The notes: generated by a model from the sequence alone, not told the origin. DNA of 64,000 bases from Candidatus Dadabacteria bacterium (GCA_009840385.1 VXNX01000013.1:262222-326221), one strand, 5' to 3'. Positions 1 through 64,000 are shown, counted from the first letter of the stretch. Program-made: numbers and translations.

Positions 1-440
1 AAGAGAGATGGTTCTCGATATTGTCATAGCGGAGAATTCGGCTTATTTCCGCAACATAAAGGTCTCCGTCTTGAAACGCAACGCCGTTTGGAGTATTGAG
101 GTTGTCCGCGATTATACGAACGGTTTCGGCATAATTATCACCATCCGTATCGCTAAGGGCGTACACAGTTCTAGATCTAGTGCCGACAAACAATGTGCCC
201 TTGGCGCCAAGTGCAAGCGAACGCGCACCGGGCACCGGGCACCTCATTTGAATAAAACGAAATGGAAAAACCCTCGGGAAGAGATATACGTGAGAGCATG
301 GGATCCGCAGGAATTTCCGAGGGCACAGGCTCGCTGGGAGTTTGAATGCTCCCGTCCGGGGCGGCTTTTTCCCCACAGCCGCAGCCGAACGAGAGGAAAA
401 CGCAAAGACACGGAATTAGCAGCTTGAAAATCCTCGGCAT
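1..440 (-). pseudogene. PQQ-dependent sugar (sorbosone-type) dehydrogenase, frameshifted, partial
   Basis: The N-terminal part of a secreted lipoprotein-like protein starts at the ATG at 440, six bases after an AGAGG ribosome site. A hydrophobic signal segment ends at a Cys-rich FGCGCGEK, then a linker leads to LPEGFSISFYSNEVPGAR, typical of the first blade of the glucose/sorbosone dehydrogenase beta-propeller. That frame stops at 177. After the tandem 7-mer at 222-242 (CGGGCAC twice plus CGCGCAC), the sister frame continues open to the window edge with SLALGAKGTLFVGTRS and NLNTPNGVAFQDGDLYVAE, both characteristic of the same family. Removing one 7-mer restores a single frame, so one extra copy breaks the gene. 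The C-terminal part lies outside the window. It may be a pseudogene, a contingency locus or a sequencing error. Confidence 0.8.
222..242. repeat. 7-bp tandem repeat causing the frameshift
   Basis: Plus strand CGCGCAC, CGGGCAC, CGGGCAC: two exact units and one with a single difference. An extra 7-bp unit shifts the reading frame by one. The reading frames before and after the repeat both encode recognisable dehydrogenase sequence. Confidence 0.85.
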
Positions 441-597
441 AATAACCTCTCTGAAATAAAAACACTCGCAAACCCGCTGAATGTCAACATATTCGCATGC
501 AAACAGAGTAGGACCGAAAATTCTTCCTTGGCACACCGTTCACTAAATTGAGCACTTGGGTAAAGTTATTATCCATCTCATTGAAGAGGTTCGATTT

Positions 598-1617
598 ATG
601 TCTTCTCTAATCCTGGGTATTGAAACATCATGCGATGAAACTTCCGCGGCAGTGATAAGAGACGGAAAACATATGCTCTCAAACGTGATTTCCTCGCAGA
701 TTGACGTTCATAACGCCTTCGGCGGAGTCGTTCCGGAGATAGCGTCGCGCATGCACACCGAAATAATCCTCCAGGTAATAAATCAGGCTCTCGAGAACGC
801 CGAGACTTCCGCCGGGGAAGTAGACGCCGTAGCGGTAACCCAAGGACCAGGACTCATAGGCTCTCTCATGGTCGGAATCTCAACGGCCAAGGCGCTTGCG
901 TTCTCGCACGGAAAACCTCTTGTCGGGATAAACCATCTGGAAGCACATATAGCCGTGGCGCACCTTGAGAACGAAATTGATTTTCCCTTTGTCGCACTCA
1001 TAGTTTCCGGAGGGCACACGAACCTTTACATGGTAAGGGGGTTTCTTGACTTCGAACTGCTCGGAAGCACGAGGGACGACGCCGCAGGAGAGGCTTTTGA
1101 CAAGGGGGCAAAGGCACTCGGGCTCGGATACCCGGGAGGAGTTGAAATAGACAAACTCTCAAAAAACGGCAATCCCGACGCGATCAGTTTTCCAAGACCG
1201 TTTAACAATGAATCCCATGATTTTAGTTTCAGCGGGCTTAAAACGGCTCTTCTTAACCACATAAAGAAAAACCCGGTTAAAAGCGAAGAGAACCTCTGCG
1301 ACGTATGCGCCGGGTTTCAGGAAGCCATAGTGGAAACCCTTATTGACAAGACGCTTAATGCCACAAGGAAAAACGGAGTTGAAAGCGTCGTTTTAGCAGG
1401 AGGGGTAGCCTGCAACTCAAGGCTAAGAAAGCTAAGCGAAGAGAGAATAAGAAGCGAAGGAATAAATGTTTTTATCCCCTCGCCCGCTCTTTGTACCGAT
1501 AACGCAGCCATGATAGCCACGCTCGGTTACCACATGTACACGGATAACAGGGTGTCCGCACTTGATATATCTCCTTATTCAACCGCCAGACGAAACCAAA
1601 GAAATCACGTTTCGTAG
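598..1617 (+). CDS. tsaD: tRNA N6-adenosine threonylcarbamoyltransferase TsaD
   Basis: TsaD transfers the threonylcarbamoyl group to A37 of ANN-decoding tRNAs in the cytoplasm, working with TsaB and TsaE (family knowledge). The 339-residue protein has the ASKHA-fold start ILGIETSCDETSAA, the metal-binding HxxxH in INHLEAHIAV, the loop VSGGHTNL, DDAAGEAFDKGAKALGLGYPG, and AGGVACNSRLR near the C-terminus, all family hallmarks. An ATG at 598 behind GAAGAGGT is preferred over an in-frame start at 556, which would add 14 residues unlike TsaD. The last 13 bases overlap the convergent Dabb-domain gene. Part of its 3' end was copied downstream (see the duplication entry). Confidence 0.96.
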   Translation: MSSLILGIETSCDETSAAVIRDGKHMLSNVISSQIDVHNAFGGVVPEIASRMHTEIILQVINQALENAETSAGEVDAVAVTQGPGLIGSLMVGISTAKALAFSHGKPLVGINHLEAHIAVAHLENEIDFPFVALIVSGGHTNLYMVRGFLDFELLGSTRDDAAGEAFDKGAKALGLGYPGGVEIDKLSKNGNPDAISFPRPFNNESHDFSFSGLKTALLNHIKKNPVKSEENLCDVCAGFQEAIVETLIDKTLNATRKNGVESVVLAGGVACNSRLRKLSEERIRSEGINVFIPSPALCTDNAAMIATLGYHMYTDNRVSALDISPYSTARRNQRNHVS

Positions 1618-1907
1618 TCTACAACAACCGCATCCGTCCTTATCTGCCGGATGAATTCCGCAACTTTCAGGTGCTCGGGGTGCTTCTGGTAGATTTCAAG
1701 ATCTTCCTTCGATTCAAACTCGGAATAAAGAGCAACATCAAATGAGGTGGGAAGTTCATTAGAATTCCTGCCGATCTCCATGTCCTTTATCTCAGGAATC
1801 ACGCTTTTGAGACTTTCAAGATCCTGCTTGATCTTGTCCATGAGCTCATCCTTGCTCATCCCTTCGTGCGAATCCTTGAGTTTCCACATCACTATATGCT
1901 TTATCAC
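1605..1907 (-). CDS. Dabb (stress-responsive alpha/beta barrel) domain protein, copy 1
   Basis: This 100-residue cytoplasmic protein opens with MIKHIVMWKLKD, has a central MSKDELM helix and ends with FDVALYSEFESKEDLEIYQKHPEH, the layout of the dimeric ferredoxin-like Dabb family (PF07876). Members range from stress-induced plant proteins to small bacterial enzymes or ligand binders, so the specific function is unknown. It is 67 percent identical by hand count to the neighbouring copy upstream on the same strand. Its 3' end overlaps tsaD tail to tail by 13 bases. The family call is secure and the role is not. Confidence 0.85.
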   Translation of the reverse strand: MIKHIVMWKLKDSHEGMSKDELMDKIKQDLESLKSVIPEIKDMEIGRNSNELPTSFDVALYSEFESKEDLEIYQKHPEHLKVAEFIRQIRTDAVVVDYET

Positions 1908-2064
1908 TTGAGTCTCCTTGGAGAAAGTGTCCGTAGCTTACCTAAGCAGTGTAAATTATTTTTCATAAAATTGCGAAAACTTTTTCATTGCCGATAAAAG
2001 CGGGTAACAGGGTGTCCGCACTTGATATATACCCTTATTCAACCGCAAGGCGGAAGCAAAGAAA

Positions 2065-2367
2065 TCACGTTTCGTACTCGACAAGAGCCACGTCCGTTCT
2101 TATCTGCCGGATGAACTTCCCGACCTCCAAGTGCTTGGGATGCTTCAGGAAAACTTCGTAATCTTCCTTCGAGTCGAACTCAGAATAGAGAGCTACATCG
2201 TACGTGACGGGAAGTTCGCTAAAACTTTTGCCAAGCTCCATGGTCTTTATCTCCGGAACGGCGCTTTTCAGTCCCTCTAATTCCTGTTCGAACTTGGCAA
2301 TAAGCTCATCCTTGCTCATTCCTTCGTGCAAATCCTTCAGCTTCCACATCACCATACGTTTTATCAC
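2065..2367 (-). CDS. Dabb (stress-responsive alpha/beta barrel) domain protein, copy 2
   Basis: This is a 100-residue paralogue of the gene at 1605-1907, starting MIKRMVMWKLKDLHEG and ending IRQIRTDVALVEYET. The ends (IRQIRTD, VALYSEF, KHP-HL) are conserved between copies, while surface positions such as D/A, Q/L and N/S differ. Both copies appear to be under selection, because neither has a stop or indel. The 3' end overlaps the relic tsaD tail just as copy 1 overlaps the true tsaD. The leader CACTTGAGTCTCCTTGGA is shared with copy 1, so both probably use similar expression signals. The function is not known. Confidence 0.85.
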   Translation of the reverse strand: MIKRMVMWKLKDLHEGMSKDELIAKFEQELEGLKSAVPEIKTMELGKSFSELPVTYDVALYSEFDSKEDYEVFLKHPKHLEVGKFIRQIRTDVALVEYET

Positions 2368-2522
2368 TTGAGTCTCCTTGGAAAAAGTTTCTGTAGTTTT
2401 TTCAAACAGCGTAAATTATTTTCAGCGGAATTGCGAAAAAGCCCTTGATCATATCCAGACATATACCCCGCTTCCGGTGACAAAGTATATTCTGTAGATA
2501 AAAAAGGTATGATTTATTTTTT

Positions 2523-5252
2523 ATGTGGGAAAAAAAAGAGATATTCAGCGAACTTCCGTTTGTTTCGAATTTCGAGAAAGACAAAACTGATTTCCTGCTT
2601 AAGATAGGCGAACTGATAGAAGTGCCGGAACGCTACGTTCTCACCAAGCAATTCGAACCGAGCCATTCCTTCTACTTTCTGGTTGAAGGCCAGGTGAATT
2701 TCTCAATCAGCGTCGAAGATAAAACAGATGAGTTCTCCGTGGGGAAGAGCAGTGAAAAATTCACGCCCATAGGTTGGTCGGGCTTTCGCTCTCCCAAACG
2801 CTACTACACAACTATTACATGCGAGAAGCCCTGCATACTGCTTAAGTGGAGTCACCAGAATCTTGAAAAATTCTTTGACCAGGAACCGCTTCTCGGACGT
2901 GAATTCCTGCTTTTCGTTCTCGGCAAGAGCATAAACCTCCTGACGCATGTCCGAGCAGAGCTTGCAGAATACAACAACCTAAGCTGGGATATTGAGTCGG
3001 GAAAAACAGGCGACTTCTCCCAAGAGGGAAAATACATATCCGTGCCCAGCCCGCTTGCGCTTCTGAGGCAATCCCCTTTTTTCGAGATTTTCCCCGACAA
3101 GACACTTCGCCATCTGGCAAAAGCGGTCCAGAAAAAATATTATCTGAACAACGAGCCCATATTCGCTCAGGGGGATATCTCAAAGGGGATAGACATACTG
3201 GCTTACGGAAAGGCGGCACTGTGCTTCTCGCCCGACAGCTCGCAGGGTGGAATCGAGGAATCGGTCGCACTTCACCTGATTAACCTTCCCGGATATCTGG
3301 TCGGCTGGATGGGGGCCGCCCCGGCAGGGTCAAACGACGTTACCGCCGTTGCGAGCAGGAATTCAGTTATCTACCACATAAGCGCACGCAATCTTCATAA
3401 AATCCTGAATCAGGACCCATACTCGGCCCTGGCTCTGGCCAGAAGACTCCTGTGGCTTATATCGATTCGGCTTCGAAACGCCCGCGCGGGACTCATATCG
3501 CAGAGATATGAACGCGAAATACTGGCCATAAGCAATCTTATCGAGCAAAACTCCATGCAGTTAAGCGTGAATTCTCCCATCCATAAACTTCCTCATCTGC
3601 TGAATAACCCGCTGACGCTCGATGACGCCTTCCGGCTTCTGTTCAGACTGGAAAAAGAAGGAAGCAGCCTTGAGAGGGAAATGTCCCGTCTCAGCCTTGA
3701 TATTCTCGGAAAAATCTACAAGGAGTACAACTTTTTCGAGGGCCTGAAAAACGTTTATCAGTCCGTGACTGCCGCGCCAAAGTCGCTTTCTCCAAGCGAA
3801 ATAAGAACAATGGCGGCCAAGCAATTCGCAGGTGTATTCAAAAACACCCCTTACGTAATCGAAGGCTGGGAGAACCTGCCCGACCAACCGGGGCACATCT
3901 TCATATACAATCACCTACTGAACCACCCCTACAACACCCTTCCCAACCATTTCCAGATCACGCTCGATTCCCACTTCATAAGCTCAATGGTTCTCTACGC
4001 AAAGTACGGCGAGGCCGGGATCCGCGTCGTGCGCGTCCCAAGAGCCGAGGAATACGGACACGAATACTACTACGAAAGACTCGGGCATATAAACGTCTAC
4101 ACCGACGAATCCGACACCGCGAACCAGACCCCCGAGCGTAGAAAAGCATGGAGGAAAAAATTCTACGATACCGCCAGGGAATACATCGCGAAAGGATTTA
4201 ACATAGTTATAAGTCCCGAAGGAACCAGCATGACAACCGAGGAATCGCCCGGGCCGTTCAAGCTGGGCGCCTTTCTCCTGGCAGCGTCAATTGAACCTGA
4301 ACCTTATATCGTTCCCATAGCGGTTGCGAACTTCGACAAGAGAATAAACCAGAACGTGTTTTCCCTAGCAATAAAAAAGCCCTTCAAGACATCCGATTAC
4401 GTCAAAAATCCCGAGGATAACAAAGACAAGCTTTTTGAATTCGTCAAGGAATACGGAAACCTGTACAGGACTTACGTGGAAGAGGCGGCGGGGCTCGCAA
4501 GGCGAGCGGAATCCACCAAGATCAACTTAAAAACTTTTGAGCAGGTCGAAAAAGAATCCCTCGTAATCGACAAAAACCTGTTTGAGCAAGACGTAAGGAT
4601 TCTTGAAAGACGTCATGTCGGAAAGAAAAATGACGCTACGGTTTTTTACGGCAGTTCAAGCTTCCGCCTCTGGAGAGGCATGGCAAGGGATTTTCCCGAA
4701 TACAATGTTTCAAACCTGGGTTTCGGCGGCGCCAGGATTGCCTACTGCCTGCACTATTTCGAACGCCTTATAAAACCGAATGACGTTAAATCCCTAATTT
4801 TCTATGCGGGCGACAATGATATAGGAGACGGCTGTCTGCCAAGACAAATACTGAATTTCTTCGTGGATTTTTACTACCGCTTCAGAGAATCCTATCCCCA
4901 CACGAAATTCACGTTTGTTTCCATAAAACCAAGTCCCGTAAGGTTCCCTTTTCTCGACAGAATCGAAGCGTCAAACGATCTCATAAGGCAGTTTCTGTCA
5001 AGAGAACCCAACGCTTTTTACCTAAACGTCTACGATTACATGCTAAATGAGAACGGAGACGTAAAAGAGGAACTGTTCACAGAAGACAGCCTCCATATGA
5101 ACAGAAAGGGATACGCGTTATGGAGAGAGCTGTTTTTGGCGAACGAAAAAGAAATTTTTTACGATCCAAGACCCGAAGAATCCGAAAAACTCAAGGTTCT
5201 CCCAAAAACGGGAAACCATACCAGGGTATCGACTGACCTCGGTCTAAAATAG
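2523..5252 (+). CDS. Four-domain protein: two cNMP-binding-like domains + PlsC-type acyltransferase + SGNH hydrolase
   Basis: The protein has 909 residues. Residues about 20-130 and 180-310 look like two cyclic-nucleotide-binding jelly rolls (FYFLVEGQVNFSISV; FAQGDISKGIDILAYGKAAL), but neither has a clear phosphate-binding cassette. Residues about 440-620 resemble glycerolipid acyltransferases: the EGT block appears as VISPEGTSM near 565, but the usual HxxxxD is degenerate (YNHLLNHPYN near 462). Residues about 700-890 form an SGNH/GDSL hydrolase with FYGSSSF (block I, near 710), NLGFGGA (II), YAGDND (III, near 763) and DSLHMN (V, near 856). No signal peptide is seen. The ATG at 2523 lacks a well-spaced ribosome site, so the start is uncertain. 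The likely role is signal-responsive acyl transfer or hydrolysis on lipids (inference). Confidence 0.75.
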   Translation: MWEKKEIFSELPFVSNFEKDKTDFLLKIGELIEVPERYVLTKQFEPSHSFYFLVEGQVNFSISVEDKTDEFSVGKSSEKFTPIGWSGFRSPKRYYTTITCEKPCILLKWSHQNLEKFFDQEPLLGREFLLFVLGKSINLLTHVRAELAEYNNLSWDIESGKTGDFSQEGKYISVPSPLALLRQSPFFEIFPDKTLRHLAKAVQKKYYLNNEPIFAQGDISKGIDILAYGKAALCFSPDSSQGGIEESVALHLINLPGYLVGWMGAAPAGSNDVTAVASRNSVIYHISARNLHKILNQDPYSALALARRLLWLISIRLRNARAGLISQRYEREILAISNLIEQNSMQLSVNSPIHKLPHLLNNPLTLDDAFRLLFRLEKEGSSLEREMSRLSLDILGKIYKEYNFFEGLKNVYQSVTAAPKSLSPSEIRTMAAKQFAGVFKNTPYVIEGWENLPDQPGHIFIYNHLLNHPYNTLPNHFQITLDSHFISSMVLYAKYGEAGIRVVRVPRAEEYGHEYYYERLGHINVYTDESDTANQTPERRKAWRKKFYDTAREYIAKGFNIVISPEGTSMTTEESPGPFKLGAFLLAASIEPEPYIVPIAVANFDKRINQNVFSLAIKKPFKTSDYVKNPEDNKDKLFEFVKEYGNLYRTYVEEAAGLARRAESTKINLKTFEQVEKESLVIDKNLFEQDVRILERRHVGKKNDATVFYGSSSFRLWRGMARDFPEYNVSNLGFGGARIAYCLHYFERLIKPNDVKSLIFYAGDNDIGDGCLPRQILNFFVDFYYRFRESYPHTKFTFVSIKPSPVRFPFLDRIEASNDLIRQFLSREPNAFYLNVYDYMLNENGDVKEELFTEDSLHMNRKGYALWRELFLANEKEIFYDPRPEESEKLKVLPKTGNHTRVSTDLGLK

Positions 5253-5256
5253 CCGG

Positions 5257-5649
5257 TCACTGCCGACCGCGCTCCCTCCCAGAAGCGGGAATCAAAAGCC
5301 ACATCTTTCTTCGGGAACGTCGCCCCCAGCTTGGAGAAAGTAAAACGTAATTGCCCTCAAGCAACGGAGAGTCATCGAGGTAAAAAGAAAGTTTAGCGGA
5401 ACCTTCGTGGCGCGAAACGTACCTTCCAGAAACGGAAAAATCGGCTTTCGCCGAGCAACATTGCCCGCGTAAAAAAACCCAAAGGTCGTTTTCTTCAAAC
5501 TCAATCCCTATAGCCTTCTGCCTTTTATCCATCCATCCAGCGTTTGGAAAAACCCAGTGGCGACGGCCCTCTGAAAGTTCAAGGGAAAGAACAAAGCAGG
5601 TGGTTTCCGAGACGATTTTCCTAACAGAGTATCTGAGAGTTAAGTTCAT
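5257..5649 (-). CDS. Degenerate LigD 3'-phosphoesterase-like protein
   Basis: The protein has 130 residues. LSLELSEGRRHWVFPNAG followed by KAIGIEFEEND, and the end LSFYLDDSPLLEGNYVLL...MWLLIPA, follow the pattern of the phosphoesterase domain of bacterial LigD. In that domain a conserved KHDARRLHYDFRLEL-like block precedes WAVPKG, and the domain ends in WLLIK (remembered family pattern). Aligned that way, the catalytic QKH and HYD positions are Ile, Cys and Val here, so the metal-dependent nuclease centre appears lost. It starts 29 bases inside the end of coaX on the same strand and is probably co-translated. No ligase or Ku gene is nearby. A non-catalytic or repurposed role is possible. Confidence 0.5.
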   Translation of the reverse strand: MNLTLRYSVRKIVSETTCFVLSLELSEGRRHWVFPNAGWMDKRQKAIGIEFEENDLWVFLRGQCCSAKADFSVSGRYVSRHEGSAKLSFYLDDSPLLEGNYVLLSPSWGRRSRRKMWLLIPASGRERGRQ

Positions 5650-6397
5650 AGAGCAGTCTCAGGCCATGGAGAGCAAGGTCATTGTCGACCCGGTTCGCGC
5701 AGGTGCATTCCTCAGAGATCGCTTCGGCAAACCCCCCGGTCATTACGATTTCAGGAGAGGATTTCATCTCCTCCTTGAGCTTTGCGCAGAGCCCGTCAAT
5801 CATTGAGGCGTAACCGTAAAACAGCCCCGACTGTATGCACTCGACTGTGTCTTTGCCGATCACCTGTTCGGGTTTTTCGGGATCAACCTTCGGAAGCTTG
5901 GACGTCCCGTGGTAAAGCGCTACTGTAGATAGCTCGATCCCCGGGACTATCACTCCGCCCAGATATTCCCCTTTTTCCGAAACGCAGTCAAAAGTTGTAG
6001 CCGTGCCGAGATCAACCACTATCACGCTTCCGCCGAAACGGTGGTAAGCCGCAACAGCGTTTGCTATCCTGTCGGCTCCGAGCTCCTCGGGATTGTAAAT
6101 CCGGATCTGCATTCCCGTCCTCGTCTCAGGACCCACGATTATGGGCTGATGACCGAAATATTTCTCCACCAGTTTCGCCATCCCCTCCTGCATCTCGGTA
6201 ACCACACAGGAAAGTATGGCGCCGCTTAACGAAGAGGACGATATGTCGTTATCGTTCATCTTCCCGAAGAAGATAATTCCGTAATCATCGGGACTTTTAG
6301 TTCTGTCGGTATCGATCCTGAAACTGTATACGAGATCCTCTCCGGAAAATATTCCGACCATTATGCTGGTGTTGCCGACATCAATTGCGAGAAGCAT
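5621..6397 (-). CDS. coaX: Type III pantothenate kinase
   Basis: CoaX phosphorylates pantothenate, the first step of coenzyme A synthesis, in the cytoplasm. The 258-residue length fits the family. The ASKHA phosphate-1 motif is LAIDVGNTSIMVGIF at the N-terminus, the pantothenate-binding region contains EELGADRIANAVAAY, and the next hallmark is VVDLGTATTFD followed by YLGGVIVPG. A terminal MTGGFAEAI closes the fold. No strong ribosome site precedes the ATG. The LigD-like gene overlaps its 3' end. Together with coaD at 24.2 kb the window holds two coenzyme A steps. Confidence 0.95.
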   Translation of the reverse strand: MLLAIDVGNTSIMVGIFSGEDLVYSFRIDTDRTKSPDDYGIIFFGKMNDNDISSSSLSGAILSCVVTEMQEGMAKLVEKYFGHQPIIVGPETRTGMQIRIYNPEELGADRIANAVAAYHRFGGSVIVVDLGTATTFDCVSEKGEYLGGVIVPGIELSTVALYHGTSKLPKVDPEKPEQVIGKDTVECIQSGLFYGYASMIDGLCAKLKEEMKSSPEIVMTGGFAEAISEECTCANRVDNDLALHGLRLLYELNSQILC

Positions 6398-6425
6398 GGC
6401 TAATTAAGCCCGGTCATTGTGATCT

Positions 6426-6445
6426 CACCTGTTGATTGACAGGTG
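6426..6445. repeat. Inverted repeat CACCTG-N8-CAGGTG
   Basis: A perfect 6-bp dyad with an 8-bp spacer lies in the 255-bp divergent region between coaX and the lipoprotein gene. It is about 30 bases upstream of the coaX start, so it could be an operator or a leader hairpin. The rest of this gap holds only the promoter-like element near 6612. Confidence 0.4.
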
Positions 6446-6611
6446 CAGGCGTTTCCGGGACAACAAGATATTATTAATCCGATGCGGATAAACTGGTTTC
6501 GAGGGGAGTATAACTTAAAAACCGTGTAAACCGAAGCACTAAACTATGTACACTGACATAAAAACAGACCTTTGATAGGAGTAGATCGTACAAGTATTTC
6601 TATGGGAATTG

Positions 6612-6620
6612 TGCTATAAT
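6612..6620 (+). promoter_or_regulatory. Extended -10 promoter element of the lipoprotein gene
   Basis: TGCTATAAT is a perfect extended -10 (TGnTATAAT), 33 bases before the ATG at 6653 and before the ribosome site GAGGGGG. No good -35 is present, as expected for extended -10 promoters. Confidence 0.55.
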
Positions 6621-6652
6621 CGCAAAATCTTATATTAGAGGGGGTTTTAGTT

Positions 6653-7423
6653 ATGAAGAGGTTTTACAATAATCCCGCGTGGTGCCGTATTCGTGGGTTG
6701 CGTGGTCTCGGAACTCTTGCTTTATCGATTGCGTTTTGTCTTACCGGATTGCTCGCGCTCTCATCTTGCGATCTTGATTTTTGGGATGACGATGATAATG
6801 GAGTGGAGCCGATTGAGATGAGAGGATTCTATACCAGTGTTAATATGGGTGGAGATACGGATTGCGTAACCGAAATTGTCAAAGTTTCTTCGGAAAGAGA
6901 TGATGTGGTTGGGGGTGAACCTAACGTTACGCTTACCGCCAGCAGTAGCGCTTTTGGAGAGGGGTTCTTCCCGCAAATTGGTATAAGGGTCGGCGAAAGT
7001 GATAATAATCCGGCGACTATCGTATCCGCCTATGTGAGTGAAACGGGCGAAACTTTTGACAGGCCCGGAGCATATTTTCTTGCTGCAACAACCGACGATG
7101 CAGTTGTTCAGGGAGAAACGATATATACCGGTTACTGGACGGGCTACGCTTACCGCCCAGGGGGAGAAGGAACACTTAAACCTGTGGTGATTTGTCCCTA
7201 CGTGCTGGTACCAATAGATACATTAGATGTTGAGAGTTGTGGCGGAACAAAAGATCCTGATGATGAAAGTGCGACAACGGCGAATGGAACTGATCCAGAC
7301 ATGGTCCACACGGGGCTGCAAAAGTATCTTACACAGGATAACGGCAACGGACTGGAACTGAGATCATGCTACAATGTTTTTGACAGCGATGGCAGGGTTT
7401 CTCCCGAGCAGCGTATGCCATAA
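6653..7423 (+). CDS. Putative secreted lipoprotein, unknown function
   Basis: The protein has 256 residues. A basic N-terminus and hydrophobic segment (LGTLALSIAFCLTGLLAL) end at the lipobox-like LSSC, followed by an acidic DLDFWDDDDNG, which suits a lipid-anchored exported protein. The mature part is rich in Thr, Gly, Asp and Glu with little Lys, contains several Cys residues (for example DTDCVTEIV, VVICPYV, VESCGG, LRSCYNVF) and is probably beta-rich. No family is recognised. It stands alone between coaX and an epimerase, behind its own extended -10 promoter and followed by a hairpin, so it looks monocistronic. The more T-rich codon use (GAT, GGT, CTT) differs from neighbouring genes. Confidence 0.7.
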   Translation: MKRFYNNPAWCRIRGLRGLGTLALSIAFCLTGLLALSSCDLDFWDDDDNGVEPIEMRGFYTSVNMGGDTDCVTEIVKVSSERDDVVGGEPNVTLTASSSAFGEGFFPQIGIRVGESDNNPATIVSAYVSETGETFDRPGAYFLAATTDDAVVQGETIYTGYWTGYAYRPGGEGTLKPVVICPYVLVPIDTLDVESCGGTKDPDDESATTANGTDPDMVHTGLQKYLTQDNGNGLELRSCYNVFDSDGRVSPEQRMP

Positions 7424-7453
7424 TCGAAATACCGCTGAACAATTAAAAAGATT

Positions 7454-7485
7454 GGAAGGGAGAATCTCGCGATTTCTCCCCTTCC
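7454..7485 (+). terminator. Hairpin after the lipoprotein gene
   Basis: GGAAGGGAGAATC and GATTTCTCCCCTTCC form a long near-perfect stem around CTCGC, 30 bases after the stop codon. There is no U tract on the plus side. An A-rich run upstream would give a U tract for the opposite strand. Confidence 0.5.
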
Positions 7486-7523
7486 ATGCCTCCACATATG
7501 GGTTCGTGTGCACCGGTTTGATA

Positions 7524-7691
7524 GATTCAAGCTGCTGAATCGGTCAACACAGAAACAAGGTCAAGCTTAGTAGAACAACCTTTGGCGGAGCAAAGGGAAG
7601 CGCCGAGTTGTTCCTGATACACCATAGACTGCACAACCCGCGACGGGTTGGGTCATCAGGTTCCTACCAATACCGAGACAACACAATCTCG
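7524..7691. other. Hairpin-rich intergenic segment (four successive inverted repeats)
   Basis: The 340-bp gap between the lipoprotein gene and the epimerase holds no credible ORF but four clean stems. They are GATTCA/TGAATC (7524/7536), GAACAAC/GTTGTTC with inner GGCG/CGCC (7573-7613), CCTGAT/ATCAGG enclosing CAACCCG/CGGGTTG (7613-7660), and CGAGA/TCTCG (7674/7687). Arms are perfect and consecutive, as in a structured RNA or the remnant of one. It does not match the SRP, 6S or tmRNA patterns I know. No promoter clearly reads into it. Confidence 0.45.
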
Positions 7692-7710
7692 TAAAGTGCA
7701 TGCTAGCTTT

Positions 7711-7739
7711 TTGACAAAATCCTAGGGGAAAACTATTAT
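7711..7739 (+). promoter_or_regulatory. Sigma-70 promoter of the epimerase gene
   Basis: TTGACA and TATTAT are separated by exactly 17 bases. The predicted transcription start, near 7746, leaves a leader of about 19 bases before the GTG start at 7765. Confidence 0.75.
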
Positions 7740-7764
7740 TTCACCGCGTCCGGAAGAAGAAAAA

Positions 7765-8691
7765 GTGAGAATAATAGTTACAGGCGGAGCGGGGTTCATA
7801 GGTTCCTGGGTATGCGAAGCGTATATTTCCGAGGGGCACGAGGTTTTCGTAATAGACAACCTCTCCACGGGATCTGAAAACAATATTCCGCCAAAAGCCG
7901 AATTCATTGAGTGCGACGTAAGGGATTTTACGGGACTCGAAAAAGTGTTCCTCCAGTTCCGCCCCGAGGTCGTAAACCACCACGCGGCCCAAATAAATGT
8001 AAGAGACTCGGTTGAAGACCCCAGTTTCGATGCCGATGTAAACATAGGTGGTTCCCTCAACGTTCTAAGGCTCTGCGCGGAACACAAAACAGAGAAGTTT
8101 ATCTTCTCATCCACCGGAGGTGCCCTCTACGGAGAACCAGAAAAACTTCCTGCAGACGAGTCAACCCCGGCTCTTCCCCTCTCTCCCTACGGCATCTCGA
8201 AACTCTCAACGGAAAATTACGTGAGGTACCACTCGAAAAACCATGGCTTCGGACACGTGATCCTAAGATACGCAAACGTGTACGGAGAAAGGCAGAACCC
8301 CGAGGGAGAAGCGGGAGTAATAGGGATTTTCTGCGAGAACATAATCAACGGAAAACCCTGCCTCATATTCGGAGACGGAGAACAGACGAGGGATTACGTA
8401 CATGTCTCTGACGTCTCCCGGGCAAACCTTCTCGCCGCAAGCCTCGAAGAAGAGGGAACCTTCAACATAGGAACGTCTATCGAAAGTTCTGTAAATGATA
8501 TAGCGTGCATCCTCGGGGAAGTAACAAAAACTGGATTCGAAACCGTCCATGAAAAACAGCGTCCCGGCGAGGTAAGGAGAATAAGCCTTGACTGTTCCTT
8601 GGCGGTGGAAAGACTAGGATGGAGTGCGCAAGTGGCTTTGCGCGAGGGGCTTTTTAGAACATGGAACTGGTTTTCACAAGAGAGAGGTTAA
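7765..8691 (+). CDS. NAD-dependent nucleotide-sugar epimerase/dehydratase (GalE-like, extended SDR)
   Basis: This 308-residue Rossmann-fold enzyme begins MRIIVTGGAGFIGSWV (the TGxxGxxG dinucleotide motif) with acidic VIDNLSTG after strand 2, so it is NAD-binding. The catalytic pair is in SPYGISKLSTE (YxxxK) and FSSTGGALYGEP supplies the active-site Ser/Thr. Family members interconvert UDP-sugars for envelope polysaccharides, and the substrate cannot be told from sequence. The GTG start is chosen because it directly begins the glycine-rich motif and follows GGAAGAAG. A strong promoter lies 25 bases upstream. Two small ORFs follow on the same strand. Confidence 0.9.
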   Translation: MRIIVTGGAGFIGSWVCEAYISEGHEVFVIDNLSTGSENNIPPKAEFIECDVRDFTGLEKVFLQFRPEVVNHHAAQINVRDSVEDPSFDADVNIGGSLNVLRLCAEHKTEKFIFSSTGGALYGEPEKLPADESTPALPLSPYGISKLSTENYVRYHSKNHGFGHVILRYANVYGERQNPEGEAGVIGIFCENIINGKPCLIFGDGEQTRDYVHVSDVSRANLLAASLEEEGTFNIGTSIESSVNDIACILGEVTKTGFETVHEKQRPGEVRRISLDCSLAVERLGWSAQVALREGLFRTWNWFSQERG

Positions 8692-8764
8692 GTAGGACCA
8701 GAAGCTTTTGTCTTTGAAAAAACCTCGTCCGTGGTTAAAATCTTGCTTTCACGGAGGGCGGAAG

Positions 8765-8938
8765 ATGAAGGACAATGAAGAATTCTTTGATGTGCGTATT
8801 TACAAAAGATACATAACGGAAGGGGAAATCTCCCAGAAAGATTACGATAAACACATAAAATCCCTTCCCGACGTAACTGACAAGGCAACGTTCCTTGTCA
8901 TTGACGAAGAAGAGGAAACCGGAGAGCAAGAAGAATAA
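8765..8938 (+). CDS. Small acidic hypothetical protein
   Basis: This 57-residue protein begins MKDNEEFFDVRIYKRYITEG and ends in a Glu-rich tail (DEEEETGEQEE). The ATG at 8765 follows GGAGGGCGGAAG and is preferred to an in-frame upstream start at 8708 that lacks a ribosome site. Its stop codon overlaps the start of the next gene (TAATG), indicating translational coupling. No family is recognised. The motif ISQKDYDKHIKSLPDV resembles short regulatory or delivery-rate proteins of unknown function. Confidence 0.7.
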   Translation: MKDNEEFFDVRIYKRYITEGEISQKDYDKHIKSLPDVTDKATFLVIDEEEETGEQEE

Positions 8939-9150
8939 TGGAACGCTGGGATTACAAGGTAGTCTCGACCGACGTGCTTGTCAAAAGGCCGCAGGACCAT
9001 GATATAGACGTCTACAAGGAAGAGGTTGACTCTCGAAGGGAAAGCACAAGGGGAAACCTTGAAGATTCCTTGGTTTCGCTTGGCGAGGAAGGCTGGGAAC
9101 TTGCCACAATTACTGGCGAATTCGCCATATTTAAAAGAAGGGTCAGCTAA
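8938..9150 (+). CDS. DUF4177-like small protein
   Basis: The 70-residue protein has ERWDYKVVSTDVL at the start and LVSLGEEGWELATITGEFAIFKRR at the end. The spacing of the W-Y-K-V-V and the GxxGWELxxI...FKR blocks is that of the DUF4177 family, small beta-alpha-beta proteins without assigned function. It is coupled to the preceding acidic protein through a one-base TAATG overlap, so the two are probably made together. It converges on guaA with three bases between the ends. Confidence 0.75.
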   Translation: MERWDYKVVSTDVLVKRPQDHDIDVYKEEVDSRRESTRGNLEDSLVSLGEEGWELATITGEFAIFKRRVS

Positions 9151-9153
9151 ACG

Positions 9154-10686
9154 TCACTGCCACTCTATTGTGCCGGGAGGCTTCGTGGATATATCATAGA
9201 CGACCCGGTTTATCCCCTTTACCTCATTTATTATCCTCACAGAAATTTTCCCGAGCAGGTCATAGGATACCTTCGACCAGTCGGCGGTCATTCCGTCCGT
9301 ACTGCTCACGGCCCTAAGCGCGCAGACATTCTCATAGGTGCGTTCATCGCCCATCACCCCGACTGTCTTCACGGGAATAAATACGCAGAAAGCCTGCCAT
9401 ATCTCGTCGTAGGCGCCCGATTTCTTAAGCTCGTCGATAAAAATGCTGTCGGCACACCTCAGTATGGAAAGTCTCTCTCGCGTGACTTCCCCCATTATCC
9501 TGATCGCAAGACCGGGACCGGGAAAGGGGTGGCGGCCTATCAGGGAGGTAGGGAGACCAAGCTTCTCGCCAACACTTCTCACCTCGTCTTTGAAAAGTTC
9601 TCTAAGGGGTTCGACTATCTCAAAGTTCATTTTTTCCGGAAGTCCCCCGACGTTGTGGTGGGACTTTATAACGGCCGAGGGCCCCTTGACGCTCACACTC
9701 TCAATCACGTCGGGATAGAGGGTTCCCTGGGCAAGGAAGCGGACGTCGGATATTTTTTCCGCCTCTTCCTCAAACACCCTAACGAACTGCTCGCCCATAA
9801 TCTTCCTTTTCGTCTCGGGATCCTCAACACCCTCAAGATGAGAAAGAAACCTGTCGGAGGCATCCACGTGAATGAAGTTCATCTCAAACCCGGAGAAGGC
9901 ATCGCAGACCTCCTGCGCCTCATCAAGCCTCATGCATCCCGTATCGACGAAAATACAGTAAAGCCTACGGCCGACCGCCTCGTTAATGAGGGCCGCCGCA
10001 ACCGAGGAATCCACTCCTCCTGAGAGCCCGCATATGATTTTGCCGTCCCCGACTCTTTCTCTTATCTCGTGTATTGAGTGCTCTATGAAAGATCCCGCCG
10101 TCCAGTTCCCGCCGAGACCCGCAACCCGGAAAAGAAAGTTAGAAAGTATCTCGACTCCGAATTCCGTATGCACGACTTCCGGGTGGAACTGCACTCCGTA
10201 TATGTCTCCGCTCACGTTCCTAACCGCCGCGCACTCCGTGTTTTCGGTATCGGCTATCGCCGAAAAACCCTCGGGCACTCTCAAGACCCTGTCGCCGTGG
10301 GACATCCAGACGCCCGAGGTCTTCGCCACGTCCGAGAAAAGTGGATCTTCAGTGACTAGGTTCAAAACGGCGGGTCCGTATTCCCTTTTCTCAGAGCGCT
10401 CGACTTCCCCGCCAAGCTGGAAGACCAGCACTTGAAGCCCGTAACAGATTCCCAAAACGGGAACTCCCAAAGACAGTATCTCCTCATCCACCCTTGGAGA
10501 AGCATCCTCCCAGACGCTTGAGGGCCCTCCGGAAAGTATTATCGCCCCCGGCGGGTCCTTGCTTATTTCGTCTGCTGGAGTGTTGTAGGGCTTTATCTCG
10601 GAATAGACCCCGAGCTCCCTCGTGCGCCTAGCGATAAGCTGCGTATACTGGGAACCGAAATCAAGAACCAGAACTTTTTCGCGCAT
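9154..10686 (-). CDS. guaA: GMP synthase (glutamine-hydrolysing)
   Basis: GuaA converts XMP to GMP using ATP and glutamine. Its 510 residues include an N-terminal class I amidotransferase with nucleophile in GICYGLQ and His/Glu in [10 protein letters not shown]. The ATP-pyrophosphatase loop [12 protein letters not shown] follows, and the dimerisation domain ends with the family signature [10 protein letters not shown]. It is transcribed from the minus strand after guaB with a 54-base gap, so the pair should form one GMP biosynthesis operon. Confidence 0.98.
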
Positions 10687-10740
10687 TTTAGGGTAAACCG
10701 CGCTCCCTGAAGCTTGCTTTACGAGACAATAAAACCGTTA

Positions 10741-12210
10741 TCACCCGATCCTGTAGTTAGGAGATTCCTTGGTAATTACGATATCGTGAACGTGACTTTC
10801 CTGAAGCCCGGCGTTGGTAAGCTTCACAAACTTTGCGTTTTCCTGAAGTTCTTTCACGGTCGCGGAACCTGTGTAGCCCATCCCCGCCCGAAGCCCACCG
10901 ACCAGCTGATAAACTATGGCTCCTATATTGCCTCTGTAAGGAACTCTTCCCTCTATTCCTTCGGGAACAAGCTTGGCTTCCATCATCTCATCGTCCTGGG
11001 CGTAGCGGTCCCTGCTTCCGGCCCTCATCGCTTCAATCGAACCCATGCCACGGTACACCTTGTAGGTTCTCCCCTGATAGAGAACGACCTCCCCGGGAGC
11101 TTCATCCGACCCGGCGAGCAGATTTCCTATCATGACGGAATCAGCGCCGGCGGCAAGTGCCTTGGTTATATCCCCCGAGTACTTTATTCCCCCGTCTGCT
11201 ATTACGGGTATGTCATGTCTTTTCGCTACGGAACAGACCTTTCTTATGGCTGTTATCTGGGGCACTCCTATACCAGCTATAACGCGCGTTGTGCATATCG
11301 ACCCGGGTCCGACCCCAACCTTAAGACAATCCACACCCGCTTTTATAAGATCCTCGGCCGCCTCGGATGTGGCTATGTTGCCGGCCACAAGATCTATATC
11401 GGGGTACTTATTTCTTATTTTAGCTAGGCTGTCGAGCACTCTTTTCGAATGCCCGTGGGCGGTATCCACCACTATGACATCACAACCCCCGGCGACAAGC
11501 TCATCCACCCGCTCCTGGCTGTGCTTGTCAACTCCGACCGCAGCTCCCACAAGAAGTCTTCCCATCGCATCCTTGGACGCCTTGGGGAACTTCTCTATTT
11601 TCTCTATGTCCTTCATGGTTATGAGGCCACGAAGCTTAAAGCCCTCGTCAACCACGGGAAGTTTCTCTATCTTGAACTTGTGAAGAAGCTCCTTGGCTTC
11701 CTGAAGAGTTGTGCCCTCTTTGACCGTGACAAGATTTTTTCTGGGCGTCATAACTTTATCGATTTTAAGGTCCATGTTCTTTTCGAACCTTATGTCCCTA
11801 TTGGTGATTATTCCGTGAAGAGTGTTGTTGGGCTTTACGACGGGAAGACCCGAGATATCGTTTTCAACCATTATCTCAAGCGCTTCACTGACCCGTGTTC
11901 CCGGCCGTACAGTCAGAGGATTCACTATCATTCCGCTTTCGTATTTTTTTACCCTTTCGACCTCGCCCGCCTGCGCCGGGATGGAAAGATTCCTGTGGAT
12001 TATTCCTATGCCGCCTTCCTGCGCCATGGCAATCGACGTCCGGGACTCGGTCACGGTATCCATAGCCGCGCTCAGTATGGGGATATTAAGGGTTATGCGC
12101 CGGGTAAGCCTTACTGAAACGTCAACTTCGCTCGGAAGAACTTCGGAGTAGCAGGGAGAAAGTATTACATCGTCAAAGGTAAGCGCTTCTTCAAAAACAA
12201 AATCCTGCAT
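10741..12210 (-). CDS. guaB: Inosine-5'-monophosphate dehydrogenase
   Basis: GuaB oxidises IMP to XMP with NAD, the first committed step toward GMP. The 489-residue protein has the start [11 protein letters not shown], a CBS pair at about residues 95-205 ([25 protein letters not shown]), and the catalytic Cys loop [11 protein letters not shown]. It also has the [13 protein letters not shown] region and the flap RMGSIEAM-like [16 protein letters not shown]. It lies 5 bases downstream of a small Lys-rich gene and upstream of guaA on the same strand. Three adjacent genes therefore share transcription. Confidence 0.98.
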
Positions 12211-12215
12211 AGCAG

Positions 12216-12593
12216 TTAGCCGGCCTTCTTTGTGGCAGTGACCTTCCTCGCCCTGGGTTTTTTTGCTTTCGGGGCGGGTTTTGCTTTTTCCTTATCACTG
12301 GGAACATCGCTCCCGCTCATACTTTGAAAACCCTTCCCGAAAAGATCCAGAATTTTCTTTCTCGCGTCGGAAGCCTCAACCCCGAGTTCAATCTCTATTT
12401 CCTGCTCTTTATCAAGAAGATTCAGGAAAACGGATACGATACCCACATAAGTCGTATCGTCCACTTTCTCAAATCCCATGGATTTCAAAAGCTTCCTGGG
12501 AATGACCGGAAACTGGAAATCAACAGTGTCGACAGATTCCTTGGAAAGGGAACCATCTTGACTTATGCTTACTTTTATTCGTGTAGATTTCAT
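12216..12593 (-). CDS. Hypothetical protein with Lys/Ala/Pro-rich histone-like tail
   Basis: The 125-residue protein has a globular first part of about 90 residues ([20 protein letters not shown] ... [20 protein letters not shown]). It then switches to a basic tail, [20 protein letters not shown], like H1-type or nucleoid-associated tails. It is the first gene of the guaB-guaA operon, with five bases before guaB. The family is not recognised. The tail suggests nucleic-acid or ribosome contact, but this is inference. The ATG at 12593 follows a weak AG-rich site. Confidence 0.7.
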
Positions 12594-12835
12594 CGCTTAA
12601 CCACCGGATTGCTCTATAATAAGAGATCGTAGTTTACTAAAAACGGCTTAATAAAGCAATTTAAGTCCTTCCAATATGCATTTGCGCCGTAACAATTTTT
12701 GGGGCCCGGTTTCCGTAATGAGAGCGGGGAAGGCACGGCACCAGCCGTATCGCAGCAATCTGACAGCCGGATTTCTTGATTAAGACACAATGCAGCACTG
12801 ATTTCCACAGAATCCCCAGCCCTAAACAGATCCCC

Positions 12836-13408
12836 TTAGCCCTCAGACATCACTTCGAAATCCGTAATCTCGATTTCATACTTAAGGCCCAGTATCTTGT
12901 TAACGGAAAGGTAAAAAGTGTTGAAAAAGACGGTGTTGCCGGGCTTTATGTTGACATTGGCAGAGGCACCAGTACCGGTGAGCGCCGAGAGGTCATCCCC
13001 GCTTTTTCTGTTCAGTTTCTGAAGAGGATGGTCAGTATCGGCATTTCTAAGATCCCGAATCGAGAGGGTGTTTCCGGAATAAAAGTCCTGAACGTAAACG
13101 GTCCGCCCCGATACCTGAAAGCTGCTCCTGAGCTTTATGTAGCTGACTGGCACATCGCTTTCATTCATGATCTCCCCGCGAACGAAGAAAAGGTAGCCTT
13201 TCTTCGTGCTTATCCACTGGGATTCCATATTTCTTACGATCAGTTTGCGGGAAATGCCATCGCTCTCCCAGAACCACTGCTCGGGGTAAAGTCCGAACTT
13301 AAAAGCCCCGAGACCCAGTGCGAGGAGAACCGCTATCAGGATAGGTCTGCGCGGATATCTTCTCTTTTTTCCTTCGTCTATACCGTAAAATATCTTTTCC
13401 GCATCCAT
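12836..13408 (-). CDS. DUF3426-like single-pass membrane protein
   Basis: This protein has about 190 residues. After a short cytoplasmic basic stretch (GKKRRYPRRP) comes a transmembrane helix, ILIAVLLALGLGAFKFGLY. The exported domain then has YLFFVRGEIMNESDVPVSYIKL and KPGNTVFFNTFYL, which match the DUF3426 fold (an FxxV-G-x-hxN strand followed by a proline-glycine turn). Members usually carry an N-terminal zinc ribbon, which is absent here. The ATG at 13408 is chosen over an in-frame TTG at 13447. Its function in the family is unknown, with a tie to the envelope only through topology. Confidence 0.6.
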   Translation of the reverse strand: MDAEKIFYGIDEGKKRRYPRRPILIAVLLALGLGAFKFGLYPEQWFWESDGISRKLIVRNMESQWISTKKGYLFFVRGEIMNESDVPVSYIKLRSSFQVSGRTVYVQDFYSGNTLSIRDLRNADTDHPLQKLNRKSGDDLSALTGTGASANVNIKPGNTVFFNTFYLSVNKILGLKYEIEITDFEVMSEG

Positions 13409-13669
13409 AAGCCCGGCCCCGGAAATAAAAAGCCTTCTAAAAGGCAAAGCGATGCCTTCGGAGGCAGATTATAACCGTAATACATGCTTTTCCCCACAAA
13501 CCAAGTCTTCCTCGCGGACCACAGTCCGGAAAAGCATCTGGAACCATTAACCGCTTCATTTTACAACCGCCGTCCTTCTAGCTATAAATATTAGTGAAAA
13601 AAGGGTCCCAAGCCCCGCCCTACGTAGAAATTCAACCTCGGAAATAAGAACATATAGGGAGAAAAAACC

Positions 13670-14497
13670 ATGATCAAAACTCTTAAGAATAGTAAAACTC
13701 TTTGGGTCTTAATACTTGCGGCAGGAATGATTTTCGGTGTTTCCGGCAACGCGGTCGCCCAAAGTGGCAGTTTTTACATCGGAGCTTCAGCCGGGATTGA
13801 GCGCGCGAGCATGGAACACGCGAAAACCGTTGACAACACCGATGTTCCGGCCAATTTTCTCCAGCACGGAGAAATCTACAACACCAGCGACTCGGCAAGC
13901 AAAACGGGTTTTTCAGGCGGACTCCTCGCCGGCTACCGGCTCAATCTCGACCCAAGCGGCACCATCTACTTAGGCGTCGAGATTGACGGACAGTTCCACA
14001 GCGGCACAATAAGCGGAACGCTTCCCGGAGAAGGCCAATCCCAAGGCCGAAACCAGCACGGAGAGGCCTGGCCGGACGAGTGGAGCGTCGAGAGAAAAAA
14101 CAGCTACGGCGTGACGTTGATGGCAGGGTTTAGCCCCCCGTTTCTGATCTCGCTTCTGGGTCCAGGTGCCGGAATCTACGCTCTTGGCGGCGTACGCCGC
14201 TTGGATGCGGAGTTAAAGGTTGATTACAACGGCTGCCCAACTGGCGACGTGCTCTGTGGTCCCGGCGAGTTTACCGCAGAAGGCACCAATTCCTACGACG
14301 AGACTTTATACGGGCTGACAGTAGGTGGAGGTCTTGAAAAGATGATCGGCGATAAGATAGGAATCCGGGGCGAGATACGCCATACGCAGTACGGAAAGGA
14401 GGACCGGGAGACTTTTGCGGATTTTGAGGTCAAGGTTCCCATATCGCTTGACGGAAGCGAAACCGGCTTTTCAGTAAAAGCGGTTGTGTACTTCTGA
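13670..14497 (+). CDS. Outer-membrane beta-barrel protein (OmpA/porin-fold type)
   Basis: The 275-residue protein has a signal peptide (LWVLILAAGMIFGVSG, cleavage near AVAQ-SGSF). The mature chain has alternating amphipathic strands: FYIGASAGIERAS at the start, GFSGGLLAGYRLN, YGVTLMAGFS, YGLTVGGGLEKMIG, IGIRGEIRHTQYG. It ends FSVKAVVYF with a terminal Phe, the signal recognised by the BAM machinery. The pattern fits an 8-stranded surface-antigen-like barrel. GC-rich codon use matches the region. It is flanked by non-coding DNA on both sides and probably stands alone; ATG 13670 follows GGGAGAAAAAACC. Confidence 0.8.
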   Translation: MIKTLKNSKTLWVLILAAGMIFGVSGNAVAQSGSFYIGASAGIERASMEHAKTVDNTDVPANFLQHGEIYNTSDSASKTGFSGGLLAGYRLNLDPSGTIYLGVEIDGQFHSGTISGTLPGEGQSQGRNQHGEAWPDEWSVERKNSYGVTLMAGFSPPFLISLLGPGAGIYALGGVRRLDAELKVDYNGCPTGDVLCGPGEFTAEGTNSYDETLYGLTVGGGLEKMIGDKIGIRGEIRHTQYGKEDRETFADFEVKVPISLDGSETGFSVKAVVYF

Positions 14498-14554
14498 ACC
14501 GCTCCTAGTCGGTCGTCTCGCAGAAATCTCGGTCCCGTTCAAGAAGACTCTTTC

Positions 14555-14582
14555 TCTCCCGACGGCTTTTGGATTCGGGAGA
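14555..14582 (+). terminator. Hairpin after the beta-barrel gene
   Basis: Perfect 8-bp arms TCTCCCGA and TCGGGAGA with a 12-base loop lie 58 bases after the stop codon. There is no U tract, so it may be a Rho-assisted end or simply a stabilising hairpin. Confidence 0.4.
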
Positions 14583-14679
14583 ACAACAGTTAGCTTGGAG
14601 TTCCAGACAAAGTGGGCCTTGTGGCTTTTCCCGAGAAAACTGCACCCGAAACTACCTGTTCCGTGCACAGCAAAACAGA

Positions 14680-14707
14680 TTGAAAAAAATATCCCTTTAT
14701 GTAATAA
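14680..14707 (+). promoter_or_regulatory. Promoter of the MoxR/VWA operon
   Basis: TTGAAA and TAATAA are spaced by 16 bases, followed 33 bases later by the ATG at 14740 with CAGGAGTGG as ribosome site. Confidence 0.5.
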
Positions 14708-14739
14708 TAACGCTCATTGCCTTTTTCAGGAGTGGATGA

Positions 14740-15696
14740 ATGAACCCGGCTAACCCCTTTGCGTCCCTTCGGGAGGAAATGGATAAGCATGTCGTCGGAC
14801 ACGACGAAGTGAAGACTGCTCTTCTTCTGGGAATAATCTCAAGAGAGCACATTTACATTGAAGGTCCTCCAGGTACGGCAAAGACCATGCTTTCGGAGAT
14901 CGTTTCCAAGGCAGCCCAGCTCAATTTCTTTTTCTACCAGCTTCACAGAGACACCAGGCTCTCAGAACTTGTCGGAGACCTTACCATAGTGAAGGAAGAC
15001 ACCGAACTCGGAGAAAGGATAAAGCAAGATATCATAAAGGGCGGCATACTGACGTCTGAGATTTGTCTTTTAGACGACATATCGCGCGCGCCGGGGGAAT
15101 CACTCAACATACTCCTTCGTATACTTAACGAAAGAAAATTCTTCAACGAACCTATTCCCCTTCTGACAGCAATAGCGACAAGCAACCCGACGGCGGACGA
15201 GTACTACAACGAACCCCTTGATCCGGCAAACCTCGATCGGTTTATTCTTCAGGTGAAGGCCCTTGGAATTTCCTACGGAAGAAAATGGGACGAAGCCAGA
15301 AAGGTTATCGAGCTTTACGCCGAAAAGCCGTTTGAAGAAAAAATACCAAAAAGAGTAAGCAAAAAGCTTTTCGACAAAAGTTACAAGAAACTTGAGAAAA
15401 TCCAGATCCCGCCCGATGTGCAGGAAGGTCTTGCGAGATTTACCGCCATAATGATCGAGGATTTCGGGCTTAACGAAACCAACTCCCTTATTACAGACAG
15501 GACGTTTTTCGTAAAAGCACTGAAGCTTGTCCGCTCCCACGCGCTTCTGAACGAAAGAGAGGTATGTTCAAGAGAAGACCTCGACGTTTTAAGATACATG
15601 ACCGCTTTCCGGGTTCCTCCCGATGTCTACGAACAGATGGACAATATTCTTCGGAACATAGTTCAGGATAAAAAAAAAAGCCAGATGACCAGCTAA
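14740..15696 (+). CDS. MoxR-family AAA+ ATPase
   Basis: The 318-residue protein has HVVGHDEVKTALLLG, Walker A in EGPPGTAKTML, Walker B in CLLDDISRAP, sensor 1 in AIATSNPT and the C-terminal lid with LDRFILQVKALG. MoxR ATPases act as chaperones, often with a von Willebrand factor A partner, to insert metal or assemble enzyme complexes. The next gene, 17 bases downstream, is exactly such a VWA protein. The substrate is not indicated by neighbours, which are a beta-barrel gene upstream and mltG downstream. Confidence 0.9.
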   Translation: MNPANPFASLREEMDKHVVGHDEVKTALLLGIISREHIYIEGPPGTAKTMLSEIVSKAAQLNFFFYQLHRDTRLSELVGDLTIVKEDTELGERIKQDIIKGGILTSEICLLDDISRAPGESLNILLRILNERKFFNEPIPLLTAIATSNPTADEYYNEPLDPANLDRFILQVKALGISYGRKWDEARKVIELYAEKPFEEKIPKRVSKKLFDKSYKKLEKIQIPPDVQEGLARFTAIMIEDFGLNETNSLITDRTFFVKALKLVRSHALLNEREVCSREDLDVLRYMTAFRVPPDVYEQMDNILRNIVQDKKKSQMTS

Positions 15697-15713
15697 AGCC
15701 TGATCCGGATCAG

Positions 15714-16868
15714 ATGCCTGATTCGGAGTTCGACCAGGATTTTTCTCAGGAACCCAAAGGGGAAATCCCTGACGAGGAAGCGGACAAGGAAACCGAGAAC
15801 CCGCTTGCCGAAGCCCAGAAAACCTTCTTCGACGCGCTCAAGGATCTAAAGCAGAACCTTGATAACAACCAGAGCGAAATGGCTCCTCCCGAGGGCCAAG
15901 ACGTGCCGAGCGACCCCACCGGGAACCCCCAGGACAGCGGAAACACGGAAAGGGAGGACAAATCCGCGCGCGCCTACATGAGCAGCAAATCCACCAAGGC
16001 CGGAGAGGACGACGATACTGTCATCCCGGGAAGGGGAAATACGGAAACCGCCGAGAACATAAAACGCATCATGAGAGTCCTTGAGGGCAATTTCCAGAAA
16101 AGCATGGCCAAGAAAACCTCCCACCCGGGAGGCTCCCCCAGAAAATGGAAACGCATGTCCTCTTTTGACGAGATAGAAGATATAGATCCCGTAGAGGCGT
16201 TCATATGGTCCCAGCATACCTCTCCCAAACTCCCGCGGGTTCACCTTCGAGAGAAAGAGACGCTCGGAGGAGAAATAGCCATACTCAGGGACATAAGCAC
16301 TTCGATGATGGGAGTTTACAGCGAGTGGTCTTCATCCGTCGTAAAGGGAGTAATAGAGCTCGCGAGAAGAAAGAGAATGAGAATCGGCTATCTGGAATTT
16401 AATCACCGCTCAAGAAAACACACGAAAAATTCCCGCTTTTTCACCAGGGACTACAGGTGGATAGAACAGCTTGCGGAGAAAACGGACTGCTCTGGCAACA
16501 CAAACTACGAAGAGGCACTTGGAGAAGCGCTTAAGGAATTCCGAGGCAGAGGGCTTAGAAACAAGCACATACTCTTTATAACCGACGGAATTCCAACTTC
16601 CGGCGATCCAAATGTGGAAGCTCAGAGAGTACGCGCAAAAAGTATAGGCGTCTGCATACACTCCATATTCATCGGGTCGAAGAACTACCCGCCAATACTT
16701 GAAATAATTTCAAAAGAAACGGTCGGAACACAGTTCATGGCGTCAAAGGGGCGTGACGACATAATACGCATAGAGAGAAAAGACAGGGCTTATCTGCAAG
16801 CCGAGCAGGAAAAAATCGCCAGATCGCAGCATGACGGCTTCGCAAGAGCATTCAGAGGAGAGTTCTAG
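15714..16868 (+). CDS. VWA-domain protein (MoxR partner)
   Basis: This 384-residue cytoplasmic protein begins with about 130 acidic, low-complexity residues (DSEFDQDFSQEPKG ... DEEADKETENPLAEA), predicted to be disordered. The VWA domain starts near residue 180 with the metal-ion-dependent adhesion site LRDISTSMMG (DxSxS), a later Thr in TDCSGNTNYEEAL and Asp in FITDGIPTSGD. All MIDAS elements are present, so metal-dependent ligand binding is likely. There is no signal peptide or membrane helix. It forms an operon with the MoxR ATPase and converges with mltG. Confidence 0.85.
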   Translation: MPDSEFDQDFSQEPKGEIPDEEADKETENPLAEAQKTFFDALKDLKQNLDNNQSEMAPPEGQDVPSDPTGNPQDSGNTEREDKSARAYMSSKSTKAGEDDDTVIPGRGNTETAENIKRIMRVLEGNFQKSMAKKTSHPGGSPRKWKRMSSFDEIEDIDPVEAFIWSQHTSPKLPRVHLREKETLGGEIAILRDISTSMMGVYSEWSSSVVKGVIELARRKRMRIGYLEFNHRSRKHTKNSRFFTRDYRWIEQLAEKTDCSGNTNYEEALGEALKEFRGRGLRNKHILFITDGIPTSGDPNVEAQRVRAKSIGVCIHSIFIGSKNYPPILEIISKETVGTQFMASKGRDDIIRIERKDRAYLQAEQEKIARSQHDGFARAFRGEF

Positions 16869-16899
16869 TATGCCCGAAAGATGTTTTGAACATAGAAGA

Positions 16900-17901
16900 T
16901 TATTGCTTCGCCTTCTTTAAAAGCTTGTTCACGGCATTTAAATGATCCTCGTATTTGCTTGAGAAAATATGGACCCCGTCTCCGTTTGAGACGAAGTAAA
17001 GATAGTCCACGTCTGCCGGTTCAAGCGCCGCGCGGATTGAATCAAGACCAGGGGCGGCTATCGGGCCCGGGGGAAGTCCTGAAACCACGTAGGTGTTATA
17101 GGGAGAAGGGAAACTCAGATCTTTTTTTCTAATATCGCCGTCAAACTTCTCGCCAAGAGCGTAAATCACCGTCGGGTCAAACTCAAGCTTCATCCCTTTG
17201 CGAAGCCGGTTGCGTATTACGGCCGAAACAAGAGGCCTCTCCGGGGAAAAAGCCGTTTCTTTCTCTATCAGTGAGGCGATGGTCACAATCTTCTTGATAT
17301 CGGGTTGCGTGCTTACGATACCAAGCGTCGCGCAAACTTTCCGAAATCTATCGAGCATCGTTTCAATTACCTTTTCCGCAGGGTAGTCCCGCGCGAAGAA
17401 ATAAGTATCGGGGAAAATGAATCCCTCAAGATTCGAAACGTCCACGCCAAGTTTTTTCTTGGAATACTCACCGTTTTCCGCAACCGCGAGAAACTCTTCC
17501 CGGGAAACTATCTGCGAGGCATCGAGAATCCCGGCCATCTGTACAAGAGTAATCCCTTCGGGAAAAGTGACTTTCCTTAAAGACACTTCGCCGCGACGCA
17601 GCTTTCTATGAACAGCATAAGGCGTCTCGCCGGCTGAAAACACGTATTCGCCGTGCTTAAGCTTCCTCTGGGTTCCGCTTAAAAAAGCCGAAAGAAAAAA
17701 AACCTCAGCTTTTCTTATCACTCCATCCCCTTCAAGCTTCTCCGCTATAGCGGATAGGCCAAGGCCTTGCGGTATGTCGACAATTTTTGTCTCAGTTGAA
17801 AAACCGTCTAGGAAATAAAGCCAAGCAGACAAAGCTAAGAGAAGGAAAACAAAAACCGCAAGCCCCGCTGATAAACGGTTAAATCGACGAGTCCCGCTCA
17901 T
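16900..17901 (-). CDS. mltG: Endolytic peptidoglycan transglycosylase MltG
   Basis: MltG cuts nascent glycan strands in the inner membrane and limits their length. The 333-residue protein has one N-terminal helix (LAVFVFLLLALSAWLYFL), a LysM-like region with VDIPQGLGLSAIAEKL, then VTFPEGITLVQMAGIL. The catalytic Glu is in ASLIEKETAFSPERPLVSAV, and NTYVVSGLPPGPIAAPG is the second hallmark. It overlaps the 3' end of proB by four bases on the same strand, so translation is coupled. Confidence 0.95.
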   Translation of the reverse strand: MSGTRRFNRLSAGLAVFVFLLLALSAWLYFLDGFSTETKIVDIPQGLGLSAIAEKLEGDGVIRKAEVFFLSAFLSGTQRKLKHGEYVFSAGETPYAVHRKLRRGEVSLRKVTFPEGITLVQMAGILDASQIVSREEFLAVAENGEYSKKKLGVDVSNLEGFIFPDTYFFARDYPAEKVIETMLDRFRKVCATLGIVSTQPDIKKIVTIASLIEKETAFSPERPLVSAVIRNRLRKGMKLEFDPTVIYALGEKFDGDIRKKDLSFPSPYNTYVVSGLPPGPIAAPGLDSIRAALEPADVDYLYFVSNGDGVHIFSSKYEDHLNAVNKLLKKAKQ

Positions 17902-19037
17902 CTGGAGAGTATCACCATCTCGTTTCGGTGGATTATCTCATCGCTGTACCTGTACCCAAGCACATCCTCTATTTCCGATGACCTCTTTCCGACGATCTTC
18001 CTTACCTCTGAAGAGCCGTAGGAACAAAGCCCTCTTGATATCTCGACCGCAGAGGAATTAAAGCAGCTTACAAGCTCTCCTATCCCGAATTCTCCCTCAA
18101 CTTCCTTTATTCCCGAGGGAAGAAGGCTCTTGCCTTTCTTGGTAATCGCCTCTGCGGCGCCCTCATCCAGTATGAGTTTCCCCTGAGGCTTAAGCGTATA
18201 GGCAATCCAGTGCTTTTTGCCCGTGAGCCTTTCCCTTGTCGGAAGTATCACGGTTCCGTATTCGTGGCCGTCAAAAATACTCAGAAGAGAATCTTTTCTT
18301 TTACCGTTTGCGATTATAGTCGGCACCCCGAAGGCAGCGGCAGACCTTGCCGCCTGAACCTTGGTTCTCATCCCCCCGGAAGTGGTCTTGCCGAAAGTAT
18401 CCCCGGCAAAGGACTCTATTCTCGAATCTATCTCCGCGATCGTGGAAAGCAACTTTGCGTTTTCGTCTTTCGCCGGATCCTTGTCGAAAAAACCCTCCAC
18501 GTTGCTCAGCAGCACGAGAAGATCCGCTTCCGTAAGGGAAATCACAAGCGCCGCGAGATTGTCATTATCCCCAAACATGATTTCCTCGAAGGCCACCGTG
18601 TCGTTTTCGTTTATAACGGGAATTATCTCCATCTCAAGCAGCCGCCGGATGGTCTTTCTAGAGTTAAGGAACCTCTTCCTGTCGGAGAAGCCGTCGCGGG
18701 TAAGCAGAATCTGCGCGACATTAAGGCCGAACTCGGAAAAAGCCTCTTCGTAATTCCTGATAAGCTCGGTCTGACCGCAAGCCGAGATCGCCTGTTTTAC
18801 GTCTATCTCCCGGGGTTTGGTCGAAAGACCCAATTTCTTCATCCCCGACGCTATGGCTCCCGAAGAAACTATGATCGTTCTCACTCCCCTCTGCTTAAGG
18901 TTAAAGATCTGCTTCGCCATTTCCTTGAAAACAGACTCGTTAAGAGACCCGTCGCCGTGGGTAAGCACGCTGCTTCCTATCTTGACTACGGCGGTCTTTA
19001 CCTTCTTGATGAGATTTTTTCTTTCCTGCTCGCTCAT
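17898..19037 (-). CDS. proB: Glutamate 5-kinase with PUA domain
   Basis: ProB phosphorylates glutamate for proline synthesis. The 379-residue length includes the kinase domain (VVKIGSSVLTHGDGSLNE, SSGAIASGMKKLG, NENDTVAFEEIMFGDNDNLAALV, FGKTTSGGMRTKVQAA) and a C-terminal PUA domain with GKSLLPSGIKEVEGEF near residue 285 on. No proA lies next to it in this window. The neighbour in its operon is mltG, an arrangement seen in some bacterial lineages. A promoter and tRNA-Gly diverge at its start. Confidence 0.96.
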   Translation of the reverse strand: MSEQERKNLIKKVKTAVVKIGSSVLTHGDGSLNESVFKEMAKQIFNLKQRGVRTIIVSSGAIASGMKKLGLSTKPREIDVKQAISACGQTELIRNYEEAFSEFGLNVAQILLTRDGFSDRKRFLNSRKTIRRLLEMEIIPVINENDTVAFEEIMFGDNDNLAALVISLTEADLLVLLSNVEGFFDKDPAKDENAKLLSTIAEIDSRIESFAGDTFGKTTSGGMRTKVQAARSAAAFGVPTIIANGKRKDSLLSIFDGHEYGTVILPTRERLTGKKHWIAYTLKPQGKLILDEGAAEAITKKGKSLLPSGIKEVEGEFGIGELVSCFNSSAVEISRGLCSYGSSEVRKIVGKRSSEIEDVLGYRYSDEIIHRNEMVILSR

Positions 19038-19076
19038 GGCGGTTCTATTCTACCCAAATACGAAAATCCATCCTAT

Positions 19077-19105
19077 TTGACAACAAATAAGGCTCTTGAT
19101 ATCTT
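19077..19105 (+). promoter_or_regulatory. Promoter of tRNA-Gly
   Basis: TTGACA and TATCTT are spaced by 17 bases. The predicted start near 19112 lies about ten bases before the mature tRNA. Confidence 0.65.
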
Positions 19106-19122
19106 TTCAGTTCGCTTTCGTT

Positions 19123-19199
19123 GCGGGAATAGCTCAGTTGGCTAGAGCGTCTCCTTGCCAAGGAGAAGGTCGCGGGTTCGAATCCCGTTTCCCGCTCCA
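19123..19199 (+). tRNA. tRNA-Gly (GCC)
   Basis: A complete cloverleaf: acceptor GCGGGAA pairs with TTCCCGC, D arm GCTC/GAGC, anticodon loop CTTGCCAAG with GCC, T arm GCGGG TTCGAAT CCCGT. The 3' CCA is encoded (19197-19199). A gene for a sirtuin ends 18 bases further on the opposite strand. Confidence 0.97.
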
Positions 19200-19217
19200 C
19201 TTCCCACACTGTTCCGT

Positions 19218-19955
19218 TCATATCTCGGTTTCTTCGAAAAATTCGCCGATTTTCCTGCGGATCACTATATCAGCCTCATCATCAAAAGGAGTTTCCATCA
19301 GATTTATGATCACAAGCGCGGCTCCTTTGGAGAGAGCTAGGCGAGGAAGTCCGCTCGCCGGAGCAACGAGAAGGGAAGAGCCCATAACGATAAGCGCTTC
19401 CGAGTTTGAAACGAGATCAATCGATTTCTCCCACGGTTCCTCTGGAAGAGCTTCCCCGAAAAAAACGGCATCGGGCTTCAAAATTCCCTCGCACCGCGAG
19501 CAGAGCGGAGGATTTTCTCCCTCAAAAACCCTGCTCATCACATCTTCCATCGGATAGTACTCCCGGCACTGGAGACAAACAACGCGTCTTACGGAACCGT
19601 GGAGCTCAAACACGTTCTCAGAACCCGCCTTGGTGTGCAGGCCGTCCACGTTCTGCGTTATAACCCCCTTGAGCCAGCCCCTTTCCTCAAGACGCGCAAG
19701 TGCGTAATGGCCCGCATTGGGTTCGGCGGCAGCCCTGACCGGATAGGATTCCATGGCGTAGGAATAGTAATTCTCGGGATTTCTCAAAAACCCGGAGAGC
19801 GAGACCACTGACTGGTCCATTTTTTCCCACATGCCGGTTCCGGGAGAACGGTAGTCAGGTATTCCGGATTCGGTACTTATTCCGGCTCCAGTGAAGGCAA
19901 CCGCGCTCTTGGTTTCCTCCAGCAGTTCCAAAAAAAGCTTGACTTCCGTTTCCAT
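19218..19955 (-). CDS. Sir2-family NAD-dependent protein deacylase
   Basis: The 245-residue enzyme has FTGAGISTESGIPDYRSPG, TQNVDGLHTKAGSENVFELHG (the catalytic His ends this block), two Cys pairs for zinc (CLQC, CSRC) and VFFGEALPEEPW. It hydrolyses NAD to remove acyl groups from lysines. It is the last gene of a minus-strand run gyrA, thioesterase, glutathione transferase, sirtuin with gaps of 15 bases or less. A role in acetyl-lysine control is inferred from family knowledge; a link to gyrase is only suggested by the operon. Confidence 0.93.
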   Translation of the reverse strand: METEVKLFLELLEETKSAVAFTGAGISTESGIPDYRSPGTGMWEKMDQSVVSLSGFLRNPENYYSYAMESYPVRAAAEPNAGHYALARLEERGWLKGVITQNVDGLHTKAGSENVFELHGSVRRVVCLQCREYYPMEDVMSRVFEGENPPLCSRCEGILKPDAVFFGEALPEEPWEKSIDLVSNSEALIVMGSSLLVAPASGLPRLALSKGAALVIINLMETPFDDEADIVIRRKIGEFFEETEI

Positions 19956-19970
19956 AAAGTACAGCCAGCA

Positions 19971-20576
19971 CTACCCGGCAAAAGCAATGAAGTTCGGAGT
20001 TTCTTCGACGCTCCCACACCACCTTCTGACCGACGGATAAATCTCCAGGTCGAATCCCCCTTCGCCGCAAAGCATTGTGTAAGGATAGCACGCGATGTCC
20101 GCTATGGAGTAACTCCCGCAGAGAAACTCGTTTCGGGAAAGGTGGTCTTCAAGAATCGCAAGCGCGACGTTTCCTTGTGCGTGAAGTTTCTCTAGCGTCC
20201 CTGGCGGCACTTGGTCGGGGGACAGAAACTTCACAAAATACCTTGCGAGCGCCAAGTTAGGATCTACAGTTGTCTTTCCGAAAAAAGTCCACTGCGCAAT
20301 CAGACCATAAGTTTCCGGATCATCCGATAAATAGGGATTCGGAGAAAATTTCTTTGCCAAGTAGAAAAGTATTGCGTTTGATTCCCACATAACAAAGTTC
20401 CCATCCGCAAGAACCGGGATCTTGCAGTTGGGATTAAGCGCGGAAAACTCCTTTTTTTTATGTTCCCCCGCGAATATATCCACAGTCACTCCCTCATATT
20501 CGACCGAGAGCTGGTGCAGGAGAAGTTTCGCTTTGTAGGCGTTTCCAGAAAGCGGATGTTCGTAGAGTCTTATCAT
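19971..20576 (-). CDS. Glutathione S-transferase
   Basis: The 201-residue protein has a thioredoxin-fold N-terminal domain: RLYEHPLSGNAYKAKLLL, with a candidate catalytic Ser in PLSGN. The cis-proline is in NPNCKIPVLADG and the glutathione gamma-glutamyl contact in WESNAILFYLAKKF. The helical C-terminal domain includes EFLCGSYSIADIACYPYTML, the N-capping box of the family. It probably conjugates or reduces electrophiles. Its start codon abuts the stop of the thioesterase with no gap, so the genes are translationally linked. Confidence 0.92.
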   Translation of the reverse strand: MIRLYEHPLSGNAYKAKLLLHQLSVEYEGVTVDIFAGEHKKKEFSALNPNCKIPVLADGNFVMWESNAILFYLAKKFSPNPYLSDDPETYGLIAQWTFFGKTTVDPNLALARYFVKFLSPDQVPPGTLEKLHAQGNVALAILEDHLSRNEFLCGSYSIADIACYPYTMLCGEGGFDLEIYPSVRRWCGSVEETPNFIAFAG

Positions 20577-21071
20577 TTAATCCCTCACATATTGCAAGAA
20601 TTCTTCGCTCAGAAGCTCAGGGCCCAGTATCTCGCGCAGAGTTTCCTTTCGGGGGAACACGTAGGTCACCGCGGCACTTGCAAGCTCGGTTCCGTCCTCA
20701 TCCCTTATTACCGAATCGACTTCAACTCTTCTTCCCCTGATCTCCCTTATCTTGGCTCTCACGTCAAGCATTGTGCCGCTTGGAACCTTTTTCATGTAAG
20801 CAATGTCTATTTTCGCCGTAAAGGCAATCTTGCGGGTTTCATTGAACATGGCCCAGAAAGAAACCTCGTCGACAAGAGCACACTGAACTCCCCCGTGCAC
20901 TATCCCCGGCCAGCCGCAAAAATGCTCCTCGGCAGAAATGGTAGTGAAAACCTCGTCGGTTTCCTGATCATGAAAAAATTTAAGGCGGAGTCCGTGCTCA
21001 TTGTGCGGACCGCACGCAAAGCAGTTATAGCCTGGAAAACCGGAGAGCACGTTTTCGACTTCCTTTATCAT
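20577..21071 (-). CDS. PaaI-type hotdog thioesterase
   Basis: The 164-residue hotdog-fold protein has CFACGPHNEHGLRLKF at the N-terminus and the acyl-binding helix motif GWPGIVHGGVQCALVDEVSFWAM (HGG). The strand SASVTY-like ELASAAVTYVFPR ends the fold. It likely hydrolyses acyl-CoA thioesters in the cytoplasm. Its start overlaps the gyrA stop by one base (TGATG). The gene then abuts the glutathione transferase. A detoxification or CoA-recycling role fits the pair. Confidence 0.88.
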   Translation of the reverse strand: MIKEVENVLSGFPGYNCFACGPHNEHGLRLKFFHDQETDEVFTTISAEEHFCGWPGIVHGGVQCALVDEVSFWAMFNETRKIAFTAKIDIAYMKKVPSGTMLDVRAKIREIRGRRVEVDSVIRDEDGTELASAAVTYVFPRKETLREILGPELLSEEFLQYVRD

Positions 21072-23503
21072 CAGTCTCCCTCCGCGACTTTCGCAACCGC
21101 GGCCACAAGTTCCTCGGGCTCAAGGTTTATGACTTTCACCCCTTGGGCGGCTCGGCCCGTGTTACGTATCTCGGAAACGCTCGTTCTTATAATCTTGCCG
21201 CCCTGATTACTTATGAGCATTATCTCCGTATCATCATCCACTTGGAACCCCCCGACCACTCTTCCATTTCGCTCGGTTATGTTGACGGTCTTCACCCCCA
21301 CCCCTCCCCTTTTCGTGAGCCTGTACTCCGAGATTAGGGTGCACTTGCCGTAGCCCATCTCGGTTATGGTAAGTATCTGCGCGTTCTGGTTCCTTATGAC
21401 CTCAAGACTCACCACTTCGTCACCTTCTCTGAGCCTTATACCTTTAACACCTGTCGACACCCTGCCCATGTTCCTGACGTCCGTGCCTTTGAACCTGATC
21501 GCCTGGCCGTTCCTTGAAGTAAGAAGCACCTCGTCGTCCTCTGACGCAAGCGCCGCTCCCACAAGTTCATCTCCCTCGAGTATGTTAAGGGCTTTTATCC
21601 CTCCTACGCGGGGATTTGAATATGCTCTCAGCTTCGTTTTCTTAACGATTCCGTTTCGAGTCGCCATGACTATTGAGACGTCTTCGGCGAAGTCCTTTAC
21701 GGGCAACACGGCTGCCACCTTCTCTCCCTTATCAAGATTAAGCAGGTTCACCATCGCCCTTCCCCGCGCGGTGGGAGAGGCCTCGGGAATCTGGTAGACC
21801 TTGAGCCAGTAGCATCTTCCTAGGCTTGAGAAAAACAGAATGCTGGTGTGTCTTGACGCGGTGAACAGGTCGTTAACGAAATCGGCATCCTTGGTGCCCA
21901 TTCCGGTTCTTCCCCTCCCGCCCCTTCTCTGGTTTCGGTAAACGCTGAGCGGTATGCTCTTTATGTAACCCCCGTAGGTGGTGGTAACCACCATCTCCTC
22001 GTCGGTTATAAGATCCTCGATGGATATCTCCCCGACGTCCTCAACGATTTCGGTTCTCCTTGTGTCCCCGAATTTTTCCCTCAGCTCGGTTAGTTCTTCC
22101 ACCGCAAGATCGAGTATCAGTTTTTCGCTTTCCAGTATCTCCCTTAGTTTGGCCACGGTGGCGATAAGCTCGCGTCTTTCCTCGAGTATCTTGTCCCTCT
22201 CAAGTGCCGTAAGTCTCTGAAGGCGCATCTCCAAGATGGCCTGAGCCTGGCGCTCCGAAAGCGCAAACGTCCGCACAAGACCCGCTTTCGCGGCCGCGGG
22301 GCTCTCGGAACCTTTTATGAGCTCGACGATCTCATCGAGGTTATCAAGAGCGATCTTGAACCCCTCAAGAATGTGAAGACGCTCCTCCGCCTTGCGAAGC
22401 TCATACTGGGTTCTTCGGGTAATTACTTCTTTTCTGTGCTCTATGAAGTAGGCAAGGAGTTCCTTTAAGCTAAGAACCTTCGGCTGGTTTCTCACAAGCG
22501 CCAGCATTATGATGCCGAAGGAGGTATACATCTGCGTATGCTTGTAGAGCTGGTTAAGAACCACCTGGGCGTGCTCCCCGCTCTTCACGTCGATAACGAG
22601 CCTTATACCTTCTCTGTCGGACTCATCCCGTATGTCGGTGATCCCCTTTATCTTTTCCTCCCTTACGAGTTCGGCGATTTTCTGGGCAAGCCGCGCCTTG
22701 TTAACTTGATAGGGAAGCTCGGTGACGATTATCACCTCCCTTCCTCCTTTTTTCTGCTTCTCTATGCGAACCCTTGCCCTCGTCCTGACTATTCCGCGGC
22801 CGGTGGCATAAGCAGTGCGGATGTCATCGCGACCGCTTACGAAACCCCCCGTGGGAAAATCTGGCCCCGGCATGATCTCAAGAAGCCTGTCCACAGTGAT
22901 GTTGGGGTCGCGTATCTGTGCCACTACGGCATCGAGAAGCTCCCCAAGGTTATGAGGAGGAATATTGGTTGACATGCCCACCGCGATTCCCGAAGAACCG
23001 TTTAGAAGCAGGTTCGGCACCTTGGTCGGCAGCACGCTCGGCTCAAGTTCTCCCCCGTCGTAGTTCGGATAGAACTCAACCGTTTCTTTATCCAGATCCT
23101 CAAGCATCTCAGAAGAAATTCTCGAGAGCCTGACTTCCGTGTAGCGCATGGCCGCCGGGCTGTCCCCGTCAACGGAGCCGAAATTACCCTGACCATCGAC
23201 AAGCGGGATCCTCATGGAGAAATCCTGAGCCATACGGACAAGGGAATCGTAGATCGCCGAGTCTCCGTGAGGATGATATTTACCCATGACGTCCCCGACC
23301 ACCCTGGCGGATTTCTTGTAGGGGCGGTTCCACACATTTCCTGCCTCGCTCATCCCGTAGAGAATTCTCCTGTGAACGGGCTTGAGTCCGTCGCGCACGT
23401 CGGGAAGAGCCCTTCCGACTATGACGCTCATGGAGTAACTGAGATAGGACTCCTTCATCTCATCTTCAATGTTTACAGTCTGCACTCTGGATGAAGTGTC
23501 CAT
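21071..23503 (-). CDS. gyrA: DNA gyrase subunit A
   Basis: The 810-residue subunit carries the DNA-cleaving Tyr in [13 protein letters not shown] and the quinolone-determining region [19 protein letters not shown], with the Ser and Asp of drug-sensitive enzymes. The C-terminal beta-pinwheel contains the GyrA box QRRGGRG (here [13 protein letters not shown]), which marks gyrase rather than topoisomerase IV. Six repeat blades follow (such as [20 protein letters not shown]). gyrB is not in the window. It is the first gene of a four-gene operon with three small metabolic enzymes. Confidence 0.97.
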
Positions 23504-23649
23504 TCCTGAAAAAACCCTCCGGAGAAAAGAAAAAGAATGGTTGTGAAATAAACCAGTTAGAATGATATTTTACATGAATAAATCTGCGACTTCCAGAGCA
23601 AAACGCGGAGTAAATCTAGTCTTGCCGAAAGAGTTCGTATACAATCGAC

Positions 23650-24198
23650 ATGCGCGTACTTACCGGACAATCCAAGGGAAGGATACTGAAGGTTCCGAGA
23701 GGAGAATCGCTTAGACCAACCGCGGCCAGGATAAAAAAATCGATGTTCGACATATTGGGTCCTGAAGTTCCTGGAACAAGCGTGCTTGACCTGTTCTCGG
23801 GCTCGGGAAATCTGGGAATCGAGGCTTTAAGCCTAGGTGCCTCATCCTGCGTGTTTGTTGAGAAAAACCCTGCCGCGGCGGGGATAATCGCCCGGAATCT
23901 GCGTTCCTGCGGGTACGGTGAGCAATCGAGAATACTCAATTTTGATTTCAGGAAAGCATTGAGTATGTTAAGTGCGGAAAATTTTGGGTTTGATCTTGTT
24001 TTCATTGATCCCCCGTATAAGTTTTACGAAAAGACAGAGCCGCACTCGCTTGCCCGCGAGATAGGAAGTGTCGTCGGAGAAAAAGGAATCATGGTCATTG
24101 AACATCCGTCCGGAAATGTTATGAGACCTGAAGGATTTGAGGTGAGAACCAGAAAATACGGAGGCACCTCCGTAAGTTTTTTAAGGAGACTCGATTGA
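23650..24198 (+). CDS. rsmD: 16S rRNA (guanine966-N2)-methyltransferase
   Basis: RsmD methylates G966 in 16S rRNA. The 182-residue protein has GQSKGRILKVPRGESLRPT at the N-terminus, the SAM-binding motif VLDLFSGSGNLGIEALSLGA and the catalytic VFIDPPYKFYE (DPPY). Its ATG at 23650 is the only well-placed one. The end overlaps coaD by four bases, the common rsmD-coaD pair of bacteria. The gene diverges from gyrA across a 146-base gap. Confidence 0.94.
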   Translation: MRVLTGQSKGRILKVPRGESLRPTAARIKKSMFDILGPEVPGTSVLDLFSGSGNLGIEALSLGASSCVFVEKNPAAAGIIARNLRSCGYGEQSRILNFDFRKALSMLSAENFGFDLVFIDPPYKFYEKTEPHSLAREIGSVVGEKGIMVIEHPSGNVMRPEGFEVRTRKYGGTSVSFLRRLD

Positions 24199-24701
24199 AC
24201 GGCAAAACTGTAATATATCCGGGTTCATTTGACCCTTTCACAAACGGGCACCTGAACATAATCGCCCGGGCGGCAGGGATCTTCGAGAAAATCATAATCT
24301 CGGTCGGACACAACACTTCCAAGAAAACGACCCTCTCGACCGAGGAGAGGGTGTCTCTCATTGCCGAGGTGACCAAGGATTACCCCAATGTCGAGGTTGA
24401 AAGCTTCGAGGGACTGCTGGTCGACTACATAAGGAAAAAAGAAACCAACACCATACTGCGCGGAATGAGATGCCACTCAGACTTTGAGTACGAACTTCAG
24501 ATGGCCACCGCGAACAAGCTTATGAACGAAGAGGTGGAGACGCTGTTTATGGTGACCGAAAGCCAGTTCTCCCACATAAGCTCATCTCTGATAAAGGAAA
24601 TAATCTCTCTGGGAGGTTCCGCAAAGGGTTTCGTCCCGGCGGCGGTTGAGGAAAAACTGATCGAAAAACTCCGCCCGGCAAAAAAGCGGAGGAAAAAATA
24701 A
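24195..24701 (+). CDS. coaD: Phosphopantetheine adenylyltransferase
   Basis: CoaD makes dephospho-CoA from 4'-phosphopantetheine and ATP. The 168-residue protein has the nucleotidyltransferase motif YPGSFDPFTNGHLNI (TxGHxxIxx class), RGMRCHSDFEYELQMA, and the conserved ESQFSHISSSLIKEI (ISSSxVR type). It uses TTG at 24195, overlapping the rsmD stop in TTGA fashion. No ATG lies nearer. It forms an operon with rsmD upstream and the aminotransferase downstream, separated by one base. Confidence 0.96.
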   Translation: MNGKTVIYPGSFDPFTNGHLNIIARAAGIFEKIIISVGHNTSKKTTLSTEERVSLIAEVTKDYPNVEVESFEGLLVDYIRKKETNTILRGMRCHSDFEYELQMATANKLMNEEVETLFMVTESQFSHISSSLIKEIISLGGSAKGFVPAAVEEKLIEKLRPAKKRRKK

Positions 24702-24702
24702 A

Positions 24703-25896
24703 GTGAGACTTTCAGAAAGGGTAAGCAACCTCAAGCCTTCCGCGACTCTGACCATAACGGCAAAAGCCAAATCGCTTCGCGCCCAAGGGGTCGACATCAT
24801 AGGGTTCGGAGCTGGAGAACCTGACTTCGACACTCCCGAGAACGTGAAGAAAGAGGGTGTGGCCGCGATTAAAAGCGGCTTTACGAAGTACACAGCCGTC
24901 GGTGGAATCGATGAACTCAAAGACGCGATAGCGGCGTCCCTGAAAAAAGACCACGGCCTTGAGTACGCAAGGGATGAGATACTGGTTTCCTGTGGTGCCA
25001 AACACTCGATATACAACATTACCCAAGCGCTTTTCGAACCCGGAGACGAGGTTATAATCCCGGCCCCTTACTGGGTTTCCTATCCCGACCAGGTAGCGTT
25101 GACGGGTGCAACCCCGGTGATCATAGACACAGACGAGCAAGAACTTTTCAAGATCACCCCTAAGCAGCTCGAAGCGGAAATAAACGAACGGACGCGGGCC
25201 TTTATTCTCAATTATCCTTCAAATCCCACGGGGACAACGTATTCGCGCGGAGAACTTGAGGAAATAGTCGAAATCGCCCTTGACGCCGGTCTGATCATAA
25301 TCTCAGATGAGATATACGAGAAGATAATCTATGGGGAAACGGAGCACGTATCCGTCTGCTCTCTTAGCGACAGGGCTAAAGAATCCACCATACTTGTAAA
25401 CGGGGTATCAAAATCCTACTCAATGACCGGATGGCGCATAGGATACGCGGCGGGGGATAAAAGAGTAATAAGCGCGATGGCGAAGCTTCAGGGACAGTCT
25501 ACCTCGAACCCCTCTTCAATTTCCCAGATGGCCGCCCTTGAGGCACTTTGCGGACCGCAGGACCTGCTCGCCAAAAGGGCAAGAGAATTTGAGAGAAGGA
25601 AGAACTTCATAGTGAAAAGGCTGAACGAAATTCCGGGATTTACCTGCTTTGACCCAATGGGAGCGTTTTACGTGTTTCCCAGCATAAGCGGTTTTGTGGG
25701 CAAAACATACGGAGACAAGAAGATTGACGGGTCCATCTCGTTTACCGAATTCCTGCTTGAGGAAGCGAAAGTGGCCGTCGTTCCGGGCATAGCCTTCGGA
25801 AAGGAAAACCATCTCAGGATATCCTACGCCACATCCATGGAGAACATAGAAGAGGGCTTAAACAGAATCGAAGAGGCGGTAGGAACCCTGCTCTGA
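24703..25896 (+). CDS. Aspartate aminotransferase (class I, gamma-type)
   Basis: The 397-residue PLP enzyme has FGAGEPDFDTPENV (substrate-specific loop), LNYPSNPTGTTYS (PLP-contacting Asn) and the Schiff-base Lys in GVSKSYSMTGWRIGYAAG. The substrate Arg is in HLRISYATS. This pattern is that of the Thermus/Bacillus AspAT-like subgroup, which transfers the amino group between aspartate and 2-oxoglutarate and sometimes accepts prephenate. The GTG start at 24703 is one base after coaD. The substrate is not certain from sequence. Confidence 0.9.
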   Translation: MRLSERVSNLKPSATLTITAKAKSLRAQGVDIIGFGAGEPDFDTPENVKKEGVAAIKSGFTKYTAVGGIDELKDAIAASLKKDHGLEYARDEILVSCGAKHSIYNITQALFEPGDEVIIPAPYWVSYPDQVALTGATPVIIDTDEQELFKITPKQLEAEINERTRAFILNYPSNPTGTTYSRGELEEIVEIALDAGLIIISDEIYEKIIYGETEHVSVCSLSDRAKESTILVNGVSKSYSMTGWRIGYAAGDKRVISAMAKLQGQSTSNPSSISQMAALEALCGPQDLLAKRAREFERRKNFIVKRLNEIPGFTCFDPMGAFYVFPSISGFVGKTYGDKKIDGSISFTEFLLEEAKVAVVPGIAFGKENHLRISYATSMENIEEGLNRIEEAVGTLL

Positions 25897-25902
25897 TTCG
25901 AA

Positions 25903-27021
25903 ATGAACTCCTTTAAAATCGGACTTTCCGCAACGCTCTCTGGACGCCACGCCGTCCAAGGCAGGGAAAGCCTTCGGGGAATAAAGCTTTTCACGGACCA
26001 CCTGCGCAGCCGTGGCGGAGTTAAAACGCGGGATGGAGATTCCTTGGTGCCAGAACTTGTTTTCTACGATGACTCTAGCGTTGCCGAGAAAACAAGGGAG
26101 AACACCCGCCACCTGATAGAAAAAGATCGGGTAGACATACTGCTGGGACCGTACTCAAGTAGCCTCACGCTTGCGTGCGTCGAGGTCGCAGAAAAGGCGA
26201 AAAGAGTAGTTTGGAACTACGGCGGATCGCTTGACGACATTCCAGTCCGCACCCGGGGAAAGACTGTAACCGCCATAACCGAGGCATCTTCTTACTTCCA
26301 TGCTGTAGTGGACATGATCCACGACCGCTACGGCGAGGCAGCCGAAATCACTGTTTTGCGTCTTGAGGGAAGCCGATTTTCCCATACCGTGAGTGAAGGA
26401 GCGCTTCTTCGTGCGGAAAAACTCGGGATATCGGCACAAGTCTATGATTTTTCCTCCGGCACGAAAGACTTCTCCTCCATACTCGACCGAGCGAAAGGCC
26501 AAGGCGCTTCCTGCGTGCTCTGCTGCGGGGGGATGGAAGACGATATAAATCTCGCCAAGTGGGTATCGAAGAACTCAGCCGACGCCTTCGTGGTGGTGGC
26601 AACGCTTGCAGCCGCAGTAAACGAGTTTGAAAAACGTCTCGGCAGGGAGGCCGAGGGTTTTGTCTCGACAAGCCAGTGGGAACCCACGCTTTGCGTATCC
26701 GTGGATTTCGGCCCGAGTCCCAAGGAATTTTCAGACGAATTCGCCCGCGCCTACGGATACACGCCCGACTACACAGCCGCACAGTCTTACAACATGGGGC
26801 TCATAATAGAAAAACTCATCGGGAAAACAGGAACTACGGACGAACAGACGCTTCTGAGCGAAGCCCTGCACTCTCGGTTTACGACTTTTTACGGAGATTT
26901 CCGCATAGACCCCGAGACCCTGCGCCAGACGGGACACCGGATGCTGGTAACCCAGTGGCAGGACGGGGAGAAGAAGATAGTTTTTCCGCAAGAATATTCG
27001 AATTCCCGGCTCATAATCTGA
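25903..27021 (+). CDS. LivK-type ligand-binding protein lacking a signal peptide
   Basis: The 372-residue chain has the type I periplasmic-binding fold seen in branched-chain amino-acid binding proteins: IGLSATLSGRHAVQGRESLRG at the start, ILLGPYSSSLTLACVEVAEKA, VNEFEKRLGREAEGFVSTSQW and PDYTAAQSYNMGLIIEKLIG. The first residues are MNSFKIGLSA with no hydrophobic leader, so it is predicted cytoplasmic unless a start upstream has been missed. No permease or ATPase gene is near. It follows the aminotransferase by six bases. A cytosolic ligand-sensor role, as in AmiC, is possible. Confidence 0.8.
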   Translation: MNSFKIGLSATLSGRHAVQGRESLRGIKLFTDHLRSRGGVKTRDGDSLVPELVFYDDSSVAEKTRENTRHLIEKDRVDILLGPYSSSLTLACVEVAEKAKRVVWNYGGSLDDIPVRTRGKTVTAITEASSYFHAVVDMIHDRYGEAAEITVLRLEGSRFSHTVSEGALLRAEKLGISAQVYDFSSGTKDFSSILDRAKGQGASCVLCCGGMEDDINLAKWVSKNSADAFVVVATLAAAVNEFEKRLGREAEGFVSTSQWEPTLCVSVDFGPSPKEFSDEFARAYGYTPDYTAAQSYNMGLIIEKLIGKTGTTDEQTLLSEALHSRFTTFYGDFRIDPETLRQTGHRMLVTQWQDGEKKIVFPQEYSNSRLII

Positions 27022-27025
27022 GGGG

Positions 27026-27101
27026 TGGTGGAGCCGACGGGAGTCGAACCCGCGACCTCATGAATGCCATTCATGCGCTCTCCCAACTGAGCTACGGCCC
27101 C
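27026..27101 (-). tRNA. tRNA-Ala (GGC)
   Basis: Acceptor GGGGCCG/CGGCTCC, D arm GCTC/GAGC, anticodon stem CATGA/TCATG with loop ATGGCAT (anticodon GGC), T arm GCGGG TTCGACT CCCGT, discriminator A and encoded CCA. It ends four bases from the stop codon of the convergent binding-protein gene. Confidence 0.96.
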
Positions 27102-27169
27102 GAACGAAACAGGATTATAAATCTAGTTCCAAGGTAAGTGTATGTCAAACCCGAAGGAAATTCGAGAAG

Positions 27170-27246
27170 TGGTGGAGCCGACGGGATTTGAACCCGCGAC
27201 CTCATGAGTGCGATTCATGCGCTCTCCCGGACTGAGCTACGGCCCC
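27170..27246 (-). tRNA. tRNA-Ala (CGC)
   Basis: This tRNA has the same acceptor and T arms as the tRNA at 27026, with anticodon loop ATCGCAC (anticodon CGC) and a one-base longer D loop (AGTCCGGGA). The 3' CCA is encoded. It is transcribed ahead of tRNA-Ala(GGC) and is probably a diverged duplicate. Confidence 0.95.
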
Positions 27247-27380
27247 ACGAAAAACAAGAGTAAGTAGTTTATTTCAGGAAATATCACTGTCAAACTTTCA
27301 GTGCCGTATAACGCTTCCACTGTATTGTGGAAAGGATTATGTATAATTTTTCTTTTTTGAATAATTGAGGAGATCATGGG

Positions 27381-28682
27381 ATGAATTCCGTTAACATAGG
27401 TCTTGTAGGCGCCGGAACCATAGGTTGCGGAGTTTATAAAACGATAAGCGAAAACACAGACATAATAGAAAAAAGAACCGGGATAAAGCTGCGCATAAAA
27501 AAAGTGGCCGATATCGACATAAAGAGAAAACGCCCGGTCAAGATCCCGAAAAGGCTTTTCACCACCGACGCGGACGAACTCATAAACGACGAGAGCATCT
27601 CTATAATAATAGAGCTTATCGGCGGAACCACGGCGGCGCGCGAACTGGTTCTGGACGCGATACGGAACGGAAAAAACGTCGTAACCGCGAACAAGGCCCT
27701 TCTGGCTCACCACGGCGGGGAAATTTTCAGGGAGGCAGCCGCAAACGGAGTTCACGTGGCGTTTGAAGCTAGCGTGGGAGGAGGGATACCTGTAATCAAG
27801 GCGGCACATGAAAGCTACGTGGCTAACAATATCCTCTCCATACACGGAATAATGAACGGGACGTGCAACTACATACTTCATAACATGTCGGAGCAGAAAA
27901 AAGGGTTTGAGGAAATGCTGCGGCGCGCCCAGGACGAGGGATATGCCGAAGCCGATCCTTCGTTTGACATAGACGGCATTGACGCCGCCCACAAACTCTC
28001 GATCCTGATAATGCTTGCCTACGGATTTTTCCCGGAATTCGACGACATATACGTCGAGGGAATAAGAAACATCTCCTCGACCGACATAAGCTTCGCCGAA
28101 CAGCTCGGCTACAAGATCAAGCTGCTCGCCATAGCCAAGTCGACCGACTCGGGCATACAGGCTGGAGTTTATCCGGCCCTTATAAGAAAAAACACACAGC
28201 TTGCCGACGTAAAAGACGCCTTTAATGCAATCCACATCGTGGGAGACAAGGTAGGTCCGACAATGCTTTATGGAATGGGGGCCGGGATGCTCCCGACGGC
28301 AAGCGCTGTCGTGGGCGATCTGGTTTCAATAGCCAAAACCGTTCAGAACGGCTCGCAGGCTGCTCCTCCCATGCTTTATTCCGAGGATGCCGGACACAGG
28401 TCTCTTGTCGGCACCGACCGCCTTGCGGGACGCTACTACCTTAGATTCCAAGTTGAAGATAAGCCTGGCACTCTCGGGAAGATAACTACGGTTCTCGGGA
28501 AGTGCGGAATAAGCATAGAGTCCATAATACAGCAGACAAGAGAAACAAACGGCGGGGAAGTTCCCATCATAATAATGACCCATGAGTCGAGCGAGAAAAG
28601 CCTTAGAAAAGCGCTTGGGAGAGTAGAAAAATCCATGACGTCCGTTGCCGACGCGATTTTCATAAGGATTGAGGAGATATGA
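27381..28682 (+). CDS. hom: Homoserine dehydrogenase
   Basis: Hom reduces aspartate semialdehyde to homoserine, leading to threonine and methionine. The 433-residue enzyme has the N-terminal dinucleotide motif IGLVGAGTIGCGVYKTI, the catalytic region VHVAFEASVGGGIPVI and NGTCNYILHNM. Residues about 350-430 form an ACT domain (FQVEDKPGTLGKITTVLGKC), the threonine feedback site. A GAGGAG site 8 bases before the ATG at 27381 sets the start. The last four bases overlap ntrB (ATGA), which is an unusual partner. Confidence 0.96.
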   Translation: MNSVNIGLVGAGTIGCGVYKTISENTDIIEKRTGIKLRIKKVADIDIKRKRPVKIPKRLFTTDADELINDESISIIIELIGGTTAARELVLDAIRNGKNVVTANKALLAHHGGEIFREAAANGVHVAFEASVGGGIPVIKAAHESYVANNILSIHGIMNGTCNYILHNMSEQKKGFEEMLRRAQDEGYAEADPSFDIDGIDAAHKLSILIMLAYGFFPEFDDIYVEGIRNISSTDISFAEQLGYKIKLLAIAKSTDSGIQAGVYPALIRKNTQLADVKDAFNAIHIVGDKVGPTMLYGMGAGMLPTASAVVGDLVSIAKTVQNGSQAAPPMLYSEDAGHRSLVGTDRLAGRYYLRFQVEDKPGTLGKITTVLGKCGISIESIIQQTRETNGGEVPIIIMTHESSEKSLRKALGRVEKSMTSVADAIFIRIEEI

Positions 28683-29779
28683 GAGAACAGGCGGCTGTAA
28701 CCGCGAGAAAGATAATTACGGGCATAGAGCGGCAGGAACATCCGACGTTCTACAAGGATCTTCTGGATTCGCTTCCCGAGGGAGTGATAGTAGCTGACGG
28801 GGATCTCAATATAATTTCCGTTAACGAACCGTCTGAAACCATACTCAATATCTCAAGGCGAAAAACCGTCGGAAAGCATATATCCAGATTTCTGCCTGAA
28901 GAAATAACCAACCTCTGCACCAGGGCGGTGAAAGAGGAAAGGGTTATGCAGGAAAACGACCTGCTTTTCCGCATATCAAAGGACTCGTCGATCAACGTGG
29001 AATGCACGGCATCTCCCATACACGGAAACGACGGGAAAATGAGCGGACTCGTAATACAGATAAGAAACACGGAAAAGATGAACATGATGTCCATCATCAG
29101 CAGGAACTGTAGCCTTGAAGAAAATTACGAGACCCTGGTAAGAGGACTTGCGCACGAAATCAGAAATCCACTCAGCGGGATAAAGGGAGCAGCACAGCTT
29201 CTAAAAGGCACGTTGTCGAAAACGGAGAAAAACCGGTGTTCCAAGATAATAATAAACGAAGTAGAGAGACTGAAAGACCTGGTCGACAGGCTCGTCAAAC
29301 CCTCATCTGTATCAACGCAGCATCTGATGTCTGTGGATATAAATGAGATTTTGATTGACATAATATTTCTCGAATCGAATCTTCATAAGAACATAGAGTT
29401 CAAGCACAAGCTCGACATTACCATTCCTCCCATACCCGGGGACTACAACTCTCTCAAACAGGTGTTCATAAACATCATCCAAAACGCCGTGAGCTCGATC
29501 AAGAGCGACGGGCAGATAACGGTCAGCACGAGATGGGTGACGGATTACAAGATACGTAATAAACACACTGTCATGATATCGGTAAAGGACAATGGAAGCG
29601 GCATACAGAAAAAAAACCTGAAAAAAATATTCACCCCGTTTTTTTCAAGCAAAAAGAAGGGAACCGGGCTTGGTCTTTTCATATCGAACCAAGTAATAGC
29701 CAAATACGGAGGAATAATTACCGCGGAGAGCTGGGAGGGAAAAGGCTCCGAATTCAAGATACAGCTTCCGGCAAGCTAG
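28679..29779 (+). CDS. NtrB-like nitrogen-regulation sensor histidine kinase
   Basis: The 366-residue kinase has no membrane helix, like GlnL/NtrB. A PAS domain spans about residues 20-130 (LLDSLPEGVIVADGDLNIIS). The phosphorylated His is in RGLAHEIRNPLSGIKGAAQLL, the N box in FINIIQNAVSSIK, and the G boxes are VSVKDNGSGI-like and KGTGLGLFISNQV. The HEIRNPL context is typical of the NtrB group. It starts within the stop of hom and precedes a sigma-54 activator by 72 bases, forming a two-component pair. Confidence 0.88.
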   Translation: MREQAAVTARKIITGIERQEHPTFYKDLLDSLPEGVIVADGDLNIISVNEPSETILNISRRKTVGKHISRFLPEEITNLCTRAVKEERVMQENDLLFRISKDSSINVECTASPIHGNDGKMSGLVIQIRNTEKMNMMSIISRNCSLEENYETLVRGLAHEIRNPLSGIKGAAQLLKGTLSKTEKNRCSKIIINEVERLKDLVDRLVKPSSVSTQHLMSVDINEILIDIIFLESNLHKNIEFKHKLDITIPPIPGDYNSLKQVFINIIQNAVSSIKSDGQITVSTRWVTDYKIRNKHTVMISVKDNGSGIQKKNLKKIFTPFFSSKKKGTGLGLFISNQVIAKYGGIITAESWEGKGSEFKIQLPAS

Positions 29780-29851
29780 CGAATCATCCGCTCCTCGCCG
29801 CTCCGGGAAAAACAATGTAGCGCACAACGCGCCTACTAGAGGAATCAGATC

Positions 29852-31267
29852 ATGAAAGACCGTATTCTGGTAGCCGACGACGAAGAAGACATCAGGTGGA
29901 TACTCGAGACATCCCTTAAGAAATCGGGATTTGAAGTCGAGTGTGCGGAAAACGGAGAGGATGCCGTCCGAAAGGCCCGCGAGGAGGCGTATTCCCTGAT
30001 TCTCCTTGACATAAACATGCCGGATATGAACGGGTTTGAGGTTCTCTCCCAGCTTAGAGACAGGGGAATTGACTCTCCCATAATATTCATAACCGCGCAA
30101 AATACCGTCAGTAACGCCATAGATTCAATGCAGCTCGGCGCCTATGATTACCTGACCAAACCATTTGATCTCGAAGAGGTGAAACTCTTTGCCGAGCGGG
30201 CGATAAAAAGCTACGATGCGGGAAGAAAAATAAGGCTGTCCGAAGATGCCGAGGAAAACATATCGTTTGAGGAAATAGTCGGCAGTTCGCCCGACATGCT
30301 AAACGTATACAAGATCATCGGCCGCACCGCCTCCAAGAACATCACAGTGCTTATATCGGGAGAAAGCGGCACGGGAAAAGAACTTATCGCAAGGGCGATA
30401 CACTATAACAGCCCGAGAAGAAAAAAAAGGCTCGTGTCCGTAAACATATCCGCAATCCCCAAGGAACTTATGGAGAGCGAGCTGTTCGGATACGAAAAAG
30501 GAGCGTTCACGGGTGCCGCGGCCTTGAAGAAGGGAAGATTCGAGGAAGCCGACGGGGGAACCCTCCACATAGATGAAATAGGGGAACTTTCAACCGACTT
30601 GCAGTCAAAACTCCTAAGAGCCATCGAGGAGAAGCAGATCTACCGGCTCGGAAGCGAAAAACCAGTCCCGGTTGACCCCAGGATAATCGCGAGCACGAAT
30701 AAGAACCTAAGAGATGCCGTCGCGGAAGGCTCTTTCAGAGAGGACCTGTTCTACAGACTCAACGTCATAAGCATAAACCTTCCTCCCCTGAGAAAAAGAA
30801 AAGAAGATATAAGCGAACTGCTCAAGCATTTTCTGAAGAAGTACTCCGCGGAACTCGGCACCGAGAAAAAGGTCTTCTCCAGCGAAGCGGAGCAGTTACT
30901 GATTACCCACAACTGGCCCGGAAACGTAAGAGAGCTTGAAAACACCATAAAACGCCTCTTGGTCCTAAGCCCCGATAGCATAATAAGTGCGAAGGAGACA
31001 AAAGACGCCATGGATTCGCAAACCAGCTACGGGGAAACTGAAACAATGGAGAGGAAAACCGAAGAACTTGTCCGAGTTATGGTAGAAAATTCGGACTTCT
31101 CGCTGCAGAACGTCCACGAGCAGGTAATCGGCAGAGTTGAAAAACAGTTAATCCAAACAGTTCTCGCGAAAACTGGCGGAAACATGAAGCAGGCGGCAGC
31201 TATACTGGGAATAAACAGGAACACGCTTTCAAAAAAGATAAACGACCTGGGAATAGAAAAGGGTTAA
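29852..31267 (+). CDS. NtrC-family sigma-54-dependent response regulator
   Basis: The 471-residue protein has a receiver with acidic DDEEDI and the phosphorylated Asp in [16 protein letters not shown] central AAA+ domain carries Walker A GESGTGKE, the sigma-54 contact loop GAFTGA and the Arg finger region [14 protein letters not shown]-terminal Fis-type helix-turn-helix has [18 protein letters not shown]. It is phosphorylated by the adjacent kinase and would activate sigma-54 promoters. A matching palindrome lies at 31998 before glnB. The gene converges with rnc. Confidence 0.9.
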
Positions 31268-31270
31268 AGA

Positions 31271-31927
31271 CTAATAGCCGAGCTTTCTCAAAGCGTCGCG
31301 GGCCGCGGACTGCTCGGACTGCCTTTTACTGCTGCCTTTTCCCCTACCCCTCAGGTCGGAAGGAATTGTGACCTCTACGGTGAAAGTCCTTTCATGCGGA
31401 GGACCCTCCTCGCTTAAGATTCTGTACTCAGGAGTCTGTCCAAAGATGCTCTGGGAAACTTCCTGAAGCTCGGTTTTGCTGTCGCGTGGGAAGTCGTTTT
31501 CCTCAATAGCGTCCCGAAACAACCCAGAGACCACCTCGAAAGTTTTCTCGTAGCCCGCGTCAAGATACAACGCACCTATAAGCGCCTCAAAAGCGTTTGC
31601 GTTATTTGACTCCCTTTTCCTTCCCCCAGTGTTCTCCTCTCCTTTCCCAAGCCTCATCTGTTTTCCCAAGCCAGTCGTCTCGGCGTATCTCGCGAAATTC
31701 GCGCCGCTTACCACTCGACTTCTGACCTTGGAGAGATCTCCCTCAGTGTGCGAAGGGTATTTTTCATAAAGAAGCACACTCACCATGCATCCCAGCAGGG
31801 CGTCTCCGAGAAACTCAAGTCTCTCGTTGCTAGGGCACGAGAACTCATTTGCGTATGAACTGTGGGTAAGAGCAGTTTCAAGCAGTGAGCGGTCTTTGAA
31901 CTTGTAGCCAAGTTTCTGTTCGATCAT
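31271..31927 (-). CDS. rnc: Ribonuclease III
   Basis: RNase III cleaves double-stranded RNA in rRNA processing and mRNA decay. The 218-residue enzyme has the signature NERLEFLGDALLG with metal-binding Glu/Asp, the second acidic pair in NAFEALIGALYLDAG, and a C-terminal double-stranded RNA binding domain from about residue 150 (DSKTELQEVSQSIFGQTPEY, ending ARDALRKLGY). It is the only gene between ntrC and glnB and runs opposite to both. Confidence 0.96.
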   Translation of the reverse strand: MIEQKLGYKFKDRSLLETALTHSSYANEFSCPSNERLEFLGDALLGCMVSVLLYEKYPSHTEGDLSKVRSRVVSGANFARYAETTGLGKQMRLGKGEENTGGRKRESNNANAFEALIGALYLDAGYEKTFEVVSGLFRDAIEENDFPRDSKTELQEVSQSIFGQTPEYRILSEEGPPHERTFTVEVTIPSDLRGRGKGSSKRQSEQSAARDALRKLGY

Positions 31928-31997
31928 TGGGGAAAAATATCATTAACGACATTTAAAATCAATCTGCCCGCCGCGGTGTCTAAATTTTAAGATTCTA

Positions 31998-32014
31998 TGC
32001 ACAATAAACGTGCA
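31998..32014. promoter_or_regulatory. NtrC-type 17-bp enhancer palindrome
   Basis: TGCAC and GTGCA are separated by seven bases, giving the 17-bp geometry of the NtrC consensus TGCACC-N5-GGTGCA, with both inner C/G positions changed. The longer perfect arms ATGCAC/GTGCAT span 31997-32015. It lies about 220 bases upstream of the sigma-54-like element. Confidence 0.5.
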
Positions 32015-32212
32015 TCTTTGGAAAAACGAAAAATCTTTCTTGGGGGAAAAAGAGATTTTTTTGTAAACGAAAATATAAATTGCGAAGCTGGCAGATTCTA
32101 AGAATATTGAATGATAATACGGAGTTGCAAAACGAAAAACTTTCCCTTCGCAAAAGAAACAGTTATTTTATACGCCGGTTTGGGTAATCAGTTCACTTCA
32201 AAGCGAAAGAAA

Positions 32213-32228
32213 TGGTATATTTCTTGAT
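32213..32228 (+). promoter_or_regulatory. Weak sigma-54 (-24/-12) promoter of glnB-glnA
   Basis: TGG at 32213 and TTG at 32224 have the spacing of TGGCAC-N5-TTGC, reading TGGTAT-N5-TTGA. The -12 C is replaced by A. It is 46 bases before the glnB ATG. The 346-base region 31928-32273 is AT-rich and otherwise shows only the palindrome at 31998. Confidence 0.4.
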
Positions 32229-32258
32229 ACTTTAATGTAGATGAATAAATACGCGTAG

Positions 32259-32612
<354 letters not shown>

Positions 32613-32673
32613 TTAGCGCTCGTACCAAATAATTTCTTTCTGAAAACAATCGCATTAAGGAGGATAATTGATC

Positions 32674-34125
32674 ATGCCTACTGACAGCAAGTCAGGTCAG
32701 CCGGTTATTCCAAAAAAGCCGGCTGAACTAATAAAGTTCATAAAAAATTACGAGATTGAGTTTGTTGATCTCAGGTTTCTTGATTTTATAGGAATGTGGC
32801 AGCACTTCACTATACCGGCGGAGGAAGTTGACAAGTCATTTTTTGAAAACGGCCTTGGTTTTGACGGTTCAAGCATCAGGGGCTGGCAGGCTATTAACAC
32901 AAGCGACATGTTGATTATGCCAGACCCAACCACCTGCAAGCGCGATCCTTTCATGCAGGCCGAGACTCTCGCCATAATATGTAATATTGAAGACCCCATA
33001 ACAAGGGAGCCCTACACGAGAGACCCGAGAAACATAGCGATGAAAGCTATTTCTTTCATGCAGGGCACGAAGGTCGCGGACACCGCTTACTTTGGTCCCG
33101 AGCTGGAATTTTTCATTCTTGACGATGTCAGATACGATCAGAGTCCGCGTGGCGGATACTACTTCATAGATTCGGAGGAAGGCATCTGGAATTCTGGGGC
33201 CGACGAACAGCCGAACCTCGGTCACAAGCTCAGGCACAAGGAAGGCTACTTTCCAACTCCTCCTTCAGACAGCATGCACGACATACGTTCCGAAATGGTA
33301 AGCGTGCTTCTGAGCCTCGGTATTTCAGTTGAGGCCCATCACCATGAAGTCGCGACGGCAGGGCAGGCGGAGATTGACATGCGTTTCGCTCCTCTGGTCC
33401 AGATGGGAGACAATATGAAATGGTATAAGTATGTGGTAAAGAACGTTGCCCGGGAACATGGGAAAACAGCCACTTTCATGCCAAAGCCCGTCTTTGACGA
33501 TAACGGTTCCGGAATGCACATTCACCAGTCTCTGTGGAAAAACGGAAAACCTCTTTTCGCCGGAAAGGGATATGCTGGACTGAGCGACCTTGCAATGTAT
33601 TATGTGGGTGGAGTTCTAAAGCACGCAAGAGCCATATGCGCATTTAGCAACCCGATAACGAACTCCTACAGGAGGCTCGTTCCTGGGTTTGAAGCTCCCG
33701 TGAATCTTGCTTACTCCGCGAGAAACAGAAGCGCTGCGGTAAGAATCCCCATGTATTCTCCTAACCCAAAGGCAAAGAGAATCGAGACCCGGTTTCCGGA
33801 TCCCTCGTGCAATGGTTATCTAACGTTTTCTGCTTTGTTGATGGCCGGACTCGACGGAATCGAAAACAAGATTAAGCCGGGAGACCCGCTGGACAAGGAT
33901 ATTTACGCACTGGGACCCGAGGAACTGAGTAACATCCCCTCCGTACCAGGTTCGCTCGAAGAGGCCGTAAAAGCCCTTGAAGAGGATCACGAGTTCCTGC
34001 TTAAAGGAGACGTGTTCACTGAAGACGTAATAGAGACATGGATTGACTACAAAACGGAAAACGAGATCAACCCGATCAGACTAAGACCCGTACCGTACGA
34101 GTTCACACTTTATTACGACGTGTAA
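32674..34125 (+). CDS. glnA: Glutamine synthetase, type I
   Basis: GlnA makes glutamine from glutamate, ammonia and ATP. The 483-residue enzyme has [28 protein letters not shown], the ATP/metal region [19 protein letters not shown] and the glutamate flap [29 protein letters not shown] holds a Tyr at the position adenylylated in proteobacterial enzymes. ATG 32674, ten bases after AAGGAGG, is preferred to an in-frame TTG at 32668. A strong hairpin terminator follows. Cotranscription with glnB is likely. Confidence 0.97.
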
Positions 34126-34150
34126 AAAAGGAAAAAACAGATAAGAAAAA

Positions 34151-34183
34151 AGGGGTGCTTTCTCGGAAGGCACCCCTTTTTTT
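34151..34183. terminator. Bidirectional terminator between glnA and the gsp/tRNA-Leu unit
   Basis: AGGGGTGC (34151-34158) pairs with GCACCCCT (34170-34177), with seven Ts to 34183 for glnA. On the minus strand the run of As before 34151 gives a U tract for the tRNA-Leu/gsp transcript. Confidence 0.85.
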
Positions 34184-34189
34184 ATGCTC

Positions 34190-34274
34190 TGCCGAAGGGG
34201 GGAGTCGAACCCCCACGGGCGCAATGCCCACAGGATCCTGAATCCTGCGCGTCTACCAATTCCGCCACTTCGGC
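34190..34274 (-). tRNA. tRNA-Leu (CAG)
   Basis: Long variable arm (class II): acceptor GCCGAAG/CTTCGGC, anticodon stem CAGGA/TCCTG with loop TTCAGGA (CAG), T arm GGGGG TTCGACT CCCCC, discriminator A, no encoded CCA. The 5' end lies two bases after the gspK stop codon, so it should be cut from the gsp transcript. Confidence 0.96.
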
Positions 34275-34276
34275 TT

Positions 34277-35368
34277 TTATCTTTCTCTCCAGGATACAAC
34301 GGTCGGATATGAATTCTTCTTTTTCAGGTTTTTGCGGATGACGGCTCGAATCTGTCTTGACACCGGAATTTCTCTTCCCACCATGCCGGTGGAGACGGCG
34401 GTATAAACATCGCTTTTCCCGCCTTTAAGAACCACGCCCGAAATACCGGAACTTATTTTCAGACTGGAATCCACTTTCTTCAAGATCTTCTTGGTCTCAC
34501 TAGCCGATATGATCCTCTTGGTGCTCCTGCGTGTTACTATCTCGTCGGCCATTCTCCGCACAACGCTGTCTTTTATCTCTCGGTAATCGCTCTGTCTCTC
34601 GTTGACCGAGACCCCAGCGGCCTTGATAGTAGACATTATCACCGTCTCCGGAGCGGTGCTGAAATTCACCTGCTTGTCCTTAGGATACACGGTCAGATAG
34701 TCCTTGACCTTGAAAAAGAAATCCTTATCCATCCCCTGAATCATCCTAATTTCCTCAACGCTGTCAAGCAGCCCGTCTTTGATATAATAGGGGTTTTCAA
34801 GTCCCGCGTAATAAGCTGCGGTGGCACCATCGGGATCCTGATCGTTTCCAGCGCCTTGCACCGCTCCGTCAAGCCAGTTTACAAGGCTTGCCACGAAAAG
34901 ATCGGCTTTCTCCGTCTCCACACCGAGAAAGCGGAAAAGTTCATTTAGCTGCGTGCGGACCTGGAAATCCACCCGGTTTGATTTCTGGTCCACAAGAGCG
35001 TTGAGGTTGACTCTTGATCTCTCATCTATCACCTCAAGGGATATGTTTCCGTCTCCAATGGGGAAGGAGCTGATGGAAAGACTCCATCCGCCGGCACCGT
35101 TCTGCGACTTTATTGCCTGGGCTAGCACTCCCTTGATTACGGGAATATCCTCAAGCGTTTTCTTTCTCAGCACGCCTTGTACGACCCTCACCCCCGATTT
35201 CGCTATATGTCTTGCCTGGACGTCGCTTGAGCTGTTCGCGGAGATCTCGTAGCTCACGCGGGTTGAATATATGAAGTCAATAACGATCGTGGAGAGTATG
35301 GCGATCGTTATGACGACAATAACAAGGACTATACCTCTCTGCGCTGTTTTCGAATCTGCTCTCCGCAT
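34277..35368 (-). CDS. gspK: Type II secretion minor pseudopilin GspK
   Basis: The 363-residue protein forms the tip of the pseudopilus. A prepilin cleavage site and helix, RGIVLVIVVITIAILSTIVIDF, open it. Residue 5 after the Gly is Val instead of Glu, as is usual for GspK. The length is far larger than other pseudopilins, also typical (SAM-like insertion with DERSRVNLNAL and ALVNWLDGAVQGAGNDQDP). It is the last gene of the gsp operon and abuts gspJ by one base. Confidence 0.9.
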   Translation of the reverse strand: MRRADSKTAQRGIVLVIVVITIAILSTIVIDFIYSTRVSYEISANSSSDVQARHIAKSGVRVVQGVLRKKTLEDIPVIKGVLAQAIKSQNGAGGWSLSISSFPIGDGNISLEVIDERSRVNLNALVDQKSNRVDFQVRTQLNELFRFLGVETEKADLFVASLVNWLDGAVQGAGNDQDPDGATAAYYAGLENPYYIKDGLLDSVEEIRMIQGMDKDFFFKVKDYLTVYPKDKQVNFSTAPETVIMSTIKAAGVSVNERQSDYREIKDSVVRRMADEIVTRRSTKRIISASETKKILKKVDSSLKISSGISGVVLKGGKSDVYTAVSTGMVGREIPVSRQIRAVIRKNLKKKNSYPTVVSWRER

Positions 35369-36039
35369 CAGTCAGCCACCGGTATGGCAACAATCATGGA
35401 ATGGACTTCTTCCTGTCCTCGGTCCCCCACCAAAACGATCTGGATCTGAACGGCTCCGGGAAATCCTCGCATTACTGACGAATCCCACTCCCATACTCTC
35501 TGCTCACTCGCCGAGTTCAGGGACCGCCCGCTAAGGAAATTCACCCGGAAACTCAGCACCCTCTCCGAAAGTGGGTACGCGGCTCCGGCCTCATCGTTTC
35601 CGATCCAGTAATTATCCTTCCTCATAAGGGCGAACATATTTTCGCGCTCGCCGCGGAGCGGAAGCACGTAATAGGATATCTCACTCTGACCGGACTGGGT
35701 GGAATAATGCGTTGGGTCCTTTGCAAAAGAAGTAAAGACAATCCTGCTATTCTCCCCTTCAAGCCTCCCGGTAAAATAGCGGTAGGTGGAGGAAGAAGTC
35801 CCGGCGTTGATATTCCCCCGGGGAAACGCATTCACCAAGTCGTGGCGCATCTTGAGCAGGATGGTGTTTGTCTCCTGGATCAGTTCGTTTTCCGTCTCCA
35901 CTCTGCGTTTGGCGGTTATTAGCTGGGAAAAAGAACTATAGAGCATCGTAAGCACGATGACCGTTATAGTGACGGCGATAAGAACCTCTATAAGGGTAAA
36001 GCCGCTTTTGTCATCCCGAATCGACGAAGTTGATTTCAT
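35368..36039 (-). CDS. gspJ: Type II secretion minor pseudopilin GspJ
   Basis: The pseudopilin motif is KSGFTLIEVLIAVTITVIVL with Glu at position 5 after cleavage. The body (TGRLEGENSRIVFTSFAKDP, MFALMRKDNYWIG, LSFRVNFLSG) is the GspJ pattern. ATG 36039 follows GGGGAGG and is chosen over an in-frame ATG at 36057. It overlaps gspI by 29 bases. Length 223 residues, usual for the family. Confidence 0.88.
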   Translation of the reverse strand: MKSTSSIRDDKSGFTLIEVLIAVTITVIVLTMLYSSFSQLITAKRRVETENELIQETNTILLKMRHDLVNAFPRGNINAGTSSSTYRYFTGRLEGENSRIVFTSFAKDPTHYSTQSGQSEISYYVLPLRGERENMFALMRKDNYWIGNDEAGAAYPLSERVLSFRVNFLSGRSLNSASEQRVWEWDSSVMRGFPGAVQIQIVLVGDRGQEEVHSMIVAIPVAD

Positions 36040-36385
36040 AGCTTTCCTCCCCGTCATCCCAGGTTATAAGAATATTTACGATGTTCATTTTCGCTTCGAA
36101 CTGCGGCAGGTTGTAAGGAACGACCACGATATGCCACTCAAAGCCCGGATGGTTATCAAACTTTCCGCTTCTCTTCGACGCGGAGGGAAGCCCCTCGGCG
36201 TCAATCCGGGAAGCTATCTCGTCAGCAAGGCTCGTGGCTATGAGATAGTTTGTGGATCTTGTGGCAATATTTATATTGTGACCCACAATGCCGAGTATGG
36301 ACACCATCGCGAAGGCAAGCAACCCCACAGCAACCATGACTTCAAGCAGCGTGAATCCGCAAATGCCGTTTTTCCAGGTTCTCAT
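36011..36385 (-). CDS. gspI: Type II secretion minor pseudopilin GspI
   Basis: This 124-residue protein has a pre-pseudopilin leader ending in ICGFTLLEVMVAVGLLAFAM (cleavage between G and F, Glu5 present). The beta region has ATSLADEIASRIDAEGLP and FEWHIVVVPYNLP, as in GspI. It starts the pseudopilus tip with GspJ and GspK. It overlaps the gspJ start region and lies 12 bases after gspH. Confidence 0.86.
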   Translation of the reverse strand: MRTWKNGICGFTLLEVMVAVGLLAFAMVSILGIVGHNINIATRSTNYLIATSLADEIASRIDAEGLPSASKRSGKFDNHPGFEWHIVVVPYNLPQFEAKMNIVNILITWDDGEESYEINFVDSG

Positions 36386-36397
36386 TCCGTTTTTCTC

Positions 36398-36931
36398 CTA
36401 CTGCTCCGTCACGCTTTGAAGCCGGTTGTTAAACTCGACGTACCTGTCAAAAACTTTCGTAGCCCCCGTATAGGGATTAGTTGAAAGCGTGAAGAAATTG
36501 TCCTCACCGGTTCTCAGGTGAATAACCGCTGAGTCGACAATCCCAGTTGGCAGAAAAAGTATAAACGCGTCCCTTCCCGAACCGACTTTCCCTTGAGTTC
36601 TCTCTGTTTGTATGTCGTTGAAAAAAACTCCGTTGGGAAGATTCCTGCGGCCGTATCCGGAATCCTCTCGCGCCTGAAACTGGTTTCCCTCAAGAACCTC
36701 CGCCCAGTACTCCCCGGCGTCAATATCGAAAGAAAGCTTATATATCCGCTTTTCAAAGATGGACCTGCTGTAAAGATATCTTATTGTCGTTACAAGCCCT
36801 CTTGAAGCGCTGCGCAGGTTCATGTCATCTGTCTTGAAGACCCTCGGCATCGCCACGGAGAAAAAAGCTCCGAGCAGAAAAACAACCACCATGAGTTCAA
36901 TTAATGTAAAACCTGCGGATTTTCTTCTCAT
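36398..36931 (-). CDS. gspH: Type II secretion minor pseudopilin GspH
   Basis: The 177-residue protein has the cleavage motif KSAGFTLIELMVVVFLLGAFF. The region SASRGLVTTIRYLYSRSIFEKR continues the N-terminal helix and the globular part ends in FFTLSTNPYTGATKVFDRYVE, like GspH connecting the tip to GspG. Its first codons overlap the last bases of gspG by four (ATGA). Confidence 0.86.
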   Translation of the reverse strand: MRRKSAGFTLIELMVVVFLLGAFFSVAMPRVFKTDDMNLRSASRGLVTTIRYLYSRSIFEKRIYKLSFDIDAGEYWAEVLEGNQFQAREDSGYGRRNLPNGVFFNDIQTERTQGKVGSGRDAFILFLPTGIVDSAVIHLRTGEDNFFTLSTNPYTGATKVFDRYVEFNNRLQSVTEQ

Positions 36932-37347
36932 CTGTCTCTGCTGGACAGATCGTCGTCTGAATTCCCCACCCCGTCGGGGCCATTAGACCTTATATAGTAC
37001 AGTCCGTCCTCGGTCTGGTCGGTCCCGAAATATACAAACTCGTTTCCCCAAGGATCAAGCGGCACGCCTGCGGATTCCAGATAACGCCTCCACCTCCTGG
37101 CTTCCCTGCCAACCGTTACGGGTTCGACCAGAGCGCGTAATCCCTGCTGGGTTTCGGGATAAAAACCGTTATCAAACTTAAACAGCTGGAGCGCCTGCTC
37201 AAACTGCCTGATCTGAATCATGGCCTGTTTTTCCTTTGCCCTCTCCCCCTGACCTATCACGTTGGTGCCTACTATGTAGGCAAGCCCTGCTATGATAAGC
37301 ACGACCACCATAATTTCAATCAGAGTAAATCCCATCTGGGATCTCAT
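36928..37347 (-). CDS. gspG: Type II secretion major pseudopilin GspG
   Basis: The 139-residue major pseudopilin starts MRSQMGFTLIEIMVVVLIIAGL with cleavage after Gly6. The conserved GERAKEKQAMIQIRQFEQAL and FYPETQQGLRALVEP follow. The calcium-loop region is seen near the end as YYIRSNGPDGVGNSDDDLS. Length and layout equal the family standard. It forms the periplasmic piston of the secretion machine. Confidence 0.95.
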   Translation of the reverse strand: MRSQMGFTLIEIMVVVLIIAGLAYIVGTNVIGQGERAKEKQAMIQIRQFEQALQLFKFDNGFYPETQQGLRALVEPVTVGREARRWRRYLESAGVPLDPWGNEFVYFGTDQTEDGLYYIRSNGPDGVGNSDDDLSSRDR

Positions 37348-37363
37348 TTTCTCTACCTCCTGT

Positions 37364-38572
37364 TCAGTTTATTACCGAAGTTAGATTCAACACTGGTAAA
37401 AGTATAGCAAAGACTATAAAACCCATCACAACGCCCATAATCAGTATCATTACCGGTTCAAGAAGAGAAGTCAGAGTGGAAAGCATGCCATCGACCTCGG
37501 TGTCGTACATATCAGCCACTTTCGAGAGCATGTCTTCAATTTTGCCGGCCTCCTCCCCCACAGATACCATTCTCACTACAAGGGGCGGAAAAATCCCGGT
37601 CTGTCCAAGAGAGGACCCGAATGCCGCTCCTTCCGCCACCTTGACCCGGACATCCTTGATATTTTCAACGTAAAGACTGTTTCCCAAGACCGATTCGCTC
37701 ACCTTAACCGACTCAAGAAGAGGAATACCGCTTGAAAGCAACGTTGAGAGCGTCCTTGTAAAACGGGAAATCATTACTTTTGAAGACATTTTCCCGAACA
37801 CCGGTACCCTCAGGGAAAACCTGTCGTATACTTTTTTTCCGGAAGGCGTTTTTACGTATCTGTGCGCAAAAAAGAATACGACGGCCATAAAAACCAGAAT
37901 CAGGGCGAAATTTTCCCTTAGAAAATCGCTTGCCCCTATGAGCACTACTGTAACAAAGGGCAGAGCCTTGTTGCTGGCCTCGAATATATCGGCGACTTTG
38001 GGAATTACAAAAGTCATCATGAAAACAAGCACCCCAAGCCCAACGATAAACATTATCGCCGGATATATCATTGCGCCCCTTATCTTCGAATTGAGTTCCT
38101 GCTGCTTTTCAAGAAAATCCGCGAGACGGTCAAGTACGACGTCAAGAGTTCCGCTCGCCTCACCCGCGCGGACCATGCTCACATAAAGATCGGAAAAAAC
38201 GTTTTTATGCTCCTCGAGCGCAACATGGAGAGAACTGCCTTCACTCACTCGGCTTCGCACCTGGGAGAGAATCTCCTTAAGCTTCTGATCATCTGTCTGC
38301 TCGTAGAGAGCCACAAGCGACGTTTCAAGAGGAAGACCGGAAGAAACCAGAGTGGAGAACTGTCTCGTCATGACGGCAAGCTCCGAGGTGCTTACCCCGG
38401 TCCACGGAAGGCTTATAGACGAGCGGCGAGACCCGGTCGCTTCCTTTATGGAAGAGAGATAGACCCCTCCTTTTCTTAGCTTGTCGCTTGCGATCTTGAC
38501 CGATTCCGCGCTTATAACACCCCTTACCGATTCGCCCTTGTCGTTAATGGCTTTATAGTTGTAAACAGGCAT
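37364..38572 (-). CDS. gspF: Type II secretion inner-membrane platform protein GspF
   Basis: The 402-residue protein is a polytopic membrane protein. It has the two-copy GspF domain: TRQFSTLVSSGLPLETSL and later TRTLSTLLSSGIPLLESVKVS. Three hydrophobic segments follow (IMFIVGLGVLVFMMTFVIP; FALILVFMAVVFFFA; PVMILIMGVVMGFIVFAIL). The start YNYKAINDKGESVRGVI is the family N-terminus. It organises the assembly platform and binds GspE. Confidence 0.95.
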   Translation of the reverse strand: MPVYNYKAINDKGESVRGVISAESVKIASDKLRKGGVYLSSIKEATGSRRSSISLPWTGVSTSELAVMTRQFSTLVSSGLPLETSLVALYEQTDDQKLKEILSQVRSRVSEGSSLHVALEEHKNVFSDLYVSMVRAGEASGTLDVVLDRLADFLEKQQELNSKIRGAMIYPAIMFIVGLGVLVFMMTFVIPKVADIFEASNKALPFVTVVLIGASDFLRENFALILVFMAVVFFFAHRYVKTPSGKKVYDRFSLRVPVFGKMSSKVMISRFTRTLSTLLSSGIPLLESVKVSESVLGNSLYVENIKDVRVKVAEGAAFGSSLGQTGIFPPLVVRMVSVGEEAGKIEDMLSKVADMYDTEVDGMLSTLTSLLEPVMILIMGVVMGFIVFAILLPVLNLTSVIN

Positions 38573-38604
38573 TTCCAGATACCGATGTTAAGGATAACCG
38601 TGGA

Positions 38605-40287
38605 CTAGGTCTCCGCCAGTTCCTCTTCAGTGACCCTGAGCACTTCGTCAATCGACGTTATGCCTTTCGCAACTTTGTCGGCACCGTCCATTCTCAGGGT
38701 GACGAGTCCGTTTCTCAGGGCCTTTTCCTTAAGCGTGGCCGAATCCGGGTGGGTCAGGACAGTGTTTTTAAGTTCGTCATCAATAAGAAGTATCTCGAAA
38801 ATCGCTATTCTCCCGGAGAACCCCGTCCCCATGCACTCCTGGCACCCCTTGGCTCTGTAGATCTTTCCTTCGGGACAAGACTCGCGCGCTAGCCCAATAC
38901 GGCTAAGCTCCTCATCAATCGGTACGTACTGTTCCTTGCACTGCTCGCAAAGAATCCTGACAAGTCTCTGGGCTATGACCGCCGAGAGGGTCGAAGCTAT
39001 GAGAAAGGACTCCACTCCCATGTCGGCAAGCCTGGTCACGGCGCTTACCGAATCGTTGGTATGAAGCGTGGAGAATACGAGGTGTCCGGTAAGAGAGGCA
39101 TTCATGGAAATATCGGCGGTTTCCCTGTCCCTTATTTCCCCCACCAGTATAACGTCGGGATCCTGTCTCAGTATTGAGCGAAGTCCGTTTGCGAACGTAA
39201 GATCGACCTTGGTGTTGACCTGTATCTGGTTGATCCCCTGTATCTGGTATTCAACCGGATCCTCTACGGTAATTATCTTCTTGTCGGGAAGATTGATTCT
39301 CTGCAGGGCGGCATAAAGACTCGTCGTCTTGCCGCTTCCCGTGGGTCCCGTAACGAGTATGATCCCATGGGGACGCTGGGTAAGAGATTCCACAAGTTCA
39401 AGCTTCTTGCCTTCAAGGCCCAGCTGCTCGAAGCTCATAAGCACTGAAGACCTGTAAAGCAGCCTCATCACCACGCTTTCTCCCCACGAAGTGGGAACGG
39501 TCGAGACCCTTACGTCTATATCTCTTCCCCCAATCTTAAGCCTTATGCTTCCGTCCTGGGGCTTTCTTTTCTCCGCTATGTCAAGCTCGGACATGATCTT
39601 CACGCGCGAAATTACCGAAGACTGCACCGTCTTCGGAACTTTCGTCACGTCGTGCAGAATGCCGTCCTTTCTGAACCGGACCAGCACCTCTTTCTCGAAA
39701 CACTCTATGTGAATATCGCTTGCGTGCTCCCTTACGGCCTGGAAAAGAAGCGTGTTTATGAATTTTATGATCGGGGCTTCGTCCTCGGCCTCAATCAGAT
39801 CCTGAGGTTCTGTAAACTCCATTTCGGAGAGCCCGGAACCCTCGTTTATATCTTCTGAGACAACATCCTTGCCCTGTTCGTAAACCCTGTTGATGCTGTC
39901 GTTGAGCACGCGCTCAAGGGTAATATATGTTTCAAGCGAGCACCCGAAGCGGGAGCGCACTTCGTCAAGGGCATAGAGTTCCTGGGGCGGGGCGAATACG
40001 ACTTTGAGCGTCCCGTTATCCTTGTTTATGGGAAGTATTCTGAATTTTTTCGCGAAACTGATCGGGAACTGTTTTATCAGTTCATAATCTATCTCGTCTT
40101 CCGGAATCGATTCGATCTTCTCGATTCCGTAGAATTCGGAAAGAACGTCAAGGGCCGGGAAATCCTTGAGTACATCTGTTTTGAGCAGTATGTCTTCGGT
40201 GTTCCGGCCGTTTTTCCCTTTCAGCTCTTCAATTCTCCCCATCACCTCGGGGTAGCGCCTGCTTATTATTTCGTCAAGAGCCTTCAT
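38605..40287 (-). CDS. gspE: Type II secretion ATPase GspE
   Basis: The 560-residue protein has an N-terminal domain (FPISFAKKFRILPINKDNG, the GspE-N fold), then SDIHIECFEKEVLVRFRKDG. Walker A is [18 protein letters not shown] near 316, the Asp box is VEDPVEYQIQGI, Walker B is LVGEIRDRETADI and the zinc ribbon is CEQCKEQY...CQECMGTG. It powers pseudopilus extension from the cytoplasm. The gene lies 15 bases after gspD. Confidence 0.96.
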   Translation of the reverse strand: MKALDEIISRRYPEVMGRIEELKGKNGRNTEDILLKTDVLKDFPALDVLSEFYGIEKIESIPEDEIDYELIKQFPISFAKKFRILPINKDNGTLKVVFAPPQELYALDEVRSRFGCSLETYITLERVLNDSINRVYEQGKDVVSEDINEGSGLSEMEFTEPQDLIEAEDEAPIIKFINTLLFQAVREHASDIHIECFEKEVLVRFRKDGILHDVTKVPKTVQSSVISRVKIMSELDIAEKRKPQDGSIRLKIGGRDIDVRVSTVPTSWGESVVMRLLYRSSVLMSFEQLGLEGKKLELVESLTQRPHGIILVTGPTGSGKTTSLYAALQRINLPDKKIITVEDPVEYQIQGINQIQVNTKVDLTFANGLRSILRQDPDVILVGEIRDRETADISMNASLTGHLVFSTLHTNDSVSAVTRLADMGVESFLIASTLSAVIAQRLVRILCEQCKEQYVPIDEELSRIGLARESCPEGKIYRAKGCQECMGTGFSGRIAIFEILLIDDELKNTVLTHPDSATLKEKALRNGLVTLRMDGADKVAKGITSIDEVLRVTEEELAET

Positions 40288-40302
40288 TTCTTAAAAACTT
40301 CC

Positions 40303-42909
40303 CTATTCAAGCGTATTCAGGTCCCTTCTGTGAAGCAAGGTCTTTCTCCTCTGGTGATCCAGAAGCAACTGCTTCATGTCGCTTTCCGTCTCAACTATCC
40401 GCGGGGTAAGGAGTATCATCAAGTTGAGTTTCCTGCTCTGGTTGCGCTTGAACCTGAAGAGGTTTCCAATCAGCGGGATATCTCCAAGCAGAGGAGTCTT
40501 GTTGTGAAGCACCTCTTCTCTGTCCTGGACCAACCCGCCTATAACAAGGGTCTGTCCATTTTTGACTATAACTGACGAGTCGGCACTTCTAGTCGTGGTT
40601 GCGATACCGAACTGCGCTGTGTTAAGTCCCGCTGGAGCCTCCCGGGTGGAGGAAACTTCGGTAACTATGTCAAGGTTGAGGTATTCTCCTTCACTTATCT
40701 GGGGAGTAATGCTTAGCCTTATTCCAACCGGCAGTCTCTCAATCGTCTGAACCGTCACGCCGCTTGTGCCCACGGTGCTGCCCATCGGAAACGGTATTAC
40801 GTCAGCCACCACTATCTCAGCCGGCTCATTGTCGGTTGTAATGATGCTCGGGGTTGAGAGAACATTGACGTCGGTCACGGAACTCAGTGCCTGAAACACC
40901 GCAGAGAACGAAGGAAGAGCCGGAAGCGGGCCTGAACCGTCGGCGTCAACTTCCTCTCCCACGACCCCAAGAAAAAGTCCTGAAAGACTGCCTATGGAGG
41001 TTGTTGCGATCGCAGGGTCGGCCGCAACTCCGAGGAGGCTCGGTATGCCCGGCAGCTGCTGTCCGACAAAACCGAGGTTGTCGCCTTCTATTCTAAGACC
41101 GAGACCGAAATTGGTTCCCAGCGCATTCAGGTTGTCAAGACCCACTTCAAGTATGGCAGCTTCCACGAATACCTGTCTTCTTCTTATGTCAAGCTTGTCC
41201 ACTATCTGCTTGACCATTCTGTACTGAGTAAGAGAACCGATAACTATAATCGAGTTTGTCGCGGGGTCCGAAGTTATCTTCAGTCCATCGGCCGAAGACA
41301 CGACAACGGAACCGCCACCGGTCTTACTGCTTCCTCCCCTCTCAATGGTTCCGCCTTGCGATCCGAGACCGCCGGTATTCCCACTTCTACTCAGGTTGCC
41401 CTCTCCGAGGCGGTTCGAAGATTGACCGGTTCTGCCGGACTGTTGCGTCTGGCCACGGGAGGAAACCGATGAAACCATAGCCCCCCCCCTCCCCTCCGCA
41501 AACAGATTCCCGAGAACTTCGATTATCTGCTCGGCATCGGCGTTTTTAACCGGTATGACGTAGACGTCCTGTTCAGCGTGTTCACTTTCTATGTCCAAAA
41601 CAGCGATCGTTTCCTTTATCAGGGAAATGTCCCTCGGGTCGGCAATAACTATTATGGAATTCGTCCTCTCGTCATTTATCACTTTAAACCCTAGAAGCTC
41701 GGAACTTCCGGATACGAAGCCGTCTTTCTTGCTCTTTGAAGCTTTTCTTTTGGCTCTTTGAGGGCTGAATATCTCAAGCAGCTTGTAGATGACGCTGGCC
41801 GAGCTTGTGTTATGCACCCTTACGAACTCTATTTTCTTGTTGTAATCAAGGCTGGCCACCACTTCGGCTATCCTGTTCACGTTCTGCTCGTTGTCGATCA
41901 CAACCAAGGTGTTTGACGGTTCGTAAGGCTTCATGAACCCTTCCTTGCTCACCAAGCTTCGAAGGGTGTTAGAGACCCCTTTGGCCTTTACGCTTTTAAG
42001 CTTTATAAGCTTCATCACGTATTTCTGGGAAGATTCTCCAGGGTCGAAATCCTGCCTCAACGGTATGCTTTCTGACTTTATCCCCTTTTTCGGAACGACC
42101 TTGTTGACTCCGTCCGCGCTCACGACCGAATAGCCGTTCATATCAAGCAGTATTTCAAAAATCCTAAACGCGTTTTCTTTCTCGAAGCCACCCTGAGGAG
42201 TTATGATCGTCACGTTCTTGTCTCTGATCTGGTCACTCAGGAGATAGACCTCAGAGGTAATCTCACTTATAGTCTTCACCATCTCCTTAAGCGTCATGTT
42301 GGCACGAAGGTTTACCATTCCCTGATCCTCGGGAATTTCCTCGTCCTTCTCTTCGAGGGTCTCATCAGCCGGAACCTCGGCAATCTCCTCACCCCCAGCT
42401 CCAGCGACTTCCTCGCTTGGGACCTCGGCAACCGCAGGCAACGTCTCCTCAGGTTTCTGTGCTTGAGACTCAGGCGTTTTCTGCGGCTCGGGTTCAGACT
42501 CAGCCACGACTCCCTCAGGCGCTAAATCGAGCGGGAGACCGGGTTCCTCAACGATACCCTCCACGGTCTCGTTGCCGGAAACCTTAACGGCGTCTTTGCC
42601 GAAGGGTCTTAAGGTTTCTTTGCGAGGGTCCTTTGCAGCCTCCTCCGCTAATAACTTCGCGGCCTCCTCGGTAACCTCAGCGGGTTCCGAGGGCGAATCT
42701 TCCCCGGATTCATTCTGCGCAGGCGCTTTTTTCAGTCTGGTACCCGGAGCGACAACAACCTTCGCTCTGGTAAGATCCGGCAGCGGCTCGGATTTCTCGG
42801 CGAAAGCCGGCTGCGGACAGACGACGGAAACAGAAAAAAAGAGAACCGCCGACAGAATCGGGAAAAGACTACTATTAAGAAGATATTTCATAACCTGTTT
42901 TAACCTCAA
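40303..42909 (-). CDS. gspD: Type II secretion secretin GspD with Pro/Glu-rich insert
   Basis: The 868-residue outer-membrane channel has a signal peptide (FPILSAVLFFSVSVV), a Glu/Pro/Ala-rich region at about residues 60-200, the N0 domain from about 205 (VNLRANMTLKEMVKTI) and three N modules. A Gly/Ser-rich stretch near 490-560 (QTQQSGRTGQSSNRLG) sits in the last of them. The beta-barrel region has VFVEAAILEVGLDNLNALG, and the C-terminus has the secretin signature VPLLGDIPLIG-like TPLLGDIPLIGNLF. The acidic insert is not a normal part of the family. A second ATG lies six codons in. Confidence 0.93.
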   Translation of the reverse strand: MRLKQVMKYLLNSSLFPILSAVLFFSVSVVCPQPAFAEKSEPLPDLTRAKVVVAPGTRLKKAPAQNESGEDSPSEPAEVTEEAAKLLAEEAAKDPRKETLRPFGKDAVKVSGNETVEGIVEEPGLPLDLAPEGVVAESEPEPQKTPESQAQKPEETLPAVAEVPSEEVAGAGGEEIAEVPADETLEEKDEEIPEDQGMVNLRANMTLKEMVKTISEITSEVYLLSDQIRDKNVTIITPQGGFEKENAFRIFEILLDMNGYSVVSADGVNKVVPKKGIKSESIPLRQDFDPGESSQKYVMKLIKLKSVKAKGVSNTLRSLVSKEGFMKPYEPSNTLVVIDNEQNVNRIAEVVASLDYNKKIEFVRVHNTSSASVIYKLLEIFSPQRAKRKASKSKKDGFVSGSSELLGFKVINDERTNSIIVIADPRDISLIKETIAVLDIESEHAEQDVYVIPVKNADAEQIIEVLGNLFAEGRGGAMVSSVSSRGQTQQSGRTGQSSNRLGEGNLSRSGNTGGLGSQGGTIERGGSSKTGGGSVVVSSADGLKITSDPATNSIIVIGSLTQYRMVKQIVDKLDIRRRQVFVEAAILEVGLDNLNALGTNFGLGLRIEGDNLGFVGQQLPGIPSLLGVAADPAIATTSIGSLSGLFLGVVGEEVDADGSGPLPALPSFSAVFQALSSVTDVNVLSTPSIITTDNEPAEIVVADVIPFPMGSTVGTSGVTVQTIERLPVGIRLSITPQISEGEYLNLDIVTEVSSTREAPAGLNTAQFGIATTTRSADSSVIVKNGQTLVIGGLVQDREEVLHNKTPLLGDIPLIGNLFRFKRNQSRKLNLMILLTPRIVETESDMKQLLLDHQRRKTLLHRRDLNTLE

Positions 42910-42932
42910 GAAACCGATTTTTCGCCGCAGAC

Positions 42933-43883
42933 CTAGTAAACCGTGTACCGGTTGCTTTTTCTTTTGCCTCTCCTAGTGAAATCAACAGTAAATTCGCTCT
43001 GCCCCTTTAAGTCGGTCAAAAGCGAAAGAGCGTTCGGCACGTCGTTTAAAGCGACTTCATTTATCTGGTGAACTATATCCCCGTTTCTAAGACCCATTTT
43101 ATAAAACACGCTTCTGCTCTTCACGCCGAAGATCTTGATGCCGTCATCGCGCGGCACAATTCTAGCCTCGGTTATTAAGCTTCTTGGTTCCGCTAGCAAC
43201 TCATCAAACATCCTTCTCTCTATCTGGTACACGCCGTCGCCGACTTTGCTCACTCCCGAGGCCGACGACTTTTTCGACTTCACAGACGTCCTGCTTCTTT
43301 TGGGAGAAGAACTAGCGGCGCTTTTTGAAAAAACGGATTCAAGCTCATTTCCGCAGGTAATCAGTTCAGGACCTCCGGCGCGACGTATAGTCACTTCGCA
43401 GTCGTCTATTTTCACTACCTCCACTTTTTCGGATGCTATGAGGTCAACCAACTGCCCTTCAGAATAACCCTTTATTTTAAGATTTTCCATACTCTTTATT
43501 ACTGCAACACTTTTGTTCGTTGAAGGATGAGTTCTGCTTTTGAGTATGAAAGTTCCCATGAGTTCAAGCTTAAGGGAGGTCTTCGGAGTAATTTCTCCCT
43601 CGAAAACCTCGGGAAGATCACCGGTGTCCGTCGGCCCCGAGTACCCACCAACTCCAAACAGATTCGTTTTCAATATCGAGTCGTAGTAACTCCTCGCACG
43701 ATAAGGAATCTTAACCCGTCCGTACTTCTCCTTGTACAGGTGCTCGCCTGTCATACCGCCCTTGTCAGACTCTATTCTGTCACGCAAGCCGTTGTTGACC
43801 ATAGCCGAGACCGAGTACGCGATGGCAACTATCAGCAAGACGTTTACGACCCATACATATTTCCTTAAAAGAAAAAAAAGCAT
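42933..43883 (-). CDS. gspC: Type II secretion protein GspC
   Basis: The 316-residue protein is a single-span inner-membrane protein linking platform and secretin. It has a helix (VWVVNVLLIVAIAYSVSAMVN), an HR-like domain with LKLELMGTFIL, and a C-terminal PDZ domain (IFGVKSRSVFYKMGLRNGDIVHQINEV, ending FTRRGKRKSNRYTVY). It is the first gene of the operon. A Ser/Lys-rich linker (SPKRSRTSVKSKKSSA) precedes the PDZ domain. Confidence 0.88.
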   Translation of the reverse strand: MLFFLLRKYVWVVNVLLIVAIAYSVSAMVNNGLRDRIESDKGGMTGEHLYKEKYGRVKIPYRARSYYDSILKTNLFGVGGYSGPTDTGDLPEVFEGEITPKTSLKLELMGTFILKSRTHPSTNKSVAVIKSMENLKIKGYSEGQLVDLIASEKVEVVKIDDCEVTIRRAGGPELITCGNELESVFSKSAASSSPKRSRTSVKSKKSSASGVSKVGDGVYQIERRMFDELLAEPRSLITEARIVPRDDGIKIFGVKSRSVFYKMGLRNGDIVHQINEVALNDVPNALSLLTDLKGQSEFTVDFTRRGKRKSNRYTVY

Positions 43884-43912
43884 AGTCAGTTCCTAAAATA
43901 ATTCCGCATAAT

Positions 43913-43940
43913 TTAATAGAATACCTTATTTTTTTGGCAA
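43913..43940 (-). promoter_or_regulatory. Candidate promoter of the gsp operon
   Basis: On the minus strand TTGCCA (43940-43935) and TATTAA (43918-43913) are spaced by 16 bases, ahead of gspC whose ATG is 30 bases downstream of the -10. Confidence 0.45.
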
Positions 43941-44038
43941 TATCTCAATTATTATGCAACCTGCGGAAACGCAACGTCACGAAAACCCGGAACTCCCAAG
44001 CGATACCGCGCCATGATTTTTAAATGCCAATGCAATGT

Positions 44039-45082
44039 TCATTCACCGAGACTTCTTTCTCCCGCAGTGTGGACAACAGGGGATTTTTCAAGCACGACGT
44101 TAAAATACTGCCTTTCAAGATCATATATTTCAAAAGCAAGTTCCGAGGCCCGTTCGAATCCCCGCTCGCATGAATCGCTCTCGCTTATCTGTTTGAAAAG
44201 TACTCCCATATCGTACCATTTCTGGCCGATTCTGTTCATCTCCTCTGGGAGATCAGACCCGTAAAAAGGCGAAAGCACCGAGGAGACCTCTTCCAGAAAA
44301 TCCCTGTAAAACCACCTGAAGGCAGCGCCGCAAACCCCTCTTCTGCATATAACTTGGTAAGTAAACCTGGAGGTCCACTTCCAGTCACTAATATCCTTCC
44401 AGCCCGGTAGATCCTCAGCCCACTTCTTTATGACTTCAACGCTTGAGGTTCCTCTGAGAGTGGTTCGACCTTCAAGCATCATCTCTGCGTTTTTCCTTAC
44501 GGCACCGAAAACCATATCCCGAAGATCAGAACCGTTTCGAAGAGACTCCACTTCAACGCGGTTGTTTGAAAGCGGATACGGCCTCGCTTTGGAGCTTCTC
44601 GCTTTCGCCATATTTTCAAAAGAGACGGTCTTAAGATCTTTAAATGAGTTGTCCGCCACGTAAAAAACAGATTCAGAGTCATCGTACCCACATACCGCAA
44701 TTACGTGTCCGGGGAAATGGGTTTTGGAGTCAAAATACTCAAGGTAACGAATATCTGCCTGTATCAGTACCGGGACGTCCCTGTCAATAGATTCCCTAAG
44801 GTCAGCCGAGGCCCGCTCATCGTCGTCCTCGTATTTCCAGTCGGTGATGTCAGCACCGAAGTTCCTGAGGAAATTAATTTCCATCAGGGGACCACGGGGC
44901 TGTATAATCCTGCTCGGGTTCATGCTCTCGTCACAAGAGTAATAAAAACCGAGCCCGGCTCCGAGCCCGAAACACATCTGCTCTGAGAGATCATGTCCGT
45001 AATAGGAGCATATGTCCCTGATCGCGGCGGAACCGCAGTGCACGCCTTTTAAGTGTTTCCAACCCTTTATTATTTTCTTCAT
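44039..45082 (-). CDS. BtrH N-terminal/DUF4872-like protein
   Basis: This 347-residue cytoplasmic protein has the GWKHLKGVHCGSAAIRDICSYYG start, with Cys16 as the likely nucleophile. LGAGLGFYYS and TKSMNP-like DESMNPSRI are followed by the His in PGHVIAVCGYDD and YVADNSF, the order of a papain-like triad. This matches the BtrH N-terminal family (PF14399), with a DUF4872-type C-terminal half. BtrH itself transfers an acyl group from a carrier protein to butirosin. No antibiotic cluster or carrier protein lies near, so the substrate is unknown. ATG 45082 is preferred to an in-frame TTG at 45124. Confidence 0.72.
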   Translation of the reverse strand: MKKIIKGWKHLKGVHCGSAAIRDICSYYGHDLSEQMCFGLGAGLGFYYSCDESMNPSRIIQPRGPLMEINFLRNFGADITDWKYEDDDERASADLRESIDRDVPVLIQADIRYLEYFDSKTHFPGHVIAVCGYDDSESVFYVADNSFKDLKTVSFENMAKARSSKARPYPLSNNRVEVESLRNGSDLRDMVFGAVRKNAEMMLEGRTTLRGTSSVEVIKKWAEDLPGWKDISDWKWTSRFTYQVICRRGVCGAAFRWFYRDFLEEVSSVLSPFYGSDLPEEMNRIGQKWYDMGVLFKQISESDSCERGFERASELAFEIYDLERQYFNVVLEKSPVVHTAGERSLGE

Positions 45083-45227
45083 AAGAAGCCGTAAAACGGA
45101 GAGATTAATATAGCCGGAAATCAATTTCCCATAAAGACCCTGACCCGGCCAGTCGATTCGCCGCGCGTAAAAATACCTTGATGATTACTGCAGAACGGAT
45201 ATTAGTAATCACCACTGCGGATAGATC

Positions 45228-46169
45228 ATGCTTGAGGACATTCTTAAAAATTCGAGAAAGGCCATCGTGCTCGGAATAGGAGGTGGAGGTGATATAGTCG
45301 GAACCCTTCCAACCGTAAACCTGCTCGAGACGAATGGTACGCAATGCGTTCTTGGGGGACTCAGCTGGGAGCGCTTCACGATAGACCCCGACCCGGGACC
45401 CAGAAAACTCGAAGAGGCACGCAATGTCAGTGAGATAAACGACGTGGTCTGGAGATGTAACAAGGACTCCTTAACCCGGGCGGGAGCAAGATTCGCCGAG
45501 GCGGGGATGGCCGAAGTGCTGGGAGAAGAAACCCTTCTTGTCGATATCAGTTACGGCCCAGCTAAGGTTTTCGAGGGGATAACCGATGCTGCCCAGAAAC
45601 TCGGCGCGGATCTGGTAGTCGGGATAGACGTCGGGGGGGACGTACTCGGATCCGGAGACGAAAAGGGGCTCATGAGCCCGCTTGCCGACGCCATAATGAC
45701 CGCCGCACTTTACAGGCAGAGTTTCCGGATGCCCACCATAATGGGGGTATTCGGTTTCGGAAGCGACGGGGAACTGTCCAAGGAAGAACTTGAAAGATCC
45801 TTCGGCGCCATTGCGCGCAACAACGGAATGCTCGGAAGCTGGGGAATATCCGCAAAGACACTGAAGCTTATGGAAAAAGCCATAGGCATAATACCCACCG
45901 AGGCAAGCAGAGGACCCGTTGAATATGCAAAAGGCGCCTTCAGGACCACCTCAATAAGGGAGGGCAGAAGAAAGGTCGAACTTGATATAAGATCTACCGT
46001 GACTTTTTACGTGGACCCAAGGGTGGTTTACGAAAAGGTATCAAAACCCGCACAAGCGGTCTACGAGTGCGAAACGATAGGGGAGGCAAACACGAAGCTC
46101 AACGAAGCAGGAATAAGAACAGAACTTGATATTGAGATGGAGCTTTACGAAAATCTCGAGGGAAGCTAA
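45228..46169 (+). CDS. DUF1152 family protein
   Basis: The 313-residue protein has LGIGGGGDIVGTLPTVNLL near the start and VVGIDVGGDVLGSGDEKGL with SPLADAIMTAALY. These glycine-rich, acidic motifs are those of DUF1152 (PF06626), common in archaea and actinobacteria and without assigned function. They suggest nucleotide or phosphosugar binding. The N-terminus MLEDILKNSRKAIVLG fits. It diverges from the BtrH-like gene and converges with the lipoprotein, sharing four bases. Confidence 0.78.
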   Translation: MLEDILKNSRKAIVLGIGGGGDIVGTLPTVNLLETNGTQCVLGGLSWERFTIDPDPGPRKLEEARNVSEINDVVWRCNKDSLTRAGARFAEAGMAEVLGEETLLVDISYGPAKVFEGITDAAQKLGADLVVGIDVGGDVLGSGDEKGLMSPLADAIMTAALYRQSFRMPTIMGVFGFGSDGELSKEELERSFGAIARNNGMLGSWGISAKTLKLMEKAIGIIPTEASRGPVEYAKGAFRTTSIREGRRKVELDIRSTVTFYVDPRVVYEKVSKPAQAVYECETIGEANTKLNEAGIRTELDIEMELYENLEGS

Positions 46170-46564
46170 TAAAGCTTTTCGTGAATAAGCTTGAGTATGC
46201 GCCTTGATTCGTCCTCATCTCCCCATATGCCCACGCGGATATGAAGATCGGTTATTTCGGGCTTGTGGTACTTGACGGTTATGTAGACATCTTTGTCCTG
46301 ATCACGAAGCTTGGCTTCAATCAGTGCCTTTCCCGCATCGCTTTCTTTTTTGGTTACCTGAAACTCCTGCTGTTCCACGATCTCCACCACCGCGAACCAC
46401 ACCTTGTCAAACGAGGCGGGCTCCTTGGTTTTTAGAACTCCCTTAAGATAAGCAGCAGCGCCCCCGCCGATCACACCACCCGCCACGACCGCACAACCCG
46501 AAGAAAAAACAAGCAGGAACAAGCATAAAAGAACTGTGCGACAGTTATTTGAAAGGAAATTCAT
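46166..46564 (-). CDS. DUF3568-type small lipoprotein
   Basis: The 132-residue protein has a signal segment VLLCLFLLVFSSGC with a lipobox ending at Cys24, followed by AVVAGGVIGGGAAAYLKGVL. The mature domain with FDKVWFAVVEIVEQQEFQV and DVYITVKYHKPEITDLHIRVGI matches DUF3568 (PF12092), small periplasmic lipoproteins of unknown role. It overlaps the DUF1152 stop by four bases, convergently. Confidence 0.82.
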   Translation of the reverse strand: MNFLSNNCRTVLLCLFLLVFSSGCAVVAGGVIGGGAAAYLKGVLKTKEPASFDKVWFAVVEIVEQQEFQVTKKESDAGKALIEAKLRDQDKDVYITVKYHKPEITDLHIRVGIWGDEDESRRILKLIHEKLY

Positions 46565-46660
46565 CTTTACCCCCGGCGGGCTTTACAAAAAAAATCTATA
46601 TGATTAATTAAGCTAACCTAGGGGGGAAAAGAGTCAATACGATGGAATCTTTTATATCAA

Positions 46661-46768
46661 AAAACAGATTGGTTTTTGGACAGGTTCCGCACTACCGTAA
46701 ACATTTGGGGAGACAGCATAGGAGCGGCAGTCATAGAAAAACTTGAGTCCGATGAAGATACCGGCTGA
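46661..46768 (+). pseudogene. 3' remnant of a dicarboxylate/amino-acid:cation symporter
   Basis: In one plus-strand frame [20 protein letters not shown] continues as [13 protein letters not shown] and a TGA stop at 46766. The block DRFRT(M/T)VNVWGD(S/A)(V/I)GAA is the C-terminal signature of the SLC1/DAACS (GltP) family, followed by a short acidic tail as here. Only about 34 codons remain, with no start or upstream membrane helices, so the gene is a truncated relic. It overlaps the start of ruvX. Confidence 0.72.
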
Positions 46769-47198
46769 AAAGCAAAGCAAAACTTCAGGGAGAACAATCT
46801 CCCTTGATATAGGAACCAAGACCATAGGGGTTGCTGTAAGCGACGAACTTGGGATCACGGCAAACGGCGTCTGTACAATCCGTCGCGAAAACGAAAAGAA
46901 AGATCTCTCGCAGCTTCGCGATGTAATAGAGAGATATTCCCCCCATGAAATTCTAGTGGGGATTCCCTACAACCAGGATGGTTCCCTTGGAAGCAGGGCA
47001 AAAGGCATAAAGAAACTCTCCGAACGCATTCGAGATTTTCTGGGTCTTCCAGTTAAATACTGGGACGAGAGTTTTTCCACCAAGACTGCGGAGAAAACAC
47101 TGATAGACGCGGGTATGGGAAGAAAAAAGCGAAAAACGGTAATAGACAAGATGGCGGCTACAGTGATACTGGAAGAGTACCTTCTGAGCAGGAACTAG
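46752..47198 (+). CDS. ruvX: Putative pre-16S rRNA nuclease (YqgF/RuvX)
   Basis: The 148-residue RNase H-fold protein has [18 protein letters not shown] at the N-terminus, [37 protein letters not shown] with the acidic residue and [17 protein letters not shown] at the end. The family processes 16S rRNA 5' ends. The start is uncertain: ATG 46752 or an in-frame TTG at 46743, neither with a clear ribosome site, and both lie inside the symporter relic. An alpha/beta hydrolase follows after 23 bases. Confidence 0.93.
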
Positions 47199-47221
47199 AT
47201 AAACCTCAGGGCAGACCTGAT

Positions 47222-48013
47222 ATGCCATACGCAAGGACAAACGCAATAAATCTTTATTATGAAGAATGCGGAAAGGGAGATCCGCTCGTGCTCATCCACG
47301 GCCTCGGGAGCAGTCTTGAGAGCTGGGATGTACAGGTTCCCATCTACTCGGAGCATTTCCGCGTGATAGTGCTCGACAACAGGGGCTCGGGCCGCTCCGA
47401 GAAACCCGATTATCCCTATACGATGGAACAGATGGCGGATGACGCCGCGGGGCTCTTGGACTTTCTCGGGATAGAAAAAGCACACTTCGTTGGAAAATCA
47501 ATGGGCGGAATGATATGCCAGTGGCTGGGTATAAAGTACCCCGAGAAGGTAAGCAAGCTCGTTATGGGATGCTCCTCCGCGCACAGGGACGAGGTCGGAA
47601 ACTTGCTTATCAAAACCGCGAGGGACATAGTGGATAAGGCAGGACCGGGGGCGGGATGGGTTTTTGCACTTTTTCTCGGATACAGAAGGAAATATATCGA
47701 AGAGAACTACGACTCCTTAATAAGCAGAATCCAAGAAGTTCCCGTTGACCCTGATGCGGCCGCCGGATACAGAAACCAAAGTTACGCATGCGAGAACCAC
47801 GACGTGTTAGCCCAACTCGGGAAAATCTCCGCGAAAACCCTGGTCATGTACGGAGAGCGGGACATCGTCACGCCTCCCGAGAGATCGAAAAAGCTTGTGG
47901 AATCTATACCGAACGCGGTTGAAAAGGCGTTTGCGGACGTCGGCCACGGATTCTGGAGGGAATGCCAAGCCGAGGTGGATAAAGCCGTGCTTGATTTTCT
48001 CACGAAAGACTAG
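47222..48013 (+). CDS. Alpha/beta hydrolase
   Basis: The 263-residue enzyme has the oxyanion-hole motif VLIHGLGSSLESWDVQ, DNRGSGRSEKPDYPYTM, the nucleophile elbow VGKSMGG (Ser), the acid in YGERDIVTPPE and His in VGHGFWRE. This is the serine-hydrolase pattern of the esterase/3-oxoadipate-enol-lactonase-like group. No signal peptide, so it acts in the cytoplasm. The substrate is unknown. It follows ruvX and converges with the TonB receptor. Confidence 0.9.
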   Translation: MPYARTNAINLYYEECGKGDPLVLIHGLGSSLESWDVQVPIYSEHFRVIVLDNRGSGRSEKPDYPYTMEQMADDAAGLLDFLGIEKAHFVGKSMGGMICQWLGIKYPEKVSKLVMGCSSAHRDEVGNLLIKTARDIVDKAGPGAGWVFALFLGYRRKYIEENYDSLISRIQEVPVDPDAAAGYRNQSYACENHDVLAQLGKISAKTLVMYGERDIVTPPERSKKLVESIPNAVEKAFADVGHGFWRECQAEVDKAVLDFLTKD

Positions 48014-48138
48014 CCACGCGGAACTCCGCCCAAAAAACGGCCGCAGTTCCTGCCCCGTAATCTATCCAGATCCTGCGGGCTTCTATCTGCCCGCTTTAAA
48101 AAACGCAGCCGCTGTACATGTGTATGCTTTTCTTTCCT

Positions 48139-50364
48139 CTATGACCTGTGTCGGTAGGTTAGCTGCACACCGAAGGTTCTGCCTTTGGAGAGCGGCGCGA
48201 ACGAACCTCCCCCGAGTTGGGGGTGGAGCTCAACATAGCTTCCGTGTTTGACTCGGTCAAGAAGGTTCTTTCCGTAAAATCCGATTGAAAACCTGCCGTC
48301 CATCGGGGTGATATCAATTCCGGCGTCAAGAATTTTCTGCGCGGGAGTATATCCTTTGTTGTCATCTGTAAGGTATAAATTGTCGCGAAATGAATAGCTT
48401 ATTCTTGAATTCATCTTCGCCCAGTTCGCAAGTCCAGTGTCATGGGTCGCGCCGACGCTCCAAGTCCACTTCGCGGCCCGGGGAAGTTCTAAAGCTAGGT
48501 CTTTTTCGTCAAGAGTGCCGTCTAGATTAAGGTCATGTTTTACCTTGGTGTACTCGGGATCTACGTATCCGACGAAACCCAAAAGAAAAAGCTTATCGGT
48601 AACGGCAATCAGCCCGTCAACTTCAAAGCCGAAGGCTTCTACATCCGCGGTGTTGTGAATTTCCTGAGCTATGCCGCCCAAGGCCACGGATTCTGGAAGA
48701 GTTATCACTCTCTGCACATCATCGATAAAGTTATAGAAAACCGCACCGTTCAGGATGCCTATGTTTGTTGATATCTTCAATCCCGCCTCGAAGGTATCGA
48801 TCTTTTCTTCATCGTACGGTCCCGGGAGTTCCACCTCTGGGGCATAGGTATTTCGCAGATTATAGCCTCCGGAGCGGTATCCCCTGGTCCAGTGCCCGTA
48901 AACGTTCGCTTCAAAATTCGCTCCGCCGCCCATAAAATAGGCAACGCCGAGCTTGGGCGACCAACTGTTCCAAGTCTCCTCGTCGGTGAAATCAAGCGGG
49001 CATGCAGGTCCGACCGCAAAGTTGCATGGCGTTCCCTCGCTGCTTGTAATGGCGGCGGAGGAGGTTTCAGCTTCTCTCTTTTCATAGCTGTAACGGGTGC
49101 CCGCGGTAAGCATTATCCGATCCGTAAGGTCGTAATCAAAGGAGAGAAACACGCCTAGCGTATCGACGTAATAATTTCCTCCCAGATCTTGGGGGGGAAT
49201 AACTCCTCCTAACAGATAACGGCGGTCATGATAATTTATCTCGTTTGTAAAGTAATAAAAACCGGTCGTCGCGTGGAGACTTTCGAAGAATCTGCCCGCG
49301 TAGCGCAGTTCATTGCTCCACTGGCGGTAGGGGGTCCATCCACGTATATTCAAAAGGTTTTCCGGCGAAGAATCGATATCAAGCAAGGCGGACCCGTCCG
49401 CGTCGTAAAGGCCAAATATGTTCGTTATGGTTCCGTCTCCGAAACCCACATCCCAATTCACCTGAGCGGAGAAAAAGTGATTTCTATGCTCCCTGAAGCC
49501 TTCCTCGTCGATGCTGAAATCGTGACTATTAATATTGAAGTCGCGCTGGTTCTGCCCCGCAGAGCCATCGCTTTCCGAATTCTCGTACCGGTAGCGCAAA
49601 ACAAGGCTTACGTCATCCGTCGGATTCCACGTAATAACCGATCGTACCATTCGTGTGTCGTTCTCTCCGAAAGCCTCGCCCGTGTGGAAATTCTTAAACC
49701 AGCCGTTATCCTGATTTGTGTAGGCAGTTACCTTTATGCCGACGGTCTCGCTAATAGGGCCTCCGATTGTTCCCATGTAATAGCTGTTAAGGCTTTCCCC
49801 CCCTCCTTCAAACGTAGTGCGTGCCGATATCTCAAGAACATCTCCCGGTTTTTTCGTGTTAACCAGTATAGCGCCCCCTGTGACATTCCGCCCGAAAAGC
49901 GTTCCCTGCGGTCCCCTCAGCACCTCTATGCTTTCAATATCGAAGGTATCAAACAAGACGATGGTTGTCTGCCCTAGATACACGCCGTCGACAAATACCC
50001 CCACGGTCGGATCAACAGACGCTATGGAGTTGTTTATCCCGACACCGCGGATGGAAAAGTTGGCTATTGCCATTCCCGCGATGGAATCGTCAAGTGCCAC
50101 ATTGGGCACGCTCACTGCGAGGCTTTCAAGGTCGTTTACCTTCAAGGCTTCAATCTTTTCGGAACCGAAATGAGTGATCGCCAGGGGAACGTTCTGAATC
50201 AGTTCTTCTCGTTTTCGGGCGGTGACCGTGATTTTTTTGAGAAATACGCCGCTTACCCCGAACACATCCTGTGGAACTGCATCATCGTCCTGCGCAACCG
50301 CGTCACCGCCGCCGAGCGACGCTAGGAGCAGAGCTGCGAGAAACAAGCTTAAAAACTCCTTCAT
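48139..50364 (-). CDS. TonB-dependent outer-membrane receptor
   Basis: The 741-residue protein has a signal segment (EFLSLFLAALLLASLGG) and a plug domain with VTARKREELIQNVPLAI as the TonB box area, SIRGVGI and RGPQGTLFGRNVTGGAILV. A barrel of many amphipathic strands follows, ending IGFYGKNLLDRVKHGSY and LTYRHRS. The plug pattern is that of the FecA/pesticin-receptor-like group. The final residue is Ser rather than Phe, which is unusual. ATG 50364 follows CAGGA and is chosen over an in-frame start at 50433. The substrate, perhaps a siderophore, vitamin or sugar, is not known. Confidence 0.9.
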   Translation of the reverse strand: MKEFLSLFLAALLLASLGGGDAVAQDDDAVPQDVFGVSGVFLKKITVTARKREELIQNVPLAITHFGSEKIEALKVNDLESLAVSVPNVALDDSIAGMAIANFSIRGVGINNSIASVDPTVGVFVDGVYLGQTTIVLFDTFDIESIEVLRGPQGTLFGRNVTGGAILVNTKKPGDVLEISARTTFEGGGESLNSYYMGTIGGPISETVGIKVTAYTNQDNGWFKNFHTGEAFGENDTRMVRSVITWNPTDDVSLVLRYRYENSESDGSAGQNQRDFNINSHDFSIDEEGFREHRNHFFSAQVNWDVGFGDGTITNIFGLYDADGSALLDIDSSPENLLNIRGWTPYRQWSNELRYAGRFFESLHATTGFYYFTNEINYHDRRYLLGGVIPPQDLGGNYYVDTLGVFLSFDYDLTDRIMLTAGTRYSYEKREAETSSAAITSSEGTPCNFAVGPACPLDFTDEETWNSWSPKLGVAYFMGGGANFEANVYGHWTRGYRSGGYNLRNTYAPEVELPGPYDEEKIDTFEAGLKISTNIGILNGAVFYNFIDDVQRVITLPESVALGGIAQEIHNTADVEAFGFEVDGLIAVTDKLFLLGFVGYVDPEYTKVKHDLNLDGTLDEKDLALELPRAAKWTWSVGATHDTGLANWAKMNSRISYSFRDNLYLTDDNKGYTPAQKILDAGIDITPMDGRFSIGFYGKNLLDRVKHGSYVELHPQLGGGSFAPLSKGRTFGVQLTYRHRS

Positions 50365-50538
50365 TCCTGATTTGAATTTCCTTTTAATTATGACGCCCTC
50401 CTTTTTGCCAGAAATTATAACATAATCCTGCACGAAAAATCCAAGTCATCAGAGATTATTGCATAACAGGACCTATAGCGCGACTTGAAACGCTCGGTCC
50501 TAATAAACGCACGGGCATGCTTCGCCACGCAGGGAAAA

Positions 50539-50787
50539 TCAAGCTGCGGGAATGGAGTTTTCGATCAGAAGAATCGGTATGTTTTCCCTTACGGGGTAGA
50601 GATATTTTCCCCCGCGGCAGATAAGACCCCCCTCAATCTTTTCGGAAACCCGCTCTCCCGACCTGTCAACGAGAGTTCCGATCTCAACAAGTTCGTTAAG
50701 CCTGTCGATAATTTCCCGACCAGCCTCTTCGAGAGGTTCTCCGGTCTCAGGACACACGAGAATTTCAAGCAGTTCCTTGTCAATCAT
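50539..50787 (-). CDS. Trm112/YcaR-like small protein
   Basis: The 82-residue protein begins MIDKELLEILVCPETGEPL and has a Cys in ICRGGKYLYPVRENIPIL, the family end. Trm112-like proteins normally have four zinc Cys. Here only single Cys residues remain at the two positions, so it resembles bacterial YcaR without the metal site. ATG 50787 begins exactly at the family start, so an upstream in-frame ATG at 50856 is rejected. It follows clpX by 77 bases. Confidence 0.75.
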   Translation of the reverse strand: MIDKELLEILVCPETGEPLEEAGREIIDRLNELVEIGTLVDRSGERVSEKIEGGLICRGGKYLYPVRENIPILLIENSIPAA

Positions 50788-50864
50788 CGGTTTTGGAATT
50801 TGCGGTTTGCGAGGGCATCCACTGGGATGCAGGCGCAGGGGAACCTCCGCTCGCAAGAAATCTT

Positions 50865-52157
50865 CTAGGTTCCCAGCAGCTTCTGGTCTTCCTCATCCGA
50901 TTTCTCAAAATAAAACTTGGGATCGCTCCGCCCGGCTATAACGCTCTCGTCAATGACGCAACGCGTTACCCCCTGCAGTGAAGGCACTTCATAGAAAACT
51001 TCAAGCATAATCGATTCTATAATGGCTCGAAGCCCCCTGGCTCCGGTCTTTCTCAATACTGCCTCCCCGGCAATGGCCTTTCTCGCGTCTTCCGTTACCT
51101 CCAGCTGCACCTTCTCGATTTCCATCATCTTCTCAAACTGCTTCACGATCGCGTTTTTGGGCTTGGTCAGAATTTCGACCAGCTGCTCTTCGGTAAGTTC
51201 GCTCAGACTGGCGATAATAGGGACTCTCCCGACGAATTCGGGAATCAGCCCGAACTGAACAAGATCCTCGGGCTGGACCTTGTTGAGAAGATTGCTCTCG
51301 TCCTCAGCAGTCCTGTCCGACAACTTCGCCCCGAAACCGATTGATTTTTCCCCGATCCTCGCACGGACAATATCCTCAAGGCCGCAGAAAGCGCCGCCGC
51401 ATATGAAAAGTATGTTCGTGGTGTCCACCTGGGTAAATTCCTGCTGGGGATGCTTCCTTCCCCCCTTGGGAGGAACGTTCGCCAGAGTTCCCTCCATTAT
51501 CTTGAGCAGAGCCTGCTGCACGCCCTCTCCCGAGACATCCCTTGTGATTGAGGGACTGTCGCTTGATTTGCGGGTGAGCTTGTCTATTTCATCTATATAG
51601 ATAATGCCTCCACGGGAAGCTTTTTCGACATCGTAGTTTGCCGCCTGAAGCAGGCTTACGATCATGTTTTCCACGTCCTCGCCCACATAGCCGGCTTCGG
51701 TATAGCAGGTAGCGTCCACTATTGTGAAAGGAACATCGAGAATCTTGGCCAGCGTCTGCGCAAGCAGGGTTTTTCCCGAACCCGTGGGGCCTATGAGAAG
51801 TATGTTGCTTTTCTCCACTTCCACCTTGTCGCTTCTTCTCCTGCCGGAATCGCTGAACTGCATTCGCTTGTAATGATTGTAGACAGCGACGGAGAGCACT
51901 TTCTTGGCGTTTTCCTGACCTATTATGTATCCGTCGAGGAAGGACTTCATCTGCTGGGGAGTCGGAAAGGATTTTTTCGGCTTCGGAAAAGCGCTGTCCT
52001 TGGTCTTTTCTTCCGCTATTATCTGGTTGCAGAGATCTATGCACTCATCGCAGATATAGACGCCGTGGCCCGCTATGAGCTTGTTAATCTCTTCCTGATT
52101 CTTCCCGCAGAAAGAGCAGTAGTGTTTCGTTTCTTCTTTGCCTTTTCTGGGACTCAT
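50865..52157 (-). CDS. clpX: ClpX, ATP-binding subunit of the ClpXP protease
   Basis: The 430-residue unfoldase has an N-terminal zinc domain ([25 protein letters not shown]), Walker [17 protein letters not shown], Walker [11 protein letters not shown] and sensor 2/lid [10 protein letters not shown]. The tripeptide loop for ClpP is in [12 protein letters not shown]. It overlaps clpP by four bases. The order tig, clpP, clpX is the classical one. Confidence 0.97.
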
Positions 52158-52759
52158 CCGGTTGCCTCCTCCCTCTCGGTAATTATGGCATCCACTATAC
52201 CGTAATCAATGGAATCCTGAGCGGTCATGAAAAAGTCTCTGTCTGTATCGTTTGCTATCTTCTCAAGAGTCTGCCCGGTGTGCTTCTCAAGTATGGAATT
52301 CAACTGTTGTTTCACCCTTACGATCTCTCTTGCGTGTATTTCTATGTCGCTTGCCTGCCCGGAAACACCCCCCAGCACCTGATGGATCATAACCCTTGAA
52401 TGAGGCAGAGCGTACCTTTTGCCCGCGGCGCCGCTGGCCAGAAGAACTGCAGCCATGCTCACGGCCTGCCCGATGCATATGGTTGAGACTTCGGGCTTTA
52501 CGTACTGTATGGTGTCGTAGATGGCAAGACCCGAGGTAACATGTCCTCCGGGAGAGTTTATGTAGAGGTAAATAGGCGTTTCGGGGTTCTCGGATTCAAG
52601 GAAAAGAAGTTGCGCGATAACGACGTTGGCTACCGCGTCGTTTATGTCGGAACCTATGAAGACGATCCTGTCCTTAAGGAGCCTTGAGAAGATATCATAT
52701 CCCTGATCGCCCCTGCTCGTACGCTCAATAACATAAGGTATGAAATCGGTTATCATCAA
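52154..52759 (-). CDS. clpP: ATP-dependent Clp protease proteolytic subunit
   Basis: The 201-residue serine peptidase has the catalytic Ser in [14 protein letters not shown], His in [11 protein letters not shown] and Asp in [18 protein letters not shown]. The start [18 protein letters not shown] is the hydrophobic-pocket region. It pairs with ClpX, whose gene starts before the clpP stop by four bases. Trigger factor lies upstream with a 21-base gap. Confidence 0.97.
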
Positions 52760-52780
52760 AAACCGATTATACTAAGCAGG

Positions 52781-54088
52781 TTATTCCTTGTCAATCTGCT
52801 CGGAGTCGGGTTCAACTTCCTCAACCTGAGCTTGCTCGAGGAGAAGATCCAAAACGCCCTGTGTTTTAATCTGGGACTCAAGATGCTCCATGGTCCCCGG
52901 CTGCTCGTAAGCCTTGTACACCTGATCGCGGGGGAGATTGTACGAAGCGGCAAGGCGGTCTATCTGCTCATTTATCTGCTTGCGGGTGACTTTTACGTTC
53001 TCCTTCTGCGCGATGCGGCTGAGAATTATCGAGGTCCTGACGCTCTCAGTAGCCTTCTCGGTAAATTTCGGCATTACATCTTCTTCGATTTCAGGCTCTG
53101 GAACTCCGCCCCTCTGCATATCGGAAACAAATCTTGCTTTTAGACTCTCTTCTTCCTTCTCAAGCATCGACGGCGGAACGTCAAACTGATTGTTCGAGAG
53201 AAGACTGTCGACTATCTGCTCCCTCATGGAGGAAAGCTGTTCGTTTTCGTGCATACGCTCAAGCTGTTCCTTTATGGCATCTTGCAGCTCAGAGACACTC
53301 TCGACTTCGAAATCCTTGGCGAAATCATCGTTTACCTCGGGAAGCACCCTGTCGTGAATCTCCTTTACCTTTACGGTAAAGCTGACAGTCTTTCCGGCAG
53401 CTTCCTGTATCAGGAAATCTTCCGGATAGGAAACTGAGAATTCCGCCTCCTCGCCCGTTTTCTTCCCAAGCAGGTTCTCTTCAAACTCTGGGGAGATTTG
53501 CTCTTCGCCCAGCAAGAATCTGACATCCTGCCTGTTAAGATCGTCTATGGTTTCTCCATCTTCAAATGTGCCGCTGTAGTCAACAAAGACATAATCACCT
53601 TCTTTGGCCGGACGGTCCTTCTCAATAAGTCTCGACTGCGCTGCCCTCTCCCTGAGTTTCTGCACCTCGGCGTCTATATCTTCCTCCGCTATCTGGCGAA
53701 CGATTTTCTTCACGGAAATTGAACTGTAATCAGAGAGCTCAAAATCGGGAATCACCTCGAATTCAGCCGAGTAGGCAAACTCTTCACCGACTTTGACCTC
53801 ATCTATCTCCGTGATGTCGGGGCGCGTCACCGGCAGAAGCGAGCGCTCCGCAAGGGCTTCTGACAAGGTGTCCGAGACTAGGTTGGACGCGGTTTCCTGG
53901 TCGACTTCCTTCCCGTACATGGATTCGACCACATGGCGGGGAACTTTTCCCTTTCGAAATCCCTTGACGCTGACTCCTCCCATCACCTCGCGGAACACTG
54001 AATTTCTTTTTTCCGCAACCTGTTCTGAAGAAAGGGAAACCCTGATCTTTTTCCTAGTGCTGTCAATGTCCTCAATATTTATCTTCAT
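52781..54088 (-). CDS. tig: Trigger factor
   Basis: The 435-residue ribosome-associated chaperone and prolyl isomerase has the ribosome-binding helix GFRKGKVPRHVVESMYG and the FKBP-like domain near residues 160-240 (DYVFVDYSGTFEDGE, FLLGEEQISPEFEENLLG). A long helical C-terminal domain follows, with an acidic tail (EVEPDSEQIDKE). It heads the tig-clpP-clpX operon. Confidence 0.96.
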   Translation of the reverse strand: MKINIEDIDSTRKKIRVSLSSEQVAEKRNSVFREVMGGVSVKGFRKGKVPRHVVESMYGKEVDQETASNLVSDTLSEALAERSLLPVTRPDITEIDEVKVGEEFAYSAEFEVIPDFELSDYSSISVKKIVRQIAEEDIDAEVQKLRERAAQSRLIEKDRPAKEGDYVFVDYSGTFEDGETIDDLNRQDVRFLLGEEQISPEFEENLLGKKTGEEAEFSVSYPEDFLIQEAAGKTVSFTVKVKEIHDRVLPEVNDDFAKDFEVESVSELQDAIKEQLERMHENEQLSSMREQIVDSLLSNNQFDVPPSMLEKEEESLKARFVSDMQRGGVPEPEIEEDVMPKFTEKATESVRTSIILSRIAQKENVKVTRKQINEQIDRLAASYNLPRDQVYKAYEQPGTMEHLESQIKTQGVLDLLLEQAQVEEVEPDSEQIDKE

Positions 54089-54215
54089 CTCGTCTAAGAC
54101 CCCTCGGTAAATAATTCGGGTAACAATATATCATTATTTGCAAAATACCAACATGTCCCAAGCATAAAGCAGATCTTCAAATCAGAAATCAAATACTGGA
54201 CTGTGACGCTTCATC

Positions 54216-56168
54216 TTAAGTAGCGCTCGCGGCTCGCGAATGTTTTTCCCGGTATCCGTAATGCCGTGCGAACAATAACAAGGCAAGGACAATTAGAACA
54301 GCTTGGGGGATAGCAGTTTCATAAGTGGGATATATTCCGAGAGTATCCACGTAAGGAATGAAATCCGCCGAAGTCGAGGAAATAATTCCCGATTCCTGGA
54401 ATTCCAGTATTCCCTTGCCAAGCAGTATGAAGCAGAGCAGGTAGAGGAAAATGCTCGCGAAGGAAAAAAAGTATTTAAGAGGAATCCTGAGGGTAAACCT
54501 GTACATAAGAAAAGCTATGACGAAAACAACCGCTACTCCCGCAACAAGCCCGTAGACCACGTGGGGCATGGATGAACCTGTCTGATAGAAAAGGGCCTGA
54601 TAGAAAAGCATTGTTTCGAAAGCCTCTCTGTAAACAGCCAGAAACGAAACAAAGGCAAGAGTAAATCCGCTTCTACGGGTAAGCGCGCCCTGGGTTTTGG
54701 AGCGGACGTATTCCTTCCATTTTTTTACATCTGCCTTTGAAACAAGCCAGTAACTCACGTAGAAAAGAACCACGGCTGCCAGAAGAGAAGTTACTCCCTC
54801 GACAATCTCCCTTCTCGCTCCCGAGATATCTATCACGGTCCTTGCCGCAACCCAAGTCGCAAAACCCGCAAAGATTGCAACCACCCATCCATAGTGGACG
54901 TACCTGATCATCCCGCGGTTACCTGAATGCGCCAAAGCAGCGATAATGGCCGCGATTATAAGCAGAGCCTCAAGCGCCTCTCTCAGTATTATGGCAAAAG
55001 AATTAACGAAACTCAGGTATTTGCCGAGAGACGAACCGCCTTTGAGGATACGTTCCGACTCGAGAAGATCCTCTTCTATGCTCGCTTTCAGATCACGAAG
55101 CTCGGACGAATCCCGGTCTGACATTACCCATGACCTGAAAAATCCCATTTTCTTCTCAACCTCAAAAACAAGCGCTCTCTTTTTCGAGACCAAAGCAGGC
55201 TCGATTCTCTGAAAACCCCCCAGGTACCCGTCGAGAGCCTCCTCTAACGCCTCATCTTTTCTTCCAGCTTCGTAAAGCTCTATAGCTCTTTCAAGTTTTC
55301 TAATGGTATGGGCTATAGCCTCAGAAGCTCCACCGGCAATTCCGTCCCGAAGGTAGGCGGTTCTAAGGTAAAAAAGCACGTCCCCGTCACTGCCCCCGGT
55401 CCCGGCATCAAGAAGAATCTCCGCGTTGCTTGCGAGGGCGAGATTTTCAAGTTTCCTCATATCGTCCGGGATGTCCTTAGAAGAGAATCTCGAGCCGCTT
55501 CCTCCTGAAGGAATATCCGGATACCCGAGCGAAAGAACGTAAAACGCCACATCCCACTTCTGTTTTTCGTCAAGCACCCTTTCAAACGAGGTCATGGCGG
55601 TACCTTCAATCCCGAAAGTGGTGGTGTTGTAGACTTTAAAGGGTGAGAGCCCGAGATTTATATCGGGGTCCGTGAAATCCGTGGGAGGAGGGTTAAGAGT
55701 CTTGGAGAAAGCATCATCCGGTCTTCCCGAGAGCCCGTGACAGGAGGAGCAGTTCTCCGCGTAAAGCGCCTTTCCGCTTTCGTAATCAGGAATCTTTGCC
55801 GGGTATGGCTTTATGTCATAGGCCGAGATGATCCGCCCCTTGAGTTCACCGGCAAGACTTTCCACCTCGGAGGTGGGACCTCTGGATACTATGATTGAGT
55901 GAAGGCGCGCAAACTTTTCGGAAAAATCCGCCGTCTCTTCTCTCTTTTCCACAGCCTTTTCCCACAGTTCAACTGCGGCGGAAGAGAAATCCAGCATCTC
56001 CTGATACTCAAATTCGTTTATGATCTTCCCGTCTTCAACAGCGTTTAGGTAATCTCCCCCTATGTAGTCGACAAGAGAGAGGATCCTATCCATCTCTCCC
56101 GCGTAGGAAAGTCCCGGAAAAAGAAAAAATATGAGAACGGTTACACGGAAGAGACTTTTTCTAAGCAT
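54216..56168 (-). CDS. Cytochrome c/FTR1-family iron permease fusion
   Basis: The 650-residue protein has a signal peptide, then a helical region and a cytochrome c domain with heme motif CSSCHG near residue 140 and an axial Met in GTAMTSF. The C-terminal half is the FTR1 permease of about seven helices, with three acidic REXXE-type motifs (REALE near 395, REIVEG, REAFE near 511). In the family these bind ferric iron for transport through the inner membrane, and the cytochrome is thought to oxidise Fe(II). It diverges from the porin across 274 bases. A Cys-rich or multicopper partner is absent. Confidence 0.92.
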   Translation of the reverse strand: MLRKSLFRVTVLIFFLFPGLSYAGEMDRILSLVDYIGGDYLNAVEDGKIINEFEYQEMLDFSSAAVELWEKAVEKREETADFSEKFARLHSIIVSRGPTSEVESLAGELKGRIISAYDIKPYPAKIPDYESGKALYAENCSSCHGLSGRPDDAFSKTLNPPPTDFTDPDINLGLSPFKVYNTTTFGIEGTAMTSFERVLDEKQKWDVAFYVLSLGYPDIPSGGSGSRFSSKDIPDDMRKLENLALASNAEILLDAGTGGSDGDVLFYLRTAYLRDGIAGGASEAIAHTIRKLERAIELYEAGRKDEALEEALDGYLGGFQRIEPALVSKKRALVFEVEKKMGFFRSWVMSDRDSSELRDLKASIEEDLLESERILKGGSSLGKYLSFVNSFAIILREALEALLIIAAIIAALAHSGNRGMIRYVHYGWVVAIFAGFATWVAARTVIDISGARREIVEGVTSLLAAVVLFYVSYWLVSKADVKKWKEYVRSKTQGALTRRSGFTLAFVSFLAVYREAFETMLFYQALFYQTGSSMPHVVYGLVAGVAVVFVIAFLMYRFTLRIPLKYFFSFASIFLYLLCFILLGKGILEFQESGIISSTSADFIPYVDTLGIYPTYETAIPQAVLIVLALLLFARHYGYREKHSRAASAT

Positions 56169-56209
56169 GGTTTATAACCATTTCCACATCTGGGAACTGG
56201 GAAGCGTAT

Positions 56210-56238
56210 TTTTTATCATTCTAGACCTTTATTGTCAA
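56210..56238 (-). promoter_or_regulatory. Candidate promoter of the FTR1 fusion gene
   Basis: Minus strand TTGACA (56238-56233) and TAAAAA (56215-56210) are spaced by 17 bases. The -35 is perfect and the -10 is weak. It runs divergent from the porin promoter. Confidence 0.4.
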
Positions 56239-56312
56239 TAATTCTCACTGCCGTTATCTTTGAAGACAGAAAGGAAATCAGGTGGACAATTCAGCTGATT
56301 TTCTCCTTGGCA

Positions 56313-56332
56313 AATATTTCTCAAAAAATATT
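56313..56332. repeat. AATATTT/AAATATT palindrome upstream of the porin promoter
   Basis: AATATTT (56313-56319) and AAATATT (56326-56332) form a perfect 7-bp dyad with a 6-bp spacer, directly before the -35 at 56334. It could be an UP element or an activator site. Confidence 0.4.
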
Positions 56333-56333
56333 C

Positions 56334-56362
56334 TTGACATCCTAGGTCCAGGATGTTATTAA
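56334..56362 (+). promoter_or_regulatory. Sigma-70 promoter of the porin gene
   Basis: TTGACA (56334-56339) and TATTAA (56357-56362) are 17 bases apart. The start near 56369 leaves a leader of about 75 bases before ATG 56443 with AAAGGAGG at 56426. Confidence 0.75.
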
Positions 56363-56375
56363 TTTCCATCCTGGA
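56347..56375. promoter_or_regulatory. Perfect 9-bp inverted repeat, candidate repressor operator
   Basis: TCCAGGATG (56347-56355) and CATCCTGGA (56367-56375) flank the -10 element, with the TATTAA in the 11-bp spacer. A further CATCCT at 56339-56344 forms a dyad with AGGATG at 56350, and GATATC occurs at 56374 and 56390. Binding here would cover the polymerase site. The regulator is unknown; the sequence is not the Fur consensus. Confidence 0.6.
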
Positions 56376-56442
56376 TATCAATTATCCATGATATCTATCA
56401 CTTGTACAAACATAATAAGCTGCAAAAGGAGGATGTTAAGAA

Positions 56443-57756
56443 ATGGTCAATTATATAATACGGTGGAAACCACTTTTAGCCTTTTTCCTGATTTTCTCAC
56501 TAGGGAGCACACAGGTTTCTCTCGCGGGTACGGCTTCGGAGGAAAGGATAAAAAGGCTTGAGGAACAGATAAAGATTCTCGCAGACGAAATAGAAGCCAT
56601 AAAATCCGCTTCGGTAACGGAGCCTCCCGTATACGAAATGGAATTCGGGGTGGCCCCGGCAGCTTCAAAGGTCTACAGGGTTGACCAAGGAGTATCTTTT
56701 GGAGGATACGGTGAGCTGCTCGTAGCCAATGTAAAAGAGGATTCACACGACGTAGTGGATACACTGAGACTGGTTCTCTATAACGGCTACAAGTACAACG
56801 ACCACATAGTTTTTAACTCGGAGATAGAGTTCGAACACGGCACAACGGGAAGCAACAAGGACGGAAAAGAGGGTTCGGCGTCGGTTGAGTTTGCGCTGAT
56901 TGACTTTCTTATCAGCGATCAGTTCAACCTGAGGGGCGGTCTTCTCCTGGCTCCTTTTGGAGTCGTCAACGAAGTTCACGAACCGACGACGTTTTACGGA
57001 GTAGGCAGGCCTTCGGTTGAGAGACAGATAGTTCCCTCTACATGGAGAGAAGCGGGAGCCGGAGCACACGGAACGTTCGATCTGGGTAGCATAGGAGCGC
57101 TCTCATACAGAGCCTACGGAATGTCGAGTTTCGATTCGCGGGGATTCAAGGCATCAAACAACAGGAGTCTTCGGATAAAGGGAAACAGGGCTAGGTTCGA
57201 CGACATAGCTTTTGTCGGAAGACTTGAATACGACCCGATTCCGGGAGTCAAGATCGGAGGATCCCTGTACTACGGCAACACGGGTCAGGACGAGGAATTT
57301 AACGGCCAGACGATAGACGGTCTTTTCAAGATGTACTCGGTGGACGCGCAGTTTCAGTACGCAGGACTTGACTTAAGGGCGCTGTCCGTGTGGACAAGTC
57401 TTGATGACGCTGCACTTATAAACCAGAACAACGGCCTTGAAGGCAACAAATCTGTCGGAGAAAAACAGTCCGGCTGGTATGTTCTCGGAGGGTACAACAT
57501 CTTCTCCATGCTTAACTCGGGAAGCAAGTACATGGAGTATCTTGCGCCTTTTATCCGGTACGAAAAATACGACTCTCAGAAGGAGGTCCCCACCGGGTAT
57601 GAAAGAGACCCAGCAAATAATAGGACCGAATATACTTTCGGGATAAATTACAAACCGATTTCAAACGTGGTAATAAAAGCCGAATATCAGAAGCTTGACA
57701 ACGAAGCAAGTGAGGCGAAGGATCAGTTTAACTTTGGGCTCGGATATGTGTTTTAG
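56443..57756 (+). CDS. Outer-membrane porin-like beta-barrel protein
   Basis: The 437-residue protein has a signal peptide (LLAFFLIFSLGSTQVSLAG), a coiled-coil segment EERIKRLEEQIKILADEIEA at about 31-50 and then a barrel with alternating strands (FGGYGELLVANV, LVLYNGYKYNDHIVFNSEIE, NLRGGLLLAPFGVVNE, VGRLEYDPIPGVKIGG). It ends FNFGLGYVF with a terminal Phe. The coiled coil then barrel resembles OprP/phosphate-type or OmpM-like porins tethered to the cell wall. It diverges from the FTR1 fusion and lies upstream of the FMN-binding gene, so a role in iron or metal entry is plausible (inference). Confidence 0.85.
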   Translation: MVNYIIRWKPLLAFFLIFSLGSTQVSLAGTASEERIKRLEEQIKILADEIEAIKSASVTEPPVYEMEFGVAPAASKVYRVDQGVSFGGYGELLVANVKEDSHDVVDTLRLVLYNGYKYNDHIVFNSEIEFEHGTTGSNKDGKEGSASVEFALIDFLISDQFNLRGGLLLAPFGVVNEVHEPTTFYGVGRPSVERQIVPSTWREAGAGAHGTFDLGSIGALSYRAYGMSSFDSRGFKASNNRSLRIKGNRARFDDIAFVGRLEYDPIPGVKIGGSLYYGNTGQDEEFNGQTIDGLFKMYSVDAQFQYAGLDLRALSVWTSLDDAALINQNNGLEGNKSVGEKQSGWYVLGGYNIFSMLNSGSKYMEYLAPFIRYEKYDSQKEVPTGYERDPANNRTEYTFGINYKPISNVVIKAEYQKLDNEASEAKDQFNFGLGYVF

Positions 57757-57777
57757 GGTACGAGACTTAAATCCGCG

Positions 57778-57806
57778 ATAAACGGGCGCGGGTTTATGTT
57801 TTTTTT
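57778..57806 (+). terminator. Intrinsic terminator of the porin gene
   Basis: ATAAAC (57778) and GTTTAT (57792) flank GGGCGCGG, followed by eight Ts from 57799. This is a standard stem plus U tract. Confidence 0.65.
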
Positions 57807-57826
57807 CTCTCTTTCTCTCTCTTCAC

Positions 57827-57857
57827 AAGGGCAATATTCAGATAGAATGTTGCCCTT
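57827..57857 (+). other. 13-bp hairpin directly before the FMN-binding gene start
   Basis: Arms 57827-57839 (AAGGGCAATATTC) and 57845-57857 (GAATGTTGCCCTT) pair in 12 of 13 positions, with one G-T pair, around AGATA. It lies nine bases before ATG 57866, where a ribosome site would normally be. It could act as a terminator or as a translation control element. Confidence 0.6.
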
Positions 57858-57865
57858 ATTCTACC

Positions 57866-58417
57866 ATGACTATGAAAATCCTCATGTTAATAACGCTTGT
57901 GTTTCTTTTCCATGGTGCAGAAGACGCCTCCGCCAAAGTCCTTCTTACCAAGGGCAAGGCGCTTGAACTTGCTTTCCCGAAAGCCGACGAAGTGGAAAAA
58001 AGGCATGTTTTTCTTACCGAGCGCCAAGCCGAGAGCATACGCAAGATGGCCAAGGCTGAGGTAAATTCAAGACTCTACACCTTCTATGTAGCAAAGTCCG
58101 GCGGAAAGGAAACAGGCTACGCGGTTATCGATACCCATACTCTTCGAACCCTGACTGAGACCGTAATGTTCGTAATAAACCCTGACGGGACGCTTCGCCA
58201 CGCCGAGATTCTTGCGTTTTTTGAACCCACAGATTACATGCCGAGCGGAAAATGGATAAACTTGTTCCCAAGAAAAACCAAGCTGGACAAAATGAAAGTA
58301 GGCAAAGGAATCCCCAATATCACAGGAGCAACAATAAGCGCCAGATCCTTTTCAACAACCACAAGAAGGGTTCTAGCCGTCTATCGGGTTATGTTCGGGG
58401 TTCCGGCTGATTCATAA
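57866..58417 (+). CDS. Exported FMN-binding domain protein
   Basis: The 183-residue protein has a signal peptide (MKILMLITLVFLFHGAEDASA). The FMN-binding domain is seen in KSGGKETGYAVIDTHTLRT and FFEPTDYMPSGKW. The conserved site ITGATIS near 152-158 (T-G-A-T) is where FMN is linked by ester bond to Thr in the NqrC/RnfG and FMN-bind families. The transferase ApbE is encoded two genes further. The flavin should act in the periplasm. The start is ATG 57866 or the in-frame ATG 57872; neither has a ribosome site. Confidence 0.88.
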   Translation: MTMKILMLITLVFLFHGAEDASAKVLLTKGKALELAFPKADEVEKRHVFLTERQAESIRKMAKAEVNSRLYTFYVAKSGGKETGYAVIDTHTLRTLTETVMFVINPDGTLRHAEILAFFEPTDYMPSGKWINLFPRKTKLDKMKVGKGIPNITGATISARSFSTTTRRVLAVYRVMFGVPADS

Positions 58418-58438
58418 TTAGCTGTCCAAGAGAGAGAA

Positions 58439-58936
58439 ATGAAATTCTTTATCTCAGGAGATATAAGAAAAAACGACCTGCTGAAACTCGTCGTCCTGCT
58501 CACGACGATTTTCTTTCTCTTTTTGTGGCTAACCAACCTTCTGCTTTTTTTGAAGGTGGGATTCAGTTATGAAAGCGTCGTCGAGTACTACAGGGGGTCC
58601 GAGGAGAGCTTCAGGCCTCCGAGAAGCTACCTGGGGCTACTTGAAGAAGCTCATTTCCACCTTTTCTCAATGGCCGTTTTGCTTGTAACTCTTAACCACC
58701 TGTTCCTTTTCACGAACAGAAGTTCCGCCGAAAAGCTCCTCGTGATAATCGCGTCATACGGTTCGGCTTTCCTCGATATAGCCGGCGGCTGGCTCGTAAG
58801 ATACGTAAGCGCCGAATTCGCTTATGTTAAGATCGGTTCTTTTGTCGTCCTTCAGATATCCCTTCTGTATCTAATCGCCATCGTAACGGTTTACCTCTAT
58901 AGAAAAAAGCCCGAATACCCGAAGCCACCGCAATGA
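58439..58936 (+). CDS. Four-helix membrane protein, possible heme-binding electron carrier
   Basis: The 165-residue protein has four hydrophobic segments, roughly 15-40, 72-92, 98-117 and 127-153. His72, His74 and His87 lie at the second segment (AHFHLFSMAVLLVTLNHLF). The H-x12-H spacing on one helix is like heme b ligands. GGW in AGGWLVRYVSAEF is also noted. No named family is recalled. It lies 21 bases downstream of the FMN-binding gene and converges with apbE. It may pass electrons from the membrane to the FMN protein (inference). Confidence 0.65.
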   Translation: MKFFISGDIRKNDLLKLVVLLTTIFFLFLWLTNLLLFLKVGFSYESVVEYYRGSEESFRPPRSYLGLLEEAHFHLFSMAVLLVTLNHLFLFTNRSSAEKLLVIIASYGSAFLDIAGGWLVRYVSAEFAYVKIGSFVVLQISLLYLIAIVTVYLYRKKPEYPKPPQ

Positions 58937-58946
58937 CCCCGGAACG

Positions 58947-59924
58947 CTAGGGGCACACGTAAGACCCGAAGCAGGATTTTTCCTCTCCTTTCCCCCCGAC
59001 AACCAGAAAACCCAGGGACTTATCCCTCTGGACAAACGTCTGCGCGCCGGGCAGACCAAGAACCGAAACGGCTGTCGAGAAGACATCAGCTTCCGTAGCG
59101 GTCCTAGAAACGGCAACGACAGAAGTCACGTCCCCGGCAGGCCAACCCGTTCTGGGATCTATTATATGGGAGTATCTTTTCCCCCCGTGCTCAAAGTAGC
59201 GTTCGTAATCCCCCGAAGTCGCAACACCCTTGTTCACAAGATCAATATTTGAGATGATTTCACTGTCGCTCCCGGGCTTCCTTACTCCCACATACCAGAA
59301 TTTCTTGCCGGCGGGAGGATTCATCGCATATATGTTTCCCCCGAAATTCACAAGTCCCCTCGTGATCCCGTTTTGCCTGGCAATCCTTACCATCTCGTCA
59401 ACCGCGTAGCCCTTTCCGATGGCACCGAAATCGAGTCTGAGGCAATCCGTGTCAAAGAAAACCTGAGATTTGGCTTCGTCTATCTTTATTTTCCGAAAAC
59501 CTGTACACCTAAGCGCACTGTGTATCCGTGATTTCTCGGGCAGCCGTCCCGCAACGGTTTCAGCACGCCAGAGCTCAAAAAGACTACCGATAGTTATGTC
59601 AAAAGCTCCGCCGGTAATTTCCGAGTAATTAACCGAGATCCGCACGAGACGCAGAAACTCCCCGGGAACGGATACGGGACGGGCCCCCGCGTTTCTGTTA
59701 ACTTCCGCAAGGACGCTGTCGTCCCTGTAGTTGCTGAAAAGCCGGTCTATTTCCTTGGTTCTCTCAACGCAGGCATCGACAACCCGGTGAAAAAGCTCCT
59801 CGCTCGGGGAATAGAACTTGAGTTCTACGGTTGAGCCCATCGAGTGAAAAGATCTCTCGTAGAGATGCTCTGTGCTTTGAGAACAGGAACAGAAAAGCAG
59901 AACTAGAAGCGCAATCAGGCGCAT
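58947..59924 (-). CDS. apbE: FAD:protein FMN transferase ApbE, lipoprotein form
   Basis: ApbE attaches FMN to Thr of FMN-binding proteins in the periplasm. The 325-residue protein has a lipobox-like FCSC after a short signal, MGSTVELKFYSPSEELFH, the metal region GGAFDITIGSLFELWR, and FGAIGKGYAVDEMVRIA (GKGYAvD, FAD site). RTGWPAGDVTSVVAVSRTATEADVFSTAVSVLG is its Mg-binding end. It converges with the four-helix gene and lies 28 bases downstream of tRNA-Leu on the same strand. Confidence 0.93.
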   Translation of the reverse strand: MRLIALLVLLFCSCSQSTEHLYERSFHSMGSTVELKFYSPSEELFHRVVDACVERTKEIDRLFSNYRDDSVLAEVNRNAGARPVSVPGEFLRLVRISVNYSEITGGAFDITIGSLFELWRAETVAGRLPEKSRIHSALRCTGFRKIKIDEAKSQVFFDTDCLRLDFGAIGKGYAVDEMVRIARQNGITRGLVNFGGNIYAMNPPAGKKFWYVGVRKPGSDSEIISNIDLVNKGVATSGDYERYFEHGGKRYSHIIDPRTGWPAGDVTSVVAVSRTATEADVFSTAVSVLGLPGAQTFVQRDKSLGFLVVGGKGEEKSCFGSYVCP

Positions 59925-59952
59925 GTTTTCGAAATTACGTAAACCGTGTTTC

Positions 59953-60034
59953 TGCGAGAGGAGGGAGTCGAACCCTCACACCCTAAGGTACTAGATCCTA
60001 AATCTAGCGCGTCTGCCTATTCCGCCACTCTCGC
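59953..60034 (-). tRNA. tRNA-Leu (TAG)
   Basis: Class II tRNA: acceptor GCGAGAG/CTCTCGC, anticodon stem CTAGA/TCTAG with loop TTTAGGA (TAG), long variable arm, T arm GAGGG TTCGACT CCCTC, discriminator A. No CCA encoded. It is followed 28 bases later by apbE on the same strand. Confidence 0.95.
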
Positions 60035-60060
60035 TCTTTAAAGTCAAAACCGGCAAGTGC

Positions 60061-60077
60061 CTGGAATCGCATTCCAG
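60061..60077. repeat. Hairpin between tRNA-Lys and tRNA-Leu
   Basis: CTGGAAT and ATTCCAG with loop CGC, perfect 7-bp stem. A possible processing signal between the two tRNAs. Confidence 0.45.
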
Positions 60078-60103
60078 ACAGCGCCGCAAGACGCAAAATG
60101 AAA

Positions 60104-60177
60104 TGGGCTGCGAGGGATTCGAACCCACGACCGACTGATTAAGAGTCAGCTGCTCTACCAGGCTGAGCTAGCAGCCC
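60104..60177 (-). tRNA. tRNA-Lys (CTT)
   Basis: Acceptor GGGCTGC/GCAGCCC, D arm GCTC/GAGC, anticodon stem GCTGA/TCAGT with loop CTCTTAA (CTT), T arm GTGGG TTCGAAT CCCTC with one T-T mismatch, discriminator A, no CCA encoded. It lies upstream of tRNA-Leu(TAG) on the same strand. Confidence 0.93.
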
Positions 60178-60256
60178 GGAAACAGAATAACAGAAAAGAA
60201 AATAAATGAAACCCGCAACACCAGTCAGTGGAAACACCTGAAAAACTTCCGCCTTT

Positions 60257-61213
60257 TTGAACTATCCCCAAGGATCGTATATTTTTGAAGTTGTGGAAAA
60301 TCTAATAAATCACTTCAGAGAATACCACAATGCTTACAGCTCGCAGATAGAAAACCTACTGCTGTCCATTCTGATAGTGGCGGGGTTGCTCTTCCTCAGA
60401 AGAATTCTTATCTCCCTCATATCCAAGAACACAAAAGATCCAAAAACCGTTTATCACTCCAAGCGCATTATCGGGTACTCCCACGCTTTTCTTCTCATAA
60501 TACTGCTCGGCAGCGTGTGGATAAAAGGGTTCGGTTCCATAGGAACCTACCTTGGTATCGCCAGTGCAGGTATCGCGATAGCACTTCATGAAACCATTGC
60601 CAACATCGCCGGATGGTTCTTCATACTCTGGAGAAAGCCCTTCGTAATAGGGGACCGAATACAGATAGGAGACACCAAAGGAGACGTAATAGACTTAAGG
60701 CTGTTTCAGTTCAGCCTAGTCGAGATCGGAAACTGGGTGGAAGCGGAGCAGAGCACGGGCAGGATTATACATGTTCCAAACAGCCATGTGTTAAAAGAAA
60801 GAACCGCAAATTACCACGGCGCATTTAACTACATATGGAATGAAATACATATTCTCGTAACGTTTGAGAGCAACTGGGGAAAAACCCGCGAAATCCTTGA
60901 AAAGGTAGCGAAAGAAAAAATCGACCCCTCTTGGAAACAGGCAGAGCAACAGCTCCACTTAGCCGCCGAGAGGTACATGATACATTTCTCAAAGCTCACT
61001 CCGGCGGTTTACATGTCGGCAAGAGAAAGCGGAGTGCTGTTCTCAGTCAGATACATGGTGAACCCGAGACAGAAAAGGAGTTCGGAGCAAACCCTGTGGG
61101 AAGCGATATTAAGCGAGTTTAAAAAGCATTCCGACGTTGAGCTCGCTTACCCAACAACGCGCTTCTATACCTATACGCAGGAGAGCACGGACAAAACAGA
61201 TCCCGCTCCATGA
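60257..61213 (+). CDS. MscS-family mechanosensitive channel
   Basis: The 318-residue protein has two or three helices (LLLSILIVAGLLFLRR, FLLIILLGSVWIKGF). The pore helix is GIASAGIAIALHETIANIAGWFF, followed by the beta domain signature KPFVIGDRIQIGDTKGDVIDL and IIHVPNSHV. It is the small-conductance, MscS/YnaI type with few helices. The start is uncertain (TTG 60257 or in-frame GTG 60293); neither has a clear ribosome site. It has no operon partner; the neighbours are tRNAs and a protease. Confidence 0.85.
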   Translation: MNYPQGSYIFEVVENLINHFREYHNAYSSQIENLLLSILIVAGLLFLRRILISLISKNTKDPKTVYHSKRIIGYSHAFLLIILLGSVWIKGFGSIGTYLGIASAGIAIALHETIANIAGWFFILWRKPFVIGDRIQIGDTKGDVIDLRLFQFSLVEIGNWVEAEQSTGRIIHVPNSHVLKERTANYHGAFNYIWNEIHILVTFESNWGKTREILEKVAKEKIDPSWKQAEQQLHLAAERYMIHFSKLTPAVYMSARESGVLFSVRYMVNPRQKRSSEQTLWEAILSEFKKHSDVELAYPTTRFYTYTQESTDKTDPAP

Positions 61214-61258
61214 GCCGGGACGGAGGAAGTCTACTAAGAGTTGTCCCACCAAGGACCT

Positions 61259-63904
61259 CTATTCGGGCCTCAAGATGGCAACTGCGGCCGCCCCGGGGTT
61301 TATGTACTTCCTAGCTACCCTCGCTACATCATCCACCGTAACGGCGAGGATTTTTTCCGGGAACTTTCTGTACTCGTAAGTACCTATACCGTAAAGCTCG
61401 TCAAACCCGACTGTGGACGCCTGGGCGGAGTTTCTCTGAAGTCCTATCTCGAAGCTTCCGACTATGTAGTTTTTCGCCCTCTCAAGTTCCTGCTCCCCAA
61501 CACCGTTTAAGACGAGCCGAAGTTGTTCCCTTATAGCTCCGAGCGCTTCTTTTTCCTTCTGAGGAGCGGTTCCTATATAGACTCCGAAATAGCCACCTTC
61601 CATCCCCGGAACGTAAAACGAGGTGACCGCGTAGGCAAGGCTTTTTTTATCCCTAAGTTCAATAAAAAGTCTCCCTCCCTGACCAGAAAGAACGGTGTTG
61701 AGCACCTCAAACGCGTAGCGGTCCTGGCTCCTAAACCCTGGGGCGTGAAAACCGGCTATAATGTGGGTCTGGGCCTTTTCCCTTTCAAACTCGATGTTCT
61801 CCCTTGCGCTGGAAAGTGCGGATTCACGCGGCGGTCGAATCTTTTTAAAACCGCCTTTTTTCATGCCGCCAAACAGTTTTTCAAGGACGCCAAGTGTTTT
61901 CTCCGTATCGATGTCGCCCGCAACGGAAATGACCATGTTCTCGGGTCTTATAACTTTCTCATAGAATCTTGAAACGTCGGTCGAGGTAAATCCGCTTACG
62001 TTCTCCTCGGTCCCAAGAACGTTGAACCTGTAAGGGTGACTGAGAAAAAGGGTGCTTAGAAAATTTCTTACCGTCTTTCCCGTGAGATTGTCTTTCTGTC
62101 TCTCTAAAGCGGCCAGGATTTCCCTTCTTCCCCGCTCCATTTCCTCATCGGAAAAAGATGGGTTAAGTATCACGTCGGAGAAAATATCCATGGCTCCCTC
62201 AAAGTTTTCGCTTAGGGCGGAGAGGGTTACGCCGACGCTGTTTTTCCCCGAGAAGCCGTCGACCGTTCCACCTAGCCCCTCTATCTGGGTGGCTATATCT
62301 TCAGCGGAGCGGCTTGATGTGCCCCGGGTGAACATCTCGGCCATGAAGTTTGAAATTCCGTTTGTGCTCTCGTCCTCATACCTGAGACCGCCTAGAAACA
62401 CCGCGTGAACAGAGAAAAGCGGAACGGCGGGATTCCGTTTCAAAAGAACGCGGACACCGCTTGAAAGCTTGTATTTTTTAAACTCCGCCTGAGGAACGGG
62501 ACCCTTTTTCTTTTCTTTTTTGGAGGTTGAGCCGGGAAAAACAAGGGCTTTTTTTAAATCCCGCTCGACCTCCTTGGTTTTATCTTTCGGAAGCAGCACT
62601 CCCGCGGTGAGGTTTTTCCCTATCAGATACTTCCTAGCTACGCGCATTACATCCTCCGAGGTTACGCTGCTAACCCTCTCGAGGTAGAGCTGTTCGTAAC
62701 TGTAATCGCCAGTTTCAATCTCAAAGTACCCGAGTTTTCTTGCCTGGCCCTGCATCGTCTCCTTGGCACGGATGAAGTCCCTTTCTATGTTCGTTTTGGC
62801 ACGGGCAAGTTCCTCAGCTCCCGCGAGCTCGTTTTTTATAAGCTCTATCTCCGCTATTATCTCCTTTGAGGCCTTTTTGACCTTGCCGGGATCAAACACC
62901 CCGCCCACGACGAAAAGACCGCTTTCCTTAAGGCTGTACGCATAGGCGTATATGTCATTTACGGTACCGTTCTGCTCCTTTAACTTTCTGTAGAGCCTTG
63001 AGCTCTCCCCAGTGCCGAGGATGCCGCTTATCACGTCAAGAACCGGCGTGTCCGCGTGGCTTGCCGGAGGGGTGTGGAAGGCGAAACTGAAGTAACCCGT
63101 GCTTACGTCGCGGCCAATAACGAAGGTTCTAGTGCGTTTCTGCTCGGGCTCTGGTGGAAGTTCGCACGCAGGGGTTTTTCTTTTCTTTATCTTCCCGAAA
63201 GTCTTTGCCACCGAGCCTTTTATCCTCTCGGGATCAAAATCCCCGACCACAACAAGAATCATGTTGTCCGGGGAGTACCACTTCCTGTAGAAATCCAAGA
63301 TTCCGTCCCTAGTGAAACTTCCCACGCTCTGCTTGGTTCCTATTATGGGTCTTCCGTAGGGATGAACACTGTAGGCGGTGGAAAAAAGCTTCTGGCTGAT
63401 TACCCTTGAAGGAGAGTCCTCCCCCCTTCTTATCTCTTCCTGTACAACTTCAAGCTCCTTTTCGAGTTCCGTGGGGTCAAAAGCCGAGTTCTCCATAACG
63501 TCGGATAGTACGTCAAGCGCCATGGGCAGGAAGCGCCGCGCGCTTACGATGTAGTAAACCGTCTCGTCAAAGGAGGTAAAGGCGTTTATGTCTCCGCCGC
63601 CCGCCTCGACCATCCCTGCTATCTCCCCGACCCGCCTTTTCTCCGTCCCCTTGAAAAGCATGTGCTCGTGCACGTGAGCAAGACCGTATTCCCCCTCCTC
63701 CTCGCACGCGCTCCCCGTTTTCACCCACACGTTGACGGCGACGACCGGAGAGGAATCGTTTCTCTCTAAAAGTACCGTCATGCCGTTATCAAGACTGTAT
63801 TTAGTTATTCCGCCAACACCCGGCAAGGTCTGCGCATTCAAACTCATAAGGTTTACTCCCGTAATCAGAATGAACAAAAAAAGTAATTTGAAAACCCCGT
63901 TCAT
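61259..63904 (-). CDS. Two-domain M16 (pitrilysin-like) zinc protease
   Basis: About 881 residues, with a signal peptide (VFKLLFLFILITGVNLMSLNAQ). The first M16 unit has the inverted zinc site HVHEHMLFKG (HxxEH), with the distal Glu in the helix ELEKELEVVQEEIRRGE. The second unit, from about 480, has STNGISNFMAEMFTRGT in place of the HxxEH, so it is the inactive half, as is usual. Secreted to the periplasm. ATG 63904 with GGAG is chosen; ATG 63919 is also in frame. The upstream gene on the same strand runs off the window, with a gap of 27 bases. Confidence 0.9.
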   Translation of the reverse strand: MNGVFKLLFLFILITGVNLMSLNAQTLPGVGGITKYSLDNGMTVLLERNDSSPVVAVNVWVKTGSACEEEGEYGLAHVHEHMLFKGTEKRRVGEIAGMVEAGGGDINAFTSFDETVYYIVSARRFLPMALDVLSDVMENSAFDPTELEKELEVVQEEIRRGEDSPSRVISQKLFSTAYSVHPYGRPIIGTKQSVGSFTRDGILDFYRKWYSPDNMILVVVGDFDPERIKGSVAKTFGKIKKRKTPACELPPEPEQKRTRTFVIGRDVSTGYFSFAFHTPPASHADTPVLDVISGILGTGESSRLYRKLKEQNGTVNDIYAYAYSLKESGLFVVGGVFDPGKVKKASKEIIAEIELIKNELAGAEELARAKTNIERDFIRAKETMQGQARKLGYFEIETGDYSYEQLYLERVSSVTSEDVMRVARKYLIGKNLTAGVLLPKDKTKEVERDLKKALVFPGSTSKKEKKKGPVPQAEFKKYKLSSGVRVLLKRNPAVPLFSVHAVFLGGLRYEDESTNGISNFMAEMFTRGTSSRSAEDIATQIEGLGGTVDGFSGKNSVGVTLSALSENFEGAMDIFSDVILNPSFSDEEMERGRREILAALERQKDNLTGKTVRNFLSTLFLSHPYRFNVLGTEENVSGFTSTDVSRFYEKVIRPENMVISVAGDIDTEKTLGVLEKLFGGMKKGGFKKIRPPRESALSSARENIEFEREKAQTHIIAGFHAPGFRSQDRYAFEVLNTVLSGQGGRLFIELRDKKSLAYAVTSFYVPGMEGGYFGVYIGTAPQKEKEALGAIREQLRLVLNGVGEQELERAKNYIVGSFEIGLQRNSAQASTVGFDELYGIGTYEYRKFPEKILAVTVDDVARVARKYINPGAAAVAILRPE

Positions 63905-63931
63905 CAACTCCGGCCGCATGAAGAAAAACCT

Positions 63932-64000
63932 CTAGGATTCGTCACCAGCGAGGGTTTCTGATTCCTTGCCCCGCGATTTTGCCTTCATGGCAAGCTTCCA
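63932..64000 (-). CDS. C-terminal end of an unidentified protein (partial)
   Basis: The minus-strand frame ending at TAG (63932-63934) encodes a basic/acidic tail WKLAMKAKSRGKESETLAGD and ES. It is open to the window edge and lies 27 bases before the M16 protease, so the two are probably in one operon. Too short to identify. Confidence 0.55.
   Translation of the reverse strand, partial: WKLAMKAKSRGKESETLAGDES

Follow-up and report, generated by a model that had tools for sequence, protein, structure and literature searches.

The window, a stretch of 64,000 nucleotides, lies in a Candidatus Dadabacteria genome of 1.65 Mb. The five genes that the first-pass annotation had placed between positions 54216 and 59924 were all found there as open reading frames. 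The genes and the regulatory elements between them are as follows.

54216..56168, minus strand: fusion of a cytochrome c to an FTR1 iron permease, 650 aa (Pfam); a partner, not part of the conserved core
56214..56238, minus strand: FTR1 promoter element TTGACA-N8-CTAGAATGATA (alignment and pattern scan)
56334..56358, plus strand: promoter element of the porin operon, TTGACA-N8-CCAGGATGTTA, with the layout of the FTR1 promoter (alignment and pattern scan)
56373..56387, just 3' of the porin promoter: inverted repeat GGATA-N5-TATCC, likely an operator (alignment)
56443..57756, plus strand: POR, predicted 16-strand outer-membrane porin, 437 aa (AlphaFold model, Foldseek)
57866..58417, plus strand: FMN, predicted exported FMN_bind/RnfG-like protein, 183 aa (profile matches, conserved Thr motif)
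58439..58936, plus strand: TM4, predicted four-helix inner-membrane protein, 165 aa (structure model, alignment)
58947..59924, minus strand: ApbE, FAD:protein FMN transferase with a lipoprotein-type N-terminus (Pfam E 7e-79)

By direction these genes form three transcription units, FTR1 on the minus strand, POR-FMN-TM4 on the plus strand and ApbE on the minus strand. As FTR1 is divergent from and ApbE convergent with the central unit, the five genes are not a single operon. The starts of FTR1 and POR are 274 bp apart, and this short intergenic region carries the two matching, conserved promoters. The FTR1 element was conserved in 12 aligned loci, including one from another genus, and a scan with the promoter pattern gave 3 matches in 64 kb where 0.42 were expected. 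The inverted repeat at the POR promoter is not a recognised Fur box. With up to 2 mismatches allowed, the operator pattern GGATAT-N3-ATATCC-AN2ATAT matched nothing in the genome except the POR site, and no regulon was found.

Predicted properties of the proteins

The FTR1 fusion matched the Pfam models Cytochrom_C (1e-9) and FTR1 (2e-29). It consists of a signal sequence, a periplasmic helical part, a monohaem cytochrome c with the haem motif CSSCH at residue 140, and an FTR1 domain with two REXXE motifs (REALE at 396 and REAFE at 514), as in FTR1/EfeU permeases. It is the only FTR1 gene in its genome, and a search of the same genome found no FeoB. No EfeO or EfeB partner was recognised among seven neighbours of the permease that were scanned with Pfam.

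POR has a signal peptide and a short N-terminal coiled coil, and its AlphaFold model (pLDDT 80) is a 16-strand barrel that resembles OmpC/OmpF-type porins (Foldseek E 1e-13). As in general 16-strand porins, strand 5 of the model is followed by a long loop and the chain has a C-terminal Phe. Its invariant residues are E127, E129, E131 and H132 on strand 3 and N176, H179 and R189 in the long loop, which takes the position of the constriction loop of general porins. As the three glutamates alternate along strand 3, they all face one side. From this model the pore can reasonably be expected to be cation-selective. OmpC reportedly cooperates with Feo in the uptake of ferrous iron (PMC7315122). The porin had been annotated as wall-tethered, but Pfam detected no SLH or peptidoglycan-binding domain in it or in 25 relatives. 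That description, and with it a place among the SLH/OmpM-type porins, was rejected as unsupported.

The FMN protein has a signal peptide and no other membrane anchor. It scored 18.9 bits against Pfam FMN_bind, just under the cut-off of 22 bits, which is why a search of its own genome with this model returned nothing above threshold. Its relatives exceed the cut-off, and the profile of the family matches RnfG with an E value of 3e-17. The predicted flavinylation site, T156 in the motif N-I-T-G-A-T, was invariant in 67 of 67 aligned sequences; in part of the marine family f8 the motif is degenerate, with SNST in place of TGAT. An acceptor Thr in an (S/T)GAT motif on an exported FMN_bind domain, encoded together with ApbE, is the arrangement of ApbE-dependent flavinylation systems. 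The protein is accordingly predicted to be periplasmic and to bind FMN covalently at T156. Since the genome encodes one ApbE and one FMN protein, the latter is likely to be the ApbE substrate.

The model of TM4 (pLDDT 91) shows four long helices. No relative was found in Pfam, NCBIfam or the PDB, and the best Foldseek hit had an E value of 1.7, in a library from which a solved DUF4405 structure may be absent. Assignment to the PepSY, MsrQ or DUF4405 families was rejected, as neither sequence nor fold matched. Invariant residues are Y51, E69, H72, F73, H74, F76, H87 and W118 (H72, H74 and H87 in 66 to 67 of 67 sequences), with Y51, E69, H72, H74, H87 and W118 invariant in alignment A2. Under the positive-inside rule, helix 2 would carry H72 and H74 at its periplasmic end, with H87 nearer the cytoplasmic end. 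H72 and H87 share one face of the helix at a distance of 15 residues, a spacing also seen in two-haem b cytochromes. The conserved histidines suggest binding of haem or quinol, and electron transfer through TM4 is plausible. As the monomer has no opposite pair of histidines, a haem would require a dimer; for FezC, haem sites have been proposed to form by homodimerisation (PMC10979944). More distant TM4-like proteins keep H72 and not H87, which makes a haem-free quinol site just as possible.

Conservation of the porin-FMN-TM4 triad and its link to ApbE

The unit that is conserved is smaller than the five genes of the first-pass annotation and far more widespread: it is the triad POR-FMN-TM4. 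Relatives of TM4 were collected by a profile-guided scan with one genome per species, and the 65 loci with at least 2.6 kb of upstream sequence were taken as informative. The three genes were found in this order on one strand in 64 of them, far above chance; L097, the sole exception, carries a truncated remnant of TM4. The scan found relatives in records named Nitrospirae, Gemmatimonadetes, Latescibacterota, Acidobacteria, Myxococcales, Verrucomicrobiales, Planctomycetia, Armatimonadetes, Oligoflexia and others. The triad loci thus span about ten phyla, as named in the titles of the records, which are mostly metagenome-assembled genomes. Within the phylum of the window the FMN protein was present as a single copy in 41 of 58 genomes, and almost all fetched loci of sufficient length had it between POR and TM4 in constant order. 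In two genomes (G001 and G002) ApbE sits between FMN and TM4.

The triad and ApbE occurred together in 40 genomes of this phylum and were both absent from 14, while one genome had only the triad and three had only ApbE, with ApbE counted only at a strong match (E < 1e-20). The Fisher p value of 9e-10 is not corrected for relatedness and serves as a description only, since kinship among the genomes violates independence. When only genomes with a completeness of 90% or more were counted, the numbers were 33 with both, 0 with the triad only, 1 with ApbE only and 9 with neither. Seven loci (L110, L118, L121, L126, L131, L212 and L214) encode fusions of ApbE and FMN domains, in both domain orders. 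A congener of the window's organism (G018) carries a natural deletion that begins at POR codon 88 and ends around codon 40 of ApbE. It also lacks the POR promoter and operator, and retains FTR1 and the FTR1 promoter. The module is thus dispensable and was lost jointly with ApbE.

FTR1 does not belong to this conserved core. It adjoins the triad in the window's family (f1), in part of f8 and in one Nitrospirota lineage; in others it lies elsewhere in the genome or is absent. Across the window's phylum 32 genomes had both the triad and FTR1, 9 the triad only, 8 FTR1 only and 9 neither (Fisher p 0.03), a weak link, in keeping with an exchangeable permease. The expectation that the five genes would be conserved together thus held for the porin, the FMN protein, TM4 and ApbE, but not for FTR1, and the five-gene set was discarded as a conserved unit.

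Four unrelated genes might stay together by chance in slowly rearranging genomes. In the window's genus the adjacency of FTR1 is indeed shared by all surrounding genes (clpX, clpP, tig and the M16 gene). Although FTR1 is adjacent and divergent to POR in f1 wherever contigs reach, this adjacency alone is therefore weak evidence. For the triad and ApbE, chance synteny is refuted by the order kept across about ten phyla with different flanks, by the domain fusions, and by co-occurrence, including the joint loss in G018. As an account of the locus it is extremely improbable.

Iron-uptake genes beside the triad

The main result is that the triad repeatedly lies beside three unrelated kinds of iron-uptake genes, namely FTR1 in three lineages, FeoB, and Fur with FbpABC. 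In three loci of f8 the genes lie on one strand in the order ApbE-POR-FMN-TM4-FTR1, with a gene of 116 aa between TM4 and FTR1 that overlaps TM4 by 4 bp; in a fourth f8 locus FTR1 and ApbE are divergent from POR. The Nitrospirota locus L214 has the order Fur, cupredoxin, FTR1, POR, ApbE-FMN fusion and TM4. FeoB was divergent from POR in all 12 loci of the G058 phylum and its close kin that reached far enough upstream, which count as at least 9 genomes as there may be same-species pairs (L108/L169, L123/L173 and L125/L174). In 17 of 20 sampled Nitrospirota loci, Fur, FbpA, a permease and FbpC lie upstream of the triad, and in six soil-clade loci FbpC lies directly upstream of POR. Two of the FbpA proteins matched solved ferric-iron-binding proteins (E 4e-42 and 3e-52). 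Fur itself adjoins the triad in L212 and L215. The iron queries gave no match in background loci, a small control, and loci of a single clade do not provide independent neighbourhoods. In most f2 and f7 Dadabacteria, and in the Myxococcota, Acidobacteriota, Verrucomicrobia and Oligoflexia loci, the search beside the triad found no iron gene. Haem biosynthesis genes neighbour the triad in Blastocatellia.

Although the FTR1 adjacency in f1 alone is weak, the independent cases outside f1 make the association with iron strong. The proposal that a flavinylation-based electron-transfer set is linked to iron was thereby supported. A periplasmic reductase for another target (another metal, a siderophore, a cofactor or an oxidised protein), placed near iron genes for regulatory reasons, would fit the many triads that have no adjacent iron transporter, as well as the Blastocatellia neighbours. 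We regard it as distinctly improbable, given that three unrelated types of iron transporter and Fur recur at the same place and that FTR1 of f8 is on the same strand as the triad, linked to it through the gene overlapping TM4.

Another reading is respiratory or extracellular electron transfer, in which porin and flavoprotein would act as a pair across the outer membrane like porin-cytochrome conduits, TM4 would be the quinol-oxidising subunit, and iron genes would be neighbours because both are Fur-controlled. Distant TM4 relatives (L175-L177) do have multihaem cytochromes as neighbours, along with ApbE, an FMN protein and another type of barrel-like protein, and L203 encodes a cytochrome c-TM4 fusion inside a Rieske/cytochrome b operon. 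Most triad loci, however, have no cytochrome partner, the flavoprotein of 183 aa has one flavin site, the modelled porin has the usual size of a general porin, and the recurring neighbours are iron-uptake and not respiratory genes. We therefore consider this reading unlikely.

A candidate role in reductive iron uptake

The locus is probably, though by no means certainly, an assimilatory periplasmic ferric-reductase module coupled to an iron permease. Free or weakly chelated iron would enter through the porin past the invariant Glu and His residues of its wall and constriction loop. TM4 would draw electrons from the quinol pool of the membrane, possibly via a b haem on its conserved histidines, and hand them to the FMN that ApbE would have attached covalently at T156 of the exported protein. 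The flavin would reduce Fe(III) to Fe(II), which would be imported by the permease of each lineage, here the cytochrome c-FTR1 fusion, in other lineages FeoB or a ferric ABC transporter of the Fbp type. The FTR1 cytochrome may receive the electron if Fe(II) is re-oxidised during passage. In this scheme the gene order, the ApbE link and the recurring neighbourhood with unrelated iron-uptake systems are observed, the porin fold and periplasmic location are predicted from models and families, and we infer the covalent flavin, which way the electrons flow, that iron is the substrate and what TM4 does. Several observations count against it. FbpABC carries ferric iron, so that a ferrous product is not needed in those lineages, and FTR1 persists without the triad in G018. 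Several lineages have no iron gene detected beside the triad, the operator does not resemble a known Fur box, and part of f8 has the degenerate flavinylation motif.

The reverse direction would be oxidation of ferrous iron, or protection from iron stress. Fe(II) or the FTR1 cytochrome would be the electron donor to the flavoprotein, and TM4 would return the electrons to the quinone pool, leaving ferric iron for FTR1 and FbpABC. The sequence does not fix the direction of electron flow, and both FbpABC and an FTR1 with a fused cytochrome c would suit a ferric product. The FeoB partners, however, need ferrous iron, and covalent FMN of the RnfG type has a low potential, which is better suited to iron reduction. 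This alternative appears quite unlikely.

A broader form of the ferric-reductase reading can be put forward only tentatively, as somewhat short of an even chance. The porin, the covalent flavoprotein, TM4 and ApbE would form an undescribed, phylum-spanning machine for reductive iron uptake from the outer to the inner membrane, which plugs into FTR1, FeoB or FbpABC. TM4 would found a new family of membrane electron-transfer proteins, with its haem or quinol site probably formed by homodimerisation. No published description of this gene set was found in the literature on FMN_bind or flavinylated proteins, FTR1 and FeoB. Reductive iron uptake in Gram-negative bacteria needs a periplasmic electron source. 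If the proposal is true, the module supplies these electrons in lineages of the Nitrospira and Gemmatimonadota types and in marine Dadabacteria, many of them uncultured and from iron-scarce habitats, and a conserved membrane family unnamed in Pfam and NCBIfam gains a function and testable residues. That the triad is constant and its permease partner is not also suggests that the reduction and the transport of iron evolve as separable parts.

The closest described systems are the P19-FTR1-FMN_bind clusters (Meheust et al. 2021, PMC8238504), which combine FTR1 with an extracytosolic FMN_bind protein and for which assimilatory iron reduction was suggested. They are mostly from Gram-positive bacteria, are described without a porin or TM4, and the genes for their membrane electron source are reported to lie elsewhere. 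A Pfam scan of the five window proteins found no P19 (PF10634). The DUF4405/FezC b-type cytochromes (PMC10979944) are likewise small membrane proteins encoded in the context of apbE or iron genes, and the three conserved histidines of TM4 might form homodimeric haem sites of the kind proposed for FezC. DUF4405 proteins, however, have six helices and four central histidines, whereas TM4 has four helices and matches neither PF14358 nor any other Pfam model; that description includes neither this porin nor TM4. PepSY-like proteins of the FoxB type and MsrQ are also inner-membrane electron carriers feeding periplasmic flavin or iron chelates, often together with iron uptake, but no relation of TM4 to them was detected in sequence or fold. 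With the covalent-FMN subunits RnfG and NqrC the FMN family shares the profile match and the Thr in an SGAT/TGAT motif; no other Rnf or Nqr subunit lies beside the window protein, whose signal peptide is its only anchor. In yeast, Fre, Fet3 and Ftr1 follow the same logic of a ferric reductase and then an oxidation coupled to FTR1. The window has a cytochrome c fused to FTR1, a different reductase and no multicopper oxidase, so that the likeness to yeast reductive assimilation is one of analogy only.

Repeat and neighbouring genes in the window

Three features flank or accompany the module:

48139-50433, TonB-dependent receptor
56373-56387, inverted repeat GGATA-N5-TATCC
59953-60177, tRNA-Leu and tRNA-Lys

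The inverted repeat, a likely operator just downstream of the porin promoter, was conserved as far as another genus. A genome search with the extended pattern gave no further site within two mismatches, and the regulator acting here may therefore be dedicated or local. The receptor gene was located a few genes upstream, with synteny kept in the genus. The tRNA genes sit just outside the start of ApbE, and one end of the deletion in the congener genome G018 falls nearby.

Variation among relative loci

L097:4629-5057, truncated remnant of the four-helix protein gene (TM4)
L139:7767-8201, small lipoprotein-like gene, Nitrospirota

The porin and FMN protein genes were missing beside the TM4 remnant, and this locus is a second independent module loss. 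In the marine family f8 (e.g., L061, L062 and L065) the TGAT flavinylation motif was replaced by an NST type (SNST or ANST) and ApbE was kept; the change is a sign either of decay or of relaxation in the acceptor motif.

Nearly all Nitrospirota copies contained the additional lipoprotein-like gene between the porin and FMN genes; it matched DUF3576/NlpB weakly. In two Blastocatellia/Acidobacteria loci (L105 and L106) haem biosynthesis genes, read from sequence as probable hemC, hemD, hemB and hemL, directly preceded porin, FMN, TM4 and ApbE genes.

Distant TM4-like proteins

A second, distant arrangement was present in L175-L177, where the TM4-like protein was accompanied by a different probable barrel protein of 366-395 aa. 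L176 and L177 also encoded an FMN protein, and L176 additionally had ApbE. Genes adjoining this arrangement included glutamyl-tRNA reductase-like ones and, in L175, one for a multihaem cytochrome.

Elsewhere, a distant TM4-like domain followed an N-terminal CxxCH cytochrome c motif:

L202:5124-5849
L203:8948-9724
L207:8006-8812

Neither Pfam nor NCBIfam has a family for this domain, and all three loci retained the HxH motif. In L203 the neighbouring genes encoded the Rieske and cytochrome b proteins of a bc-type complex.
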